From the NCBI GenBank assembly GCA_001303415.1, contig LJTN01000012.1:1-58959 (forward strand): a stretch of 58,959 nt of DNA, read 5' to 3'. The first letter of the stretch is position 1, and every line of letters begins with the position of its first letter. The notes beneath the pieces were generated by a model that saw only the letters and a list, made by a program, of their open reading frames with translations, ran no database searches and was not told the origin of the DNA. A program made the position numbers and the translations under genes. Positions 1 to 58,959 of this stretch are shown here, piece after piece. The DNA comes from Myxococcales bacterium SG8_38. GTDB lineage: Bacteria > Myxococcota_A > Polyangia > Polyangiales > Houyiibacteriaceae.

Positions 1-1974
1 GACCTCAAAGGTCAACCCGTTGCCAAGCTGCAGTCTACCATTCCCGGCGGGCTGGTCCTCGAGCCGCTGTACATGGCCGAGGATGTCCAGGATCTTCGAC
101 CGGTGGGGCTGCCCGGCGTCTATCCTTATGTCCGCGGGACGTCGCCCGTGGGCAGTTGGGTGCTGCAACAGGAGTACGAAGATCCTCGTCCGAGCGTCTG
201 CCGGGAGCTGATTCGTCGCGATCTGGAACGCGGCGCCGAAGGCGTGTGGCTTCGGCTGGGCCCGCGCCGCGGTTGCCGAGTCCTCACCGTCGCGGAGTTG
301 GATGATCTGCTCGGGGCGGTCGATCTGTCCCGTGTTTCCGTGTCAGTCGATGGCGGCGCGGACGCGCTCGCGGTGGCGTCCGGTTTTCTCGTGCTGGCAA
401 AGCGGCGAGGCGTCGCGCACGAAACGCTCGAAGGGAGCTTCTGCTTCGATCCGGTCGGGCTCCTCGCCGGTGAAGGGCGCATCGAGGGCGGACCGAGGGC
501 GCGCTTCGGCGAGCTTTGCGACCTCGCGAGCTGGTGTGCGGTCCACGCTCCCGGCCTTCGGGCGGTGCACGTGTCGAGCGACCCCTACGATGGAGGCGGT
601 GCGAGCGCAGCACAAGAGATCGCATACACGCTCGCGACCGGGATCGAATACCTGCGTCAGCTCACCAACGCTGGAATGAGCGTCGAGGCGGCCGCGCGGC
701 AAATCGGATTCAGCTATGCGGTTTCAGGCGATTTCTTCACGCAGATAGCGAAGCTCCGTGCGGCGCGCGGGTTGTGGGCAAAGGTCGTGACGACCGCCGG
801 CGGCGAGCCCGCGGCCGCGGCCATGCAGGTGCACGCTCGGACCTCGCGCTTCACCAAGACACAGCGCGATCCGTGGGTGAACATGCTTCGAGCGACCGCC
901 GAATGCACGGCGGCGGCTCTTGGAGGTGCCCAAAGCATCGCCACTTTGCCGTTCGATTGCGCGATTGGGCCCGCGAGCGAGCTCGCCCAGCGTGTCGCCC
1001 GCAACACCCAGATCGTATTGCGAGAGGAGTCGCATCTCGACGCCGTGGCCGACCCAGCCGGTGGTAGCTGGTTCGTGGAGCGCCTCACCACCGAGCTGGC
1101 CCGCGCCGCCTGGGCCGAGGTCCGATCGATCGAAGAGGTGGGAGGAATCGTGAAGGCGCTCGGATCGGGCCGAATCGTCGATGCAATCCGTGACGTCGCA
1201 GAAGCCCGGCGCCTTGATCTGGCCACACGGAAGACTCCGATCGTCGGTGTGAGCGAGTTTCCTAGCTTGCGGGAAGCTCCCGTGGAGCGCGAGCCCGTCA
1301 GGAACGAGGAAATCAGCCGCTTGGTCCAATCATCTCTCGATTCACTCGACCCGACTGCGCATCGGGACAATTTCATCGAGCTCGCGCGCACCGTGAACGA
1401 TTCGGAGCGTGGTCAGGGTGCGCTCACGCGAGCATCTCTTGCGGCCGTGACGGCCGGTGCCGACTTGTACAGCGTGGCAACCGTCCTTCGGCATGGACAG
1501 CCCGATTTTCACGCCGAGCCCATCGAGCAATGGAGAGCGGCCGAGCTCTGGGAGCATCTCCGCGATCGCACGAGCAGCAGCCCCGAACGGCCGAAGGCCT
1601 TTGTGGCGAACCTCGGCCCGATTCCATCGCACAGAGCCCGTTCGACTTGGGCTCAGAACTTGCTCGCCGCGGCGGGGCTCGACGCGATCACCAACGATGG
1701 ATTCGCAGACGCGGAAGCGCTCGCTGCCGCATGGAAGGAGTCGTCCGCGGCGCTTGCGGTGATCTGCGGAAGCGACCGGGATTACGAAACCATGCTCGAC
1801 CCGGCGGTTGCGGCGCTCAAGACGGCTGGTTGCCCACTGCTGTTGCTGGCGGGGCGGCGTGCCGAGCGAGAGGCGGCGCTCCGGGAGAGCGGAGTGAGCG
1901 ACTTCGTTTTCGTGGGCGCCGATGTCTTCGGCGTCATGACTCGTGTCCTCGATTCCATTGGGGTGCCGCGATGA
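1..1974 (+). CDS. mutA: Methylmalonyl-CoA mutase small (beta) subunit, 5' end cut
   Basis: This is the non-catalytic partner subunit of methylmalonyl-CoA mutase, which interconverts methylmalonyl-CoA and succinyl-CoA in propionate metabolism. The frame is open from base 1, so the true start lies before the window; 657 residues are visible. The N-terminal part carries the family's LVLEPLY and [11 protein letters not shown] stretches, and the barrel has [20 protein letters not shown] followed by the GGSW motif. The C-terminal flavodoxin-like domain lacks the DxHxxG cobalamin-binding motif and has [14 protein letters not shown] instead, as expected for the small subunit. Its stop overlaps the mutB start by four bases (ATGA at 1971-1974), so the two subunits are probably translationally coupled. 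Confidence 0.95.
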
Positions 1975-4148
1975 CTCGCTTGCCCGATTTCAGCCGGATC
2001 GATTTCGAGGCGCTGGACAGCGCCGCCCGTGGGTCGATCGACGATTGGAAGGCGCGTGCGGGCGAACGTGCAGCGCAGTCGTGGGAGACGCCCGAGGGCA
2101 TCGAAGTGAAGCCCGTGTACCTCGAGCAAGACCTCGAGCCGGTGAGTCACCTCGACACGGTGCCGGGCTTGCCTCCTTACGTTCGAGGCCCGTACCCGAC
2201 GATGTACGTGCAGCGGCCTTGGACCATCCGGCAATACTCGGGGTTTTCGACAGCAGAGGAGAGCAATGCGTTTTATCGCCGCAACCTCGCTGCCGGCCAA
2301 AAAGGTCTATCCATCGCGTTCGATTTGGCGACCCACCGCGGATACGATTCAGATCATCCCCGCGTCGCCGGCGACGTCGGCATGGCGGGCGTCGCAATCG
2401 ACTCGATCAAAGACATGCGAATCCTGTTCGATGGCATTCCACTCGACGAGATGAGCGTGTCCATGACCATGAACGGCGCGGTGTTGCCCGTTCTTGCGCT
2501 CTACGTGGTTGCCGCGGAAGAACAGGGGGTCGAGCCCAAACAGCTCACGGGCACCATTCAGAACGACATCCTCAAAGAGTTCATGGTTCGCAACACGTAC
2601 ATCTATCCGCCATCGCCTTCGATGCGGATCGTGGCGGACATCTTCAAGTACACGGCGGCCCACATGCCGCGGTTCAACAGCATCAGCGTCAGCGGCTATC
2701 ACATGCAGGAGGCCGGAGCTACGCAGGATCTCGAGCTCGGATACACGCTCGCGGACGGCCTGGAATACGTGCGTACCGGGCTCGGAGCCGGCCTCGGGAT
2801 CGACGAGTTTGCGCCACGGATCAGCTTCTTCTGGGCCGTCGGCACCAACTTCTTCATGGAGGTCGCGAAGCTCCGCGCCGCGCGGCTGCTCTGGGCCAAG
2901 CTCATCGAGCAGTTCAATCCCCAGAACCCGAAGAGCCTCGCGCTTCGCACCCATTGCCAGACCTCGGGATGGAGCCTCACCGCGCAGGACGTCTACAACA
3001 ACGTCGTTCGCACCTGCATCGAGGCAATGGCCGCGACGCAAGGCCACACCCAAAGCCTTCACACGAACTCGCTCGACGAGGCGATCGCTCTGCCCACCGA
3101 CTTCAGCGCACGAATCGCGCGCAACACGCAACTCTATTTGCAGCTCGAGAGCGGAACCACCAAGGTCATCGACCCCTGGGGCGGCAGCTACTACGTCGAG
3201 CGCCTCACCCACGAGCTTGCGCTCGCCGCCTGGGCCCACATCCAGGAAGTCGAGGAGCTCGGAGGCATGACCAAAGCCATCGAGGCGGGGCTTCCCAAGC
3301 TTCGCATCGAGGAGGCGGCCGCGCGGACGCAAGCCCGGATCGATTCCGGGCACCAGACGATCGTCGGGGTCAACAAGTACCGCCTCGACCAAGAAGACCC
3401 CATCGAGGTGCTGAAAGTCGACAACACCGCCGTCCGGGAGGCCCAAATCGCCCGGTTGAAGGAGCTTCGCCGGGAACGCGACGAGTCGGCGCTCAGGCCG
3501 AAACTTGAGGCGCTGACCAAGTGCGCCGACACTGGGGAGGGAAATCTGCTCGAGCTGGCCATCGATGCGGCCAGGCATCGAGCCACGGTGGGAGAGATCA
3601 GCGACGCGCTCGAGCGCGTGTGGGGCCGTTATCAGGCGACGATTCGGAGTATCGAAGGCGTGTATCGAAACGAAGTGGGCAAGGACTCGGAAGCCATCGA
3701 TCGGGTGAGATCCCGGAGCGATCAGTTCATGAAGAAGCATGGCCGCCGGCCGCGAATCTTGGTCGCGAAGATGGGCCAGGACGGCCACGATCGAGGGCAG
3801 AAGGTCATCGCGACGGCATTCGCGGACCTCGGATTCGACGTCGATATCGGGCCGTTGTTCCAGACCCCCGAGGAAAGCGCAAAACAGGCCGTCGAGAACG
3901 ACGTGCACATCGTGGGCGCGAGCTCGCTGGCAGCAGGTCATCTCACCTTGGTCCCACAGCTCAAGCGCGCGCTTCGAGATCTCGGCCGCGATGACATCCT
4001 GGTCGTAGTGGGGGGCGTGATTCCGCCCGAAGACTACGACGCGCTACGTAAGGCAGGCGCGGTTGCGATCTTCGGTCCGGGAACGGTCATCGCCGATGCA
4101 GCCATCGAGCTACTCGACCGCCTGGAAGCCCAATTCGGGGAGCCGTGA
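1971..4148 (+). CDS. mutB: Methylmalonyl-CoA mutase large (alpha) subunit
   Basis: This is the catalytic, adenosylcobalamin-dependent subunit, 725 residues, the usual family length. The barrel domain has [20 protein letters not shown] near residue 66 and [11 protein letters not shown] in its later part. The C-terminal B12-binding domain has [17 protein letters not shown] at about residues 600-616, whose His is the lower axial cobalt ligand. A longer open frame begins at 1530, but its extra N-terminus is only the shadow of mutA; the ATG at 1971 overlapping the mutA stop is the natural start. The gene ends inside the GTGA that starts meaB. No methylmalonyl-CoA epimerase gene is visible here. 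Confidence 0.97.
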
Positions 4149-5143
4149 AGCTTCTCAGCGCGCAGGCGTACGTGGACGGCGTGCGCGCGGGCGACCGGGC
4201 GATTCTGGCACGCGCCATCACCTTGGTCGAGAGCGAGCAACCGGCGCATGCGGCGCTGGCCCAGGGGGTGCTCGAGGCGCTGCTCCCGGAAACCGGGGGG
4301 GCCTGCCGCGTTGGGATCAGCGGCGTACCGGGGGCCGGCAAGAGTACGTTCATCGATGCGCTCGGGACGATGCTTACGGGTCAGGGAAGGCGGGTCGCAG
4401 TGCTCGCCGTCGATCCCACGAGCAGCGTCAGCGGGGGGAGCATCCTCGGCGACAAGACCAGGATGGGCACGTTGAGCAACGACCCCAACGCGTACATTCG
4501 TCCTTCGCCGACGAGCGGGACGTTGGGCGGCGTGGCGCGAAAGACGCGCGAGACGATCCTTCTATGCGAGGCGGCCGGCTTTGATGTCGTCCTCGTCGAG
4601 ACCGTGGGGGTCGGGCAGTCCGAGACGCTCGTGGCGGGCATGGTCGATTACTTCCTGGTCCTCTTGATTGCCGGTGCGGGGGACGAGCTTCAGGGCATCA
4701 AGCGCGGCATTCTGGAAGTCGCCGACATGCTCGCGATCAACAAGGCCGACGGGGACAATCGCGAACGCGCGATTCGTGCGCAGGCCTCGTATCAGAACGC
4801 CCTGCGTTTGATGCGGGCGGGCCGAGTGCCCCCCGTGGTCACCTGCAGCGCCCTCGAAAAGCGCGGGCTCAAAGAGCTATGGGCTCTCATCGTCGAGAGC
4901 TGGCGGGGCCAGCAGGCCTCGGGCGAGCTGCAGCGCAAGCGCCAGGCGCAGCAGGTGCGATGGATGTGGGACATGGTCGAAAATGGTCTCCGGCGCGCCC
5001 TGCGGGGGGATCCGGAGCTGTCCGCGCGCATCGCAGAGCTCGAAGATGCGGTGGCGCACGAGAAGACCACACCGAGCGCGGCCGCGCTCGAGGTCTTGAG
5101 GCGGTTCGCAGAGCGCGCGGACGAGGCGCTCAAGCGCGGCTGA
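4145..5143 (+). CDS. meaB: Methylmalonyl-CoA mutase chaperone GTPase MeaB (MMAA family)
   Basis: This is a G3E-family GTPase that protects and reloads the B12 cofactor of methylmalonyl-CoA mutase. It has 332 residues. The P-loop GVPGAGKST is at about residue 59, followed by [19 protein letters not shown] and later [10 protein letters not shown], and the guanine-specificity motif NKAD is near residue 198. The GTG start overlaps the mutB stop as GTGA, so mutA, mutB and meaB form one transcription unit. The last 14 bases overlap the end of the convergent permease gene on the minus strand. Family and context agree, so I am very sure of the call. Confidence 0.96.
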
Positions 5144-6188
5144 GCTCGTCTACCGAGTCGGCACTGCCGGGCGAACGGTTGGCCGGCTTCGGAGTCGGAC
5201 CGAGAAGCTCCGCCATCCATCGCAGGTCTTCGCTGTACGCGAGCGCGTGCTTGATCACCATGGTGAGCGGCGCGGAGACCAGGGCGCCCACCGGCCCCAG
5301 CAGCCACCCCCAAACCACCATGGAGACCAGTACCACCAAAGCGGAAAGGCCGAGCGCGTCACCCATGACCCGTGGCTCGATTGCGCCAATGGCCAAGTTG
5401 ATGCCACCGTAGCCGGCAGCGACCACGACCGCGTGTCCCGGACCGAACTGTATCAGAGCGAGCATGATGGCCGGTATAGAGGCGATGATCTGTCCGACGT
5501 TGGGTATGTAGTTCAAGAGATACGCGAGCAGTCCCCACAAGAGGGGCACGTCCACGTCGCACCACCAACACCAGACGAACACGAGGACGCCCGTGAGAAG
5601 GCTCAGAATCGTCTTGGCCACCAAGTACGTATTCACCTCGCGGGCAGCGCCCGACAGCTCTTTGATCTGGGCGGGTGTTGCAATCTTCGCGAGCTTTTCT
5701 CGAATGCCCGTCGATTCGAACAGCATGAACGCCACGATCAACAAGACGAGGACCATCTGCGATACGAAGGACGCCGCATACTGAGCCGTGCCGGTGGCCA
5801 GATCCAGCATCCACGCGGGCTGAGAGAAGTCGTAAACCGATTGCAGATGAACGCCGTATCCCGCGAGCCACACCTCGAGCTGGGCGAGCTGCCGCGTCAA
5901 CACGGCAGTGTAAAGCGGAACCCGTTCGGTGAAGGTCGTCAGTGCGGCCGCGAGCGGGAAGCCGAGGGCAGCGCCGGCCGCCACGTCCAGTAGGAGCCCC
6001 GAGAGCACAGCCACGAGACGGGTGACTCCCTTGTCGCAAAGCCACATGACCATCGGGGCCGTGACGATGGCGATGAACGCGGCGACGAGCAGGGGCACCA
6101 GCAGAGGGGCCGCGAGCTTGACGCCGGCCCCGATCACGACGATCGAGGCGACGATGAGCACGATTCGTCCGCCCTTGGAAATGACCAT
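5130..6188 (-). CDS. AI-2E family transporter (TqsA/PerM-like permease)
   Basis: This is a polytopic inner-membrane protein of 352 residues with about seven or eight hydrophobic segments. It belongs to the AI-2E transporter family, whose members export diverse small molecules or ions and only rarely autoinducer-2. The N-terminus has paired helices ([13 protein letters not shown] and [19 protein letters not shown]). The C-terminal half has [17 protein letters not shown] followed by [20 protein letters not shown], the usual family signature. I start it at the ATG at 6188, where the hydrophobic N-terminus begins; the open frame reaches 20 codons further upstream. It converges on meaB with a 14-base overlap. 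The substrate cannot be inferred. Confidence 0.87.
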
Positions 6189-6210
6189 CCCATCAATGTA
6201 GCGCGGATGG

Positions 6211-7353
6211 CTAAGGCAAGCGATCGAGAAGCTCGAGCTCGGTTCCATCCACCCGCAACGCAGCTTTTCCCTCGATGATGGCGCGTAGCTCGCGGCCCAC
6301 CAGCACTTCGCGCCAACCGCTGGAAAGGCGCGAAGCTAGACCGAGGACGAGCGAGGTCACGTCGTCACGCGTGGCGAGCGCGGTCGGGTCGAGGTCTTCC
6401 CTCGCAGCGCGCTGACTCAGCCATGCCAGGCACAGGGCAATCACGCCGTCCACGTTTGCATTGGTCTCGGAAGCCTTCGGGGGCAGTCGGATCGCGTTTC
6501 GGGGAAGCCGGACTCCTCGTTCTACGGCCGCCAACAGCTCCTCGGTATGCTTGAGGTTGCGGGGATCGAGCCCGCGCACGCCACGGAGCTGCTCCGCGCG
6601 CCGGGCCGGGCGTTGGGCGAGCGCCATGAGCGCCATGTCGGAGAGCACGGCGCGCGGCGGCCGATTCTGTCTCCTAGCGACGTGGTCCCGCCAGATGGCG
6701 AGCTCCTGGGCGACCCCACGCGCCCGTCCCCCGAGCTTGGTCTTACCGCGCAGTCGCCACCATAGGGTTTCGGGTTCGGGAGGGGCGCGATCTTTCGTGC
6801 GCAGCCGTTCGATTTCCTCCTCGGCCCAAGCGAGGCGGCCGCGCTCCTCGAGCCCTCGGATGAGCGCGTCTCGAAGATCGAGCAGGTGTGCCACGTCCGA
6901 GGCCGCATAGCGCAGATCAGCCTCGGGCAGCGGACGGCGGACCCAGTCGGTCAGCTGAGCGCTCTTGTCCAGTCGAATCCCGAGAAACCCCTCGACGAGC
7001 TTGCCGAGCGAGCTGGTCCGGTAACCGCAAAAGAGGGCGGCGATCTGTGTGTCGAAGATCCGCCCAGGCACCGAATCACAAGCAAGCTCCAAAATCTCCA
7101 AATCTTGAGAGCCGGCGTGCATGACGCAGACGGCGTCCCGCCGAAAGATCCGACTGAGGGAGCGGATGTCGACGGCGAGCGCATCGACCAATGCGATCCG
7201 GTGCCGCGTCGCGATCTGAACGACCGCCAGCTGTGGCACGTAGGTTCGCTCGCGGTGAAACTCGGTGTCGAGCGCGTACGCGCTCGCCTCCTGCAGCTCC
7301 CCCAAGAGTTGCTCGAAGTCACGCTGGCTGGCGATCCAATCGAAATCATTCAT
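6211..7353 (-). CDS. rnd: Ribonuclease D
   Basis: This is a 3'-5' exoribonuclease of the DEDD superfamily that trims tRNA and other small RNA 3' ends. It has 380 residues. The DEDDy exonuclease motifs are visible: ALDTEFHRERTY (Exo I, about residue 24), HAGSQDLEIL (Exo II) and YAASDVAHLLDLRDAL (Exo III, Tyr plus Asp). A helical HRDC-type region follows, at about residues 210-290, with a second helical segment at the end. The ATG at 7353 overlaps the stop of the upstream murein endopeptidase gene (ATGA), so the two are co-translated. The open frame extends another 100 codons upstream, but that part is a shadow of the endopeptidase gene. Confidence 0.93.
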   Translation of the reverse strand: MNDFDWIASQRDFEQLLGELQEASAYALDTEFHRERTYVPQLAVVQIATRHRIALVDALAVDIRSLSRIFRRDAVCVMHAGSQDLEILELACDSVPGRIFDTQIAALFCGYRTSSLGKLVEGFLGIRLDKSAQLTDWVRRPLPEADLRYAASDVAHLLDLRDALIRGLEERGRLAWAEEEIERLRTKDRAPPEPETLWWRLRGKTKLGGRARGVAQELAIWRDHVARRQNRPPRAVLSDMALMALAQRPARRAEQLRGVRGLDPRNLKHTEELLAAVERGVRLPRNAIRLPPKASETNANVDGVIALCLAWLSQRAAREDLDPTALATRDDVTSLVLGLASRLSSGWREVLVGRELRAIIEGKAALRVDGTELELLDRLP

Positions 7354-8381
7354 GGGCAATACGGCCGGCCCGGATGTGGTTTTTCGATCCACTGCGCTCG
7401 GCGATCCAGCCAGCGCTCCACCTCGGCATCCATGGGGCCTGCTGTGCTGCGGGCCTCCTCGTGGGTGACGATCTTCGCGCGGGCTTCGGGTCGGGCTCGG
7501 GTGAGCGGCCGCGGCTCCACGCCTGCTTCCAGCAGTCTTTTCAGGTGCCAGGGGTACATGGGAGCCGAGTCGCGGCAGCCTTCTTCGATGTCGTCCGGCG
7601 TGCAGAAGAATCGAAAGTGGAAGTGGTCGTCGTGAGGGTATGCCGGTTGGCAAGTCATGTCCTCGAATCGAGCGCGGGTGGCGGCGGGGACGTCCTGGAC
7701 CTCGGCGTATTCGAGCAGAAGGGCTCTCAGGTGCTCGGCCACGTAAATATGCTGAAGCAGCGCTCGCTCGTCCTCGATGAGAGCTTGCAGAAAAAGCCAG
7801 GTGCGAGGGATGTCGATGGTCAACGGGACGTCGTCCGAAGGATCCGCTAGGTCACGAAAATCCACACCGGCGCCTTCGGGGTCGAAGAAGGCACCGACGC
7901 TTTCGATGGGCTTCCCATCGGGCCCGAGTTGATAGAAGAAGACGTCGACGTCGCGTCCGTTTTGATGCGAACGGTGACGGGGAAGCGGGCCTCCTTGCTC
8001 GTAGCTGAGGTCGTTGACCGTGACCGGAAGACCGCCGAGTTCTCGATCCACCCGCGCCCCGGCCTGCACGAGCGCCCGTACGACCTCGACCGTGCCGTAG
8101 CGCGCTCTGGGATCGCGCGCCGGATTGAACCGAATACCGGGGGCGCGGAGGGGTAGAGGAACGCCGGCCCGGAGCGCGCCATCGTTCGGATTGCGGAGCG
8201 AGGTCGAATCGTAGGCCTCCCAGTCGATTTGGGGTTCCAGGGCCGCGACATCGGAGTCCGTAGGCCTTTCGTTGCTGGTCGAGCTTGGCGAGGCCGGCGG
8301 GGGGACCGGAGCGTTGGCGGCGCTGCACCCTCCGCCAGCGGCCCACAGCAATACGAGCAACTTCAGCTTCGATCCGGCCAT
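7350..8381 (-). CDS. Penicillin-insensitive murein endopeptidase-like lipoprotein (peptidase M74)
   Basis: This is a predicted zinc metallopeptidase of the MepA/M74 family, which cuts D-Ala-mDAP cross-links in peptidoglycan. It has 343 residues from the ATG at 8381. The N-terminus KLKLLVLLWAAGGGCSAA looks like a lipoprotein signal with a weak lipobox before Cys, followed by a Pro/Ser-rich linker. The zinc motifs are present: LPRHRSHQNGRDVDVFFY holds the HxxHxxGxDxD core and YPHDDHFHFRFFC holds the HDDHFH ligand set. It lies directly upstream of RNase D with a 4-base overlap. Lipid anchoring is inferred; the family assignment rests on the two metal motifs. Confidence 0.85.
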   Translation of the reverse strand: MAGSKLKLLVLLWAAGGGCSAANAPVPPPASPSSTSNERPTDSDVAALEPQIDWEAYDSTSLRNPNDGALRAGVPLPLRAPGIRFNPARDPRARYGTVEVVRALVQAGARVDRELGGLPVTVNDLSYEQGGPLPRHRSHQNGRDVDVFFYQLGPDGKPIESVGAFFDPEGAGVDFRDLADPSDDVPLTIDIPRTWLFLQALIEDERALLQHIYVAEHLRALLLEYAEVQDVPAATRARFEDMTCQPAYPHDDHFHFRFFCTPDDIEEGCRDSAPMYPWHLKRLLEAGVEPRPLTRARPEARAKIVTHEEARSTAGPMDAEVERWLDRRAQWIEKPHPGRPYCP

Positions 8382-8470
8382 TTTGCGGGCCGAAGTATAG
8401 CCTAGCTTCGCGCGTGCGCCGTTCCCCCCGAACGTTTGCGTGCAGAGTCGCAATTCCGCATGCTCTCGCC

Positions 8471-8725
8471 GTGCGCGAGGCGGTGCAGCGAGTCATCGAC
8501 GACGTTCTCAATCCCCTGCTCGGAAAGGACGCGAGCAGCATCGAGCTGATCGAAGTGACCGAAGACGAGGTGGTCGTGCGGGTGACCGGCCGCGCCGCGT
8601 TCGGAGTCGGCGCAGAGTACGTGCGCACCGGCGTGATAGAGCCTGCCTTGCGAAAAGTCTTGGGGGATCAGTGCGCGATTCACATCGAGAAGGCGGTGCC
8701 GACCGCCAAGCGTCGAGAGTCATGA
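8471..8725 (+). CDS. NifU-like C-terminal domain protein lacking the CxxC cluster motif
   Basis: A short protein of 84 residues from the GTG at 8471; another GTG at 8414 would add 19 residues and cannot be excluded. It resembles the NifU/Nfu C-terminal fold: an N-terminal helix (VREAVQRVIDDVLNPLL), a beta pair (IELIEVTEDEVVVRVTG) and a long helix (YVRTGVIEPALRKVLG). Canonical Nfu domains have CxxC between the second strand and that helix and use it to carry an Fe-S cluster. Here the place is taken by RAAFGVGAE with no cysteine, so cluster carriage is unlikely. The stop overlaps the nitroreductase start (ATGA at 8722-8725). Its function is not known. Confidence 0.7.
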   Translation: MREAVQRVIDDVLNPLLGKDASSIELIEVTEDEVVVRVTGRAAFGVGAEYVRTGVIEPALRKVLGDQCAIHIEKAVPTAKRRES

Positions 8726-9396
8726 GCTTCGATTTGGACGAGGCGATCCTGGGGCGGCGTTCGGTCCGAGGTTTTCTTCGGCGGCCGGTTCCCCGCGCGG
8801 TACTTGAAGAAGTCCTGTCGCTTGCACAGCACGCCCCGAGCAACTGCAACGTGCAACCGTGGCGGGTCTATATCGCGTCCGGACAGACGGCCGATGGGCT
8901 GCGTGCAGCGCTAGTCGATGCAGTGAAGGCTGGGGAGCCTGCACGGATGGAGACCCCCATCGACGACTTCTTTGGCACGTACCGACAGAAGCAGATCGCC
9001 TGTGCGGTCGAGCTTTACGGCAACATGGGAGTCGAACGAGGAGATCGGGCAGGGCGGTTCGATGCGAATCTCCGGAACTTCGAGTTCTTCGACGCGCCGC
9101 ACGTCGCATATGTCTGCATGTCGAAGCGCTTCGGGATCGGGGTCGCCCTCGACGTGGGCATGTACGTGCAAACGCTCATGTTGGCGATGCATTCGCGCGG
9201 CATTGGCTCCTGCGCCCAGGCTTCCCTCCGTGCTTATCCTGCTCTAGTCGCCGAGCACCTGGACATTCCGGAGGATGAGCAGATTCTATGCGGCTTGTCG
9301 TTCGGGTATGAAGACCCCGATGTCCCCGCCAACCAGACGCGGCAGCCGCGCGACCCGATCTCGCGCAACGTGTTCTTTCGGGGAGATCTGGACTAG
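8722..9396 (+). CDS. Nitroreductase family FMN oxidoreductase
   Basis: This is a predicted FMN-dependent NAD(P)H oxidoreductase of 224 residues. The N-terminal GRRSVRGFLRRPVPRAVLEE and the following APSNCNVQPWRVYIASG are the classic FMN-binding segments, and the middle has DVGMYVQTLMLAMHSRGIGS. The C-terminal half has CGLSFGYEDPD. The family reduces nitroaromatics, quinones or flavins, and the natural substrate here is unknown. The start ATG overlaps the stop of the NifU-like gene, so the two are probably co-translated. The stop codon sits inside a 10-bp hairpin shared with the convergent crotonase gene. Confidence 0.9.
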   Translation: MSFDLDEAILGRRSVRGFLRRPVPRAVLEEVLSLAQHAPSNCNVQPWRVYIASGQTADGLRAALVDAVKAGEPARMETPIDDFFGTYRQKQIACAVELYGNMGVERGDRAGRFDANLRNFEFFDAPHVAYVCMSKRFGIGVALDVGMYVQTLMLAMHSRGIGSCAQASLRAYPALVAEHLDIPEDEQILCGLSFGYEDPDVPANQTRQPRDPISRNVFFRGDLD

Positions 9397-9425
9397 ACCG
9401 AGCACACCCTGAACACTCGGTCTAG
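9393..9425. terminator. Hairpin containing both convergent stop codons
   Basis: A perfect 10-bp inverted repeat, ctagaccgag and ctcggtctag, has a 13-base loop. The nitroreductase stop (plus strand) lies in the left arm and the crotonase stop (minus strand) in the right arm. There is no clear T-run, so a classic intrinsic terminator is not proven. The position between two convergent genes makes bidirectional termination or mRNA 3'-end protection the likeliest role. Confidence 0.5.
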
Positions 9426-10210
9426 CGTCCCTTGAACTCACCTTCGCGGCGTTCGACGAACGACCGAGCCCCCTCGGCCGCATCCTCGGTGTCCATGAGC
9501 TCCCTCGCGATGACGAGCAACTCTGCAATCGCAGCATCCGGCCCCTGGTGCTGTGCCGTCCGCGCGGAGCGGATGGTGGCCCGTACGCCGAGCGGCGCCC
9601 GCTTTGCCACCGTGTGTGCAATCTCGATCGCCATTTCGTGGAGCTGCTCGACGGCCACGACTTGCTGGATGAGACCGATTCGCAGGGCTTCGGCTGCATC
9701 GAATCGGTCGCCCGTCAGAAGCCAGCGCATGGCGTTGCCCCAACCCGCGATTTCCGGGAGACGGATCGTCGCGCCTCCGAAGGGAAAGATGCCGCGATTG
9801 ATCTCGATCTGGCCGAAGCGGGTTCCTTCGGCTGCCAGGCGTATGTCCGCGGCGAGCAGAAGCTCGATGCCAATCGTGAGACACCATCCCTGGACGGCCA
9901 TGACCAGTGGCTTGGTACGCCTCGGCTCGCGTAGGTTGAGAGGATCGACGGTTCCCTCGGGGAACAAGGTGGCGCCGGCCTTGATTGCAGGGCCGACCTC
10001 GGCGAGATCGAGCCCGGCTGTGAAATTGTCGCCGTTGGCATACAGGACAGCGCACCACGACGACGCGTCCGACTCGTACTCGGTGACTGCCTCGCCGAGC
10101 TCGCGGAGCATGCGAAGGTCGAAGGCATTCATCTTGTCGGCCCGATCGAGGACGATTTGAAAGACGCGTCCCTCTCGCTGGGTCGTCACGCGGGGCTGTT
10201 CATTGGTCAT
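9422..10210 (-). CDS. Crotonase / enoyl-CoA hydratase family protein
   Basis: A crotonase-fold protein of 262 residues acting on an acyl-CoA. The oxyanion-hole segment ANGDNFTAGLDL is near residue 60, and FGQIEINRGIFPFGG matches the region of the first catalytic Glu (rat E144). At the second Glu (rat E164) the alignment by eye gives NAMRWLLTGDR, with Arg in place of Glu, so classic hydratase chemistry is doubtful and isomerase or another crotonase reaction is possible. The ATG at 10210 is chosen because it begins the conserved region; the open frame reaches ten codons further. It overlaps the end of the upstream YbjQ-type gene by 11 bases. Confidence 0.87.
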   Translation of the reverse strand: MTNEQPRVTTQREGRVFQIVLDRADKMNAFDLRMLRELGEAVTEYESDASSWCAVLYANGDNFTAGLDLAEVGPAIKAGATLFPEGTVDPLNLREPRRTKPLVMAVQGWCLTIGIELLLAADIRLAAEGTRFGQIEINRGIFPFGGATIRLPEIAGWGNAMRWLLTGDRFDAAEALRIGLIQQVVAVEQLHEMAIEIAHTVAKRAPLGVRATIRSARTAQHQGPDAAIAELLVIARELMDTEDAAEGARSFVERREGEFKGR

Positions 10211-10673
10211 GGGAGCGAGCGTAGTGGACCGCCGTTCCATAGGCCAGCACTTCGACGATGCCCATGCCTCCTTCGCCCGACGCGCTCGAGATGTTCGACG
10301 TTTCGAGGCGTGTGTTGATGTAGAGATCGGCGTCCGGCTGCGATTCTTTCATGCGCAAAATGGCTTCGCGCCGCGCTCGCTCGATCAGCTTCGTATAGGG
10401 GCGCACCTCCCCGCCGATGAGCATTCGGAACCTGCTGAGGAAGCGTTTGAATTGATCGATTGAAACCACCACCGATCCGCTGGCAAGGCTCGTCGATTGA
10501 ATGGGGGCGGGCGCATCGACGTGCTTGGTGGAGAGCGCCGGCTGACGGCTGAACCGAGCTTCACGCTCGGCGATGCTCGCGTAGTGAGCACGTTCCAGGT
10601 GGGCTCCTACAATTCTTCCGATGACCAGGAGAACGAGCGGAACGAAGAGTAAGATCAGAAGCTCGATGGACAT
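10200..10673 (-). CDS. Membrane-anchored YbjQ/UPF0145-like protein
   Basis: A 157-residue protein with one N-terminal membrane helix (LLILLFVPLVLLVIGRIVG) followed by a degenerate YbjQ-type domain. Recognisable parts are IGGEVRPYTKLIERARREAI and, near the C-terminus, VEVLAYGTAVHY, which match the family's GGE.. Y..L...AR..A and EI.AYGTAV pattern. YbjQ-family proteins are small pentamers of unknown role, sometimes called heavy-metal-binding. It sits directly downstream of a second, soluble YbjQ protein and upstream of the crotonase. The paired arrangement suggests the two may assemble together, which is an inference. Confidence 0.72.
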   Translation of the reverse strand: MSIELLILLFVPLVLLVIGRIVGAHLERAHYASIAEREARFSRQPALSTKHVDAPAPIQSTSLASGSVVVSIDQFKRFLSRFRMLIGGEVRPYTKLIERARREAILRMKESQPDADLYINTRLETSNISSASGEGGMGIVEVLAYGTAVHYARSHDQ

Positions 10674-10682
10674 GATCGGTCG

Positions 10683-10997
10683 TTACTCGACCCGCACTGC
10701 GGTCCCGTAGGCGAGAATCTCCGAAGCGCCTTGCGCCACGGAAGAAGTAGTGAATCGCACGTTGATGATGGCGTTGGCGCCGAGCTCGCGCGCCTGCGCA
10801 ATCATGCGGTTGGTCGCTTCAGTCCGGCTCTCTTGAAGCAGCTCCGTGTAGCCCTTGAGCTCGCCGCCTACGATGTTCTTCAGCCCCGCGGCGAAGTCGC
10901 GGCCGAAGTGCTTCGCACGAATCGTGCTGCCCTGGACGAGACCAAAGTGCTGGACGATTTGCTTCCCGGGCACGCTATCGATGTTGGTCAGAATCAA
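10683..10997 (-). CDS. YbjQ family protein (UPF0145)
   Basis: A 104-residue protein covering the whole YbjQ domain: MILTNIDSVPGKQIVQHFGL at the N-terminus, then IVGGELKGYTELLQESRTEA, LGANAIINVRFTTS and the closing ASEILAYGTAVRVE. This is nearly the full family consensus. Biochemical function is unknown. It is nine bases upstream of the membrane-anchored paralogue and probably shares its transcript. The next gene upstream on this strand ends 47 bases away. Confidence 0.9.
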   Translation of the reverse strand: MILTNIDSVPGKQIVQHFGLVQGSTIRAKHFGRDFAAGLKNIVGGELKGYTELLQESRTEATNRMIAQARELGANAIINVRFTTSSVAQGASEILAYGTAVRVE

Positions 10998-11044
10998 AAC
11001 GAACCCCCCCTGCCGACTTTCTACCAGATCACAGGGCGCTGCCT

Positions 11045-12358
11045 CTAGATCCGGATGCGTCCGGCCTTGACTCGTCGGCCGAGCAACGTCGCCCAGATCT
11101 CCTCACGCCGGTTCCAAAGGAAGCGTCGGCCCTCCTGCTCGGCCAAGTACTGCACGCAGCTCCGGGGATCGAGGTGACTCGCCTCCAACAGGGTGATGAG
11201 CGCCCAACGCTCGATGGCGGTCGTGTCCGGATCGACGATCCGGAAGTGGGCGCCTGCGAGGAACGTATCGTCACCAAAGCGCTTGGCCAGCCAAATGTGC
11301 ATCGCTCGAGAGTGGGCCTCGATGTGCGGGGTTTCGGATGGGTCCGCCTCCCGGGCGGGCCGGCCTACCGACAGGCGGAGATTTCGTCCGTAGTCCCGCA
11401 GCCGGACGACGAGGTCGGGGACCGCGAGCCGGCCGAGGTGCAGGAACTGCGATTCCAGGGCGACACACCGCGCTGAGATCTCGCCGAGGAGATCTTCCCA
11501 AGGCAAGGAGGGGCCGTAGTCATGCGTTTCGAGCGCCCGCTCGGGAAGTGGGGGCTTGCGGCGATGAACCGTCGCTTGGGTTGGAGACTCGAAGGTTGCA
11601 TCGTCCCCGACTCGAAGCACCACGAAGCGTTCGTCCTGCTCCGCAAGCGCTTCGAGGTCATCGAACGAAAGCATCGACCCGTTCTGATCCGCGCTTTCTT
11701 CGGTCCGGTAGTAATGGCTCGACGCGAAGGGAACGACGCGGGCCGGATCCATCACATCCACCGTGAGCGCGAGCGTTTCCTCGAGCTGCCGTTTACGAAC
11801 CTCGTCGTCGACCACGTCGAAGAGCTTGCCCGCATGATTGTAGTTGGTGAAAAGCAAGTCGATCGGTCCGATGCGTTTGAGGAGCAATCGAATCGCCCCA
11901 GCAGGCAGATTACAGTCGTTGTAGTTCAGGATGGACCAGGAGCCCGATTGAATATGCAGCATGTTGTCGATCCCGGCGGTCGGGTACCGGCAGCATGTCG
12001 TATGGTCGTCCAGCTCGAGGATCTCGCGCTCCCCGATGGGGCGTACATCGCGGAAACCGAAGCTCTCCATGCGCTCGACCATGGAAAAGTTCGCAGAAAC
12101 GTTTGCGAGAACGACCATGCGCGGGTTCGATTCTGCCAGCTTGGCGAGCGACGGGGCGTGCAGATGGTCACTGTGCCAGTGGGAGATCCAAAGATGCGTG
12201 GCGGTCGCGGCGATGTTCGGGGCGTCGGGATTGTAGTACCGGAGACCCCATCCTCCCGAAAAGGCCGTTCCTTCGAGCCACGGATCGAACAGGATTCGGA
12301 TGCCGCCGACCTCCACCAGAAGGGCGGCGTGGTTGAGATAGTAAATGCGCACAGACAT
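11045..12358 (-). CDS. Metallo-beta-lactamase-fold hydrolase
   Basis: A 437-residue protein with an N-terminal metallo-beta-lactamase fold. YYLNHAALLVEVGGIRILFD is the opening strand pair, and HWHSDHLH supplies the HxHxDH metal motif near residue 80. Later His and Asp residues (NYNDCN, NYNHAG, SSHYYR) are plausible remaining ligands. The C-terminal third has no domain I recognise. The overall look is closer to UlaG, NAPE-PLD or the MBL part of CMP-sialic-acid hydroxylase than to beta-lactamases. It starts 12 bases after the stop of the membrane glycosyltransferase gene, so the pair probably works on the same compound. Substrate unknown. Confidence 0.82.
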   Translation of the reverse strand: MSVRIYYLNHAALLVEVGGIRILFDPWLEGTAFSGGWGLRYYNPDAPNIAATATHLWISHWHSDHLHAPSLAKLAESNPRMVVLANVSANFSMVERMESFGFRDVRPIGEREILELDDHTTCCRYPTAGIDNMLHIQSGSWSILNYNDCNLPAGAIRLLLKRIGPIDLLFTNYNHAGKLFDVVDDEVRKRQLEETLALTVDVMDPARVVPFASSHYYRTEESADQNGSMLSFDDLEALAEQDERFVVLRVGDDATFESPTQATVHRRKPPLPERALETHDYGPSLPWEDLLGEISARCVALESQFLHLGRLAVPDLVVRLRDYGRNLRLSVGRPAREADPSETPHIEAHSRAMHIWLAKRFGDDTFLAGAHFRIVDPDTTAIERWALITLLEASHLDPRSCVQYLAEQEGRRFLWNRREEIWATLLGRRVKAGRIRI

Positions 12359-12370
12359 CGTGATTTGCTT

Positions 12371-14035
12371 TCAACCTCGTGATGGTGGGGCGACGAGGGC
12401 CGCGGAGGAATCGGGCAGCTGGAATCGGATTCCCTGACCATGCGCTTCGATGACGCCGTCTGGGAAGCACCGCTGCGCGGGTAGCACGCGAACCTGGCTC
12501 TCACCCTCGATTTCGTCGACGGCACAGATCGTGTGCTTGCGTAGCTCCTTGCGCAGGTCGTCGGATGCGATCAGGCCCACCACGATGAAGTCGTAGGAAA
12601 AAGGCAGCTCTGCGATGGTGGGAGGGCCGGGCTGGAGCAGGATCGGACCGGGGATGGGGATCCAATCATCTTGGGTCGCCAGGCCGATCGTGGTGTGCTC
12701 AAAGATCGGCCAATGCTCCGACTGAATGATCATTGCGTGGAGGCTCGGATGATGCACTGGGAGCTGGCGGCTGAACGTGACGTCGACGTGGTCGGTGACG
12801 TACAGAACGCGTGCATTCGGCGGCACTTGCGCTGCGATGCGCGTCAGCGCCTCTCGGTAGATCGCTTCCCTGCCCACGATCTCTGCGATGGAGGGAACCT
12901 TGCTGATGGGGAAGCGGGGTGGGGCGCTCGGTAGCATGAGGACGCCGATCTGCATGAGCGCTCCGAGGCCGTAGCACACGCGGCGGCGTGCGATGCTTCG
13001 GGCCTCGCTAGCCGCCACGGCCGTGAGCACCACGACCGGCGGCATCGCTCCCAAGAGATACCCCGGCTCGGAGCAGAACATGGATAGATAAAACGCCGCG
13101 CTGGGAACGACGCTCCACGCCGCGATCCACCGGGCGTCGTCGTAGGCGGGAGCTGGCCTCTCTGCTCGTCCGCACGCGACCATCACCACCGCAGCAGGCG
13201 CGATGAGCAATGCGAGCCAAAGGGAGGTGCTGGCGACGTTGTAGTGCACGAAGCCATCGATCGAGTCTGCGCTCAGCGGGCTGTTGACGCGGACGAACAC
13301 CTGCTGGACGAGCGCGTCATTGGCAGCCTTCCATTGCGCATACCCGCCGCTCGCCCGCAACGTCGGCCACAGCCACGTTGCCGCGCCCGCGAGGCTCGTG
13401 GCGCCAGCCGCAGCCCAATGGGAAGCATGCCGCCATCCGATGGCCCACAAGACGGGTCCGAGGCCTGCCACGACGAAGCTCGGCCGGAGTGCGCTTCCAA
13501 AGGCCAAAAGGGCGCCTAGAGCGACGGCCCATCCGAGGCTCGGTTCTCGGCGATAGCGGAGCACGGCCAGGAGCAGGAGCCCCGCTGCGAATGCCTCGGC
13601 GGTATGAGTCTGCGCATCGACGGCGTGAAAGACCAAGAAGGGATGGAAAGCGCCGAGGATTGCCGCGTACCCCCAGGTCATGGGGCTTTGGGGCCGGAGG
13701 ATCTTCGCCGCCAGATAGAGGAGCGGAAGGGTCGCTGCGGACAGCAGGCGCGCGGCGAGCTGGACCGTGGCGAGCGGCTCTCCTCCCACGATCGCGTGCA
13801 GCCCGCGGAGCATCCAGACGTAGACGAGATACCCCGGCGGATGTGGCGCGTGGTGGGCGAAGTTGAGCTCACGCATCCCATACACGAGGTTGATCGGATC
13901 GACGTCGAGCGCGATCTCGGAGGTCAGCATGCGGCAGACCGCGTAGTGGGCGATACACGCGACCACCAACACGACGAGCGAGGCGTGTTGGGGTGTGAGC
14001 TCGGCGCCCAGCCTGCGGTCGCGCTCCGCGTTCAA
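12371..14035 (-). CDS. GT39/ArnT-like polytopic membrane glycosyltransferase
   Basis: A 554-residue integral membrane protein with about ten hydrophobic segments and a soluble C-terminal part. After the first helix, the acidic segment DVDPINLVYG and HAPHPPGYLVYVWMLR match the pattern of PMT/ArnT-type (GT39/GT83) enzymes, which transfer sugars from polyprenyl carriers on the outer face of the inner membrane. The apparent start is a TTG at 14035 with an AGGGGG Shine-Dalgarno-like run five bases before it, and that run lies in the 3' arm of a strong hairpin. The MBL-fold gene follows. The acceptor is unknown. Confidence 0.75.
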   Translation of the reverse strand: MNAERDRRLGAELTPQHASLVVLVVACIAHYAVCRMLTSEIALDVDPINLVYGMRELNFAHHAPHPPGYLVYVWMLRGLHAIVGGEPLATVQLAARLLSAATLPLLYLAAKILRPQSPMTWGYAAILGAFHPFLVFHAVDAQTHTAEAFAAGLLLLAVLRYRREPSLGWAVALGALLAFGSALRPSFVVAGLGPVLWAIGWRHASHWAAAGATSLAGAATWLWPTLRASGGYAQWKAANDALVQQVFVRVNSPLSADSIDGFVHYNVASTSLWLALLIAPAAVVMVACGRAERPAPAYDDARWIAAWSVVPSAAFYLSMFCSEPGYLLGAMPPVVVLTAVAASEARSIARRRVCYGLGALMQIGVLMLPSAPPRFPISKVPSIAEIVGREAIYREALTRIAAQVPPNARVLYVTDHVDVTFSRQLPVHHPSLHAMIIQSEHWPIFEHTTIGLATQDDWIPIPGPILLQPGPPTIAELPFSYDFIVVGLIASDDLRKELRKHTICAVDEIEGESQVRVLPAQRCFPDGVIEAHGQGIRFQLPDSSAALVAPPSRG

Positions 14036-14041
14036 GTAATC

Positions 14042-14075
14042 CCCCTGCGCGGAGGATACCGACTCCGCGCAGGGG
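14042..14075 (-). promoter_or_regulatory. Strong hairpin overlapping the Shine-Dalgarno of the glycosyltransferase gene
   Basis: A perfect 12-bp GC-rich inverted repeat (cccctgcgcgga and tccgcgcagggg) has a 10-base loop. In minus-strand RNA the 3' arm includes AGGGG of the presumed Shine-Dalgarno sequence just before the TTG start at 14035. Folded, it would block ribosome access, so it may be a translational control element, an RNA thermometer or a protein site. A terminator is less likely because no T-run follows and it lies between divergent genes. Confidence 0.5.
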
Positions 14076-14101
14076 TGCCACCTTTCAGGGCCCTGGAAAC
14101 G

Positions 14102-14110
14102 TGCTATTCC
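14102..14110 (+). promoter_or_regulatory. Extended -10 element before ugd
   Basis: The sequence TGCTATTCC fits an extended -10 (TG plus one base plus a TATAAT-like hexamer, 3 of 6). It ends six bases before the ugd GTG start, so transcription would begin at or next to the start codon. The -35 region is poor (ctttca). A short ctggaa/ttccag hairpin overlaps the element (14093-14112). Confidence 0.35.
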
Positions 14111-14116
14111 AGCGCC

Positions 14117-15433
14117 GTGAAACTGTGCGTGATCGGTACAGGGTACGTCGGCCTCGTCACGGGCGCCTGCTTCGCGGCGACCGGCCAGCGTGTGGTTTGC
14201 GTCGACAAGGACGCATCTAAGATCGTGCGGCTACAGCGATACGAGATCCCGATCTACGAGCCCGGTCTCGAAGAGATGGTCAAAGAAAACGCGGGGGCCG
14301 GACGCCTCATGTTCACGACGGACCTCGCTGCTGCGGTCCGGGACGTCGACCTTGCGTTCATCGCCGTGGGGACGCCCCCGACGCTCGATGGCGAGGCCGA
14401 TCTGAGCGCCGTGTTCGACGTCGCCCAGGAGCTGGCCAAGCATGCGACGCACGACCTGGTAATCGTCATGAAGAGCACGGTGCCCGTTGGCACGAATGCC
14501 AAGGTTCAACGGCTCGTGGACGACGCGAAGCACGACATCCAAGTGGCATCCAACCCGGAGTTCCTCAAGGAGGGCGGCGCCATAAACGATTTCATGTATC
14601 CGGATCGGATCGTCGTCGGTGTTCGACCGGGACACGACCGTGCGCGGCGTCTCCTCGATCGCGTTTATCACCCGCTCAATCTCTCGAACACCAAGATCGT
14701 TTGGATGAATCCGGAGAGCGCAGAGCTGACGAAGTACGCCGCCAACACCATGCTCGCGATGCGGATCTCGTTCATGAATGAGCTAGCGGTGCTCTGCGAG
14801 GAGGTCGGAGCCGACGTGCAGAGCGTCCGCATGGGTGTCGGAAGCGATCCGCGAATCGGCCCGCAGTTCCTGCACGCAGGGCCCGGCTACGGGGGCTCGT
14901 GCTTTCCCAAGGACGTGAAGGCTTTGGTGGCCACTGCGCGACGGCATGGCATCGAGCTCGAGCTCGCGGATGCGACGAACCGGGTCAACACCCGCCACCG
15001 CAGCTTCGTCGTTCGCAAGCTGAAGAAGCATTTCGGCAATGATTTGAAGGGGAAACGCGTCGCGATTTGGGGATTGGCATTCAAGCCGGGCACCGACGAC
15101 GTCCGGGAATCTCCGTCGCTCACCACCATCGAGTTTCTGCTCCACGAGGGGTGCGAGGTCGTGGCGCACGATCCCGAGGCCATGAAAAACATCCAAGAAG
15201 CCTTTGGCGACAGCATCATGCTGGTAGATGACGCGTACGACGCCGTGAAGGACGCCGATGCGCTTCTGTTGCTGACCGAGTGGCGTGAATATCAATACCC
15301 GGAGTTCGACAGGATTCGGGACCTCATGCGCACGCCGGTCGTTCTGGACGGCCGCAACATCTGGGTGACATACAATCTGGCAGAGCAGGGCTTCGAGTAC
15401 GCGGGCGTCGGCATTCAGCCCAAGCCGGCCTGA
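14117..15433 (+). CDS. ugd: UDP-glucose 6-dehydrogenase
   Basis: This enzyme oxidises UDP-glucose twice to UDP-glucuronate, a precursor for exopolysaccharide and lipid A sugars. It has 438 residues. The NAD-binding motif CVIGTGYVGLVTGACFA is at the very N-terminus, the catalytic Cys is in GPGYGGSCFPKDVKAL (near residue 255-270), and IWGLAFKPGTDDVRESPS begins the C-terminal UDP-binding domain. The GTG at 14117 starts exactly at the Rossmann strand; the open frame runs upstream to 13604 only as an antisense shadow of the glycosyltransferase. The yedK-like gene follows after six bases. Confidence 0.96.
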   Translation: MKLCVIGTGYVGLVTGACFAATGQRVVCVDKDASKIVRLQRYEIPIYEPGLEEMVKENAGAGRLMFTTDLAAAVRDVDLAFIAVGTPPTLDGEADLSAVFDVAQELAKHATHDLVIVMKSTVPVGTNAKVQRLVDDAKHDIQVASNPEFLKEGGAINDFMYPDRIVVGVRPGHDRARRLLDRVYHPLNLSNTKIVWMNPESAELTKYAANTMLAMRISFMNELAVLCEEVGADVQSVRMGVGSDPRIGPQFLHAGPGYGGSCFPKDVKALVATARRHGIELELADATNRVNTRHRSFVVRKLKKHFGNDLKGKRVAIWGLAFKPGTDDVRESPSLTTIEFLLHEGCEVVAHDPEAMKNIQEAFGDSIMLVDDAYDAVKDADALLLLTEWREYQYPEFDRIRDLMRTPVVLDGRNIWVTYNLAEQGFEYAGVGIQPKPA

Positions 15434-15439
15434 CGGGCC

Positions 15440-16063
15440 ATGTGTGGGCGATATACGCTGACCTGCCCCGACCAAGAAGCGCTGATCCGAAGCTTGCCCT
15501 TCGATGAATTCAGCGAGACGCGCATTCGCTTTCGGCCTCGCTACAACATCGCACCGGGGCAATCGAGCCCCGTGGTGTACCTAATCCGTGGCAAGCCCGT
15601 CCTGGCCGACGCGCAGTGGGGCTTCAAGGGCAGCGGGGGCGCAATGGTGATCAACGCGCGTTCGGAGACAGCCGCGCGGACGGCCTTGTTTCGCGACGCC
15701 TTTCGGGATGGACGATGCCTGGTTCCCGCGGATGGATTTCTCGAATGGCGCAAAGAGGGACGCACCAATCAGCCTTACTTGTTCCGGCGTCCCGGAGGGG
15801 GGGTTTTCGTCATGGCTGGCTTGTGGCGAGACGGCCGCTATGTCGTCCTGACCTGCAACGCACGCGAAGAGGTAGCGGACATTCACGATCGAATGCCCTT
15901 CGTGCTGGAAGGGGACACCGGCCGCGACTGGCTGAACGAGGGAAAGCTCGGCGTACCTCCCGATCTGACCCGAGAGCCGGTATCGCCGCGCGTGAACCGC
16001 ATCGACAACGACGACCCGGCCTGCATCGCCCCGCTCACTCAATCCACCTTTGATTTCGACTAG
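15440..16063 (+). CDS. yedK: SOS response-associated peptidase family protein (SRAP, YedK/HMCES)
   Basis: A SRAP-domain protein that forms a covalent thiazolidine bond with abasic sites in single-stranded DNA and so protects replication forks. It has 207 residues. The catalytic Cys is residue 2 (MCGRYTL), which fixes the start because initiator Met must be removed to expose it. Other hallmarks are PRYNIAPGQ, INARSET, PADGFLEW (catalytic Glu) and IHDRMPFVL (catalytic His). It follows ugd by six bases and may be read from the same mRNA, although the two functions are unrelated. Confidence 0.95.
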   Translation: MCGRYTLTCPDQEALIRSLPFDEFSETRIRFRPRYNIAPGQSSPVVYLIRGKPVLADAQWGFKGSGGAMVINARSETAARTALFRDAFRDGRCLVPADGFLEWRKEGRTNQPYLFRRPGGGVFVMAGLWRDGRYVVLTCNAREEVADIHDRMPFVLEGDTGRDWLNEGKLGVPPDLTREPVSPRVNRIDNDDPACIAPLTQSTFDFD

Positions 16064-16081
16064 AGCGGCACCCTCGGGAGG

Positions 16082-16717
16082 TCAGGACCGCTGATCCCGC
16101 CGCGCGCCGGCCCGAGCTTCACCTTCGGTGTCTTGCTCCGCCTCGGGACGCGATTCGATCGGCTCGACGCGCACCCGGTGCCTCACCGGCGCCGGTCGTG
16201 GCTGCCCTGCGGCGAGCTTACGGGAGGCAGCCTCGATGACGGCGTCCACGCCCACCTGAATGGCACGGTCGACTTCTCTACGCACTTGCTTTTCCCAACT
16301 ACCCCGCCTTCGCTTCGCGATCCGGCGCCGCGCGCGCTCGCGAAGTCGCTCCCGGTCGGGCATCAGGGCACGCCGCGCGCTCAACGCCAGGAAGATGCCC
16401 CAGCCCGCAAGCACCCATTGAACCCACCATCCGGGTCCGGCCATGATGTCGAGCACGAACAGGCCTCCGTTGACCACCACGTACGTGTAGATGTTCTGTA
16501 GGAAGCTGCGCTTTCGCCTGTTGACGATCCGCTCTTCTTCGGCGCGGACCTCGCGTTCTTCTTCGATCTGCTTGGCTGCCGCTTCGACGTCCGTCGCGTC
16601 GATCCCTGCCTCCACTGCCGCATCTACCAGATCCTGGTGGGAGAGGGTTTCGAGTGGCTGCGTTTGGAGCGCCCTCCGCAGGATTTCCTCGACCTCGTCT
16701 TGCGAATACTGCTTCAC
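16082..16717 (-). CDS. 2TM domain-containing membrane protein
   Basis: A 211-residue protein with a predicted helical, charged N-terminal region (residues 1-70, rich in Glu and Arg), then two membrane helices, IYTYVVVNGGLFVLDIM and WWVQWVLAGWGIFLALSA, which match the 2TM family pattern, and a basic C-terminal tail of about 95 residues. 2TM segments occur alone and in some signalling proteins; the role here is unknown. The gene ends convergently 18 bases from yedK and starts two bases after the acyl-CoA dehydrogenase stop, so it belongs to that transcript. Confidence 0.77.
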   Translation of the reverse strand: MKQYSQDEVEEILRRALQTQPLETLSHQDLVDAAVEAGIDATDVEAAAKQIEEEREVRAEEERIVNRRKRSFLQNIYTYVVVNGGLFVLDIMAGPGWWVQWVLAGWGIFLALSARRALMPDRERLRERARRRIAKRRRGSWEKQVRREVDRAIQVGVDAVIEAASRKLAAGQPRPAPVRHRVRVEPIESRPEAEQDTEGEARAGARRDQRS

Positions 16718-16719
16718 GA

Positions 16720-18462
16720 TCAGAGCGTATCCCAGCGGTACCTTTCGGCTTCGAACGCATCCTCTGCGAGACGCTTCATGATCTCGTCGTCGTTCGTATC
16801 GATGCGTCGGAAATTGTGCTTGATCCGCACCTTGGCCGCGCGGGTAAATGTCCGAAGGATGTCGATCTCGAGGGAAGCCCCATCGACTCCTTTGGCGGTG
16901 ATGGCTGATTGCACGCGACTGATCGTCGACGCCATGACGAACAAATCGATCATGATCTCTGCCAACCGATCACTCGCGAACTGCTTGCCGATGATGGCCT
17001 TGCCATGCTTGCGGAGGATCTTGTCGGTCGCCTGCGCCAGGTAGCGCGTTTCTTCCTCAAAAATCTGCCCTTGGTCCTGAATCGCCTCGTGGATGCCTTC
17101 GAGCTTGCCCTGTCCTCCGATGCCGGTTCGAAGCGCCGCGTGCTTGCGTGCGTAGTCGGAAAGGACCCCGAATCCCTTGATGGGCTCGTTGAAGATTCCT
17201 TTCATCGTCGAGGTGAGCTCCCGAAGCTGGCTCGCCACGTCATTCATGGCAGTGAGCGCGATCAGCAGACGCAAGATCTCGTTGGTGCCTTCGAAGATGC
17301 GGTTGATCCGGCAATCGCGGACGATGCGCTCGTATGGATACTCCCGCATGTAACCATTGCCGCCTGCGATCTGCAGGGCCTGGTCGGCCGTGCGCCAGAG
17401 GCATTCCGTGCCATAGACCTTCGAGATGGCAGCCTCGACCTGGTACTCCTTGTAGCCCGCGTCGATCAGGCCACCGACCATCGTGACCACGGCCTCGGCC
17501 GTGTAGCAATCGATGATCATTTGGGCGACCTTCTTCTTGATCAAGCCCCGGCTCGCGATGGGCTCGCCGAAGGTCGTTCGCTCGTTGGCCTGCTTGGTCG
17601 ACATTGCGATGAGATGCTTCATCGCCCCGATCGAGCCGCCGCCGAGGCCCGTGCGGCCGCTGTTCAATATCATCATCGCGACCTTGAAGCCCTGACCTAC
17701 CTCGCCGAGCACGTTGTCGTTGGGCACCTTGACGTTGTCGAAGTGCACGGTGGTAGTCGAGCTCGCGCGCAAGCCCATCTTGTCCTCGTGCGGACCGACG
17801 CTGACCCCTTCCATGTCTTTGGTGACGATGAACGCCGTCATCTTGCCGCGGCCGCCTTCCTCGGGCGTCTTCGCAAAAACCGTGTAGTAGTCGGCAATGC
17901 CGCCGTTGGTGACCCAGAGCTTGTTTCCGTTGAGGATCCAGTGATCGCCTTCCCTGATCGCCGTGGTCTTGATGGCCGCGGCGTCAGAGCCCGCGCCGGG
18001 CTCGGTGAGACAATACGCCGCGATCAGCTCCCCCGAAGCAAGCCTTGGCATGTAGCGCTGCTTCTGCTCGTCGGTGCCGAGCAGCAATAGGCCCCGCATT
18101 CCGATCGAGCTGTGCGCCCCGATGGTGACTGCAACGGACGCATCGTACTTGGCGACCTCTTGTAACGTTCGCGAGTACGCCATGTTCCCGAGGCCCATCC
18201 CACCGTGCTCTTCGGGGATCACCAGCCCGAACATGCCGAACTCTTTCAGCTCGTCGATGAACTCCGCGGGCATTTCGCCAGCCACGTCCCAGCGGCGAAA
18301 GTCCTCTGCGCGCGGACCCAGCAGCCCTTCGAGCGCGCCCGCGATGTCCGTCAAGGTCTCCTTTTCGGCTTCCGAAAGCGTGGGAAACGGACAGATGACG
18401 TCTTGTTCGATGCGCCCCATGCAAAGGGAGCGCATGAAGCTGGTGGTTTCTTTGTCGGCCAC
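16720..18462 (-). CDS. Acyl-CoA dehydrogenase, long-chain (VLCAD/ACAD9-like)
   Basis: An FAD-dependent acyl-CoA dehydrogenase of 580 residues, the first step of fatty-acid beta-oxidation. FAD and substrate motifs are CLTEPGAGSDAAAIKTTA and WVTNGGIADYYTVFAKTPEE. The catalytic base is the Glu in NRIFEGTNEILRLLIAL. The extra C-terminal domain of about 170 residues after this motif is typical of VLCAD-type enzymes rather than the 380-residue short forms. The start is a GTG at 18462 preceded by a clear AAAGGAG at about 18470-18476. A 7-bp inverted repeat upstream at 18493 may be an operator. Confidence 0.93.
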   Translation of the reverse strand: MADKETTSFMRSLCMGRIEQDVICPFPTLSEAEKETLTDIAGALEGLLGPRAEDFRRWDVAGEMPAEFIDELKEFGMFGLVIPEEHGGMGLGNMAYSRTLQEVAKYDASVAVTIGAHSSIGMRGLLLLGTDEQKQRYMPRLASGELIAAYCLTEPGAGSDAAAIKTTAIREGDHWILNGNKLWVTNGGIADYYTVFAKTPEEGGRGKMTAFIVTKDMEGVSVGPHEDKMGLRASSTTTVHFDNVKVPNDNVLGEVGQGFKVAMMILNSGRTGLGGGSIGAMKHLIAMSTKQANERTTFGEPIASRGLIKKKVAQMIIDCYTAEAVVTMVGGLIDAGYKEYQVEAAISKVYGTECLWRTADQALQIAGGNGYMREYPYERIVRDCRINRIFEGTNEILRLLIALTAMNDVASQLRELTSTMKGIFNEPIKGFGVLSDYARKHAALRTGIGGQGKLEGIHEAIQDQGQIFEEETRYLAQATDKILRKHGKAIIGKQFASDRLAEIMIDLFVMASTISRVQSAITAKGVDGASLEIDILRTFTRAAKVRIKHNFRRIDTNDDEIMKRLAEDAFEAERYRWDTL

Positions 18463-18492
18463 GGGTCGCTCCTTTTTTTAGGCGCCTATCAT

Positions 18493-18511
18493 GCATGGCT
18501 CACCGCCATGC
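18493..18511. promoter_or_regulatory. Inverted repeat upstream of the acyl-CoA dehydrogenase
   Basis: A perfect 7-bp inverted repeat (gcatggc, five-base spacer, gccatgc) lies about 30 bases upstream of the acyl-CoA dehydrogenase start. Beta-oxidation genes are often controlled by TetR- or GntR-type repressors with such operators. I see no clear -10/-35 pair around it, so the role is a guess. Confidence 0.3.
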
Positions 18512-18599
18512 GTCCATCGCCTCTTCCCGACACGCTAGGGCCAGGGGTCGTGGGGCGCAACCTTGCCTCGGGCCGGTAGCCCCTGCAGGAATGGGCATG

Positions 18600-18636
18600 A
18601 AAAAAGGGACCGTCTGCGCACGCAGCACGGTCCCTT
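18600..18636 (-). terminator. Rho-independent terminator after the outer-membrane protein gene
   Basis: Read on the minus strand, an 8-bp stem (GGGACCGT and ACGGTCCC, loop 13 bases) is followed directly by six Ts. It lies about 27 bases beyond the stop of the beta-barrel gene at 18663, the usual place for an intrinsic terminator. It insulates the acyl-CoA dehydrogenase downstream. Confidence 0.85.
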
Positions 18637-18662
18637 CGATCGCTCGACGAGGGAGCGTTTGG

Positions 18663-19388
18663 TTATTCGGCCATCGGCTCGGCTCCTGCCGAGTCCGACT
18701 TGTTCTTGTTCTTGCCGAGCACACCCCAGAAGGCGGTGCCGGCGCCGATGCGCCAGGAGAAGTGCGCGTCGGATGAGCCCCCGCCGAACGAGATGCCCGG
18801 TCCAAGATCGAAGAAGAACCATGGCGCGACGTTGTCGTTCGCATCGATTTCCACGCCCATGCGAATGAGAATCGGTATCTCGCCGAAGTTCTGGATGTTT
18901 TCCGCGAAGTAGGCCCCGATCGGGAGGAAGCCGCCGGTGACCACCGTCACTCGCTCATGCACGTCGATGGTGAACGGCAAACCGAGCTCGGTCTTGAAGG
19001 CAAACATGAACTGGTCGCCAAGGTTGCCTGAGATGAGAATCCCGGGCTTGACGAGGACGGCAAAATCATTCTGGACTTTGGGCTTCTCGTTGCTGAGGAG
19101 GTTCCAGCGAAGCATGCCGTCGATCCCAAGGCCAATCTTGACGAAGCGACCCCCTGTGCTGGCAGCAAGCCACGGCCCGTAGACGAGCTCGCCTGAGAGG
19201 CCCCAGTCCATCTTGCCCTTACCCTTGTTCCACCATTCGTACATGATGCTCGGGTAACCGACGCCACCGCTGTGGACCATGTCCTCTTCGAGCTTCTTTG
19301 CGCCGATCACCGAATTGGCCGGCCCGGCCATGGCGGGGCTCGCCATCGCGAGCACCAAAGCGAATACACCAATTGCTCTTGCTGTCAT
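18663..19388 (-). CDS. Predicted outer-membrane beta-barrel protein, unknown function
   Basis: A 241-residue secreted protein. A typical signal peptide (MTARAIGVFALVLAMASPAMA) is predicted to be cut after AMA. The remainder alternates short amphipathic strands rich in Gly and aromatic residues, such as FMFAFKTELGLPFTID, VAPWFFFDLGPGISFGGGS and FSWRIGAGTAFWG, suggestive of a small beta-barrel. I do not recognise the family. The ATG at 19388 is preceded by AAGGAG nine bases upstream, and an intrinsic terminator follows the gene. It is monocistronic and divergent from the YceI lipoprotein gene. Confidence 0.7.
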   Translation of the reverse strand: MTARAIGVFALVLAMASPAMAGPANSVIGAKKLEEDMVHSGGVGYPSIMYEWWNKGKGKMDWGLSGELVYGPWLAASTGGRFVKIGLGIDGMLRWNLLSNEKPKVQNDFAVLVKPGILISGNLGDQFMFAFKTELGLPFTIDVHERVTVVTGGFLPIGAYFAENIQNFGEIPILIRMGVEIDANDNVAPWFFFDLGPGISFGGGSSDAHFSWRIGAGTAFWGVLGKNKNKSDSAGAEPMAE

Positions 19389-19554
19389 TTCCAGCTGCTC
19401 CTTCCCCGAAAGCTGGCCGAAGCCTAGGGTACAACGGCCCACGTTGCCAGCGATTATCGAAGCGTTTCAGCCGCGGGCCAACTTTCATGATTGTTCTGGA
19501 ATTTTCGCTGGTTAGGCCGCTTGTAGACGAGTTGTAACCCAAGCGATCCGCCAA

Positions 19555-19582
19555 TTGACCTCGCGCCGCGTGTCCCCATAAC
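19555..19582 (+). promoter_or_regulatory. Sigma-70-type promoter for the YceI gene
   Basis: TTGACC at 19555-19560 and CATAAC at 19577-19582 are separated by 16 bases. Transcription would begin around 19589, shortly before the strong AAGGAGG at 19591-19597 and the ATG at 19602. The match is 5 of 6 and 4 of 6 to consensus. Confidence 0.5.
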
Positions 19583-19601
19583 GAAGCCGCAAGGAGGTTC
19601 C

Positions 19602-20240
19602 ATGCGTACAGCTTTCGTTTTCGCTCTCTTCATCTTTGCTGCCGCGGGGTGCAAAGACCCAGGCGCCGAAGTCACCCCTGCGACGGTCGAAACAGGCACC
19701 GACACCAAAGCGGAGCGGGCGCCTCGCACTGTCGAGGACAGCCCAACGTCGACCGTGCTGGCGATCAATCCTTCCAACAGCAAGATCCAGTTCGTCGGTG
19801 CCAAGGTGACCAGGAGCCATGACGGCGGCTTCACGGACTTCGCCGGGAAGGTCGCGTTGGCCGAGCCGGTCGAGAGCAGCGAGATCGACATCACGATTCA
19901 AACGGCGTCACTCTACGCCGACGAGGAGAAGCTCACCAAACATCTGAAGTCGCCCGACTTCTTCGACGTGGAGAAGTTCCCGACGGCGACGTTTCGGTCG
20001 ACCGAGATCAAGAAGGAAGGCGACGGACATAAGATCACCGGGGACCTCACCCTGCACGGCGTGACAAAGCGCGTCAGCTTTCCAGCGACCATCAAGGTCG
20101 CCGATGGTGCGGTGAATGCCAACGCGGAGTTCTCGATCAACCGCCAGGACTTCGGGATCAGCTACCCGGGCATGCCGGACGATCTCATCCGTGACCTGGT
20201 CGTCATCAAGCTCGCGCTCGACCTGCTGCGGCAGGGTTAG
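19602..20240 (+). CDS. YceI family lipocalin-like lipoprotein
   Basis: A 212-residue lipoprotein: FVFALFIFAAAGCKD has a lipobox-like AAGC, then a Thr/Glu-rich linker of about 35 residues, then a YceI domain. YceI proteins form an extended lipocalin-like barrel that binds isoprenoid or amide lipids such as polyisoprenoid quinone chains. Typical segments are SKIQFVGAKVTRSHDGGFTD, HLKSPDFFDVEKFPTATF and GDLTLHGVTKRVSFPA. A strong Shine-Dalgarno precedes the ATG. It converges with and overlaps the DUF3556 gene by 35 bases. The bound lipid is unknown. Confidence 0.9.
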   Translation: MRTAFVFALFIFAAAGCKDPGAEVTPATVETGTDTKAERAPRTVEDSPTSTVLAINPSNSKIQFVGAKVTRSHDGGFTDFAGKVALAEPVESSEIDITIQTASLYADEEKLTKHLKSPDFFDVEKFPTATFRSTEIKKEGDGHKITGDLTLHGVTKRVSFPATIKVADGAVNANAEFSINRQDFGISYPGMPDDLIRDLVVIKLALDLLRQG

Positions 20241-21894
20241 CCGACCACTGGGCCGGCGGCCATGGCTGGAGCTCGAGGAGGTCTTGCACTTCGATTTGCC
20301 CGGTCTCCATGACCCCCGTGGCCGCATCGGCGATGGTCCACGCATGATGGGGTCGCCCCATCGGCTGTGACTCGACGAAGATGCACCGAAGCTCGCCCTC
20401 GTCGAAGTGACACTGCTCCTGAACGGAGCGAAGAAGCTGCAAGTCGTGCAGGTGCCCTTCGCCGAAGTTCCAGCCGATGACCACTCCGGCGACGAGCTCG
20501 CCGTCGAGGTATTCGTACTGATCGATATCGTCCACGGCCTTGGGAAGCAGAATTTGAAGGCACCGGCCGTGTAGATGCATCGCCCGAAAGGCCATCACCT
20601 TGGAAATGGTCGCAGTGATGGTGTCCTCGTCGTAGAATTTGCGAAGCTGATCCTGCACGCGGGGCGCTGCCTTGGTGAGATGGGTGTCGAGCTTCCTCGA
20701 GCAGTCACCCTTGAAGAGCCAGACGCTGTATGCCCAGTTGCCCGCGTAGTATCGCATCGAGCACAAGAACGACGCGCGGGAAGGCACGAGATTGCCGAAC
20801 AGCGGGACGCCCACCAAGGCGAATGCCAGGAAGGCGATGAGCCATGGCGAGCCGATGCCGAAGGCGTTGACGTCCGCGTAGTGTCCGAAGAGGACGAAGC
20901 CGCCATAGACCATGATCACGTTCCACTCGATCGGAACGCCCATGGGAATGCTGCTCGTGATGAAGATGTGGAAGACCAGCATCACCGTGAGCGCGACGGT
21001 CGTCACGGTCCCTCCGTCTCCGAGCAAGAGCGCGACCGGAAACGCGTACTCCACGACGGTCCCTGTATGGGCCATGAGTTGCGCCAGGCGCGAAGGACGT
21101 AAGTCGTCCGGGTAGCTTCGGTAGAGAAGCTTGCGCAGCGACCCGATGCGAGTCAGCGGGCTGTTGCTCTGCATGACGGCGATGACCGAGGGGAAATGAT
21201 GATTCAGCTTCGAAGTCGCCGCCCACATCCAAATCGCGACCCACACGAGCTTCGAGCCGGCCAGCCAATCGCTCGCGAACGAGAAACAGACCAACGCCGT
21301 GTAGTAGTGCTCCGCACGCGAGGCGAGGAAGATGGTCTTGTCGGCGACTCCGAGCAGGGGCAGCAGGATGATCGTCGGCAGCAAGTGCTCGAGCGACAGC
21401 TCCGGCGCGATCAACGCGCGGAACAAGAAGAGCATGTGCGCCACGTACAAGGCGACGTCGAGCCAGGTTCGGGTCGGCCCCCCCAAGACCGGCAACCCCG
21501 GGAACAGGGGGACCTTCGTGGTACCAGGCCGGCAGAAGTAGAGGGCCCCACCAAACGGCGGGTTGTATCGGCCGGTGAGCGGACCGCTCCCACATCCGAG
21601 CCCCAGCCCCTCGAAGGCCATGCTCCAAAGGACCGCTTTCTGAAATGCAATCGGCTCGAAATACCACGAGCCGAAGCTGCCCAGGTTCCCGAGCCCCGGC
21701 GTGAACGAGCAAAAGAAGCTCCACACCCATACGTAGAAGACGATCTTGAGGATGTAGACGAGGTAGATCGGCCAAGGCGTCCCGTAGCCTTGAAGCGCCC
21801 AAGACAGGCACACCATCCGCATCCGTTCCGGGAACGGTTTTTTGCGCCATTCCTCGATGTCATAGGGCGGCAAAATGGGCTTTGGAACCAGCAT
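20206..21894 (-). CDS. DUF3556 polytopic membrane protein
   Basis: A 562-residue membrane protein of unknown function. The N-terminus KPILPPYDIEEWRKKPFPER and the following SWALQGYGTPWPIYLVYILK look like the DUF3556 family, which I associate mainly with mycobacteria and some proteobacteria. About eight hydrophobic segments occupy residues 40-370, with GCGSGPLTGRYNPPFGG in between, and a soluble C-terminal part of about 190 residues follows. The last 35 bases overlap the YceI gene on the other strand. Divergent from ppk2. No catalytic motif is obvious. Confidence 0.72.
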   Translation of the reverse strand: MLVPKPILPPYDIEEWRKKPFPERMRMVCLSWALQGYGTPWPIYLVYILKIVFYVWVWSFFCSFTPGLGNLGSFGSWYFEPIAFQKAVLWSMAFEGLGLGCGSGPLTGRYNPPFGGALYFCRPGTTKVPLFPGLPVLGGPTRTWLDVALYVAHMLFLFRALIAPELSLEHLLPTIILLPLLGVADKTIFLASRAEHYYTALVCFSFASDWLAGSKLVWVAIWMWAATSKLNHHFPSVIAVMQSNSPLTRIGSLRKLLYRSYPDDLRPSRLAQLMAHTGTVVEYAFPVALLLGDGGTVTTVALTVMLVFHIFITSSIPMGVPIEWNVIMVYGGFVLFGHYADVNAFGIGSPWLIAFLAFALVGVPLFGNLVPSRASFLCSMRYYAGNWAYSVWLFKGDCSRKLDTHLTKAAPRVQDQLRKFYDEDTITATISKVMAFRAMHLHGRCLQILLPKAVDDIDQYEYLDGELVAGVVIGWNFGEGHLHDLQLLRSVQEQCHFDEGELRCIFVESQPMGRPHHAWTIADAATGVMETGQIEVQDLLELQPWPPAQWSANPAAAGRARA

Positions 21895-21940
21895 GAGGCG
21901 GCATGCTAGCGATCTGCGCCCCGGCTGTCACCGTCGAGCG

Positions 21941-21949
21941 TGCTATGCC
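21941..21949 (+). promoter_or_regulatory. Extended -10 element before ppk2
   Basis: TGCTATGCC resembles an extended -10 and is nearly the same as the elements before ugd (14102) and the AarF-type gene (54984). It lies 28 bases before the ppk2 ATG. No convincing -35 is seen. Confidence 0.35.
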
Positions 21950-21977
21950 AAGCTGCACCAGACCGGAGCGAGAACGA

Positions 21978-22835
21978 ATGGCGAGAAAGGAAAAGGACCA
22001 GTTTGGCGCGGAGGTGGCGTTGCAAACGATTGAAAGCGACGCCATCGCCCCCAAGAAGCCGAAGCTGAAGAAGGCCCACTACGAAAAGGCCATGGCGGAC
22101 TTGCAGGTCGAGCTCGTCAAGCTTCAGAAGTGGATCCAGACCGAGGGCCTCAAGGTCGTGGTGATCTTCGAGGGCCGCGATGCGGCAGGCAAGGGTGGCG
22201 CCATCAAGAGAATCACCCAAAGCCTCAATCCACGAATCTGCCGCGTGGTGGCGCTCGCCAAGCCCACCGAGCGTGAGCGCACCCAATGGTACTTTCAGCG
22301 TTATGCCGAGCATCTGCCGGCTGCCGGCGAGATGGTTTGCTTCGATCGGAGTTGGTACAACCGCGCGGGCGTCGAACGGGTCATGGGTTACTGCACGGAG
22401 CACGAATACCGGGAGTTCCTGCGCTCGTGCCCTCAATTCGAGCGAATGCTCGTCCGCTCCGGAATCATCTTGATCAAGTACTGGTTCTCCGTCGGTGACG
22501 ACGAGCAGGAGCGGCGCTTCAAAAAGCGAATCGCCGATCCCATCCGCCGCTGGAAGATCAGCGAGGTCGACTTGATGGCGCGGAAGCACTGGGTCGACTA
22601 TTCGATCGCCAAAGACGAGATGTTTGCGCACACCGACATCAAGCAAGCGCCGTGGCATGTGGTGCGCGGCGACGACAAGCGGCGTGCGCGGCTGAACGTG
22701 ATCGCGCACCTGCTGAGCCTGATTCCCTACACCGAGGTACCCGAGCCGCGCCTGAAGCTCCCCGAGCGTCAGAACAACATGAAGTACGTTCGCCCGCCGC
22801 TCGAAGATCAGACCTTCGTTCCGGAGGTCTTCTGA
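21978..22835 (+). CDS. ppk2: Polyphosphate kinase 2
   Basis: A PPK2-family kinase that moves phosphate between polyphosphate and nucleotides. It has 285 residues, the size of one-domain class I enzymes that mostly phosphorylate nucleoside diphosphates. Walker A is FEGRDAAGKGGAIKRI at about residue 63, the lid contains AKPTERERTQWYFQRY, and Walker B is CFDRSWYNRAGVERVMGYC. WKISEVDLMARKHW and APWHVVRGDDKRRARLN complete the signature. The ATG at 21978 (MARKEKD) is preferred to the open frame's start at 21903, which gives an unrelated N-terminus. Substrate preference between ADP and GDP cannot be read. Confidence 0.94.
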   Translation: MARKEKDQFGAEVALQTIESDAIAPKKPKLKKAHYEKAMADLQVELVKLQKWIQTEGLKVVVIFEGRDAAGKGGAIKRITQSLNPRICRVVALAKPTERERTQWYFQRYAEHLPAAGEMVCFDRSWYNRAGVERVMGYCTEHEYREFLRSCPQFERMLVRSGIILIKYWFSVGDDEQERRFKKRIADPIRRWKISEVDLMARKHWVDYSIAKDEMFAHTDIKQAPWHVVRGDDKRRARLNVIAHLLSLIPYTEVPEPRLKLPERQNNMKYVRPPLEDQTFVPEVF

Positions 22836-22858
22836 GCCTCGGCTCTTCCGCTTGCTCC

Positions 22859-23722
22859 ATGCCCTTCATGCGTTCCCTTCGGCTTCGAATTCCCGTTCTC
22901 ATTGCGCTGAGCGTCTTCGTGCTCTTGGTCGCCGGCTGCACCGGGCTGCTGCAAAACCTAGGCGCCCGCTGGGTGACGCGACAGATCGCAGCCGAGTTTG
23001 ATCTCGACGACGCACAGACGGCCGCAACGCGTGCGTCCGTGGAACGGCTGATCGCGGCTGCGCCGGAGGCGCTCGGCAGCAAGGTGGACATGCTGGTGGC
23101 CACGGTCGACGTGGCAATTGCCAAGGGGCTGACGGAAAAGAAGCTTCTCGGGATGGAACGCCAAGTGGACGACATTCTCGACATCGCGGCGGCGGCGATT
23201 ATCGACGAGGCCTCCCCCATTCTGGCCACCCTCCGGGAGGACCAAATCGACTTCGTCGAGGCGCGCATCCAAAAGAGGCTCGACGAGGCCAGGAAGGAAA
23301 TCGAAAAGCCCGCGGCGGTGCGCCTCGAGAAGCGCCAGGACGAATTCGTGGATGCGGTGGAAGACTGGGTGGGCAGTCTCGGCGACCGGCAGGCGCGGGC
23401 GCTGCGCGAATACGTGGCCGGCCTTCCGGACGAGTCCGCGGCGCGTCTTGAGGCCGACGAGCGGCGGGTGGATCGGGTGGCCGCCGTGTTTCGAAAGCAC
23501 CCTGGGCCCGAGGTCATCCGGGAGACTCTCTGGAACGAATGGAAGAACCGCGAGGACTGGGGGCCGAAAGGCCGTCCGCCTCGTGCGAGAAGAGCCGAAG
23601 GCCGCGACACGCTTCTATTCGTCTACGGGCTCCTCGACGCCCGGCAAAAGGACCACGCGAGCAAGCACCTCCACGAGCTCCACCAGAAGATCGAGAGCTT
23701 CTTCACCGCCGCTGGCTCGTAG
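22859..23722 (+). CDS. DUF6279-like alpha-helical lipoprotein
   Basis: A 287-residue predicted lipoprotein: IPVLIALSVFVLLVAGCTG carries a strong lipobox (VAGC), and the rest is nearly all helical and highly charged. The segment RQIAAEFDLDDAQTAATRASVERLI resembles the opening of DUF6279, where LT..Q motifs begin repeated helical units. An ATG nine bases further downstream is an equally possible start. It begins 23 bases after ppk2 and is likely co-transcribed. Function unknown; the convergent gene ends eight bases beyond its stop. Confidence 0.65.
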   Translation: MPFMRSLRLRIPVLIALSVFVLLVAGCTGLLQNLGARWVTRQIAAEFDLDDAQTAATRASVERLIAAAPEALGSKVDMLVATVDVAIAKGLTEKKLLGMERQVDDILDIAAAAIIDEASPILATLREDQIDFVEARIQKRLDEARKEIEKPAAVRLEKRQDEFVDAVEDWVGSLGDRQARALREYVAGLPDESAARLEADERRVDRVAAVFRKHPGPEVIRETLWNEWKNREDWGPKGRPPRARRAEGRDTLLFVYGLLDARQKDHASKHLHELHQKIESFFTAAGS

Positions 23723-23730
23723 TCAATCGC

Positions 23731-24444
23731 CTAGAAGAGCCAACCGAGATTGAACTGGAAGACGTGGCTGTTCGTGCGGAACTCCGTCTTCGTGATGCTG
23801 TTCATCCCGATCGTGTAGTTGAAGTCGAAGTTGAAGGGGCCGAGGTCGAACGCCACGCCTAGGCGGGCGCCCGCCTGGTAGATGACCAGTGGAAAACCGG
23901 GAATGTCCTTGGGCCGGAACTTGAGGGCTCGGCGGCCGCCCAGATCGACGAAGCCTTTGAGGTTGAACTTGTTGACCAATCCGCCGTAGAGGAAGAGCTT
24001 GAAATAAGGGTTGGCATAGGGGATGTAGCCCGCCGTAATCGGGAAATCCAAGGAGTTCATCCTGGCCGTTTGACCGAGGAGTCGCTCGTCGATCGGCTCC
24101 CCTTGCGCCTCGGCGATCAGCGCGAGCTGGTCGCCGATCCGAAATCGAAACTGGCTGAACACGATGCCGATTTCCCCGAATAGCTTTCGTTGTCGAACAC
24201 GCGCGGCGAGCCCGACATCCCAGTTCACGAACGTGCTCGGGTTGCGACCGCCGACGGTTCCCTGGTACGCGATAGGGTCGCCAAAATAGAGGTCGATCTC
24301 CGGAACCCTAGGCACGAAGGTCGTACTCCCGACGCCTAGGAAAACCTTCACGTCCATCTTGGGCACCGCAAGAGCCGAGCTCGGTGCGAGCCAGACGGCC
24401 GCGCAAATCACGAGCAATGAGAAGGCTGAAAGTCGGTTCTTCAT
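23731..24444 (-). CDS. Predicted outer-membrane beta-barrel protein
   Basis: A 237-residue protein with a signal peptide (LLVICAAVWLAPSSALA, cut after ALA) and a body of alternating strands such as NWDVGLAARVRQRKLFGEIG, YFKLFLYGGLVNKFNLKGF and FNFDFNYTIGMNSITK. It ends in aromatic Phe (FNLGWLF), the C-terminal signal for outer-membrane insertion by the BAM complex. The size and layout suggest an 8-10-strand barrel. It lies 36 bases downstream of the sulfatase gene and is probably on the same transcript, so it might serve transport of sulfated compounds, which is only a guess. Confidence 0.72.
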   Translation of the reverse strand: MKNRLSAFSLLVICAAVWLAPSSALAVPKMDVKVFLGVGSTTFVPRVPEIDLYFGDPIAYQGTVGGRNPSTFVNWDVGLAARVRQRKLFGEIGIVFSQFRFRIGDQLALIAEAQGEPIDERLLGQTARMNSLDFPITAGYIPYANPYFKLFLYGGLVNKFNLKGFVDLGGRRALKFRPKDIPGFPLVIYQAGARLGVAFDLGPFNFDFNYTIGMNSITKTEFRTNSHVFQFNLGWLF

Positions 24445-24480
24445 CGTGCGCAGTCAGTTCATCCGCTTGGACACGCAGCA

Positions 24481-26091
24481 TCAAGCAGGGAAGTAGTACT
24501 CCTTGCCATCGATCACGAACTTCTTATCCATGATCCGCGGCCACATGGGCTTGGTCTTGATCTTTTCCTTTTGCCATTGCTCGTGCTCTTGTCGCAGCTT
24601 CTCGTAGAGCTCGGGCATCTGCTCTCGAAGGTCGATCTCCTCCGACTGATCGGTAGCCAAGTTGTAGAGCTCGGCCCACCCGTCACGGGTGCTCAAGATC
24701 AGCTTGTAGTCGCCATCGCGGATCGCCCAGATGTGATCCGCTCGCCAGAAGAGCGCCTGATGGGGCCTTTCCTCGTTTTCGCCCGTGACGTAAGGCACGA
24801 GGTTCACGCCGTCGTACTCGCGATCGTCGGGTAGCGCGCCACCCGCTGCCTCGACGGACGTCGCGTAGATATCGGTCGCAGAGACCGGGTATTCGTAGCG
24901 CACGCCTGCTGGAACCGTGCCCTTCCACTTCATCATGAAGGGCACGCGGATTCCGCCTTCGAACTGTGTGAGCTTGCCTGCTTTGAGCGGGCCGTTGTCC
25001 GTCGCGTGGGTGTAGGAGGCTCCGCCGTTGTCGCTCAAGAAGAAGATCAACGTGTCTTCCTCGATGCCCAAATCCTTGATCTTCTGGTGAATCGCACCGA
25101 TGGAATCATCCAGCGCCGAAATCATCGCGTAGTACACACGTTTGTTCTCGTCTTCCACGTGAGGGTACTTGCAGTAGTGCTCGACGGGCGCCTGGAAGGG
25201 CACGTGGGGGGCATTGAACGCGGCATAGATGAAGAAGGGCTCGTCTTTGTGCGCCTCCATGTAGTCGATGATCTCGTCACGAAAAGCGTACGTCAGGTAC
25301 CTATCTTCCGTGATGACTTTTTGATTGCGCAGGATCGCGGCTTGGTCTCCGCGCCCCGTCTTCCATTGGTGCTGCGCGCTGAACGACGTGTGCTCGTGAT
25401 TGATGATGCCGGACCAGTTCTTCTTCGGCGTGTAGAGCGAAGAGGCGCCATAGAAGCCGTACTGATAGTCGAAGCCGCGCGCGAACGGCACTTGGTCGCG
25501 GTGCACGCCGAGGTGCCACTTGCCGATCAACGCAGTGTCGTAGTCGTACTTCTTGAGTATCTCCGAGAGCATCATCTCGGACGGGGGCACCCCCTGCTTG
25601 TGCACCTGCCACGCGGCAGGGAACGATGGCTTGGCCTTGACCTTGAATTCCCCCGTATCGACCAGCCAGCGTCCCGAGATGTATTCGACGTAGTTGGTCG
25701 GGTAGAACTCCATCACCTGGGTTTCGAACCCATATCGGTTTTGGACGCGGCCGGTCATGAGGCCCGCGCGGGCCGGGGCGCAGGTGGGCGCGGTGGCGTA
25801 TCCCTCCTCGAAAACCACCCCTTCTTGGCCGATCTGATCGATGTGGGGCGTCGAGATGTGCTCCACGCCGTACGCGCTGACTTCGTAGGGCCCTAGATCG
25901 TCGGCGAGCAAGATGATGATGTTGGGCTGGCGCGCTTTGGTGGCGGCAATTGGGGCTTGGAGGAACGCCTCCTTGCGGTCTTCCATCGCCTTGTTCCATT
26001 TGACGCGCCACTTGATGCGCGTGATGGAGCAGCTGACCAGAACGAGCGCGAGGCAGAGCAAGGCAAACGCACGCAAGTATCGGTGTGTCAT
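24481..26091 (-). CDS. Sulfatase (arylsulfatase-like lipoprotein, formylglycine type)
   Basis: A 536-residue sulfatase of the alkaline-phosphatase superfamily. QPNIIILLADDLGPYEVSAY holds the metal-binding DD pair, and CAPARAGLMTGR (near residue 101) is the formylglycine motif of the Cys type, with Ala in place of the usual Ser (CxPSR). IGKWHLG and FFLSDNGG are further active-site motifs. The N-terminus LLCLALVLVSCSI has a good lipobox, so the enzyme is probably anchored at the membrane. The ATG at 26091 begins this signal. Activation would need an FGE or anaerobic maturase, which is not in this window. It is divergent from a sulfotransferase. Confidence 0.91.
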   Translation of the reverse strand: MTHRYLRAFALLCLALVLVSCSITRIKWRVKWNKAMEDRKEAFLQAPIAATKARQPNIIILLADDLGPYEVSAYGVEHISTPHIDQIGQEGVVFEEGYATAPTCAPARAGLMTGRVQNRYGFETQVMEFYPTNYVEYISGRWLVDTGEFKVKAKPSFPAAWQVHKQGVPPSEMMLSEILKKYDYDTALIGKWHLGVHRDQVPFARGFDYQYGFYGASSLYTPKKNWSGIINHEHTSFSAQHQWKTGRGDQAAILRNQKVITEDRYLTYAFRDEIIDYMEAHKDEPFFIYAAFNAPHVPFQAPVEHYCKYPHVEDENKRVYYAMISALDDSIGAIHQKIKDLGIEEDTLIFFLSDNGGASYTHATDNGPLKAGKLTQFEGGIRVPFMMKWKGTVPAGVRYEYPVSATDIYATSVEAAGGALPDDREYDGVNLVPYVTGENEERPHQALFWRADHIWAIRDGDYKLILSTRDGWAELYNLATDQSEEIDLREQMPELYEKLRQEHEQWQKEKIKTKPMWPRIMDKKFVIDGKEYYFPA

Positions 26092-26329
26092 GACCCGGGG
26101 CGATCCATACCGTCCGCCGAACGGAGTTGACAAGCGCGAACTGGAGAATCGCAAAAGCCGATTCATTCCGACTGGTTCCACCCGTGCGACATCGCCTGTG
26201 CCGGGGCTGGATCGTCGCTCTCCCCCTCTAGGCCAGCTCTCTCGACGTTCTCAGCGCGTCCGGTGGAGCCCGCTTGGAGACCGTTCAACCCCGATTCTCG
26301 ACCTCTCGCAACGCAGCCGGGAACCGGCT

Positions 26330-26358
26330 TTGACAGTGCTTTGGGCCGAGGCTCTACT
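26330..26358 (+). promoter_or_regulatory. Consensus-like promoter with predicted start at the sulfotransferase GTG
   Basis: TTGACA at 26330-26335 (6 of 6) and TCTACT at 26353-26358 (4 of 6) are separated by exactly 17 bases. The GTG start at 26365 begins six bases after the -10, so the mRNA would have essentially no leader. No Shine-Dalgarno is visible before the GTG. Confidence 0.5.
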
Positions 26359-26364
26359 AGCGCG

Positions 26365-27582
26365 GTGTCGCAAACGCCCGAGGAGCTCAAGCCCGGCTTT
26401 CCGTTCTCGTTGGTCAACAGGCTCGACCGCCTCAGCCAGCGGATGATCCCGATCGACGCCAAGCGCGTCATGAAGCTCGCCGAGCGGACCACGGGGCTCA
26501 GCGATTGGGGCGGGGGAGGGTTTCAGCAGCGTTTGGATGCAACCATCGAAGGCCTCAACGTTCTCGACTTGAACACCACGGGCCTTCTCGGCGCGCGCTA
26601 CGTGCTCAACTGGCACCTGACCAACCGTCTTCGCGTCATCGACTTCGCCAAGCGGCACCCGGAGCTCGAGAACGTCGAAATCGAGCGGCCGCTCGTCATC
26701 ACGGGCTTCTTTCGCACGGGAACCACCTTCCTTCACAACGTGCTGGCGGCCGATCCCAACAACCGCGTCGCGCAGGCTTGGGAGCTCGCGTATCCGGTGG
26801 GCCGGTTAGGTGACCCGCTCGGGGACGTGGCGTGGCGGCGTGCGCAGGCGAAGTTCACCTTCGGCTTCAACCAGGCTGCCATCCCCGACCAGGGCGTGGC
26901 GCACCACGTCACTGCCGATTCGTACGAGGAGTGCTTCTTTCTGCTCGAGAACGATATGGCCGTGCTGACGTTTTGGATAGGCTTTGCAGCATACGACTAC
27001 GCGCGAGCCATGCTCGACTGGGACATGTTGGAGCCCTATCAGTTCCACAAAGAGCAGCTCAAAATCCTGAACGCGCAGCGCTCGGCAAAGCGGTGGGTGT
27101 TGAAGTGTCCCTGGCACATCTGGAACCTCGACGCGCTCATGGCGGTGTATCCCGATGCGCAGGTCATCTTCACGCACCGAGACATCGCCAAGGCCCTTGC
27201 GTCCCACTGCAGCCTGGCAGCGCGGCTGTCGTCGAAAGTACAACGAAGCATCGACGTCCACGAGCTAGGCCGTTTCTGGCTCGACTACACTCGAATCGGG
27301 CTCGAGCGGGCCATGGCGTCGCGTGGGAAGATCCCCGAGTCGCAGATCTACGACGTGCGCCTCCGCGACATGATGGCGTCGCCGATGACCGTGCTGCGGG
27401 ACATCTACTCGTACTTCGACTTGGAGATGACCGAAGAAGTCGCCGGGCACTTCGAGTCGCGGATTGCGGAGAAGCCGACCTCGCAGGAGGGCGAGCACGA
27501 CTATCACATCGAAGATTTCGGCCTCACGAACGAAGAGGTACAAGAGACCTTGAAGGCCTACAACGAGCGTTTCGGCGTATAG
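26365..27582 (+). CDS. Sulfotransferase family protein
   Basis: A predicted PAPS-dependent sulfotransferase of 405 residues. The 5'-phosphosulfate loop is VITGFFRTGTTFLHNVLAAD (about residue 110), and the 3'-phosphate segment is IFTHRDIAKALASHCSL. WVLKCPWHIWNLDALMAVYP is also characteristic of the long bacterial sulfotransferase group. Acceptors in this group include lipids, glycans and small molecules; none can be named here. The start is uncertain: GTG 26365 fits the promoter spacing, while the open frame extends to 26263 and an ATG lies downstream. It is divergent from a sulfatase and 56 bases upstream of the phytoene-desaturase-like gene. Confidence 0.88.
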   Translation: MSQTPEELKPGFPFSLVNRLDRLSQRMIPIDAKRVMKLAERTTGLSDWGGGGFQQRLDATIEGLNVLDLNTTGLLGARYVLNWHLTNRLRVIDFAKRHPELENVEIERPLVITGFFRTGTTFLHNVLAADPNNRVAQAWELAYPVGRLGDPLGDVAWRRAQAKFTFGFNQAAIPDQGVAHHVTADSYEECFFLLENDMAVLTFWIGFAAYDYARAMLDWDMLEPYQFHKEQLKILNAQRSAKRWVLKCPWHIWNLDALMAVYPDAQVIFTHRDIAKALASHCSLAARLSSKVQRSIDVHELGRFWLDYTRIGLERAMASRGKIPESQIYDVRLRDMMASPMTVLRDIYSYFDLEMTEEVAGHFESRIAEKPTSQEGEHDYHIEDFGLTNEEVQETLKAYNERFGV

Positions 27583-27638
27583 CGTGTTCACAGGGGAGCT
27601 GAAATCGCACACCAAGGCAAGCAGCTCTGGGTCAGGCG

Positions 27639-29105
27639 ATGGCGGTAAACGATCGGGACGAATCCTATGATGCGGTGGTGATCGGTTCCGGTCCGAACGG
27701 CCTCAGCGCCGCCGTCGCATTGGCGCAGGCGGGCGCCTCGGTGTTGGTGCTCGAGGCGGCCGATGAGATCGGAGGCGGCACAAGGACCACGGAGCTCACC
27801 TTGCCGGGCTTTCGCCACGACGTCTGCTCCGCAGTGCACACCACGGGCATTCTCTCGCCGTTCTTCCGGTCTCTTCCGCTCGAAGAGCACGGTCTGCGAT
27901 GGATCATGCCGAAAGCCTCGGTCGCGCATCCGCTCGACGATCAACCGGCGGTTATGCTCTGGCACTCGGTGGAGGAGACCTGCGCCGGCCTCGGCGCCGA
28001 TGCGACCAGCTACCGAAACCTGGTGACGCCGTTTATCGACGATCCGCACGGCTTCTTTCAGGACGTGCTTGCGCCGCTCGGCATGCCGAAGCACCCGGCG
28101 ATGTTCCTTCGCTTCGGGTTGAGGGCGATGTGGCCCGCGACCGCATATGCCAAATGGCGCTTTCAACAAACGCGGGCAAGGGCCCTCTTTGCAGGTTGCG
28201 CGGGCCACAGCATTTTGCCCTTTCACCGGCTGTTCACTGCGGCCCTCGGGCTGATCTTCTCCATCGCCGGCCATGCGGAGCCGTGGCCGGTGGCAGCCGG
28301 GGGCTCGGAAGCCATTCCGCGTGCGCTCGGGAGCCTGCTGAAGAAGCTCGGGGGCGAGATCCACACAGGCGTCCGCGTGGCATCGCTACGCGACTTGCCC
28401 GCCGCGCGCGTGTACCTCTTCGACACCAGCCCCGACCAGCTCGCATCCATCGCCGGTCCGGTGTTGCCGCGTGGCTACGTCCGGCGCCTCGGCCGCTATC
28501 GCTATGGTCCGGGGGCGTTCAAGCTCGACTGGGCGCTCGATGGGGCCATCCCTTGGCGCGATTCGAATTGCCTCGAAGCGTCCACGGTGCATTTGGGCGG
28601 CACGCTCGAAGAGATTGCGGCGGGTGAAGCGGCGGTTGCTCGAGGGAAGCATCCGGAGCGACCCTACGTCTTGCTATGCCAGCAGAGCCAGCTCGATCCG
28701 AGCCGGGCGCCGGCGGGCAAGCACACCGGGTACGCGTATTGTCACGTGCCGGCCGGCTCGACGGCCGACATGACCGATGCGATCGAGAGCCAGGTCGAGC
28801 GATTCGCGCCTGGGTTCAAGGACCGGATCTTGTCGCGTCACGTGATGAACGCTCAGGACTTTCAACGCTACAACCCGAACTACGTGGGAGGCGCGATCAC
28901 CGGCGGGATGGCCGATGTGTTTCAGCTCTTCACCCGACCGGTTGCGCGCCTCGACCCGTACACCACGCCCAATCCTCGCGTGCTCATCTGCTCGGCGTCG
29001 ACGCCTCCCGGCGGTGGTGTGCACGGCATGTGCGGTTACTACGCCGCCCATAGCGCGCTGAAAAAAATGGATCGCCTCGCGCCGAAGCCGCTCGTCAGCG
29101 CGTGA
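27639..29105 (+). CDS. Phytoene desaturase-like NAD(P)/FAD-dependent oxidoreductase
   Basis: A 488-residue flavoprotein of the phytoene dehydrogenase superfamily (COG1233). The N-terminal dinucleotide fold is YDAVVIGSGPNGLSAAVALA followed by VLEAADEIGGGTRT. The middle has AGHAEPWPVAAGGSEAIPRA, and the C-terminus has LLICS-like strand LICSASTPPGGGVHGMCGY. The superfamily contains carotene desaturases, saturases and polyprenyl or retinol oxidoreductases. No crtB or crtE is nearby, so carotenoid synthesis is not implied. It converges, with a 12-base gap, on the operon that holds the geranylgeranyl-reductase-like gene. I infer a lipid or isoprenoid substrate. Confidence 0.86.
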   Translation: MAVNDRDESYDAVVIGSGPNGLSAAVALAQAGASVLVLEAADEIGGGTRTTELTLPGFRHDVCSAVHTTGILSPFFRSLPLEEHGLRWIMPKASVAHPLDDQPAVMLWHSVEETCAGLGADATSYRNLVTPFIDDPHGFFQDVLAPLGMPKHPAMFLRFGLRAMWPATAYAKWRFQQTRARALFAGCAGHSILPFHRLFTAALGLIFSIAGHAEPWPVAAGGSEAIPRALGSLLKKLGGEIHTGVRVASLRDLPAARVYLFDTSPDQLASIAGPVLPRGYVRRLGRYRYGPGAFKLDWALDGAIPWRDSNCLEASTVHLGGTLEEIAAGEAAVARGKHPERPYVLLCQQSQLDPSRAPAGKHTGYAYCHVPAGSTADMTDAIESQVERFAPGFKDRILSRHVMNAQDFQRYNPNYVGGAITGGMADVFQLFTRPVARLDPYTTPNPRVLICSASTPPGGGVHGMCGYYAAHSALKKMDRLAPKPLVSA

Positions 29106-29117
29106 GCCAGAGGGCGC

Positions 29118-29648
29118 CTATGACGCCGCGGACCTTCCGGTCACTTTGTCCTTTGCCCTCCGGAATATGCGGCGAACCTTCACCCCGGCCCACAGGAACG
29201 CGATCAGCAAGAGCACCAGGATGATCATGTTCACCCAAGGCACGTACACGTAGTCCGGCTCCACCTCCTTCAAAGCCAAGACGTTCGGGTAGGAGTCGAA
29301 GACCGGGATGCGAAGGCCGTAGTACCTGATCAGCGCCGTCTCTTGGACGTCGTTCTTGGCCAGCTTGGCGGCTTCGGCCGCGATGTCACCCGAGTTGAAC
29401 TTGAAGTACCAACCGTTGTCTTCGTTGCGAAAGACCCGCGCTTCGTTGCTTTCCACCTCCGTGGCGTAGAGGAAGCGCACGTCGCGGGTCTTCTCTTGTC
29501 CGGTCGCGTCCGTCTGGTCCATCCGCTTCACATCGGTCCCCGTGACGTGGACCATGACCGCCCGCGGCATGAAGTAGTAAAGCGTCCCTCCGATGAACAG
29601 GGCGACGATTGCTGCGATCGCGATGCCGATCTTTCGAGTCGTGGTCAT
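29118..29648 (-). CDS. DUF1523 family membrane protein
   Basis: A 176-residue protein with membrane helices at both ends (IGIAIAAIVALFIGGTLYYF and MIILVLLLIAFLWAG) and a periplasmic domain of about 110 residues between them. VMVHVTGTDVKRMD, VRFLYATEV and EDNGWYFKFNSGD are the typical DUF1523 pattern. The family has no known function. The ATG overlaps the stop of the geranylgeranyl-reductase-like gene (29645-29648), so it is co-translated with that enzyme. Confidence 0.83.
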   Translation of the reverse strand: MTTTRKIGIAIAAIVALFIGGTLYYFMPRAVMVHVTGTDVKRMDQTDATGQEKTRDVRFLYATEVESNEARVFRNEDNGWYFKFNSGDIAAEAAKLAKNDVQETALIRYYGLRIPVFDSYPNVLALKEVEPDYVYVPWVNMIILVLLLIAFLWAGVKVRRIFRRAKDKVTGRSAAS

Positions 29649-30940
29649 ATGCGCGAGTCATACGGCGTTTTCTGGCCTGAGCGCAACCTGCTTCGTGCCC
29701 GTGACCATCGCTGAGTCAGGAGCTCACGAGCCGCCGCTGCGGCCATGGGAACGGCGAGCTTGGGCTTGAGGAAGTCGCTCCAGGGCGCTTCGCCCATCAT
29801 GATGTCGGCCCAGGCGAAAAAGAAATCATCGCCGCGCTCATTGGCGACCTTGGCCATCGTGTCGACGAGCTCCGGGTAGCGCGCCATCAGGCGAGAGGCC
29901 GTTTTGGCGAACCCAAACTTGTGACCGAACTCTCCGTGCCACTTGTCCTGATAGACGGAAAGGAAGTCCGCATCGAAGCGGCCGGCTCGAAAGGCTTCCG
30001 CCAACGTGTCCGCAGCCTTCTCGGCGCCTTCCATCGCGAACTGAATTCCTTCGCCGGTCAGCGGGTCGATGTGTCCCGCAGCATCCCCGATGACGAGAAG
30101 ATTGTCCGCGTAGCTCCTTGGGATGCCACCGAGCCGCAGCCAGGCGCCCCTCATGGGCTCGATCTCGTAGCCCGAACCCAGATGGCGCCGGATGATCGGA
30201 TTGTGTTCGAGTAGCCTGTGGTGAAGAGCCTTCAGGTCGGACGGCACCGCCTTGCCACCCGGAATGATGTACGTGCAGAAATTCAGCTCGTCATTTGGGT
30301 GACGAAAGATCGCCGCGTATCCGGGAAGCAGCTCGCGCTCCATGTAGCAGATGCCATCGGTCTCGAAGTGGTGCGTACCCCCTTCGATGAAGGCGCGGCT
30401 GCAAATCGCTTCCGGGCCGCCTTCGACGATGCCGAGGGAGCGGGCGAGCTTGGACTGCGCGCCGTCGGCCAACACCAGCGTGCGCGCCTCGATCCGCTTG
30501 TTTCCCGAATGCGCCGTCCAAGTGCCGGCTCGATCGTCGAACGTGACCTTGTCGATCCGCATCTCCTCCAAGAGCTCGGCGCCTGCCGACTGGGCGGCTC
30601 GGACGATCCGCTCGTCGAGGATGATTCGCTTGACCGACATCGGCGTGCCGCTCGGGTTTTGCTCCGAGTCGCTCAGGCATTCGATGCCCGAGGGGCTCAC
30701 GAAGCCGCCGGAGGTGGTGAACAGGCACTCCCCCGCGTCGATCAGCTGATCGAGAACCCCCATCCGCCGCAAGTGACGTTGTGCGCGCGGAATCACCGCA
30801 TCCCCGCAAAACTTGTCACGCGGGAATCTAGCCTTGTCGAGGAGCGCCACCCGTATGCCACGTTTGGCGAGGTACCAGGCACAAGTCGCCCCGGCGGGGC
30901 CTGCGCCGACGACGGCAACATCGAACGAAGGTTTCGTCAT
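29645..30940 (-). CDS. Geranylgeranyl reductase family flavoprotein
   Basis: A 431-residue FAD-dependent reductase like those that hydrogenate isoprenoid chains (GGR/ChlP/MenJ group). Motifs: FDVAVVGAGPAGATCAWYLA at the N-terminus, DKFCGDAVIP (with the family Cys), and VIGDAAGHIDPLTGEGIQFA as the FAD-binding GD motif near residue 290. The enzyme could reduce quinone, archaeol-like or polyprenyl chains, or act as an epoxidase or halogenase relative; the conserved KFCGD segment favours the GGR group. It lies 15 bases behind the enoyl-reductase-like gene and overlaps DUF1523. Confidence 0.88.
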   Translation of the reverse strand: MTKPSFDVAVVGAGPAGATCAWYLAKRGIRVALLDKARFPRDKFCGDAVIPRAQRHLRRMGVLDQLIDAGECLFTTSGGFVSPSGIECLSDSEQNPSGTPMSVKRIILDERIVRAAQSAGAELLEEMRIDKVTFDDRAGTWTAHSGNKRIEARTLVLADGAQSKLARSLGIVEGGPEAICSRAFIEGGTHHFETDGICYMERELLPGYAAIFRHPNDELNFCTYIIPGGKAVPSDLKALHHRLLEHNPIIRRHLGSGYEIEPMRGAWLRLGGIPRSYADNLLVIGDAAGHIDPLTGEGIQFAMEGAEKAADTLAEAFRAGRFDADFLSVYQDKWHGEFGHKFGFAKTASRLMARYPELVDTMAKVANERGDDFFFAWADIMMGEAPWSDFLKPKLAVPMAAAAARELLTQRWSRARSRLRSGQKTPYDSRI

Positions 30941-30955
30941 GAGAGAGCTTCTCCC

Positions 30956-32197
30956 CTAGCCTTGGACCTCGAAGGTCATGCCCGCGGCGCGCAGGCGCTC
31001 GATGAGCGGCATGCCCATCGCAGAAGCCGGCGTCAGGATACCGCCTTCGGTCTTGAGCTCGGCGCCCTGCAAGGCGAGGCAAAGCGCCGACTCGGAGAGC
31101 ATGACGGCCGTCGAGCCGTAGCCCGGGTCGCGTTGGTCTGCGACGAGCCCGCGCACGGCGTGGCCGCTCCCTAGCGCGACGAGGCGCGTCTTGAAATAGC
31201 CTTTGGCACGAGCCTCTTTGCTCGGCCCCTCGCCGGGGGAGGGAAGGCGCTTCTCCACCAACGGCCTGGTGAACGGAAACGCCAAGGCGCCCATGAACGC
31301 AACCATGCCTGCGGTGAAGGTGACCGCTCTCGACAATCCTTTCGCGCCCTTGCCCGTGCTCAGCACCTCCGAGTAGCGAAAGTCCTTTCCCCAAGGCCGC
31401 CCCAGAAGGGCGTGGCTTCGCCGCACGATGCGCGTGTTGATCGCCGCCATGATGAAGGGCGCGGTCCACATGCCGAGGTCTTTGTCGAAGCGCACCCCGG
31501 TTTGATCGCCTTTGTCCGGACCCCGCATCTCCTCGGGGTTGAGCGCATAGGGGTCGCCGAGCACCCTTCGCAGGCCGGGGTCTTCTTTGAGCTCGTCCAG
31601 GATGTTCATCATGCTGGAAAAGGTCCCGCCGCTGAACGAGCCGCTCATCTCGCCGGCCGCCATCTTGACCTCGGTCGCATACTGTCCGTACCGCTGCTTG
31701 AAGGCTTCCTGCACCATCAGCGTGCCGAGGTCGGACGGAATCGAGTCGTAGCCGCAACAGTGAACGATCCGCGCGCCGGTCTTTCTTGCCTCTTCGTGGT
31801 GCGCGTCGATCATCCTTCGCACGAACTGCGTCTCGCCGGTGAGGTCGCAGTAGTCGGTTCCGTTCCGCGCGCACGCGGCCACGAGCTCCGCGCCGTATTT
31901 CGCGTAGGGGCCCACCGTGCTGATCACCACCTCGGCGCGGGAAGCGATCGCGTCGAGCGATTCGGGATCGAAGCTGTCGCCAATGAGAATGGGAAGCGGC
32001 GGCGCCCCGATCTCCTTGGCGACCCCTTCCAGCTTCTCCTTGTTGCGTCCGGCTAGAGCCAGCCGTAGCCCCGTATCGCCGCGGAGGTAGTTGCGCGCCA
32101 GGTACTCTGCAACGAGGCGTCCGGTGAAGCCGGTCGCACCCCACAGAACGATGTCGAATTCGCGAGAACGGTCGCGAGGCCGGGGGTCGTTCGTCAT
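30956..32197 (-). CDS. Saccharopine dehydrogenase-like / trans-acting enoyl reductase family protein
   Basis: A 413-residue Rossmann-fold protein. FDIVLWGATGFTGRLVAEYL is the nucleotide-binding motif, STVGPYAKYGAELVAACA and YCDLTGETQFVRRMID follow, and HCCGYDSIPSDLGTLMVQEA is the strongest signature. This group includes mycobacterial trans-acting enoyl reductases that help polyketide synthases make phthiocerol and phenolglycolipids, as well as many uncharacterised saccharopine-dehydrogenase-like proteins. A hydrophobic stretch near residue 290 (GMVAFMGALAFPF) suggests membrane association. It is the first gene of an operon with the geranylgeranyl-reductase-like and DUF1523 genes. No polyketide synthase is visible. 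Confidence 0.85.
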   Translation of the reverse strand: MTNDPRPRDRSREFDIVLWGATGFTGRLVAEYLARNYLRGDTGLRLALAGRNKEKLEGVAKEIGAPPLPILIGDSFDPESLDAIASRAEVVISTVGPYAKYGAELVAACARNGTDYCDLTGETQFVRRMIDAHHEEARKTGARIVHCCGYDSIPSDLGTLMVQEAFKQRYGQYATEVKMAAGEMSGSFSGGTFSSMMNILDELKEDPGLRRVLGDPYALNPEEMRGPDKGDQTGVRFDKDLGMWTAPFIMAAINTRIVRRSHALLGRPWGKDFRYSEVLSTGKGAKGLSRAVTFTAGMVAFMGALAFPFTRPLVEKRLPSPGEGPSKEARAKGYFKTRLVALGSGHAVRGLVADQRDPGYGSTAVMLSESALCLALQGAELKTEGGILTPASAMGMPLIERLRAAGMTFEVQG

Positions 32198-32273
32198 GGC
32201 CCTGTCTTACGGCAGGGGTAGCCTCCGCGCCAGGGAGGCGGTGGATGGCGCGGGCAGCGCGATGTAGAGCGCT

Positions 32274-34280
32274 CTATTGAACGACGACCTCGCAGGTCGC
32301 GCTGCACCCAGAGCCGGGCGCTCCATTGTCGGGGCCGGCATCGCAGTCTTCGCCCAGCTCGGGCTGCCGTATCCCGTCGCCACAGCTCGGACCGAGCGTG
32401 CAATCCGGGTTGCAGCCATTCTGGCCGCCGAGATTGTCGCCGTCGTCGCACTCCTCGAAGCCTTCATCGACGGTACCATCGCCGCAGTGCGGTCCGAGCG
32501 CCGAGCAGTCGGGCATGCAGTGCCCGTACTCACCGGTGTTCTGGTCGGTGCCTTCGTCGCAAAACTCGAAGCGTGTCACGATGCCGTCGCCGCACTCGTA
32601 GTCACAGGTGGAGCGTTCGGTGACGAAGCCGTCGAGCGTGAGTTGGAAGTTCGATGCGCTGGTGTGGCGCTCTGCGTGGAAGATCGCCAGTTCGTAGACC
32701 TTGTCCTCGGTGAGCCGGTCCTTGCACGCGGCCACGATGCCATCCTGCTTGCTGCTGTTGGCGGCGTTGGGATTGGAGAAGCTCATCACGTCGGTCTGGC
32801 TCGGATGAAGCCCGCCCACGTCCAAGCACAAAAAGCCGTCGACGAAGACCCACAGGTCGTCGTCGCCGCTGAAGGTGAGCACTTCGTCGCCTCGATAGAC
32901 GAAGAAGTAGCGCACCTCGGTGGCGAAGCCGAAGTTGCGCGACGCGCCTCCCACGTTCGGGACGAACCGAGTCTCGCCGTACGTGGGCTCACTCGGCCAC
33001 GTGAACGGAGAAAGCGCGGGATCATCCAGCGGAAAGAAGGCATTGCTCGAGAACTGATACCTGTTTTCGCCCACCGATCCGAGCGTGAGCTCGCCCACGA
33101 TTTCCAGGTTCCCGGCCGGATCGAGCGTAGGGCTCGTCCGATACCATTGTGCAAACGACTCGGCGGTGTGCGGCGGGCCTTCATTCGAGCCCGGCACGTA
33201 GAGGTTCTCGCCGGAGAGCACGGGCTTTCCGTCCACGTCGAGGGAGTCTTCGGTGATGTCGAACGCGATGTTGCTGTTCGAGTCGTTTGGGTTGTTGAAG
33301 TCGGGATGATAGGGTCCCGGCAGCGAGCCGCTGTAGCTCCGGAAATCACGGTAGATGACCGGGATGGTGAGCTCGCCCGGGAGCTCCACCGGCGAGAGCA
33401 CGCATTCGAAGCCGTCCTCGACTTGGCAGGTGCTCGAGCAGCCATCCCCGTCCTTGATGTTTCCGTCATCGCAGGCTTCGTTCGTGCCCGGAAGGATCAC
33501 CGCGTCCCCACAAACCGCCTGGCAAACGCCGCCGCTGCAGTTGGGCTCGTTCTTGCAATCCACACCGCAGCCGTCGAAGGGGGTCAGATTCCCGTCGTCG
33601 CACTGTTCGGTTCCTTCGCGTATGCCGTCACCGCACGAGGTTGCCTCGCACGCCTCGCCTGGGGTGTCGCACTTGAAGCCGTCCTCGAGCTGGCATTCTT
33701 CCGAGCACCCGGGTGTGCTTGCGTTGCCATCGTCGCACTGCTCGAAGCCGGCGATGATTCCGTCGCCGCACTGGGTGGCCATGCAGGCCACGCCAGGCAG
33801 AGGGCAGCTCCATCCGTCCTGCCGCTGGCAGCTCGAGCTGCAGCCGTCGTCTCCGCTCACGTTGCCGTCATCACAAGTCTCCGGCGGGTCGATCCGAGAA
33901 TCACCGCAGACGATCGGAACGCACAGCACGCCAACCGTCGGACACCGATAGCCTTCTTCGATCGTCATGCAGTCGGCAGAGCACCCGTCGGCCCCCACCG
34001 CGTTTCCATCATCACAGGCCTCGATAGCTTCACGGGTGCCATCGCCGCAGCCCTCGAAGAAGCCGCCGCCTTGGCCTCCGCTACCACCGGTGCCGCCGAA
34101 GCCCGTACCGCCGCTTCCAGCGATCCCGCCCGAGCCGGCGGTGCCGCCATTGCCCCCGGCGCCACCATCGCCCCCGGTGCCGCCGTTCCGAGCCGAACCG
34201 GACGGATCTCCGCAACCGACTAGCCAAGCCACGGCAAGGCACAACCCTACCGCCCCCCAACGACCCCCCGCGCGCTTCAT
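32274..34280 (-). CDS. DUF4215 Cys-rich repeat lipoprotein with a fibro-slime domain
   Basis: A 668-residue lipoprotein, probably on the cell surface. A lipobox (WLVGCGD) ends the signal; a Gly-rich linker of about 45 residues with GGxGG repeats follows. Then come five DUF4215 (myxobacterial Cys-rich) repeats, each CGDG...CDDGN...DGCSxxC, a fibro-slime-type domain of about 220 residues (starting near VIYRDF and containing FSGDDDLWVFVDGFLCLDVG), and three more Cys-rich repeats. Disulfide-rich repeats on both sides of a putative carbohydrate- or matrix-binding domain fit an adhesion or matrix role. It ends 76 bases before the enoyl-reductase-like gene on the same strand. Confidence 0.9.
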   Translation of the reverse strand: MKRAGGRWGAVGLCLAVAWLVGCGDPSGSARNGGTGGDGGAGGNGGTAGSGGIAGSGGTGFGGTGGSGGQGGGFFEGCGDGTREAIEACDDGNAVGADGCSADCMTIEEGYRCPTVGVLCVPIVCGDSRIDPPETCDDGNVSGDDGCSSSCQRQDGWSCPLPGVACMATQCGDGIIAGFEQCDDGNASTPGCSEECQLEDGFKCDTPGEACEATSCGDGIREGTEQCDDGNLTPFDGCGVDCKNEPNCSGGVCQAVCGDAVILPGTNEACDDGNIKDGDGCSSTCQVEDGFECVLSPVELPGELTIPVIYRDFRSYSGSLPGPYHPDFNNPNDSNSNIAFDITEDSLDVDGKPVLSGENLYVPGSNEGPPHTAESFAQWYRTSPTLDPAGNLEIVGELTLGSVGENRYQFSSNAFFPLDDPALSPFTWPSEPTYGETRFVPNVGGASRNFGFATEVRYFFVYRGDEVLTFSGDDDLWVFVDGFLCLDVGGLHPSQTDVMSFSNPNAANSSKQDGIVAACKDRLTEDKVYELAIFHAERHTSASNFQLTLDGFVTERSTCDYECGDGIVTRFEFCDEGTDQNTGEYGHCMPDCSALGPHCGDGTVDEGFEECDDGDNLGGQNGCNPDCTLGPSCGDGIRQPELGEDCDAGPDNGAPGSGCSATCEVVVQ

Positions 34281-34307
34281 TCCCTCATCTTAGAGGTTCG
34301 GAACCAC

Positions 34308-34333
34308 CCCTGACAAACGCGTCGTTGTCAGGG
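34308..34333. promoter_or_regulatory. Inverted repeat between divergent genes (operator candidate)
   Basis: A perfect 9-bp inverted repeat (ccctgacaa, eight-base centre acgcgtcg, ttgtcaggg) lies 27 bases upstream of the DUF4215 lipoprotein and about 115 bases upstream of the DUF7064-like gene. Symmetry and place suit a dimeric repressor site. A second 7-bp hairpin (ctgcggt/accgcag) is at 34366-34382. No regulator gene is adjacent. Confidence 0.35.
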
Positions 34334-34448
34334 CGTGGCCGGGCTTCTGACCACGGCGCTCGAATCTGCGGTTGCACCGCAGGAAGATACATGATGTCCG
34401 GGAAGAAGCCCCTGTATCATCGCGCAAGCAACAGGAAGTGATGTGATC

Positions 34449-35489
34449 ATGATGAATCTCCTCGGGCCCTTGGATGACTATCCCATTCATCAAGAAGCAA
34501 AAGTGCTGAGGCAGCCGGCGACGTCTCATCCTGACTTCGATGACGCCACCTATTTTTTCATCACGGACCGCCGAGGAGTGCTTTCGATCTTTTCGACGCT
34601 CGAGGTGTTTCCGAACCGCAACCTTCTTCGGTCGGCGGTGTTTGGACGCATGGGGACCCGGCATATCCGCAGCATTTGGGTGCAGAAGCTGGAGGCTTCG
34701 ACAGGAAGCATCATTCAGGTGGGCGACAACCGGTTCGAGATCATCCGTCCGAACGAGCAATGGAACCTTCACTTCGAGGACTCGGATGTCGACCTGCTAG
34801 CCGATCTCGTTTGGCGGCCCCGCTGCCCCAGCTATCACTTCAAACATGTCTTCCTTTCGGGTGATCCCGAACCGATCATCGACATGCAGCACTACACGAC
34901 AAGCTCGACGTTCGAAGGCACCGTGCGGATAGGGGACGCGAAGTTCGCCGACCTCATCGGGCACAAGAATCGGAGCTGGGGCATCCGCCGTTGGACGGCC
35001 CTGCCGTTTTACACTTGGCTCAACGCGCAGTTCGACGATGCCTGCGTCAATCTCTGGCTCCAAGAGGATCAAGACGGAGCGCCCTTGTACGTCGACGGGG
35101 CGATCACCACGCCGGACGGTGAGGTGATGCCGGTTCAGCGCTTCGAGCACGATATTCTCGAGCTGCATCCCCCGTTCAACAAGCGCGCCAAACGCCGACG
35201 CCTTCGCTTCGAGACAGTCGATGGAGCTCAGCACGTGATCGACGTCGAAGAAATCGGAAGCGTCGTCCTCGCTCCGCTACCCGAGGACTGGGACGAGACT
35301 GACGAGGAAGCGATGAATCAAGCGCAAGAGCTAGCGATGTGGTACGAGCAGCACAGCCGCTTTCACTGGGGAGAGCGTGAAGGAATTGGCTTCGTCGAGA
35401 ACCTGGTCGCTCCGGGCAGTCGCTATCGAGGAATCCCACCCACGGAAATGGCCGATGTCGATCCCGGAGAGTTCGACGAAAGCGATTGA
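34449..35489 (+). CDS. CrtC/AttH-like protein (DUF7064-type), function unknown
   Basis: A 346-residue soluble protein. The segment FADLIGHKNRSWGIRRW is the best clue: a GHRDHSWG-like motif is typical of the lipocalin-like fold shared by AttH, CrtC (carotenoid 1,2-hydratase) and DUF7064/7065 proteins, which are often near lipid or steroid genes. The N-terminus has YFFITDRRGVLSIFSTLEVF and is followed by strand-rich sequence. AGGAAG at 34433-34438 favours the ATG at 34449; GTG 34443 and ATG 34452 are alternatives. The GMC oxidase gene begins 24 bases downstream, so the two probably act together. Confidence 0.68.
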   Translation: MMNLLGPLDDYPIHQEAKVLRQPATSHPDFDDATYFFITDRRGVLSIFSTLEVFPNRNLLRSAVFGRMGTRHIRSIWVQKLEASTGSIIQVGDNRFEIIRPNEQWNLHFEDSDVDLLADLVWRPRCPSYHFKHVFLSGDPEPIIDMQHYTTSSTFEGTVRIGDAKFADLIGHKNRSWGIRRWTALPFYTWLNAQFDDACVNLWLQEDQDGAPLYVDGAITTPDGEVMPVQRFEHDILELHPPFNKRAKRRRLRFETVDGAQHVIDVEEIGSVVLAPLPEDWDETDEEAMNQAQELAMWYEQHSRFHWGEREGIGFVENLVAPGSRYRGIPPTEMADVDPGEFDESD

Positions 35490-35513
35490 GCACGCCATGT
35501 CCTCGATCCGAAG

Positions 35514-37133
35514 GTGTTCGAGCAAGCGACGGCCAAGCAGGAGCAGGAGCACGTGGACTACGACGTCATCATTATCGGCAGCGGGTTCGGCGGCAGCGTG
35601 CCCGCGCTTCGGCTGACCGAGAAGGGGTACCGAGTTGCGGTGGTGGAGCAGGGCCGGCGAGTCACGCCTGCCGACATGCGCGCCGCAGATCAGCGCCTCC
35701 GCGACCTGGTCTGGCTTCCGCGGATCGGATTCCGGGGCTTTTTCGTCCAGCATACGTTCAGGCACGTGGGAATCGTCGGCGGCGTTGGAGTCGGTGGGGG
35801 AAGCCTGGTGTACGCGGCGGTCCTCTTGCGACCTGGCGATGGGTTCTTTCGCGACCCTGCATGGGCCCACCTGGGCGTGGATTGGAAGGACGAGCTGGCG
35901 GCCGGGTACGACACCGCGTCGACGATGCTCGGGGTCGTCACCAATCCCGACCACGGCAAGATGGACGATTGGCTCCAGGCGACGGCCGACGCGATGGGCG
36001 CCGGAGACACCTTCGGTCCAGTCCCGCAGGGAATCTTCTTTGGAGAGCCGGGCGAGACGCGCGCCGACCTTTTCTTGGGAGGCGCGGGTCCCGGTCGCAC
36101 CGCGTGCACCCGTTGCGGCGCCTGTCTCACGGGTTGCGCGAACGGCGCGAAGAACAGCCTCGACAAGAACTACCTCTACCTGGCCGAGTCCCTAGGCGCC
36201 GAGATCTTGACCGAGCGCAAGGTGACGTCGATCCACCCCCTCCGGGGTGGAGGCTACGAGGTGCGAGCCGTCGATCCATTTGCGTTACGCGGAGGGCACA
36301 CCTCGCTCACCGCGAGGCGAGTCATCGTCGCGGCAGGCGTCGTCGAAACGCTCCGGCTCCTGTTTCGATGCCGCGACGAGCTCGGAGCGCTGCCGAACCT
36401 CTCGAGGCGGCTGGGCGAGTCCGTGCGGACGAACAGCGAAGCCATCGTTGCGGCGCTTTCGCCCGACCTCCACGAAGACCTGACACACGGAGCCGCCATC
36501 TCATCGCACTTCTACCTCGGCGACCACACGCACATCACCCAAAACCGCTTTCCCCCCGGGTACCGCTTCATGCGCTGGTACCAGGGCCCGTTGGTCGATG
36601 GCGCCGCGCCACTCTGGCGCGCCCTGCGCGTGCTCTTGGAGACGATCGCACATCCGTTTCGCTCGCTGCGCTGTTGGTTTGCGAGAAACTGGCACAAGCG
36701 TGTCGTCGTGCTCACCGTGATGCAGAGCCTCGACAACCAAATCCGGTTTCGCTTCGAGCGAAGCCGCCTTTGGCCATTCAAGCGCCGTTTGGCGTCCGAC
36801 GTGGCGCCGGGTCAAGAGGTTCCCGCGTACATCCCCGAAGCCAACGCCGCAGCCCGAAAGCTCGCCGCGCACATCGGCGGGACGGCGCACAACAACCTGC
36901 TCGAGAGCCTCGGAAATACCTCGGTGACGGCACACATCCTCGGCGGATGCATCATCGGATCGGGGCCGGACGATGGTGTGATCGATGTCGACCACGAGGT
37001 ATTCGGCCACCCTGGGCTCTTCGTCACCGACGCCTCCGCAATCCCCGCCAACGTGGGTGTGAACCCGGCGTTGACGATTGCGGCGTTGGCAGAGCGTTTC
37101 AGCGCGCGCTTTCCGCCGCCTTCTGAAGCATGA
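35514..37133 (+). CDS. GMC oxidoreductase, cholesterol-oxidase-like
   Basis: A 539-residue FAD-dependent GMC-family oxidoreductase. YDVIIIGSGFGGSVPALRLT is the N-terminal FAD motif, and VGIVGGVGVGGGSLVYAAVL the second. CTRCGACLTGCANGAKNSLD near residue 200 is a Cys cluster found in the cholesterol-oxidase-like subgroup (for example mycobacterial ChoD). The C-terminal AHILGGCIIG and VTDASAIPANVGVNPALTIA complete the family. An alcohol, probably a sterol or other lipid, is the expected substrate. The start is a GTG at 35514. Its last 35 bases overlap the convergent hypothetical gene. Confidence 0.9.
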   Translation: MFEQATAKQEQEHVDYDVIIIGSGFGGSVPALRLTEKGYRVAVVEQGRRVTPADMRAADQRLRDLVWLPRIGFRGFFVQHTFRHVGIVGGVGVGGGSLVYAAVLLRPGDGFFRDPAWAHLGVDWKDELAAGYDTASTMLGVVTNPDHGKMDDWLQATADAMGAGDTFGPVPQGIFFGEPGETRADLFLGGAGPGRTACTRCGACLTGCANGAKNSLDKNYLYLAESLGAEILTERKVTSIHPLRGGGYEVRAVDPFALRGGHTSLTARRVIVAAGVVETLRLLFRCRDELGALPNLSRRLGESVRTNSEAIVAALSPDLHEDLTHGAAISSHFYLGDHTHITQNRFPPGYRFMRWYQGPLVDGAAPLWRALRVLLETIAHPFRSLRCWFARNWHKRVVVLTVMQSLDNQIRFRFERSRLWPFKRRLASDVAPGQEVPAYIPEANAAARKLAAHIGGTAHNNLLESLGNTSVTAHILGGCIIGSGPDDGVIDVDHEVFGHPGLFVTDASAIPANVGVNPALTIAALAERFSARFPPPSEA

Positions 37134-37686
37134 ACCTGACGCACCGTATGTCGCCGTCGACGAACCCCGCTCCGAGGCATCTCGACATCGAGATATCGAA
37201 GAGCTGCGTGTCGCCTTCGGCGGGCTCGATTTCGATCTGGTCTTCTACGACGTTCCAGTGGCTCACGCTGCCCCATTCCTTGCTCCACATGGTGCCTTTG
37301 CGTGGCTGGTGGAACAGGGCTCGGCGGTCTGTGACCACCAACAGGCCGAGGCCTTTGTTTTCGACGATGACGTCGGTCACACGGTGCACATCGAGGTCTC
37401 CCGCCCCACAACGGAGGACGTTCCTCGTCACCGTCTTCGGTACGCAGCGCTCGCAGACGAAGATGCCGTATACCGCTTCCCCTTCCTCGATGGCAACGCC
37501 AGCTGCCGCTGCGTCGGTGGCGCGAAGAAAGCGGCCTCTGCGCAACTCGGCCAGCCGGGTCCGGACGGCACATTCCCATGCTCGCGCGCGCGCTTCCTTG
37601 TCGCGCCGCCACCGCTTGCGTTTGAGGATCCAGGCCCCCATGCCATCTAGGACCAGACCCGCCATGAGCTCGGGTATGTTGACCAC
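37099..37686 (-). CDS. Hypothetical protein with PH-like segment
   Basis: A 195-residue protein I cannot assign to a named family. The N-terminal 60 residues are basic and probably helical (ILKRKRWRRDKEARARAWE). The second half has LGLLVVTDRRALFHQP followed by WGSVSHWNVVEDQIEIEP, which resembles the strand pattern of bacterial PH-like domains where the protein records a threshold state of a surface or membrane; this is a weak, by-eye similarity. The start is a GTG at 37686, or an ATG at 37665. It overlaps the GMC gene by 35 bases at its 3' end. Confidence 0.6.
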   Translation of the reverse strand: MVNIPELMAGLVLDGMGAWILKRKRWRRDKEARARAWECAVRTRLAELRRGRFLRATDAAAAGVAIEEGEAVYGIFVCERCVPKTVTRNVLRCGAGDLDVHRVTDVIVENKGLGLLVVTDRRALFHQPRKGTMWSKEWGSVSHWNVVEDQIEIEPAEGDTQLFDISMSRCLGAGFVDGDIRCVRFMLQKAAESAR

Positions 37687-37912
37687 GCCCCCTCAACGAT
37701 ATCACCTTCGAGGCGCGCACCGTCTAGGCGGACACGAGGAGCCTCGTCAAGCTCGAACGACGCGTACGGCATCCGCTACGTCAGGCGTAAGCTCCTGATG
37801 ACCGAAAGCGGCCCCTGTCACAAATGCGTCGTTTCAACCTTGCACCTTGGCTCACGTAAACCGGTTCGCTTCGCGCCCCGGCCCGTGGCATCGCCAGGGG
37901 CGAAGCCACGTG
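37687..37912. other. Intergenic stretch without a convincing gene
   Basis: Between the hypothetical gene and the tRNA terminator I see no believable coding frame. A partial hairpin (cttcgcgcccc near 37869 and ggggcgaag near 37897) and a CCACGT at 37906-37911 that can pair with ACGTGG at 37954-37959 enlarge the structure of the tRNA terminator region. Confidence 0.4.
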
Positions 37913-37950
37913 ACAAGAAAGGGGAGGACAAACGTCCTCCCCTTTCTTGT
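37913..37950 (-). terminator. Intrinsic terminator of the tRNA operon
   Basis: A perfect 17-bp stem with a four-base loop (AAAC on the plus strand) lies seven bases after the 3' end of tRNA-Glu. On the minus strand the 3' arm ends in a T-rich run (CCCCTTTCTTGT). This is an unusually long, perfect stem, and a natural end for the two-tRNA transcript. Confidence 0.8.
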
Positions 37951-37956
37951 TTTACG

Positions 37957-38032
37957 TGGCGTCCCCAGCGGGATTTGAACCCGCGTTACTGGCGTGAAAG
38001 GCCAGGGTCCTTGGCCACTAGACGATGGGGAC
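37957..38032 (-). tRNA. tRNA-Glu (anticodon UUC)
   Basis: The minus-strand sequence folds as a standard cloverleaf of 76 bases including an encoded CCA. The acceptor stem is GTCCCCA paired with TGGGGAC plus discriminator G; the anticodon stem is CTGGC/GCCAG with loop CTTTCAC, giving anticodon TTC; the T arm has GCGGGTTCAAATCCCGC. It is the second gene of a two-tRNA unit, 36 bases after tRNA-Lys. Confidence 0.95.
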
Positions 38033-38046
38033 GATATGTCGTGTCA

Positions 38047-38066
38047 GAGGAGGCTTTGGCCTCCTC
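38047..38066 (-). other. Perfect 8-bp hairpin in the tRNA-Lys/tRNA-Glu spacer
   Basis: gaggaggc and gcctcctc are separated by a four-base loop and fill most of the 36-base spacer between the two tRNAs. In the primary transcript this would be a stable stem just behind the tRNA-Lys 3' end, a natural target or guide for RNase III/RNase E processing. It lacks a T-run, so termination here is unlikely. Confidence 0.5.
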
Positions 38067-38068
38067 GG

Positions 38069-38141
38069 TGGGCCGTCAGGGATTCGAACCCTGGACCGTT
38101 GGATTAAAAGTCCACTGCTCTACCAACTGAGCTAACAGCCC
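38069..38141 (-). tRNA. tRNA-Lys (anticodon UUU)
   Basis: A 73-base cloverleaf on the minus strand. Acceptor stem GGGCTGT pairs with ACGGCCC, discriminator A; D arm GCTCAGTTGGTAGAGC; anticodon loop CTTTTAA gives TTT; T arm CCAGGGTTCGAATCCCTG. The CCA end is not encoded (CCG follows), unlike tRNA-Glu next to it. First gene of the two-tRNA unit. Confidence 0.95.
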
Positions 38142-38158
38142 AACGTGCGGCCCGGAGC

Positions 38159-38186
38159 TGTTTAACATGCCGATCTCCGGGGTCAA
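38159..38186 (-). promoter_or_regulatory. Promoter for the tRNA-Lys/tRNA-Glu unit
   Basis: On the minus strand TTGACC (38186-38181) and TAAACA (38164-38159) are 16 bases apart, placing the start about ten bases before tRNA-Lys. A 7-bp inverted repeat, cccggag/ctccggg (38151-38157 and 38175-38181), encloses the -10. It could instead end the hydrolase transcript upstream. Confidence 0.45.
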
Positions 38187-38188
38187 GC

Positions 38189-39106
38189 CTAGGTCCCGGT
38201 GAGAGGCTCCGGTGGGCCAAACGGCTTCGCGGCATGGCGGGTGATCATGGACGCGATCGGCGCGAGCAATGATGGCGGAAGATCGTGGCCCATGCCGTCG
38301 ATGAGCTCGAGCCTTGCACCGCGGATGTGGAGCGCGGTGCGAAAACCGCCATCCACGGGAATGAGCGGATCCTCCTTTCCATGGATGACGAGCGTGGGCG
38401 CTTCGACGGCTGACAGGCGCTCGGCCCGGCTGCCATCGGCCACGATCGCAGCCAACTGACGTTTGAAGCCCTCCGGGTAGTGGCTCCGCTCCAAGCTCTC
38501 GTCGATGAGCGGCCTCAGCTCCTCGTCCGTGCGCGGATATTCGGGACTCATCAACAGCCGGAACGACTCCAGCACGTAGGCGATCAGGTCTTCCCTGCCG
38601 TTCGATTTCGGGCGGGCCGAAAAAAGATGTTTCCTGATTTCGGGTCGGGCTCCGGGCAAATCGGGATCCCCGCTCGAAGCCATGATCGAGGTGAGGGTCT
38701 TCACGCGAACGGGATGCGAAGCCGCCATGATCTGCGCGATCATCCCGCCCATCGAAGCGCCGACCACGTGCGCTGCTCCGATGTCGAGCGCATCCAATAC
38801 GCCGACGGCGTCCGCTGCCATGTCTTCGAGGGTGTAAGGCGCGCGAAGTGGCAAGCCGAACATCCGGTGCAATAGAAACCGAAGCGCCCCCGGTGCTTTG
38901 ACCCCGTCGAGCTTCGTCGAAAGACCGACGTCTCGATTGTCGAATCGCACGACGAAGTGCCCTGCCTCGGCGAGCGCATCGCAGAAGGCCGGGGGCCACG
39001 CGACCATCTGCGTACCGAGCCCCATGATCAGGAGCATGGGATCGCCACGCGGATCACCGAACGTGTCGTACTCGATGTCCAAACCGTTCGCTTTGAGTTG
39101 AGCCAT
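38189..39106 (-). CDS. Alpha/beta hydrolase
   Basis: A 305-residue alpha/beta-hydrolase-fold enzyme. The oxyanion strand is PMLLIMGLGTQMVAWPP, then FDNRDVGLS, the nucleophile elbow is HVVGASMGGMIAQ (Ser near residue 121), the acid is in VIHGKEDPLIPVDGG, and the His is in DGMGHDLPP. The RDVGLS motif is common in the group that includes aclacinomycin methylesterase-like and other small-ester hydrolases. It starts 12 bases after the mutH stop, so it may be on the same mRNA, but no functional link with DNA repair is evident. Substrate unknown. Confidence 0.9.
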   Translation of the reverse strand: MAQLKANGLDIEYDTFGDPRGDPMLLIMGLGTQMVAWPPAFCDALAEAGHFVVRFDNRDVGLSTKLDGVKAPGALRFLLHRMFGLPLRAPYTLEDMAADAVGVLDALDIGAAHVVGASMGGMIAQIMAASHPVRVKTLTSIMASSGDPDLPGARPEIRKHLFSARPKSNGREDLIAYVLESFRLLMSPEYPRTDEELRPLIDESLERSHYPEGFKRQLAAIVADGSRAERLSAVEAPTLVIHGKEDPLIPVDGGFRTALHIRGARLELIDGMGHDLPPSLLAPIASMITRHAAKPFGPPEPLTGT

Positions 39107-39118
39107 GAAAGGACCCTG

Positions 39119-39793
39119 TCACTCTTGCTGACGCAGTCTCGTCAACACTGCCGCGGTAAACCCCGGCCGCAAGTAGAAACCTCGCGGCACGGTCCATTGC
39201 ACGGCGCCCTCGTCATCGGGGGCGCGACGGCGGCTCCGCCCGCTTGCCGCCTTGGGCCGCACCTGAAGAACCCGGCCGAGGTGCCCCGTGATGTGCTCCA
39301 CATCGCCCCGTGCGATCATCTCCGATAGGCGCTCCCAGTCGGCGCGCAGCATCCGTTGCTCTTCATGGCTGGGCGTCCACAGGGCAGGGCGCCCCACACG
39401 ACGGTGGGGTAGCGGCTTGTCGGATGCCGCCTCGATCGGGACGAACAACACCTTGGCGAGCTTCCGAAACACCGTGCTTTGCTCCCAATCGGTGTCCGCC
39501 ATGGACGACAGGGAAATGGAGCACACGAAGGTCGACTCCCGCGGCTTACCACTCGGGTCTAGGGGAATGGTCTTGAGCTCGATGCCGAGTGATACGAAAT
39601 CCGGCTCGGCGCGCGACGCGGCCGTGGCGCCAAGCGCCTTTTCGAGGATCTGCCCCGCCACGCCTTTGCCTCGAACCGGCTCGAACGGCACTTCGACACT
39701 GACTCTTGCTCCGAGCTCGCCGAGCGTGAGCCCAGCCAACGCCCAAGCTCGCGCCAAGAGCTCAGCCTCGGTCCTCGGTTCCGAAGCACACAC
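39119..39793 (-). CDS. mutH: MutH-family DNA mismatch repair endonuclease
   Basis: A 224-residue protein closely matching MutH (E. coli 229 residues), the GATC nicking enzyme of methyl-directed mismatch repair. Visible family blocks: LLARAWALAGLTLGELGARV, PVRGKGVAGQILEKALGA, PDFVSLGIELKTIPL, WTPSHEEQRMLRADWE and PRGFYLRPGFTAAVL. The D, E and K of DFVSLGIELK have the D-x6-E-x-K spacing of E. coli D70/E77/K79, so the active site is intact. Start: GTG 39793 with AGAGG upstream, 11 bases after the dnaE stop; the long open frame beyond is a dnaE shadow. The one-domain length argues against a Sau3AI-type restriction enzyme, and no methylase is adjacent. Confidence 0.9.
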   Translation of the reverse strand: MCASEPRTEAELLARAWALAGLTLGELGARVSVEVPFEPVRGKGVAGQILEKALGATAASRAEPDFVSLGIELKTIPLDPSGKPRESTFVCSISLSSMADTDWEQSTVFRKLAKVLFVPIEAASDKPLPHRRVGRPALWTPSHEEQRMLRADWERLSEMIARGDVEHITGHLGRVLQVRPKAASGRSRRRAPDDEGAVQWTVPRGFYLRPGFTAAVLTRLRQQE

Positions 39794-39804
39794 CCAGCGG
39801 CCTC

Positions 39805-42800
39805 TCAGTGCAGCTCGCAGACCTTCGCGCCGAAAAGCCGTTCGAGGCTCGTGAGCAGCGCGTCGCTCGGGTCTACGAAGAGGCCGGTTTCGGCGATGTT
39901 CACCCGCCAGCTTCCCGGATGGTCGAGCTCGAGCGAGACGGGGCAGGGTCCCGGGAACTGCTCGAGCATCGCCCGCAGCGAGTCCAGCTTGGCGCGATCG
40001 ATGGCTTCGACGGTGAGCCGAACCGTGATGGAGGTCGTGCGCTCGTGCAGCGCCTCGCTCAGGAGCGTGGCCTCCTCGAGCAGAATCTTGTGTTGGGTCT
40101 GCGCGCTCTCGGCCTCGCGGTCTTGCTCGTGCTTCACACGGCCGGTGAGCAGAATCGGCTGCCCCGCTTGAAGCGCTTCGCGCAGCCCGGCATTTTCGAG
40201 CGGTTTGGGCCGGACTATCACCTCGACGCGGCCGTAGGCGTCCTCGATGTGAAAGAACGCCATCGTGTGCCCCATCTTGGTGCGTCGCTCCCGATAGCCC
40301 TCCACGGTACCGCCCACGGTGACTTGCCGGTGATTGTCGAGCTGGGCGATGCTCTCGGTGGTCGCATTGCAAAACCGCAAGAGCTCGCTTCGGTAGCGAT
40401 CGAGCGGATGGCCCGACACGTAGAAGCCGAGGGTGGCCTTTTCGCGCGAGAGCTGATCGCGCGAATCCCAAGGGTCGAGCACCGGAAAGCTGCCGCCCGG
40501 GTGTTGATAGGTCTGCGTCTCTTCTTCGTGCCCCATCAATCCAAATAGGCTCTCCTGCCCGCTCGAACGCTCGCTTTGAATGCGCTTTCCCCTCTCGATG
40601 GCTTGCTCGATCGCCACGAATGCCTGCGCGCGATGCACCCCGATGGCGTCGTGCACCGTGTCGAAGGCCCCGCACTGTACCAAAGCCTCGATGACCGACT
40701 TGTTGACGCGGCGAAGGTCGACCCGAGCGCAGAAATCGAACAAGTCGACGAACGGCCGCTCGGTCGTGTGGCCGTCGGGGTGGGGCTCGCCTTTGCGCGC
40801 CTCCAAGATCGCCTCGACGGCGGCGGTGCCCACGCCTTTGATCGCCCCGAGCCCAAATCGAACCTTCGGCCCCATCGGATCGTGCACCTGCCCGTTGTAG
40901 CAAACCGGTTTGTGCCGGAGGCGGGCCACGTCCTGCGCGTCGTCCGGATTGTAGACGACGCTGAAGTCGATCTGGGACTCGTTGACGTCCGGCGGCAACA
41001 CGGTGATGCCCATCGACCGCGCTTCGGCGACCGTGCGAACGACTTTGTCGATCTTCTCCTTGTCCGCGGTGAGCGTCGCGCAGGTGAACTCGACCGGGTA
41101 GTGGGTCTTCAGATAGGCCGTCTGGTAGGTGATCAGCGCATACGCCGCCGAATGGCTCTTGTTGAACCCGTAGCCCGCGAAATAGGCCATCAAGTCGAAT
41201 ACCTCTTCGGCTTTTTCGCGCGTGTGTCCTCGCGCGACTGCGCCTTCGATGAAGACGGCCTTTTGCTTCTCCATCTCCGAGGCCTTCTTCTTGCCCATCG
41301 CGCGCCGCAGAAGATCTGCGCCACCGAGCGAGTAGCCGGCCATCTCCTGCGCGATCTGCATGACCTGCTCCTGGTAGACGATCACGCCGCGCGTTTCTTG
41401 CAGGATGCTCTCGAGCGATGCATGCGGATACTCCACTCGTTGCCGTCCGTGCTTGCGGTGCACGAAGTCTTTGTCCATCTGCGCGCCCATCGGCCCCGGC
41501 CGGTAGAGCGCCACGGCGGCCACGATGTCGTCGAAGCGGTCGGGCCGGAGCTGCTTGAACAAGCTCTGCATGCCGCTCGATTCGAGCTGAAACACGTTCG
41601 TCGTCTCGCCCGACTGCAGCAAAGCATACGTGGCGGGGTCGTCCGTGGGAATCGCATCGATTCGAAGCGGGTTATCGAGGCGATCCGGACGGCGGTCGAT
41701 GAGTTTCGTGGCGATGTCGATCACCGTCAACGTGCGGAGCCCGAGGAAGTCGAACTTCACCAGGCCTGCCGCTTCGACGTCGTCTTTGTGGTACTGCGTG
41801 ACGTACACGTCTTTTTCGGGACAAAAGACCGGCACGTGATCCCAGATCGGCCCCTCGCTGATCACCACCCCCGCCGCATGCATGCCCGCATGGCGCGTGA
41901 GGTTCTCGAGCGCTTGCGCCGTGTCGAGCAGCTCTCGTGCCTTGGGGTCTTGCTCGTATGCGGTCTTGAGGCGCGGCTCCTGCTTCAGCGCGTCGCTGAT
42001 CGGCACGCTCTTGCCTTGCACCGGCTCGGGGATCATCGTCGCGATGAGACCGGCCTCGCCGGGCGTCATGCCCATGACGCGCCCGACGTCGCGCACCACG
42101 CTTCGGCTCTTGAGCTGATGAAAGGTTGCGATTTGTCCGACGCTCTGATGGCCGTACTTCTCGCGTACGTATTGAATGACGCGGTCGCGCTGATCCATGC
42201 AGAAGTCGATGTCGAAGTCCGGCATGGAAACGCGCTCCGGGTTGAGGAAGCGTTCGAACAGAAGCCCGTGGACGATTGGGTTGAGGTCGGTGATGCGCAA
42301 CGCCCACGCGACGAGCGAGCCCGCCCCCGATCCGCGCCCGGGACCTACCGGCACCCCATTGTCCTTCGCCCAGTTGATGAAGTCCTGCACGATCAGGAAG
42401 TATCCGGCGAAGCCCATCTTCAAGATCACGTCGAGCTCGAGCTCGAGCCGGCTGTGGTAGCGCTTCTCGTCGAAGGTCTCGCCGCGGCCGCGCATCTCGA
42501 CCATGCGGCGACCAAGCCCCGCCACCGCCAGAGCCCGCAAGTAGTCTTCCTCGCTCGCGCCGCCTGGAACCGCGAACCGGGGCAGATTCGGTTCGGCGAG
42601 CGGCGTCGCCCGGCCGGCGCACATTTCAGCCACCAATAGCGTGTTCTTCGCGGCTTCCGGGACGTGCGCGAACAAGCTCGCCATCTGCTCGGGCGTCTTG
42701 AGGTAGAGCTCCGAGGAGTGGTGGTGCATGGCCTCCATCTCGCGCACGCTTCGTCCCGCGCCGATGCACTGCAATACGAGCTGGGCGTGCGCGGAGCGGC

Positions 42801-43434
42801 GCTCCAGGTAGTGGCAGTCGTTGGTGCCGACCAGGGGCAGCTCGAGCTCCTCGGCGAGCTTGCCGAGCACCTGGTTGAGAGGACGGTTTTCCGGAAAGCC
42901 GTGGTCCTGGAGCTCGACGAAGAAGTGACCAGGCTCGAACGAGTCGCGCAACTTGGCGAGGGCTTCCCGTCCGACCGCCGGCCCCTTGTTGAGGATCTCC
43001 TGCGCGACGTACCCACCCATGCACGCGCTCAACCCGACCACGCCCTTGCTGTGCTTTTGGAGAACCTCGAAGTCGATGCGCGGCTGATCGTAGGCCGCCA
43101 TGCCGTCCACCCAGCCCGAGCTCACCAGATGGACCAGGTTGTGGTAGCCCTCTTGCGAGCTGGCGAGCAACAGCAGATGGCTGAGCTCGCGGTTTTGTGG
43201 ATCCCGCCGGTCGCCGGCCGTGAAGTTCACCTCGCAGCCGAGGATCGGCTTCACCCCGGTCCCCTTGCAAGCGTGCACGAGCTGAACCGCGCCGAACATG
43301 TTGCCGTTGTCGGTGAGCGCGACGGCCGGCATGCCCATCTCGTCGGCGTGCGCGACGAGCTCGGGGATACGGATGGCGCCGTCCAGCATCGAGAACTCGC
43401 TGTGGACGTGAAGGTGAACGAACTCGGCCGCCAT
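39805..43434 (-). CDS. dnaE: DNA polymerase III alpha subunit
   Basis: The replicative polymerase, 1209 residues, DnaE1 type. Order: PHP domain (VHLHVHSEFSMLDGA at the N-terminus), polymerase core with SMPDFDIDFCMDQR near residue 405 (two catalytic Asp) and KFDFLGLRTL (third Asp), then fingers and HhH region, and a C-terminal OB fold (VTVGGTVEGYRERRTKMGHT). The PHP motif has both His of HLHVHS, as in PHP domains with exonuclease potential, but the usual TDHG is TDNG (LTDNGNMFGA), so one metal ligand may be lost. mutH follows directly; a TetR gene lies 51 bases upstream. Confidence 0.98.
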   Translation of the reverse strand: MAAEFVHLHVHSEFSMLDGAIRIPELVAHADEMGMPAVALTDNGNMFGAVQLVHACKGTGVKPILGCEVNFTAGDRRDPQNRELSHLLLLASSQEGYHNLVHLVSSGWVDGMAAYDQPRIDFEVLQKHSKGVVGLSACMGGYVAQEILNKGPAVGREALAKLRDSFEPGHFFVELQDHGFPENRPLNQVLGKLAEELELPLVGTNDCHYLERRSAHAQLVLQCIGAGRSVREMEAMHHHSSELYLKTPEQMASLFAHVPEAAKNTLLVAEMCAGRATPLAEPNLPRFAVPGGASEEDYLRALAVAGLGRRMVEMRGRGETFDEKRYHSRLELELDVILKMGFAGYFLIVQDFINWAKDNGVPVGPGRGSGAGSLVAWALRITDLNPIVHGLLFERFLNPERVSMPDFDIDFCMDQRDRVIQYVREKYGHQSVGQIATFHQLKSRSVVRDVGRVMGMTPGEAGLIATMIPEPVQGKSVPISDALKQEPRLKTAYEQDPKARELLDTAQALENLTRHAGMHAAGVVISEGPIWDHVPVFCPEKDVYVTQYHKDDVEAAGLVKFDFLGLRTLTVIDIATKLIDRRPDRLDNPLRIDAIPTDDPATYALLQSGETTNVFQLESSGMQSLFKQLRPDRFDDIVAAVALYRPGPMGAQMDKDFVHRKHGRQRVEYPHASLESILQETRGVIVYQEQVMQIAQEMAGYSLGGADLLRRAMGKKKASEMEKQKAVFIEGAVARGHTREKAEEVFDLMAYFAGYGFNKSHSAAYALITYQTAYLKTHYPVEFTCATLTADKEKIDKVVRTVAEARSMGITVLPPDVNESQIDFSVVYNPDDAQDVARLRHKPVCYNGQVHDPMGPKVRFGLGAIKGVGTAAVEAILEARKGEPHPDGHTTERPFVDLFDFCARVDLRRVNKSVIEALVQCGAFDTVHDAIGVHRAQAFVAIEQAIERGKRIQSERSSGQESLFGLMGHEEETQTYQHPGGSFPVLDPWDSRDQLSREKATLGFYVSGHPLDRYRSELLRFCNATTESIAQLDNHRQVTVGGTVEGYRERRTKMGHTMAFFHIEDAYGRVEVIVRPKPLENAGLREALQAGQPILLTGRVKHEQDREAESAQTQHKILLEEATLLSEALHERTTSITVRLTVEAIDRAKLDSLRAMLEQFPGPCPVSLELDHPGSWRVNIAETGLFVDPSDALLTSLERLFGAKVCELH

Positions 43435-43485
43435 GGACGCGATGAATCTACAGTGCTCGCCCCACCGAATCCACCGGACTTTGTC

Positions 43486-44088
43486 TCAGAGCAACGAGTC
43501 GAGCAGGGCGCTCAAATGCGCGCGTCGCCGCTCGCGATCCGCCTCGGTAAAACGGTCCTCTCCAAAGAGCTGTTTGATGATGGGATCGCGAAAAAAGTAA
43601 ACCACCAGCGCTCCGAGTATCGTCACGTATACATCGCGAGGATCGCCCCCGGCCTTGCTGGTCGCCGGCGGTTTTGCTCCGAGGCCGGTCAGCGCGCGGG
43701 CCATTTCGTCGTAAAAAGCGGTCATCGACCGCTCGACCCGATCCGATGCCGAGGCCATTTCCCAGAGCATGATGCGCACTTGATTGGGGTGGTCCCAGAA
43801 TAGATCGAAGCTTCTCAGGACCGCTTCGCGCGCGGTGAGCCCTGGCTCCTCGCAGCCGAGCTGCTTGAAGAGCTCGAGATGGCGGTCGAATAGGCGACCT
43901 ACCACCTGCTCGTACAGTCGATCCTTCGAGTCGAAGTAGTAGTGGAGCAAACCATGGGTGACGCCCGCGCGCTTGGCGATCGCGACCATCCGGGTGCCAT
44001 GAAACCCGTGCTCGGCAAACTCCTGCTCCGCGGCGTCGAGGATCGTGACCCGCATTTGCTCCGGATCGGCGTCCTTGGGTCTTGCCAC
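43486..44088 (-). CDS. TetR/AcrR family transcriptional regulator
   Basis: A 200-residue one-component regulator. The N-terminal helix-turn-helix spans about residues 12-57: VTILDAAEQEFAEHGFHGTR, then MVAIAKRAGVTHGLLHYYFD. The C-terminal ligand domain is helical and not diagnostic. The gene starts two bases after the stop of the small membrane protein, so both share the promoter at 44773-44801. That promoter overlaps inverted TTATTnACA half-sites, which makes autoregulation likely. The inducer is unknown. Confidence 0.92.
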   Translation of the reverse strand: MARPKDADPEQMRVTILDAAEQEFAEHGFHGTRMVAIAKRAGVTHGLLHYYFDSKDRLYEQVVGRLFDRHLELFKQLGCEEPGLTAREAVLRSFDLFWDHPNQVRIMLWEMASASDRVERSMTAFYDEMARALTGLGAKPPATSKAGGDPRDVYVTILGALVVYFFRDPIIKQLFGEDRFTEADRERRRAHLSALLDSLL

Positions 44089-44090
44089 GA

Positions 44091-44765
44091 TTACCTCGAG
44101 CCGTCCGAAAAGTACGAAGCAGCCGCCTCGTAGGCCCGGGCGAAGTCATTGTCGAACGGATCGTGGATCTCGTAGAGCGCTCCACCGAAGCCCAAGAGCG
44201 CGGTCACGACGATCGCCGCCCCGAGTCCCACCGGAACCCAGAAGCCCGTGCCGCGCCGAATCACCTGGGGCGCCCGCACCCCGAGCACCCCCAGAGCCAC
44301 CGGAATCCCGTAGAACGCATGATAGAGGCCCGCGATGCCGAGCAGCGCGTAGTACGGGTAGAAGAACCACGGCAGGAAGTGCAGCGAAAACGACACGCCA
44401 CCAAAGAACGGCGGCGCATCCGCGAGCACGGCGGGGAGCCGCGTGGCCGCGATGTGCCCGAACACGAAGACAGCCAGATAGTAGGCCGCGTAGCGATGGA
44501 GCCGCAGGCGGAGCGGCGGCTTGGTCCTGGCCCCGCGACGGGCGCGCATCCGCAAGATGCCCGTCACGACATGCACGACCAGGGCGGCGAGGAGACCCAC
44601 TTCGAGCAGCAGCCATTGGTAGACGCCACGGGCCGCTGCTTGGAACCGGTCGTAGAGGTGGGGGCCGATGACCGCGATGGCCGTATTGGTCAGGTGGACC
44701 AGCAGGAAGAGCGAGAAGAGCAGACCGGAGACGGCCTGGGTTTGGGGGAGAGCTCGATTATTCAC
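44091..44765 (-). CDS. Small membrane protein, possible cytochrome b-like four-helix type
   Basis: A 224-residue protein with about five or six hydrophobic segments. Several carry His: SLFLLVHLTNTAIAVIG, LLAALVVHVVTGILR, LAVFVFGHIAATRLP and IAGLYHAFYGIPVALG. His-bearing helices spaced this way recall the succinate dehydrogenase/fumarate reductase cytochrome b fold; haem binding is an inference. The only usable in-frame start near the hydrophobic region is the GTG at 44765, which sits seven bases after a -10, so the mRNA may be leaderless. The frame's long upstream extension is a shadow of another gene. It is co-transcribed with TetR. Confidence 0.7.
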   Translation of the reverse strand: MNNRALPQTQAVSGLLFSLFLLVHLTNTAIAVIGPHLYDRFQAAARGVYQWLLLEVGLLAALVVHVVTGILRMRARRGARTKPPLRLRLHRYAAYYLAVFVFGHIAATRLPAVLADAPPFFGGVSFSLHFLPWFFYPYYALLGIAGLYHAFYGIPVALGVLGVRAPQVIRRGTGFWVPVGLGAAIVVTALLGFGGALYEIHDPFDNDFARAYEAAASYFSDGSR

Positions 44766-44801
44766 AAGTGTGTTAATAACAACTCTGTCAATAACTGTCA
44801 A
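44758..44801 (-). promoter_or_regulatory. Promoter and TetR operator candidate for the membrane protein-tetR unit
   Basis: On the minus strand TTGACA (44801-44796) and TATTAA (44778-44773) are 17 bases apart, and a second TTGACA lies at 44791-44786. Overlapping them are three half-sites: TTATTGACA, TTATTAACA and, inverted, TGTGAATAA; the last two form a 22-bp imperfect palindrome at 44758-44779. A TetR dimer bound there would block the promoter. This AT-rich island stands out from its GC-rich surroundings. Confidence 0.6.
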
Positions 44802-44915
44802 CGGGCGAGTGAGCGTCGCGTTTCGGCCGTAGCCCGACTTGCACGGCGTGTCCTCCGTGCTACTTCCGCCGCTCCCCAACGCACGAAACGCGGCGTTTGG
44901 GGCGTGGTGCAGACG

Positions 44916-45281
44916 ATGACCAAGTCCCCTTTGTCCATTGTGAAAGAGCGCTTCGGGGATGACCCGAAGAAAGCGAAACAGAAGCTGGTCGAGGCCGTGA
45001 AAAAGGCGGCTGGAAAGGACCTGTGGCTCGAACGCGTGAGCGAGGAGAAGGGGCTCGAGCACGTTTCCAACAAGAAGCTGCTCCACCTCGAGCAGGTCTT
45101 CGAAGCGGTCAGCAAGGAGGTCGGTTCCCGCGACCAGCTGATCGGTCAGATCGCCGGTCTTCAGGGTCGGTCGAAGGACGAGGACTACAAGGCTCGCTTG
45201 GCCGAGGAATCGACACCGAGCTTGTGGGATCGGTACCGTGCCGTACAATCGCAGGCGGCCGGGAAACCGGCGAAGGATTGA
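44916..45281 (+). CDS. Small conserved-looking hypothetical protein
   Basis: A 121-residue soluble, charged protein (many Lys and Glu), probably all helical: SIVKERFGDDPKKAKQKLVE, AVKKAAGKDLWLERVSEEKG, then NKKLLHLEQVFEAVSKEVGS. No family is recognised. The ATG at 44916 is the first plausible start; the long open frame before it is antisense to the membrane gene. It is followed after about 50 bases by the RRM gene on the same strand. The Lys-rich helix pattern could suit nucleic-acid or ribosome contact, which is only a guess. Confidence 0.62.
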   Translation: MTKSPLSIVKERFGDDPKKAKQKLVEAVKKAAGKDLWLERVSEEKGLEHVSNKKLLHLEQVFEAVSKEVGSRDQLIGQIAGLQGRSKDEDYKARLAEESTPSLWDRYRAVQSQAAGKPAKD

Positions 45282-45332
45282 GGCACCGCCTCGGCATGGC
45301 GCCGCGTCGGTTGCTCAGTGAAAGAGTTGACC

Positions 45333-45617
45333 ATGAGTAAGAGACTGTTCTGCGGAGGGCTCGCCTGGGGCACGACCACAGAAGACCTTCGAGAGGCGTT
45401 CGCGCCTTTCGGCGAGGTTGCCGATGCAAAGGTCGTGACCGATCGGGAGACTGGCCGTTCGCGGGGCTTCGGATTCGTCACCTTCACCACGGAGGAGGCG
45501 GCTGCTGCAGCGCGCGAGTCGATGGACGGCGCCACGCTCGGCGGACGCACCATCCGAGTCGATCTGGCGCGCGAGCGTCAGGGCGGCGGTGGTGGCGGCG
45601 GCGGTTTCCGGCGCTGA
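45333..45617 (+). CDS. RRM-type RNA-binding protein with Gly-rich tail
   Basis: A 94-residue protein that is one complete RNA recognition motif plus a glycine tail. RNP2 is LFCGGL, RNP1 is RGFGFVTF, and the end is a run of Gly closed by FRR. The layout is like the small cold-inducible Rbp proteins of cyanobacteria and other bacteria, which bind single-stranded RNA. The ATG at 45333 has AAAGAG six bases upstream; GTG 45318 is an alternative. It converges on the prepilin peptidase gene with a four-base gap. Confidence 0.93.
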   Translation: MSKRLFCGGLAWGTTTEDLREAFAPFGEVADAKVVTDRETGRSRGFGFVTFTTEEAAAAARESMDGATLGGRTIRVDLARERQGGGGGGGGFRR

Positions 45618-45621
45618 TCAC

Positions 45622-46533
45622 TCATCGCTGAAGCAAGCCGAAGTACCAAGACAGGATCGCGTCGCCCGCGAGCAGGTACTCGAGCGCCCCGAGCGCGAGA
45701 AACGGCCCGAATGGCAGCTTGAGGAGGCCGACTCGGGTCGGTTCCGGCTCATCGGGCGCCTCGATCACCTCGCCGTCGATGACTCGATCCTCGATCTCGG
45801 GCGTGAGCCTGCGTCCCACGATGAGGGCAAAGATGGCGAACACGAGACCTTGAAGGGAGCCGGCCACCACGCTGAACAGGGCACCCTCCCAACCGAGGAA
45901 TGCTCCGATCATCATGAGCAGCTTGGAGTCGCCTTCGCCCATGCCTCGGCGGCCGGCGAGGCGCTCGTAGCCCCAAACGAAGACCACCTGCACGGCCAAA
46001 TACGCTGCGCCGGCTCCGACTGCCGCGGACCAGATACCGGGCTCGGCGCGAAACGGTGCGCTCGCAAGGCCGAGGGCCGCGCAGGGCAAGCTCACCTCGT
46101 CCGGGATCTCCATCCACTCGAGGTCGACGAAGGTCGCGATCAGCAACCCGCCCGCGAAGATGAAATAGAGGACCGTTTCGATGGCTGCGTCGAGCAGGAG
46201 CGTGTCGGGCTCGGCGCGTACGATCCACTGCTCGGCAATCGCGACCGACAAGACCGCACCGAGGAGCTCTACCAAGGGGTAGCGCGCCGAGATCGGCGCC
46301 CCGCAACAACTGGCTTTCCCGCGAAGCGCGAGCCATCCCAGGATGGGTATATTCGTCCACGCGCGCACGGGGGCGCCGCATGCGGGGCAGTGGCTCGGAG
46401 GCGACACGACCGACATGCCTCGCGGCCAACGGTAGATCGCAACGTTGAAGAAGCTTCCCCATGCCGCGCCCCACGCAAAAGCCGCCACCCACACGAACCA
46501 GCGGGGTACCTCCGCAGCAAGCATCGTCCCCAT
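45622..46533 (-). CDS. pilD: Type IV prepilin peptidase / N-methyltransferase
   Basis: An integral membrane aspartyl protease that cuts type IV prepilins and type II secretion pseudopilins and methylates the new N-terminus. It has 303 residues. The cytoplasmic zinc motif has both CxxC-like pairs (HCPACGAPV and ASCCGAPIS) after GSFFNVAIYRWP. The two catalytic Asp are in ATFVDLEWMEIPDE and GRRGMGEGDSKLL. About seven or eight membrane segments. Start ATG 46533 or 46524. No pilin gene is adjacent. The proB start lies 91 bases away on the other strand. Confidence 0.93.
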   Translation of the reverse strand: MGTMLAAEVPRWFVWVAAFAWGAAWGSFFNVAIYRWPRGMSVVSPPSHCPACGAPVRAWTNIPILGWLALRGKASCCGAPISARYPLVELLGAVLSVAIAEQWIVRAEPDTLLLDAAIETVLYFIFAGGLLIATFVDLEWMEIPDEVSLPCAALGLASAPFRAEPGIWSAAVGAGAAYLAVQVVFVWGYERLAGRRGMGEGDSKLLMMIGAFLGWEGALFSVVAGSLQGLVFAIFALIVGRRLTPEIEDRVIDGEVIEAPDEPEPTRVGLLKLPFGPFLALGALEYLLAGDAILSWYFGLLQR

Positions 46534-46624
46534 GCTAGCAGCGAAAGGGGGGCTGTCCCCTTTTTGTGCGGTCGTCATTCCCTGGTTGCAGCCCTCCCTA
46601 GCGGATGCGATTCAGAGCCTGACC

Positions 46625-47734
46625 ATGAGCATTGACGAGACCAGAGCCGCGCTTCGGGACTGCAAGCGAATCGTGGTGAAGATCGGCAGCCGTGCCCTGT
46701 GCGCCGAGGGAGGCCGTTTCGTCCAGGTGGCCGAGCAGGTCGCTACGCAAGTGCGGGCAGGGCGCAAAGTCGTGCTCGTCTCGTCCGGCGCGGTAGCGGT
46801 TGGACGGGAGCGACTGGGTCTCGCGGAGCGTCCGAAGAAGATCGCGCTGCTGCAGGCCGCGGCGGCCACGGGTCAGTCGCTGCTGATGCGGGCCTACGAA
46901 GACGCGTTCGAAGCGCGCGGTCTTCACATCGCGCAGGTGCTCTTGACCCATGACGTGATGAGCGATCGGGAGCGATATCTGAATGCGCGTCAGGCGATCG
47001 ACGAGCTGCTCAGGCTCGGCGTCGTGCCGATCATCAACGAAAACGACACGGTTTCGATCGACGAGCTCCGCTTCGGCGACAACGACCAGCTGGCTGCGAT
47101 GGTGTGCACGTTGATCGGCGCGGACTTGCTCGTCTTGCTGAGCGATGTGAGCGGCATCCTGGATGACCAGGCCGAGCGAATCTCCTTGGTGCGCGCAGTC
47201 GAAGACATCGAACGTTTCATCAGACCGCCCGATGACGACATGGGGCTCGGCGGCATGCAGTCGAAGGTCGAAGCGGCGCGGCGTGCCACGTTGCATGGTC
47301 TGCCGGTCGCGATCGGCCCGGCAGCCTCGGCGAACTTCCTCGATGCGCTGATGCGAGGAGACGACGTGGGAACCTTGCTGTTGCCGCATGGCTCACCCTT
47401 GCCGAGCCGCAAGCATTGGATTGCCTATACGCTCAAGCCGCGCGGTCGAATCATGGTCGATGCGGGTGCGCGCCGTGCGCTCGAGAAACGCAACTCGAGC
47501 TTGCTTCCTGCGGGCGTCGTTTCGGTGGCGGGTACTTTCGGCGTCGGTGACGCGGTGTCGATCGTGGCCGAGGACGGCACGGAGCTCGCGCGTGGTCTTG
47601 CGCGCTACGCCGCCGACGAAGTGAGGTTGCTCGCAGGCGGGCACAGTCAACAGATCGTCGAGCGCATCGGCAGCCATGCTGGTGACGAAATCGTTCATCG
47701 AGACGACATCGTGCTGACCAAAAAAGGCGGCTGA
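46625..47734 (+). CDS. proB: Glutamate 5-kinase
   Basis: First enzyme of proline synthesis: phosphorylates glutamate to gamma-glutamyl phosphate. It has 369 residues. The amino-acid kinase domain shows RIVVKIGSRAL, VLVSSGAVAVGRERLGL, VPIINENDTVSIDELRFGDN and GLGGMQSKVEAARRA. A C-terminal PUA domain (GRIMVDAGARRAL through VLTKKGG) is present as in the long form of the enzyme. The ATG at 46625 begins the domain; the open frame reaches 46445 without meaning. proA follows after 46 bases. Confidence 0.96.
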   Translation: MSIDETRAALRDCKRIVVKIGSRALCAEGGRFVQVAEQVATQVRAGRKVVLVSSGAVAVGRERLGLAERPKKIALLQAAAATGQSLLMRAYEDAFEARGLHIAQVLLTHDVMSDRERYLNARQAIDELLRLGVVPIINENDTVSIDELRFGDNDQLAAMVCTLIGADLLVLLSDVSGILDDQAERISLVRAVEDIERFIRPPDDDMGLGGMQSKVEAARRATLHGLPVAIGPAASANFLDALMRGDDVGTLLLPHGSPLPSRKHWIAYTLKPRGRIMVDAGARRALEKRNSSLLPAGVVSVAGTFGVGDAVSIVAEDGTELARGLARYAADEVRLLAGGHSQQIVERIGSHAGDEIVHRDDIVLTKKGG

Positions 47735-47780
47735 ACCGGACGGCTCCCGTCAGCGGCGAAAAGTGCTACCGTAGCCGGCC

Positions 47781-49046
47781 ATGAGTGAAGACTTGACCGC
47801 ATTGGTGACGGGCTTGGCCAAGCGAGCCAAAGAGGCCTCGCGCGTGCTCGCAGTTGCAAGCACCGAGCGGAAGAACGCCGTGTTGCGCCGCGCCGCGAAG
47901 GCGCTTCGAGGCGAGCCGGGGGACCGCGTGCTCGAAGCGAATGCAAAGGACCTCGGGGCCGCGCAGGAGATGGGGCTCTCGAAAGCCATGCTCGACCGCT
48001 TGAAGCTGGATCGCAAGCGCCTCGACGCAGTGGCCGATGGCGTCGATCAGGTGGCCTCCCTGCCCGATCCGGTGGGCAGCGTCGTGGAGGAACGGGTGCT
48101 CGCCAATGGCCTGCGGATCGGGAAGATGCGGGCGCCGCTCGGTCTGATTGGAATCATCTACGAGTCACGGCCCAACGTCACCGCGGATGCCGCGTCGCTC
48201 TGTCTGAAGAGCGGAAACGCAGTGCTGCTTCGTGGGGGCAAAGAAGCTTTTCACAGCAATTCGGCGATCGCGGAGATCTTCGAGCGCGCCCTGCGCGAGG
48301 AGGGTTTGCCCGCCGAGGCTGTCACACTTCTACCTACCACGGATCGACAAGCTACTTTGGTGATGATCAGCCTTGATGGTATCGTGGATATGGTCATCCC
48401 CAGAGGTGGAGAAGGATTGATTCGGTTCGTCGCCGAGCACGCAAGAGTTCCCGTCATCCAGCACTACAAAGGTGTCTGCCACGTCTTCGTAGACCGCAGC
48501 GCCGACCCGGAGATGGCTCTTCGGATCGCCCTGAACGCCAAGGTACAGCGGCCAGGCGTCTGCAACGCCATGGAGACCTTGCTCGTCGACGAGCACATCG
48601 CGCCCACGTTTCTGCCGAAGGTGGGCGCAGCGATGAAAGCAGAGGGCGTGGAGATCCGCGCCGACGAGCGGGCGGCGGAGATCCTGGGCGAGGTCAAGCG
48701 CGCGACGCCCGAAGACTGGGACACCGAATATTTGGACCTGATCCTCAACGTGGCGGTCGTCGACGGAATCGACGGCGCGCTCGCCCACGTGGCCCAGCAC
48801 GGCTCGAATCACACCGAAGCGATCGTCACGCAGGACGGGGCGAACGCAGATCGCTGGATGCGCGAAGTCGACGCAAGCCTCGTTCTCGTCAATGCGTCCA
48901 CCCGTTTCAACGACGGATTCGCCCTCGGGCTGGGTGCGGAGATCGGAATTTCGACAACAAAGCTTCATGCATATGGTCCAATGGGTCTCGCAGAGCTGTG
49001 TACGCTCAAATGGGTCGGGCAGGGTGAGGGCCAGGTCCGGCAGTAA
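47781..49046 (+). CDS. proA: Glutamate-5-semialdehyde dehydrogenase (gamma-glutamyl phosphate reductase)
   Basis: Second enzyme of proline synthesis: NADPH-dependent reduction of gamma-glutamyl phosphate. It has 421 residues. Motifs: APLGLIGIIYESRPNVTADA, SGNAVLLRGGKEAFHSN, DMVIPRGGEGLIRFV, and VQRPGVCNAMETLLVDEH with the catalytic Cys, then EIGISTTKLHAYGPMGL. Its stop (49044-49046) is inside the Shine-Dalgarno of rsfS, so the next gene may depend on proA translation. In many bacteria nadD sits between proA and rsfS; it is absent here. Confidence 0.97.
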   Translation: MSEDLTALVTGLAKRAKEASRVLAVASTERKNAVLRRAAKALRGEPGDRVLEANAKDLGAAQEMGLSKAMLDRLKLDRKRLDAVADGVDQVASLPDPVGSVVEERVLANGLRIGKMRAPLGLIGIIYESRPNVTADAASLCLKSGNAVLLRGGKEAFHSNSAIAEIFERALREEGLPAEAVTLLPTTDRQATLVMISLDGIVDMVIPRGGEGLIRFVAEHARVPVIQHYKGVCHVFVDRSADPEMALRIALNAKVQRPGVCNAMETLLVDEHIAPTFLPKVGAAMKAEGVEIRADERAAEILGEVKRATPEDWDTEYLDLILNVAVVDGIDGALAHVAQHGSNHTEAIVTQDGANADRWMREVDASLVLVNASTRFNDGFALGLGAEIGISTTKLHAYGPMGLAELCTLKWVGQGEGQVRQ

Positions 49047-49051
49047 GGAGG
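49045..49051 (+). promoter_or_regulatory. Shine-Dalgarno that fixes the TTG start of rsfS
   Basis: AAGGAGG, a perfect match, lies seven bases before TTG at 49059 and overlaps the proA stop codon. It decides for the rare TTG start and suggests translational coupling between proA and rsfS. Confidence 0.8.
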
Positions 49052-49058
49052 AAACTAG

Positions 49059-49502
49059 TTGCCGAAACAAGCACCGGGTGCACAACTGAAAACGAATCCG
49101 AGCTCCCTTTCGAAACCCGATCCACAAGCCAGTCGAGAGCTGGCCCTGAGGATCGCCGAAGCAGCGCTCGACAAGAAAGCAAGAAGAATCGAGATCATCG
49201 ACGTGCGAGGCAAGGTCGACTACACCGACTACGTCGTCGTGATGAGTGGTCGTAGCGATCGCCAAGTCGCCGCCATCGCACGAGGCATCGAAGAAGACCT
49301 CAAGAGCAAGTACGGCGCGCGATGCGCGGGGGTAGAAGGGCTCCCGCAGGCCAACTGGGTGCTCCTCGATTTCGGCGATGTCGTCGTGCACATCTTTCAT
49401 CAAGACACACGCGGGTACTACGACCTCGAAGCCCTGTGGCTCGATGCAGATCGCGTGGAGTTCGAGGGAGGTGAGGGCGACGAGGGTTTCGTCTTTCCCT
49501 GA
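49059..49502 (+). CDS. rsfS: Ribosome silencing factor RsfS (Iojap family)
   Basis: Binds ribosomal protein uL14 and blocks joining of the subunits when nutrients are scarce. It has 147 residues. Family blocks are VDYTDYVVVMSGRSDRQVAA, GVEGLPQANWVLLDFGDVVV and IFHQDTRGYYDLEALW. About 25 N-terminal residues precede the domain. The TTG start is supported by the AAGGAGG site at 49045-49051. It is followed after 12 bases by rlmH, the usual partner. Confidence 0.96.
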   Translation: MPKQAPGAQLKTNPSSLSKPDPQASRELALRIAEAALDKKARRIEIIDVRGKVDYTDYVVVMSGRSDRQVAAIARGIEEDLKSKYGARCAGVEGLPQANWVLLDFGDVVVHIFHQDTRGYYDLEALWLDADRVEFEGGEGDEGFVFP

Positions 49503-49514
49503 CCCTCTCGGATC

Positions 49515-49955
49515 GTGCGCATCAAAGTCGTCGCCGTCGGAAAAGCGAAAGACCGCGATCTGCGGTCGCTGCTGAACGACTACTACGCGCGCATCGAACG
49601 GTACACGAAGCTCGAAGAAGTCGAGATCAAGGATGCGGCACCCGACGAGGTGGCAGCGCGCCTTTCGCGGGCGATTCCCGAACGGTCCCGGGTCGTGGCG
49701 CTCGAAGTGGACGGCCGCGCGTACAGCAGTCGCGACTTGGCAGCCTGGTTGGGGCGCGCGGAGAACGAGTCGGTCCAAACGGTGGTCTTTCTGATAGGCG
49801 GCGCCTACGGGCTGCCAGGAGAGCTTTCGAGCGCGGCCGACCTGCGATTGTCTCTGTCCGCCATGACGTTTCCGCATCGCCTGGCCCGGCTGGTCTTGGC
49901 CGAGCAAGTCTACCGCGCCTTCACCATCCTTCGCGGCGAGCCGTACGACCACTAG
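49515..49955 (+). CDS. rlmH: 23S rRNA (pseudouridine-1915-N3) methyltransferase RlmH
   Basis: A SPOUT methyltransferase that adds N3-methyl to pseudouridine 1915 of 23S rRNA. It has 146 residues from a GTG start. MRIKVVAVGKAKDRDLRSLL opens the protein, VVFLIGGAYGLPGEL is the SAM-binding knot, and AMTFPHRLARLVLAEQVYRA with ILRGEPYDH closes it, as in nearly all homologues. It follows rsfS by 12 bases, the standard gene order. Confidence 0.97.
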   Translation: MRIKVVAVGKAKDRDLRSLLNDYYARIERYTKLEEVEIKDAAPDEVAARLSRAIPERSRVVALEVDGRAYSSRDLAAWLGRAENESVQTVVFLIGGAYGLPGELSSAADLRLSLSAMTFPHRLARLVLAEQVYRAFTILRGEPYDH

Positions 49956-49991
49956 GGCGCAACGCGTTCGGATTTCGCCCGATACGGCCTC

Positions 49992-50612
49992 GTGCATCCG
50001 TTCTTGGAAGGCCTGCTCGCCCTAGTCGCGCCGCTGCAATGCCCGGGCTGCGAGGAGCCGATCCATTGCCTAGGTTTCTGCGGCACGTGTGCTTCGCTGG
50101 TCGAGCCGTCGACCGAGCGCGGCGCGGCGTTCGTATACGGAGGCCCGGTGGCAGACGCCATCCACCGCTTCAAGTACGACGGACGCAGCGAGCTCGCCAA
50201 CGCGTTGGGGGCGCTCATGCGCGAGGCGGCCCTTCGGCTCGAGGGCGATGTCGACGCGGTGGTCCCGGTACCGCTTCACTGGAGGCGCCGCCGGGCACGG
50301 GGCTACGACCAGGCAGCGCTCCTAGCAAAGCCCGTAGCGCAAGCGCTCGGTGTTCCCGTTCGGCTGCGGGGCTTGCGCCGCGTGCGTGACACGCCGAGCC
50401 AAGTCGACCTCTCCCATCGCGAGCGGCAGCGCAACGTCGAGGGGGCGTTCGCGCCGTTTCGTCTGCATGGTGCGCGTCGCGTGTTGTTGATCGACGACGT
50501 CCGCACGACCGGAGCCACGCTAGACGCTGCCTCTCGCGCCTCGAAAGCAGGCGGAGCCCGCGAGGTCCACACACTTGTCCTGGCGGCTCGCTTTCTCGAC
50601 GGAGCCGCGTAA
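49992..50612 (+). CDS. ComF family phosphoribosyltransferase-like protein
   Basis: A ComF/GntX-type protein of 206 residues. The N-terminus has a zinc finger with CPGCEEPIHCLGFCGTC, the middle has VVPVPLHWRRRRARGYDQAA, and the PRPP loop is VLLIDDVRTTGATLDAAS. ComF helps DNA uptake in naturally competent bacteria, but homologues are widespread and their reaction is not settled. The GTG at 49992 starts just before the zinc finger. It is 36 bases after rlmH, in the same direction. Confidence 0.92.
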   Translation: MHPFLEGLLALVAPLQCPGCEEPIHCLGFCGTCASLVEPSTERGAAFVYGGPVADAIHRFKYDGRSELANALGALMREAALRLEGDVDAVVPVPLHWRRRRARGYDQAALLAKPVAQALGVPVRLRGLRRVRDTPSQVDLSHRERQRNVEGAFAPFRLHGARRVLLIDDVRTTGATLDAASRASKAGGAREVHTLVLAARFLDGAA

Positions 50613-50621
50613 AGTACGCGC

Positions 50622-51398
50622 GTGCGCCTCCTCCTCCTCTCGTGCGCGTGCTTGGTGGCATGCACGAAGCCCGAGCCGGTTCAGGACCCCCTCGATTACC
50701 TGCGTGTGGGGGTCGACCCTCGTCACGAAGCGGACGCCATCATTGCAGACTTGCGTGCGCACGGCTTCGAGATCGGGCGCCGCATCGACGAGCCGCGCTA
50801 CGTCACCTTCGATGCATTTCATGGCGCTGATTCGACGGTGCGCGTAGTCACCTCCCGAGGGCCTGCCCTGTCGATCCAAGTGCCCGACGTTCGCTGGCCC
50901 GAGCGTCTGTGGGTCGGGCTCGCGCCCGGTTACCGGGCGGACTTCGACGGAGACGGACAGAAGGACGTCTTGGTGTCGATACGCGAGCGAGACCGAGCGT
51001 GCCTGGCCTGGGCCCAGGTGACGGCCGACGGCTTCGTCTCGGAGGTGTTTCGTCCCCGCGAGGCGTGGGGAGAATCGCCATGCGTCATCGAAATCGACGC
51101 CGAGCGGCCGCGCGTGCTGCTCGAGGTTTCCGTCCCCGATGCCCCGGCGCTGCAAGCGCGCGTTCGAATCCCGGTCACCACGCGGGGTCGACAATGGGTC
51201 CTCGATGACTCGCCCGAGGCGGACGCACACTGGGATCGCGAGATCGAAGCACGGGAGCGCGCTCTCGAGCAGGCTGCGGCGAGCGGCGATTCCGCCGCAA
51301 CTCGACGCCTACGCGCGGAGCTCGAGTGGCTCGGGCAACTTCGCAAAGCCGAAGAGCCCGTGCTAGAGCCGGCCGAGGATGGCGAAGAAGCGCGTTGA
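50622..51398 (+). CDS. Hypothetical lipoprotein
   Basis: A 258-residue predicted lipoprotein: the short signal RLLLLSCACLVACTKPE has a lipobox (LVAC). The body includes YRADFDGDGQKDVLVSIRER, a DxDGDGxxD calcium-loop-like motif of the kind found in FG-GAP/VCBS repeats, and ends in a Glu/Arg-rich helical region of about 70 residues. No family recognised. It starts ten bases after the ComF-like gene and overlaps smpB by 20 bases, so it is within the operon. GTG start. Confidence 0.75.
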   Translation: MRLLLLSCACLVACTKPEPVQDPLDYLRVGVDPRHEADAIIADLRAHGFEIGRRIDEPRYVTFDAFHGADSTVRVVTSRGPALSIQVPDVRWPERLWVGLAPGYRADFDGDGQKDVLVSIRERDRACLAWAQVTADGFVSEVFRPREAWGESPCVIEIDAERPRVLLEVSVPDAPALQARVRIPVTTRGRQWVLDDSPEADAHWDREIEARERALEQAAASGDSAATRRLRAELEWLGQLRKAEEPVLEPAEDGEEAR

Positions 51399-51867
51399 CA
51401 AAGGCGTTCCGGGCATGGAGCTCCTGGTGTGCCGAAATCCCAAGGCGGCGCAGCGATACGACATCGAGGAGCGGCTCGAGGCCGGCATGGTCTTGTATGG
51501 TACGGAGGTCAAGAGCTTGAGAGCGCGACGTGCGAACCTCGAAGGCGCATATTGCCGAATCGACGACGACGAGCTCTTTCTCTACGGCATGCACATCGCC
51601 CCATACGAGCAAGCCGGGCATGCGGGTCACGACCCCCAACGGCGCCGCAAGCTCTTGGTGCACAAGCGAGAGATCGAAAGGCTTCGAGGCCGGCTCACCA
51701 CCCGCGGGTACGCGCTAGTCCCCCTTCAAGCCTATTTCAAGAACGGCGTGGCAAAGGTCCAGCTCGGGCTCGGGCGCGGCAAGAAGAAGGGTGACGAGCG
51801 CGAGACGATCCGACGTCAGGAGGACCTCAAGGAAGCGCGTGCCGCCATGGAGCGACGGAAGGGATGA
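51379..51867 (+). CDS. smpB: SsrA-binding protein SmpB
   Basis: The tmRNA partner that rescues stalled ribosomes. It has 162 residues. Family blocks: CRNPKAAQRYDIEERLEAG, LYGTEVKSLRARRANLEGAY, HDPQRRRKLLVHKREIERL and LVPLQAYFKNGVAKVQLGLG followed by GRGKKKGDER. The ATG at 51379 lies inside the end of the lipoprotein gene. ssrA itself was not found in the window. Its stop overlaps the start of the PilZ-like gene (ATGA). Confidence 0.97.
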   Translation: MAKKRVDKGVPGMELLVCRNPKAAQRYDIEERLEAGMVLYGTEVKSLRARRANLEGAYCRIDDDELFLYGMHIAPYEQAGHAGHDPQRRRKLLVHKREIERLRGRLTTRGYALVPLQAYFKNGVAKVQLGLGRGKKKGDERETIRRQEDLKEARAAMERRKG

Positions 51868-52130
51868 TGCAGATACGATTGGAGACCGGCGAGGAAGCCG
51901 AAGCGCAGGCGGTCGACGGTAGCGTCCTTACGCTCCACAGCCCCCGTGCGTTCGCGCCCGGCTCTCCGATTCGTTTCGTCGCGCGGCTCGAGCACGAGGA
52001 GCGGCACTTCGAGGGCCGCACCGTCGGAAGCAAGCGTATCGACGAACGTCGGTTCGAGGTGCGAATGCGGTTCGTGAGCTTGCGCCGCGCTGATCGAGAA
52101 GCGCTGGTGTCGTGCCTCGACCACGAATGA
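51864..52130 (+). CDS. Small PilZ-like domain protein
   Basis: An 88-residue protein. The pattern RLETGEEAEAQAVDGSVLTL, FAPGSPIRFVARLEHEE and FEGRTVGSKRIDERRFEVRM looks like the six-stranded core of a PilZ domain, the usual bacterial c-di-GMP receptor. However, I do not see the RxxxR and D/NxSxxG nucleotide-binding motifs, so it may be a non-binding PilZ variant. It overlaps smpB by four bases and converges on thrC with a nine-base gap. Confidence 0.6.
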   Translation: MMQIRLETGEEAEAQAVDGSVLTLHSPRAFAPGSPIRFVARLEHEERHFEGRTVGSKRIDERRFEVRMRFVSLRRADREALVSCLDHE

Positions 52131-52139
52131 CTGGCGCTG

Positions 52140-53486
52140 CTAGGTCGCGCGCGCAGCGCGGGCGTCGAGCTCCTTGAAGACGGACGCCTTGACCGCCTCG
52201 AAGTCGCTCGGGAGCTGGACGGGCCGGTTGGGGTGCTTGCTCTCGACGCCAGGGATTTCGTTTTCGTGGTAGCGAATCTTGAATTGCGTGAACTTGAGGC
52301 CGTTGGCCGTCGAGATCACCACCACCCGCTGTCCCGGCTCGATCGTCCCTCGGGCGCGAAGCTTCTCGAGGGCGGCGAGCGCGACACCGGTGTGGGGACA
52401 CGTGTAGCTACCCGCGCGGTCGGCGGCGGCGGATGCTTCTGCCAATTCCGACTCGGTGGCTTCCTCGACCACGCCGTCGAACGCTTCGATGGCTCGAATC
52501 GCCCGCCGCACGCTCACCGGGTTTCCGATGCGGATCGCGCTTGCCTCGGTATCGCCTGCGGTGATCGGCTCGAACTTGTCCCAGCCCGCCTTGTACGCCC
52601 TGTACAACGGGTTGGCTCGCTCGGCCTGAGCCAGGCAGATCCGCGGGCGCTTCGAAATCAGACCGAGCTGAAGCATCATGTCGAAGCCAGCTCCAAGGGC
52701 GGCGACATTACCGAGGTTGCCGCCTGGAATGATGACCCAGTCGGGGACCTCCCAGTCGAACTGCTGCACGACTTCAATCGCGACCGTCTTTTGCCCTTCG
52801 AGCCGAAGCGAGTTCATGGAGTTGGCGAGGTAGATTCCCTCCTCGGCGGCGAGCTTTTGGACGATGGCCATGCAGCCGTCGAAGTCCGTATCGAGCGCGC
52901 ACACCAACGCGCCATTGGCCAACGGCTGGACGAGCTGGGCGGTGGTGACCTTGCCCTTTGGCAGCAACACGACCGAAGGAATGCTCGCACACGCGCAATA
53001 TGCGGCGAGCGCCGCCGACGTATCTCCGGTCGAAGCGCAGGCAATCGCTCGAATCGGCTTCCCGTTCTCGATCATCTGCTTCACCGTGCTGACCAGCACG
53101 GTCATCCCCAAATCCTTGAATGACCCGGTGTGGCTGTTGCCGCAGTTCTTGATCCAGACGTCGTCGAGGCCGAGGCTCTTGCCGTAGCGCTCCGCCCAAA
53201 ACAAGTTCGTACCGCCTTCGGCCGTCGAGACGACGTTTTCGTCACGAAGCATGGGCTGAACCCATTCCTTCTTTCCCCAGACGCCGCTGCCGTAGGGCCA
53301 TTCCCGAGTCATCCAGCGCTGGTCGAACAGCTCGATCCACTCCGGTCCGCTTCGGTCCTTGAGGGCTTCGATGTCATGCCGGACCTCGAGGAGCTCCCCG
53401 CACTCGGGACACGAGTAAATTACCTGGTCGAGGGAGTAGGTGCCCTTGCAGCCGGCGACGCAGCGAAATGAAGCGCGGTAGCTCAT
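52140..53486 (-). CDS. thrC: Threonine synthase
   Basis: PLP-dependent conversion of O-phosphohomoserine to threonine. It has 448 residues. A zinc ribbon opens the protein ([12 protein letters not shown] and [15 protein letters not shown]), which marks the class with an N-terminal Cys4 motif. The PLP Lys is in [18 protein letters not shown], the phosphate loop in [17 protein letters not shown], and [17 protein letters not shown] is also typical. The ATG is 10 bases after a TATACT -10, and no Shine-Dalgarno is seen, so the mRNA may be nearly leaderless. It is not next to other threonine genes. Confidence 0.96.
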
Positions 53487-53496
53487 CAGAAATCCC

Positions 53497-53502
53497 AGTA
53501 TA
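53497..53502 (-). promoter_or_regulatory. -10 element before thrC
   Basis: TATACT (5 of 6) on the minus strand ends 10 bases before the thrC ATG, so the leader would be only about four bases. A TTGACG lies just upstream but too close (7 bases) to be the -35; the proper -35 position has no match. Confidence 0.4.
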
Positions 53503-53538
53503 GAAGGTTCGTCAAGCAGCGCACCTCGCCTGACCCGA

Positions 53539-54921
53539 CTACGCCCCTTTCTTCTGCTGCGGCTCGGGGACCAACGAGAAAGCGGGCGAGCTGGGGCTGC
53601 GGGCGAGCTCCTCGAGGTGGGCCACCACGGCAGGGTGTTTCGCGACCAGCTCTTCGAAGCGCCGCGCCGAAAGGCGCAAGACCAGCACGTCCGAAACCGC
53701 CTTGACCGTGATGGCCGAGGGCTCGCGCGTGAGCATCGAGTGTTGACCGAGCGCCCGGCCGAGCTTGAGTCGACCCACCTCTTCGCCCCCAGGTCCCATC
53801 GCGATCAGCTTCCCGATCATTGGAATGTAGAGACCGTCCGCCCGCTTGCCAGCTTCGAGAATGATCGTGTCCTTGTCGGCGCGCCTCACCTCGAACATCG
53901 CTGCCAAGTCCCGTCGCGCGTGGTTGTGGAAGCCCACGAACATCGGCGAGGTCCGCACCAAGGTTGCGACCAGGCGACGGCCGAGAATCTCCAGCAAGAC
54001 GTCGCCCAACGGGGGATGCTCGGCGACGAGACGGTCGAGCAGCAGCTTGCTGATGCGCAATGCGCGGCCTTCGGTCCGCGCAGTCACGTCCCCTTGGTAG
54101 GCGACCTGATCGAGAAGGCAGGAGATGCCCACCACGTCTCCTTCCGACAACACCAAAGCGTGTTGGTCGCCGGGACGGATTAGCTGCACGCTTCCTTCGA
54201 CGAGGATGTACAGCGCATCCGCGGTGGTGCCACGCTGGATGAGGTTGTCACCAGGGTTTAGGTCCACCAAACGCGACTCCCTCAGAAGGCGGGCGAGAAT
54301 GGGCCGGGGCACCTCGGCAAAGAGCGGCATCGAAGGAAGCTGGGCGAGCTGCTCCGCCGTCGGGACGTCTTCGGCATCGTCGCCCTCCCATCGGCGGTCA
54401 TCGACCTCGGCTTCCGAAATCTCCAGCTCGAGCGAGAGATTGCTCGCGGTCGGTGGCATGGTGAATCGAAGCAGGTCCGGCTCCGCGGAACGGTCGGCGA
54501 CCAGGGGGATTGCGTCGGCGCTGATTCGCCTCGGTGGCGTCCCCCAATCCTCGTAGTCGGAATCGGCGGTGACGAAGCCCGACCTCGAGGAGCGGTGCAG
54601 CCTGCGGGCCGCTTCTGGGCTGATGCGCTCCAGCACGTCGATACGCTGCGGATCGATGCCGATCACCACCTTGGCCATCGCTGCTGCCCGCGCAACGAAC
54701 CCCTGCTGGGCATAAAGCTCGACGGCGCGCTCGTAAGAACGGAGTGCGTCCCCGTAACGTCCAAGACGTTTCAGCAGATCGCCTCGACGATGCGGCCACC
54801 GCGGCTCGGTGGGCTCGAGGTGCTCGAGCGCTTCATAGTGCGTGAGCGCTTCGTTGAAACGCTCCCTGAGAAGGGCTTTTTGGAGCTTGTCGCGAAGGTT
54901 TCGGCTACGGCTACCGGCCAT
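53539..54921 (-). CDS. TPR protein with two cyclic-nucleotide-binding-type domains
   Basis: A 460-residue protein of unusual build. An N-terminal TPR-like segment (residues 12-95, with [19 protein letters not shown] and [20 protein letters not shown]) is followed by a linker of about 100 residues, then two CNB/CRP-type domains: residues 195-310 ([20 protein letters not shown] to the LEILGRRL helix) and 320-440 ([20 protein letters not shown]). No helix-turn-helix is seen, so it is not a CRP-type regulator and may be an assembly or signalling adaptor. Divergent from the AarF-type kinase. A myxobacterial-type layout in my experience. Confidence 0.82.
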
Positions 54922-54983
54922 GGGCTGCCAACCTTATACCGTTTGGGAGCCTTCTCCAACGCGATAGGACTTTCGCCGAGGGC

Positions 54984-54992
54984 TGCTATGCT
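54984..54992 (+). promoter_or_regulatory. Extended -10 element before the AarF-type gene
   Basis: TGCTATGCT fits an extended -10 (4 of 6 in the hexamer plus TG) and ends 18 bases before the ATG at 55011. It repeats the TGCTATnC pattern seen before ugd and ppk2. No -35 is clear. Confidence 0.4.
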
Positions 54993-55010
54993 CCTGCCTC
55001 TACCAATCGA

Positions 55011-56447
55011 ATGAGCCTCTTCATCCGCCTCGTCCGCGCCCAACTCACCTTTGGCGTCATTTTCGTCAGCTACATGCTGCACCTAGCCCTGCTGAAGGTC
55101 TTCCGGCGCTGGCGCGTCGATCCGGCCACTGGGCGGGAGGAGCCGGTCCTACCGGGGTGGCTCAGCCGCCGTCAGGCGAGGGTCGACGAGAAGAACTCGA
55201 AACGCCTTCTCGAGGGCATGCTCAAGCTGCGAGGCGTCTACATCAAGCTCGGGCAGGTGCTCTCGATCATGGGGGGATTCCTTCCCCCGGTGTACATCAA
55301 GCGATTGGAGACTCTCCAAGACGCTGTGCCGCCGCACCCCATCGACGAGATCGAGGAAGCTTTCGTCCGGAGCCTCGGCGCGCGGCCGGAAGCGTTCTTC
55401 GAGCGCATCGATCGTGAGCCCGTGGCCGCCGCCTCGCTCGGCCAGGTGCACGTCGCGTACATGGACGGCCGCAAGATGGCCGTGAAGGTGCTCTACCCCG
55501 GTATCCGGGACGTGGTTCGGACCGACATGCGGGTGATCAAGCTCATGGTCCGCATCTACAAGTGGTTCGTTCCTGTCCAGAACATCGAGGCGGTGCACGA
55601 GTCGCTCGTGGATTTGCTCCGACGGGAGACCGACTACATCCACGAGGCGGAGTGCATGCGCCGCATGTCCGCAAACTTCGCGAACGACGATCACATCTTG
55701 TTTCCCGAGGTCATCGAATCGGTCACGACGCGTGACGTGCTCACCATGACCTTCATGGAGGGCATCAAGATCACGCGTCTCGACGAGATTCGGGGACGCG
55801 GCGTCGACCTGCACAAGCTCGCCGAGCGGCTCGTCAAGAGCTTCTACAGGCAGGTATTCGTAGACCGGTTCTTCCACGCAGACCCGCACCCGGGCAACTT
55901 CCTGGTACAACCGATCGCAGGCTCCGATGACGCGCGAATCGTGGTGCTCGATTTCGGGGCAATCAGCGAGGTCGATGACAAGACCGTATTCGGGATGGTC
56001 GACGTCCTGCGCGGCTTTTTCGAGCAGAACGACGAGCTCGTCCTCCGGGGCATCGAAGACATCGGATTTGTGGCGGAGGACGGGGATCGCAAGCTGCTCG
56101 AGCAAACGGTCAAAAAGTACTTCAAGAAGCTGCTCAAGCTCGAGGCACGGACTCCCAAGGCCTTCATGACCGCCAGCTCGAAAGAGCTCGAGGCGTTCGC
56201 CGACCCCGGCGTGGAGCGTCGCGAGCTACGCGTTCTCATGCGCTCGGTGCACTATCCGGACGGATGGTTCTACGTCGAACGCGCCTCGGTGATGATGTTT
56301 TGGCTGGCAGGACAAATCGCACCCGATCTCGATCAGGTTCAGGTCGGATTCCCGTATGTCCTGCCGCTTCTCAGCCAAAGGCTCGCCTCCAAACGCCCGT
56401 CCCGTCCGTCGGAAGGCGAGACGCGGCCAACCGCCACCGGTGGGTAG
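55011..56447 (+). CDS. ABC1/AarF/UbiB family atypical kinase
   Basis: An atypical protein-kinase-like ATPase of the UbiB/ADCK family, linked to quinone or other isoprenoid lipid handling. It has 478 residues. The KxGQ motif is YIKLGQVLS near residue 82; the Ala-rich loop is AAASLGQVH; MAVKVLYPGI has the ATP Lys; the catalytic loop is FFHADPHPGNFLV and the metal loop VLDFGAISEV. An N-terminal hydrophobic stretch could be membrane-associated. No ubiquinone or menaquinone gene is next to it. ruvX overlaps its stop. Confidence 0.93.
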   Translation: MSLFIRLVRAQLTFGVIFVSYMLHLALLKVFRRWRVDPATGREEPVLPGWLSRRQARVDEKNSKRLLEGMLKLRGVYIKLGQVLSIMGGFLPPVYIKRLETLQDAVPPHPIDEIEEAFVRSLGARPEAFFERIDREPVAAASLGQVHVAYMDGRKMAVKVLYPGIRDVVRTDMRVIKLMVRIYKWFVPVQNIEAVHESLVDLLRRETDYIHEAECMRRMSANFANDDHILFPEVIESVTTRDVLTMTFMEGIKITRLDEIRGRGVDLHKLAERLVKSFYRQVFVDRFFHADPHPGNFLVQPIAGSDDARIVVLDFGAISEVDDKTVFGMVDVLRGFFEQNDELVLRGIEDIGFVAEDGDRKLLEQTVKKYFKKLLKLEARTPKAFMTASSKELEAFADPGVERRELRVLMRSVHYPDGWFYVERASVMMFWLAGQIAPDLDQVQVGFPYVLPLLSQRLASKRPSRPSEGETRPTATGG

Positions 56448-56895
56448 ATTGGGTCGCATCGTTGGCATCGACCCGGGGGAGGCCCGAATCGGTATCGCGG
56501 TTTCCGACGAGGACGGCTCGATCGCGTTCCCCCGCGCCACGGTCACGGCCCGAGGCGGCCACGAGGAGGCCGCCCGCAGGGTCCGCGAGGCGCTGGCGGG
56601 AGAGGAAATTGCGATCGTCGTGGTTGGGCTGCCTTTGCGCCTCGATGGAACCGAAGGCGAGGCCGCGCGCCGCGCCAGGGTCTTCGGCGCCACGCTCGGC
56701 AAGACGCTTGGCGTCGAGGTCGTCTACTGGGACGAGAGGCTCACGACGGCCGCGGCGGAGCGTTCGCTGCGAGAAATGGGCAGGCGGGGCCGAAAGCAAC
56801 GCGAGGTCGTCGACCAATCCGCGGCAGCCCTCTTGCTTCAGGGCTATCTCGAAGCCAAAAGTGGGGAGAAGTGGAAGGACCCGGTCAACGGATAA
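56440..56895 (+). CDS. ruvX: RuvX/YqgF RNase H-like nuclease
   Basis: A Holliday-junction resolvase-like or pre-16S rRNA nuclease of the YqgF family, 151 residues. RIVGIDPGEARIGIAVSDED has the first catalytic Asp, VVVGLPLRLDGTEGEAARRA the Gly-rich loop, VVYWDERLTTAAAERSLREM the second acidic residue, and VVDQSAAALLLQGYLE the third Asp. The start is GTG 56440 or TTG 56449, both overlapping the AarF-type stop. mltG overlaps its end by 25 bases, giving the well-known ruvX-mltG pairing. Confidence 0.94.
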   Translation: MGRLGRIVGIDPGEARIGIAVSDEDGSIAFPRATVTARGGHEEAARRVREALAGEEIAIVVVGLPLRLDGTEGEAARRARVFGATLGKTLGVEVVYWDERLTTAAAERSLREMGRRGRKQREVVDQSAAALLLQGYLEAKSGEKWKDPVNG

Positions 56896-57986
56896 CTCTG
56901 GGGAGTGATCTAGGACGAACTGCGGCCCGTGGGCTGAGCCTCGCGACGTTGTTGGCCGTGCTCGGCTTGTTGGGCGGGCTCGGCTGGCTGCTGGTCATCT
57001 ATCCGGACACCGAGGGTCCCCCAGCTGCTGAGACCGAGGAAGTCGTCGTCGAGATCCCGGAAGGCACGACGCTACGTAAGCTCGCCACGCAGCTCGAGGA
57101 ACGCGGGGTGATCCGCGATGCCCGCGTGTGGTCGCTCTACATGCGAATGCGAGGCCTCGACCGGTTTCTGCGCCAGGGCAAAGTTCGTTTTCCCATTCCC
57201 ATGACGCCCGAAACCGCGGCGCGGCACGCGACGACACGTCTCGGGCGCATTCAGGTGCGCCTATTGATTCCGGAAGGGTTCACGCGTTTCGAGATCGCTG
57301 AGCGCCTCGAGGAGTATGGTGTCTGCTCGGCTGCCGGCTTCTTGGAGGCGACTGAGGATCGCTCGCTCCTGGCTAGCTACGGTGTCGAGGCGAACGACGC
57401 CGAGGGCTACTTGTTCCCCGACACCTACGAGTTCGACGATCAGACCAAGCCGCGACGGGTCGTAGAGCGCATGCTCGCCAACTGGGTTCGCAAATACGAA
57501 GAGATCCAGCAGAAGCACGCCAGGGAGCTGGCCGGCCTGAAGGGATGGACGACGCAGGACATCATCACGCTTGCATCGATCGTCGAAAAGGAAGCCGCCG
57601 TGCCTTCCGAACGCGCCCGCATTGCGGGGGTTTTTTGGAACCGTCTTCGATCCAAGCGCTTTCTTCCGTACAAGCGGCTGCAGGCCGATCCGACGGTTCA
57701 GTACGGCTGTGTCGCGGTGCCCGAGGCTGCTTCGTCTTGCGAGAGCTACGACGGCCGCATCACGCGAGCGATGTTGGATGATCCGGAAAATCCATACAAC
57801 ACGTATCGGCATTCCGGTTTGCCACCCGGACCGATCAGCAACCCGGGCAAGGCCGCGATCGTTGCGACCATCGCCCCGGAGCAACATAACTTCTACTATT
57901 TCGTCGCGCAGGGCGAGGGGCGCCATCACTTCAGCGCGACCTTGCGGCAACACAACATCGCCATTCGAGCCAACGCCGAGCCATGA
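56871..57986 (+). CDS. mltG: Endolytic murein transglycosylase MltG
   Basis: Membrane-bound lytic transglycosylase that cuts nascent peptidoglycan and limits glycan length. It has 371 residues. One N-terminal membrane helix (LSLATLLAVLGLLGGLGWLL), a LysM-like subdomain (VEIPEGTTLRKLATQLEERG), then the YceG catalytic domain with EGYLFPDTYEF, TLASIVEKEAAVPSERARIA (catalytic Glu in EKEA), LQADPTVQYG and GLPPGPISNPGKAAI. The start is a GTG within the end of ruvX. Its stop overlaps the DUF72 start (ATGA). Confidence 0.96.
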   Translation: MEGPGQRITLGSDLGRTAARGLSLATLLAVLGLLGGLGWLLVIYPDTEGPPAAETEEVVVEIPEGTTLRKLATQLEERGVIRDARVWSLYMRMRGLDRFLRQGKVRFPIPMTPETAARHATTRLGRIQVRLLIPEGFTRFEIAERLEEYGVCSAAGFLEATEDRSLLASYGVEANDAEGYLFPDTYEFDDQTKPRRVVERMLANWVRKYEEIQQKHARELAGLKGWTTQDIITLASIVEKEAAVPSERARIAGVFWNRLRSKRFLPYKRLQADPTVQYGCVAVPEAASSCESYDGRITRAMLDDPENPYNTYRHSGLPPGPISNPGKAAIVATIAPEQHNFYYFVAQGEGRHHFSATLRQHNIAIRANAEP

Positions 57987-58959
57987 CGAGCGGACGTCGA
58001 CGCTCGAGCGCGCTTTTCGGCGAGGAGGAGCGGCAGCTCGGCCTCTTCGAGGACCGTGACCACGATGCGCCCGATGCAGCGGAGCAGATGCAACGCGACC
58101 TGCAGGCGATTCGAAAACGTCTTTCTCCGAAGCTTCGGCTTGGAACTTCCAGTTGGACGTTTCCCGGATGGGCAGGCCTCGTCTACCATCGCCGCTATTC
58201 GAGTCAGCGCGCCTTCCTCCGAGAGTCGTTGGCCGAGTATGCCATGCACCCGCTCATGCGAACGGTGGGGATCGATCGAGGATACTACACACCAGTGCCC
58301 CTAGAAGACCTCGCACTCTACGCGAGCCAGCTACCCGCCGACTTCCGGGCGGCCATCAAGATATGGCAACGCGTCACCATGCCAGGGTACCCTCGGCATC
58401 CACGCTACGGAGCCGATGCCGGGAAGCAGAACCCAGATTTTCTGAATGCCGAGCTCTTCGCCAGCGCCGTGAACGAGCCGGTGCGAGCTGCATTCGGCAA
58501 GCACATGGGGCCGTGGATACTCGAGGTCGCGCCTTCGCCACATCCGATCGACCCGTCTTGGTTGTGTGAGAAGCTGGACGCGTTCTTGGAACGAGCTCCA
58601 GGGGACTTCCCGTTCGCGGTCGAGCTGCGCGATCGCAAGCTCCTGTCGAGCGAGTATGCTCGGATACTCCGCAAGCGCGGCGCCTCTCACGTGTTCAACT
58701 ACTGGTCGCGCATGCCGGCGCTCGCCGATCAGATGCGATTCGAGGGGTTGCTCGAGGGGACGGTCCTCGTCGTGAGGCTGCTGTTGCCACCCGGCACGCG
58801 ATATGCGGAGCTAAAGGAAGCCTATGCCCCGTTCGACCGGCTCGTCGCGCCCCAACCGGAAATGCGACAGGACGCTGTTCGCTTGATCCGCGCGGCGCTC
58901 GAGCGGGACATGGAGGCTTATGTCCTAGTCAACAACAAGGCCGAGGGCTCCTCTCCCTG
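57983..58959 (+). CDS. DUF72 family protein, 3' end cut
   Basis: A TIM-barrel-like protein of the DUF72 (YecE) family; 325 residues are visible, and the frame is open to the end of the window. Diagnostic parts: LGTSSWTFPGWAGLVYHRRY near residue 52 (GTSSW.pGW motif), VGIDRGYYTPVPLEDL, FRAAIKIWQRVTMPGYP and FPFAVELRDRKL. The first 45 residues are charged and not part of the domain. The function of the family is unknown. The start ATG overlaps the mltG stop by four bases. Confidence 0.88.
   Translation, partial: MTSGRRRSSALFGEEERQLGLFEDRDHDAPDAAEQMQRDLQAIRKRLSPKLRLGTSSWTFPGWAGLVYHRRYSSQRAFLRESLAEYAMHPLMRTVGIDRGYYTPVPLEDLALYASQLPADFRAAIKIWQRVTMPGYPRHPRYGADAGKQNPDFLNAELFASAVNEPVRAAFGKHMGPWILEVAPSPHPIDPSWLCEKLDAFLERAPGDFPFAVELRDRKLLSSEYARILRKRGASHVFNYWSRMPALADQMRFEGLLEGTVLVVRLLLPPGTRYAELKEAYAPFDRLVAPQPEMRQDAVRLIRAALERDMEAYVLVNNKAEGSSP

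Follow-up and report, generated by a model that had tools for sequence, protein, structure and literature searches.

A mutH gene directly behind dnaE in a Myxococcota draft genome, and the occurrence of MutH, Dam and nuclease-type MutL in the phylum

The window, as we call the whole 58,959-nucleotide stretch of DNA that was analysed, carries what its sequence marks as a genuine mutH and not the gene of a Sau3AI enzyme; the gene looks normal and in working order, and appears to belong to Dam-directed repair, in a phylum where this was not expected. Very probably, its genome encodes a complete set for mismatch repair directed by Dam, as in E. coli, with MutH as the nicking enzyme, in which the methylation and the MutL-activated nicking are predicted from the set of genes. 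More interesting than the window gene itself is the situation in Myxococcota as a whole, where MutH occurs beside a nuclease-type MutL and the latter has apparently been lost repeatedly. With slightly more belief than doubt, we read the phylum as another home of Dam-directed repair, the second one and a diverse one, in which MutH and a nuclease MutL would coexist in about half of the carriers, the nuclease would have been lost repeatedly after MutH and Dam, in some cases being half-decayed, and the polymerase gene would have taken over the control of mutH in the window lineage.

In its draft genome (105 contigs, 3.62 Mb, 92% complete), the window corresponds to contig C45. The nearest named relatives are MAGs that bear the title Myxococcales or Deltaproteobacteria and are assigned to Myxococcota. 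The features on which the argument draws are given below, the last two being located on other contigs of the same genome.

38189-39106, minus strand: alpha/beta hydrolase gene (PF00561, 75.3 bits), its start 12 bp beyond the stop codon of mutH
39119-39793, minus strand: mutH, GTG start, 224 aa, over both NCBIfam MutH cut-offs
39805-43434, minus strand: dnaE (DNA polymerase III alpha subunit), ATG start, 1209 aa (NF004226, 1382.5 bits; cut-off 1002)
43486-44088, minus strand: TetR-family regulator gene (PF00440, 63.5 bits), in the same orientation as dnaE and 51 bp upstream of it
L032:1426-2301, minus strand: Dam-family methylase gene (TIGR00571, 296.9 bits; cut-off 114.85), contig C22
L002:370-2034: mutL (458 bits), contig C101

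The dnaE gene lies directly upstream of mutH, and the coordinates bear out the 11 bases (39794-39804) that a sequence-only reading of this DNA had counted between the two. The hydrolase gene, which has no known link to repair, is possibly the third gene of a dnaE-mutH operon. Downstream of these three genes, tRNA-Glu(ttc) and tRNA-Lys(ttt) adjoin (37957-38032 and 38067-38141, minus strand), and further along the window (32274-34280, minus strand) a 668-aa protein with five DUF4215 stretches is encoded.

The product of mutH, which we take to be the hemimethylated-GATC nicking endonuclease of mismatch repair, an activity predicted from its family, scored 103.7 bits against Pfam PF02976 (cut-off 23), 268.7 bits against NCBIfam NF003458 (cut-off 243) and 232.1 bits against NCBIfam TIGR02248 (cut-off 229.9), and possesses the D-x6-E-x-K motif (EPDFVSLGIELK). 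In a search of solved structures (PDB), the protein matched MutH 1azo (E = 1.4e-60) and MutH 2aoq (E = 3.2e-55), presumably the E. coli and H. influenzae MutH, the chains of which align with almost the full length of the window protein. Profile cut-offs, motif and PDB matches thus confirm what had been read from the letters, namely a 224-residue MutH-family protein with D-x6-E-x-K behind dnaE. Alignment with 1azo and within the phylum showed that E56, D70, E77, K79 and K116 (E. coli numbering), which we assume to be the catalytic residues, are kept in the window MutH; so are, in the phylum alignment, R184, K186 and Y212, by which known MutH presumably recognises GATC and its methylation. All eight are present in 119 of 127 aligned Myxococcota rows (two divergent members, G126 and G202, stand outside this alignment), and the eight exceptions comprise four cut rows, one K116R, two K186R and one D70N. 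The window mutH is under purifying selection, with dN/dS of 0.08-0.19 in 21 pairs from seven genus members (dS 0.60-1.93, near saturation).

A search of the window genome for dam, mutS, mutL and the endonuclease motif of MutL, which had been suggested as a check, found all three genes, on contigs of the draft other than that of mutH, and a MutL from which the motifs are absent. The genome has one Dam-family methylase, whose closest solved relatives are the DpnII methylase 2dpm and then the DNA adenine methylase 4rtj and Dam chains. Its score with NF008152, which we take to be the enterobacterial Dam model, was 200 bits and far below the cut-off of 441, so that the GATC specificity ascribed to it rests on the similarity to DpnII and Dam enzymes. 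A second adenine methylase of the genome, of the D12 class (L033:1072-2193, minus strand, 373 aa), matches no NCBIfam model. MutS1 scored 864.7 bits (contig C33). In MutL, the stretch aligned with DQHA(X)2E reads LVLDRARADALRRYDAL and does not contain that motif, and CPHGRP is likewise missing; mutations in the MutL nuclease motifs abolished nicking by Aquifex MutL (PMC2744016). Across the window genus, MutH was found in seven of eight genomes, and both Dam and a motif-less MutL in all eight; the member without MutH, G373, is a smaller assembly (3.1 Mb).

Strand-specific mismatch repair, the role proposed for MutH in the sequence-only reading, is the most likely one in a genome that has Dam and MutS1 and whose MutL is devoid of nuclease motifs. 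Dam would methylate GATC on both strands, and the new strand would be briefly unmethylated after replication. MutS1 would detect a mismatch and recruit MutL, itself without the nuclease motif, and MutL would activate MutH to nick the unmethylated strand at GATC; the nicked strand would then be removed and resynthesised.

Judging from the spacing, which suggests an operon, mutH and the replicative polymerase gene probably share one message from which both are translated. A survey of dnaE-mutH adjacency in Myxococcota showed that the arrangement is not limited to one genome, being present in 13 of the 128 genomes with MutH (window genome included) from three families, f1, f3 and f7. The carriers are all seven MutH-bearing members of the genus, representatives of three further genera of the family (G027, G080 and G361), G022 (f3), and G258 and G272 (f7). 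The nearest possible mutH start codons range in position from 4 bases ahead of the dnaE end to 66 bases beyond it, with an overlap in six of the 13 tandems; G017 and G272 may have their true start at a later codon. These 13 are a lower bound, because contig ends cut some loci. In 115 genomes with MutH no tandem was seen (some loci end at a contig end); it is therefore an arrangement of local extent, on which the repair system as such does not depend. Co-production of nicking enzyme and polymerase, as the sequence-only reading had it, stands as a lead, given the recurrence of the tandem in three families, and falls as a general basis. In G371, dnaE lies 4.7 kb upstream of mutH, and in other groups the recurrent neighbours of mutH are different genes, the neighbourhood varying across the phylum. 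Some further peculiarities were seen at these loci: dnaE of G361 (L158:1505-5254, plus strand) is one frame with a single internal stop, and in G182 (L012) the last part of dnaE is in another frame, each being either an assembly error or a real break. G080 (L125) has the tandem and Dam, and no MutL was found in its 99% complete assembly (only a match with E = 3.7e-4).

The tightness of this tandem in 13 genomes, together with family f25, where 11 of 13 genomes with MutH had no Dam-family match, could be taken to mean that MutH acts in repair with the strand chosen through coupling to the polymerase or clamp instead of GATC methylation, the tandem being a reflection of that coupling. We consider this improbable, as a Dam-family gene is present in the window genome, the three residues that presumably read GATC and its methylation are kept in the window MutH, and 115 of the 128 genomes with MutH showed no tandem.

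As to the history of the gene, the window MutH is 72-74% identical to that of two genus members and 39-56% to that of 30 other Myxococcota; gammaproteobacterial MutH among the best 80 matches are 45-52% identical to it. The phylogeny, which had also been called for, placed the window MutH with its genus (starred, 100) and with part of its family in unrooted trees: from nine other genomes of the family, four join it in a starred clade (96), four more are in an unstarred one (89, plus one of another family) and G125 falls elsewhere. The first tree, built from 112 of the 127 Myxococcota rows, those that were not partial, and from 44 hand-picked of 80 loci, with the unplaced 'bacterium' L338 counted as Myxococcota, held 28 of 29 gammaproteobacteria together (support 89, not starred). 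After 18 more divergent gammaproteobacteria had been added (two of 20 fetched were too partial), the gammaproteobacteria of the second tree need five changes, and starred branches force only one; with only one change forced and the trees unrooted, neither a single origin of MutH nor a direction is therefore established. The MutH of a gammaproteobacterial MAG (L335, title Baikal-deep) was located among Myxococcota in the first tree and with the divergent gammaproteobacteria in the second. A recent transfer from gammaproteobacteria is not supported, the window MutH falling among those of its genus and of some other family members. This grouping, the purifying selection and the standard partners in the genome also speak against the earlier suggestion of an acquired MutH used in a new way.

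Very little weight attaches to the explanation that MutH is a passive passenger, residing unused on acquired DNA behind dnaE, while repair here relies on natural nicks. It would suit the patchy occurrence of MutH (128 of 377 Myxococcota), the variable gene neighbourhood through the phylum and the example of family f13, which apparently manages without MutH, Dam and the MutL motif, but is at odds with the low dN/dS, with the functional residues kept in all but eight rows, half of these being cut, and with a window-genome MutL devoid of the nuclease motif that could replace MutH.

GATC is not depleted in the window, where 461 sites were counted against 402.7 +/- 15.4 in dinucleotide shuffles (observed/expected 0.94 by a second-order Markov estimate; largest gap 929 bp), and the impression by eye that such sites are frequent was correct. 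Their density per kb is about equal in groups with and without Dam or MutH, and is for this reason permissive and not diagnostic. That the gene encodes a Sau3AI-type GATC restriction enzyme or its remnant, paired with a Dam-like methylase, is hardly credible: Sau3AI is related to the window MutH (NF040973, 57.3 bits; 4pxg, E = 0.00016) and the methylase of the genome is closest to that of DpnII, part of a restriction system, but the cut-off of the Sau3AI model is 300 bits and far from reached, both MutH equivalog cut-offs are passed, GATC is not avoided, and the argument from one-domain size and neighbours holds, with a single MutH domain in 224 aa in place of the two-domain Sau3AI size, dnaE and the hydrolase gene on either side, and the methylase on another contig.

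The components of Dam-directed repair were also counted through the phylum. Of 377 Myxococcota genomes sampled, 128 have MutH (PF02976, each match above the cut-off), versus 61 of 274 genomes in a gammaproteobacterial sample (the class of Aeromonas popoffii, centre included), which contradicts the statement in the sequence-only reading that MutH is almost confined to gammaproteobacteria. The Dam family (TIGR00571) was detected in 226 of the 377 Myxococcota, 214 of them over the cut-off. By hand comparison of the genome lists, 110 of the 128 genomes with MutH had a Dam match (three weakly: G331, G075 and G261), versus 116 of the 249 without. In the literature cited here, the great majority of bacteria are described as being without Dam and MutH, methyl-directed repair as occurring in only a few gammaproteobacteria and the MutL of MutH carriers as being without the nuclease part (PMC8744996); MutH is described as confined to a group of gammaproteobacteria (PMC4390886), and the nuclease motif as present in all MutL except those of some gammaproteobacteria (PMC3848065). 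Among open-access papers, a search of titles and the beginnings of abstracts yielded no report of a Myxococcota MutH; database annotation may already name these genes mutH.

In f25 (e.g. L116, L117, L132, L120 and L007), with its 11 genomes without a Dam match mentioned above, MutH occurs with a nuclease-type MutL. The fetched DNA near mutH was scanned in this family for motifs resembling those of methylases; four frames came up, none of them convincing. Families f35 and f46 possess a divergent MutH (L194:5165-6373, minus strand, and relatives) in frames of 230 to 989 aa with weak matches of 28-47 bits; ten MutL were readable in these genomes, all without the nuclease motif.

MutL was read on fetched DNA in 124 of the 128 genomes with MutH (not in G080, G151, G175 and G335), and was cut before the motif in G077 and G164. 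In the remaining 122, DQHAxxE is kept in 59 and lost in 63, part-decayed motifs such as DQHAAHQ (G166) and DQQAAHE (G219) being counted as lost; four of the 59 keepers have no intact CPHGRP-type motif (one, G081, at a contig end). A Dam match was found in 59 of the 63 genomes with the motif lost and in 47 of the 59 with the motif kept. Sorangium cellulosum So0157-2 (NC_021658.1) has MutH, Dam (281.2 bits) and a MutL with both nuclease motifs. The alternative 'MutH or nuclease MutL' therefore fails in Myxococcota. In the gammaproteobacterial control, MutL_C was found in 21 of 22 genomes with MutH, one being cut before the motif, and either motif in none of the other 20, whereas the same search in five named MutH-bearing Myxococcota found both motifs in four and neither in one; the gammaproteobacterial rule thus does not hold in Myxococcota.

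Among 43 genomes without MutH in which MutL was read (from a total of 249, with a sample bias in that 11 were picked for a weak MutL_C score), the motif was kept in 32, absent in nine and cut or split in two. The nine are six genomes of f13, G373 of the window genus, and two members of families with MutH, G245 (77% complete) and G260 (73% complete). As a check independent of which loci were selected, a hand count over the 377 genomes gave a weak MutL_C (E above 1e-26) in 61 of 121 genomes with MutH versus 18 of 227 without, among those with a match, and 11 of these 18 belong to f13; MutL_C had no match in seven genomes with MutH and 22 without. The MutL_C score is a rough stand-in for the motif, G054 and G092 being weak yet keeping DQHAxxE, and G166, G172 and G219 scoring well with the motif lost. 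Family f13 stands apart: the motif is absent in all six MutL read (G094, G099, G130, G216, G221 and G362; L198-L201, L243 and L103), and the 11 genomes searched all have MutS1, with no MutH and no Dam match in these 11. As far as can be told from its genes, f13 is without a known mismatch-repair nicking enzyme. Since its MutL is motif-less without MutH or Dam, loss of the motif alone does not prove use of MutH.

The N-terminal domain of MutL was used for a quick, midpoint-rooted tree; 155 of 167 rows had sufficient length, and 151 remained once four unreadable ones were removed. On this tree, the rows without the motif fall into 20 separate clades. MutH is present in 18 of these, two of which contain one incomplete assembly without it (G373 and G245); the other two are f13 (six rows) and the single genome G260, from a genus in which G256 carries MutH. 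It is likely that the MutL nuclease motif was lost repeatedly after MutH. Independent-pair tests on this tree were not significant (median p 0.375 with 12 starred pairs and 0.625 with 11 pairs), the second trait not differing in most pairs, and the number of loss clades is descriptive because of this result. That number also depends on a selected set of genomes, MutL having been read in 124 of the 128 with MutH and in only 43 of the 249 without.

Use of Dam and MutH for repair by a third of Myxococcota, if true, would mean that methyl-directed repair is more than a curiosity of enterobacteria. The phylum would then present a natural series, from nuclease MutL alone through both and MutH alone to neither, in which gain, doubling and loss of strand choice in mismatch repair could be studied. 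Mismatch repair with two nucleases would be a state absent from the earlier descriptions cited (PMC4390886, PMC3848065 and PMC8744996).

With the MutS-MutL-MutH-Dam system of E. coli and H. influenzae, the window genome shares the MutH family, the size of the protein and its catalytic and recognition residues, as well as the same set of partners and a MutL without nuclease motifs; the differences are a host from another phylum, the position of mutH behind dnaE and a Dam-family enzyme scoring higher on the DpnII methylase than on other Dam structures. Sau3AI and DpnII GATC restriction-modification is similar in its related nuclease family and in the DpnII-like methylase of the window genome, but differs in that the window has no restriction-sized enzyme, no linked methylase and no avoidance of GATC. 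The MutH-less repair of Bacillus, Aquifex and Neisseria, which relies on the endonuclease of MutL, has the core of MutS1 and MutL in common with the window genome, which differs in having MutH and Dam and neither of the two MutL nuclease motifs; such a MutL is kept beside MutH in 59 of the 122 readable MutH-bearing Myxococcota.
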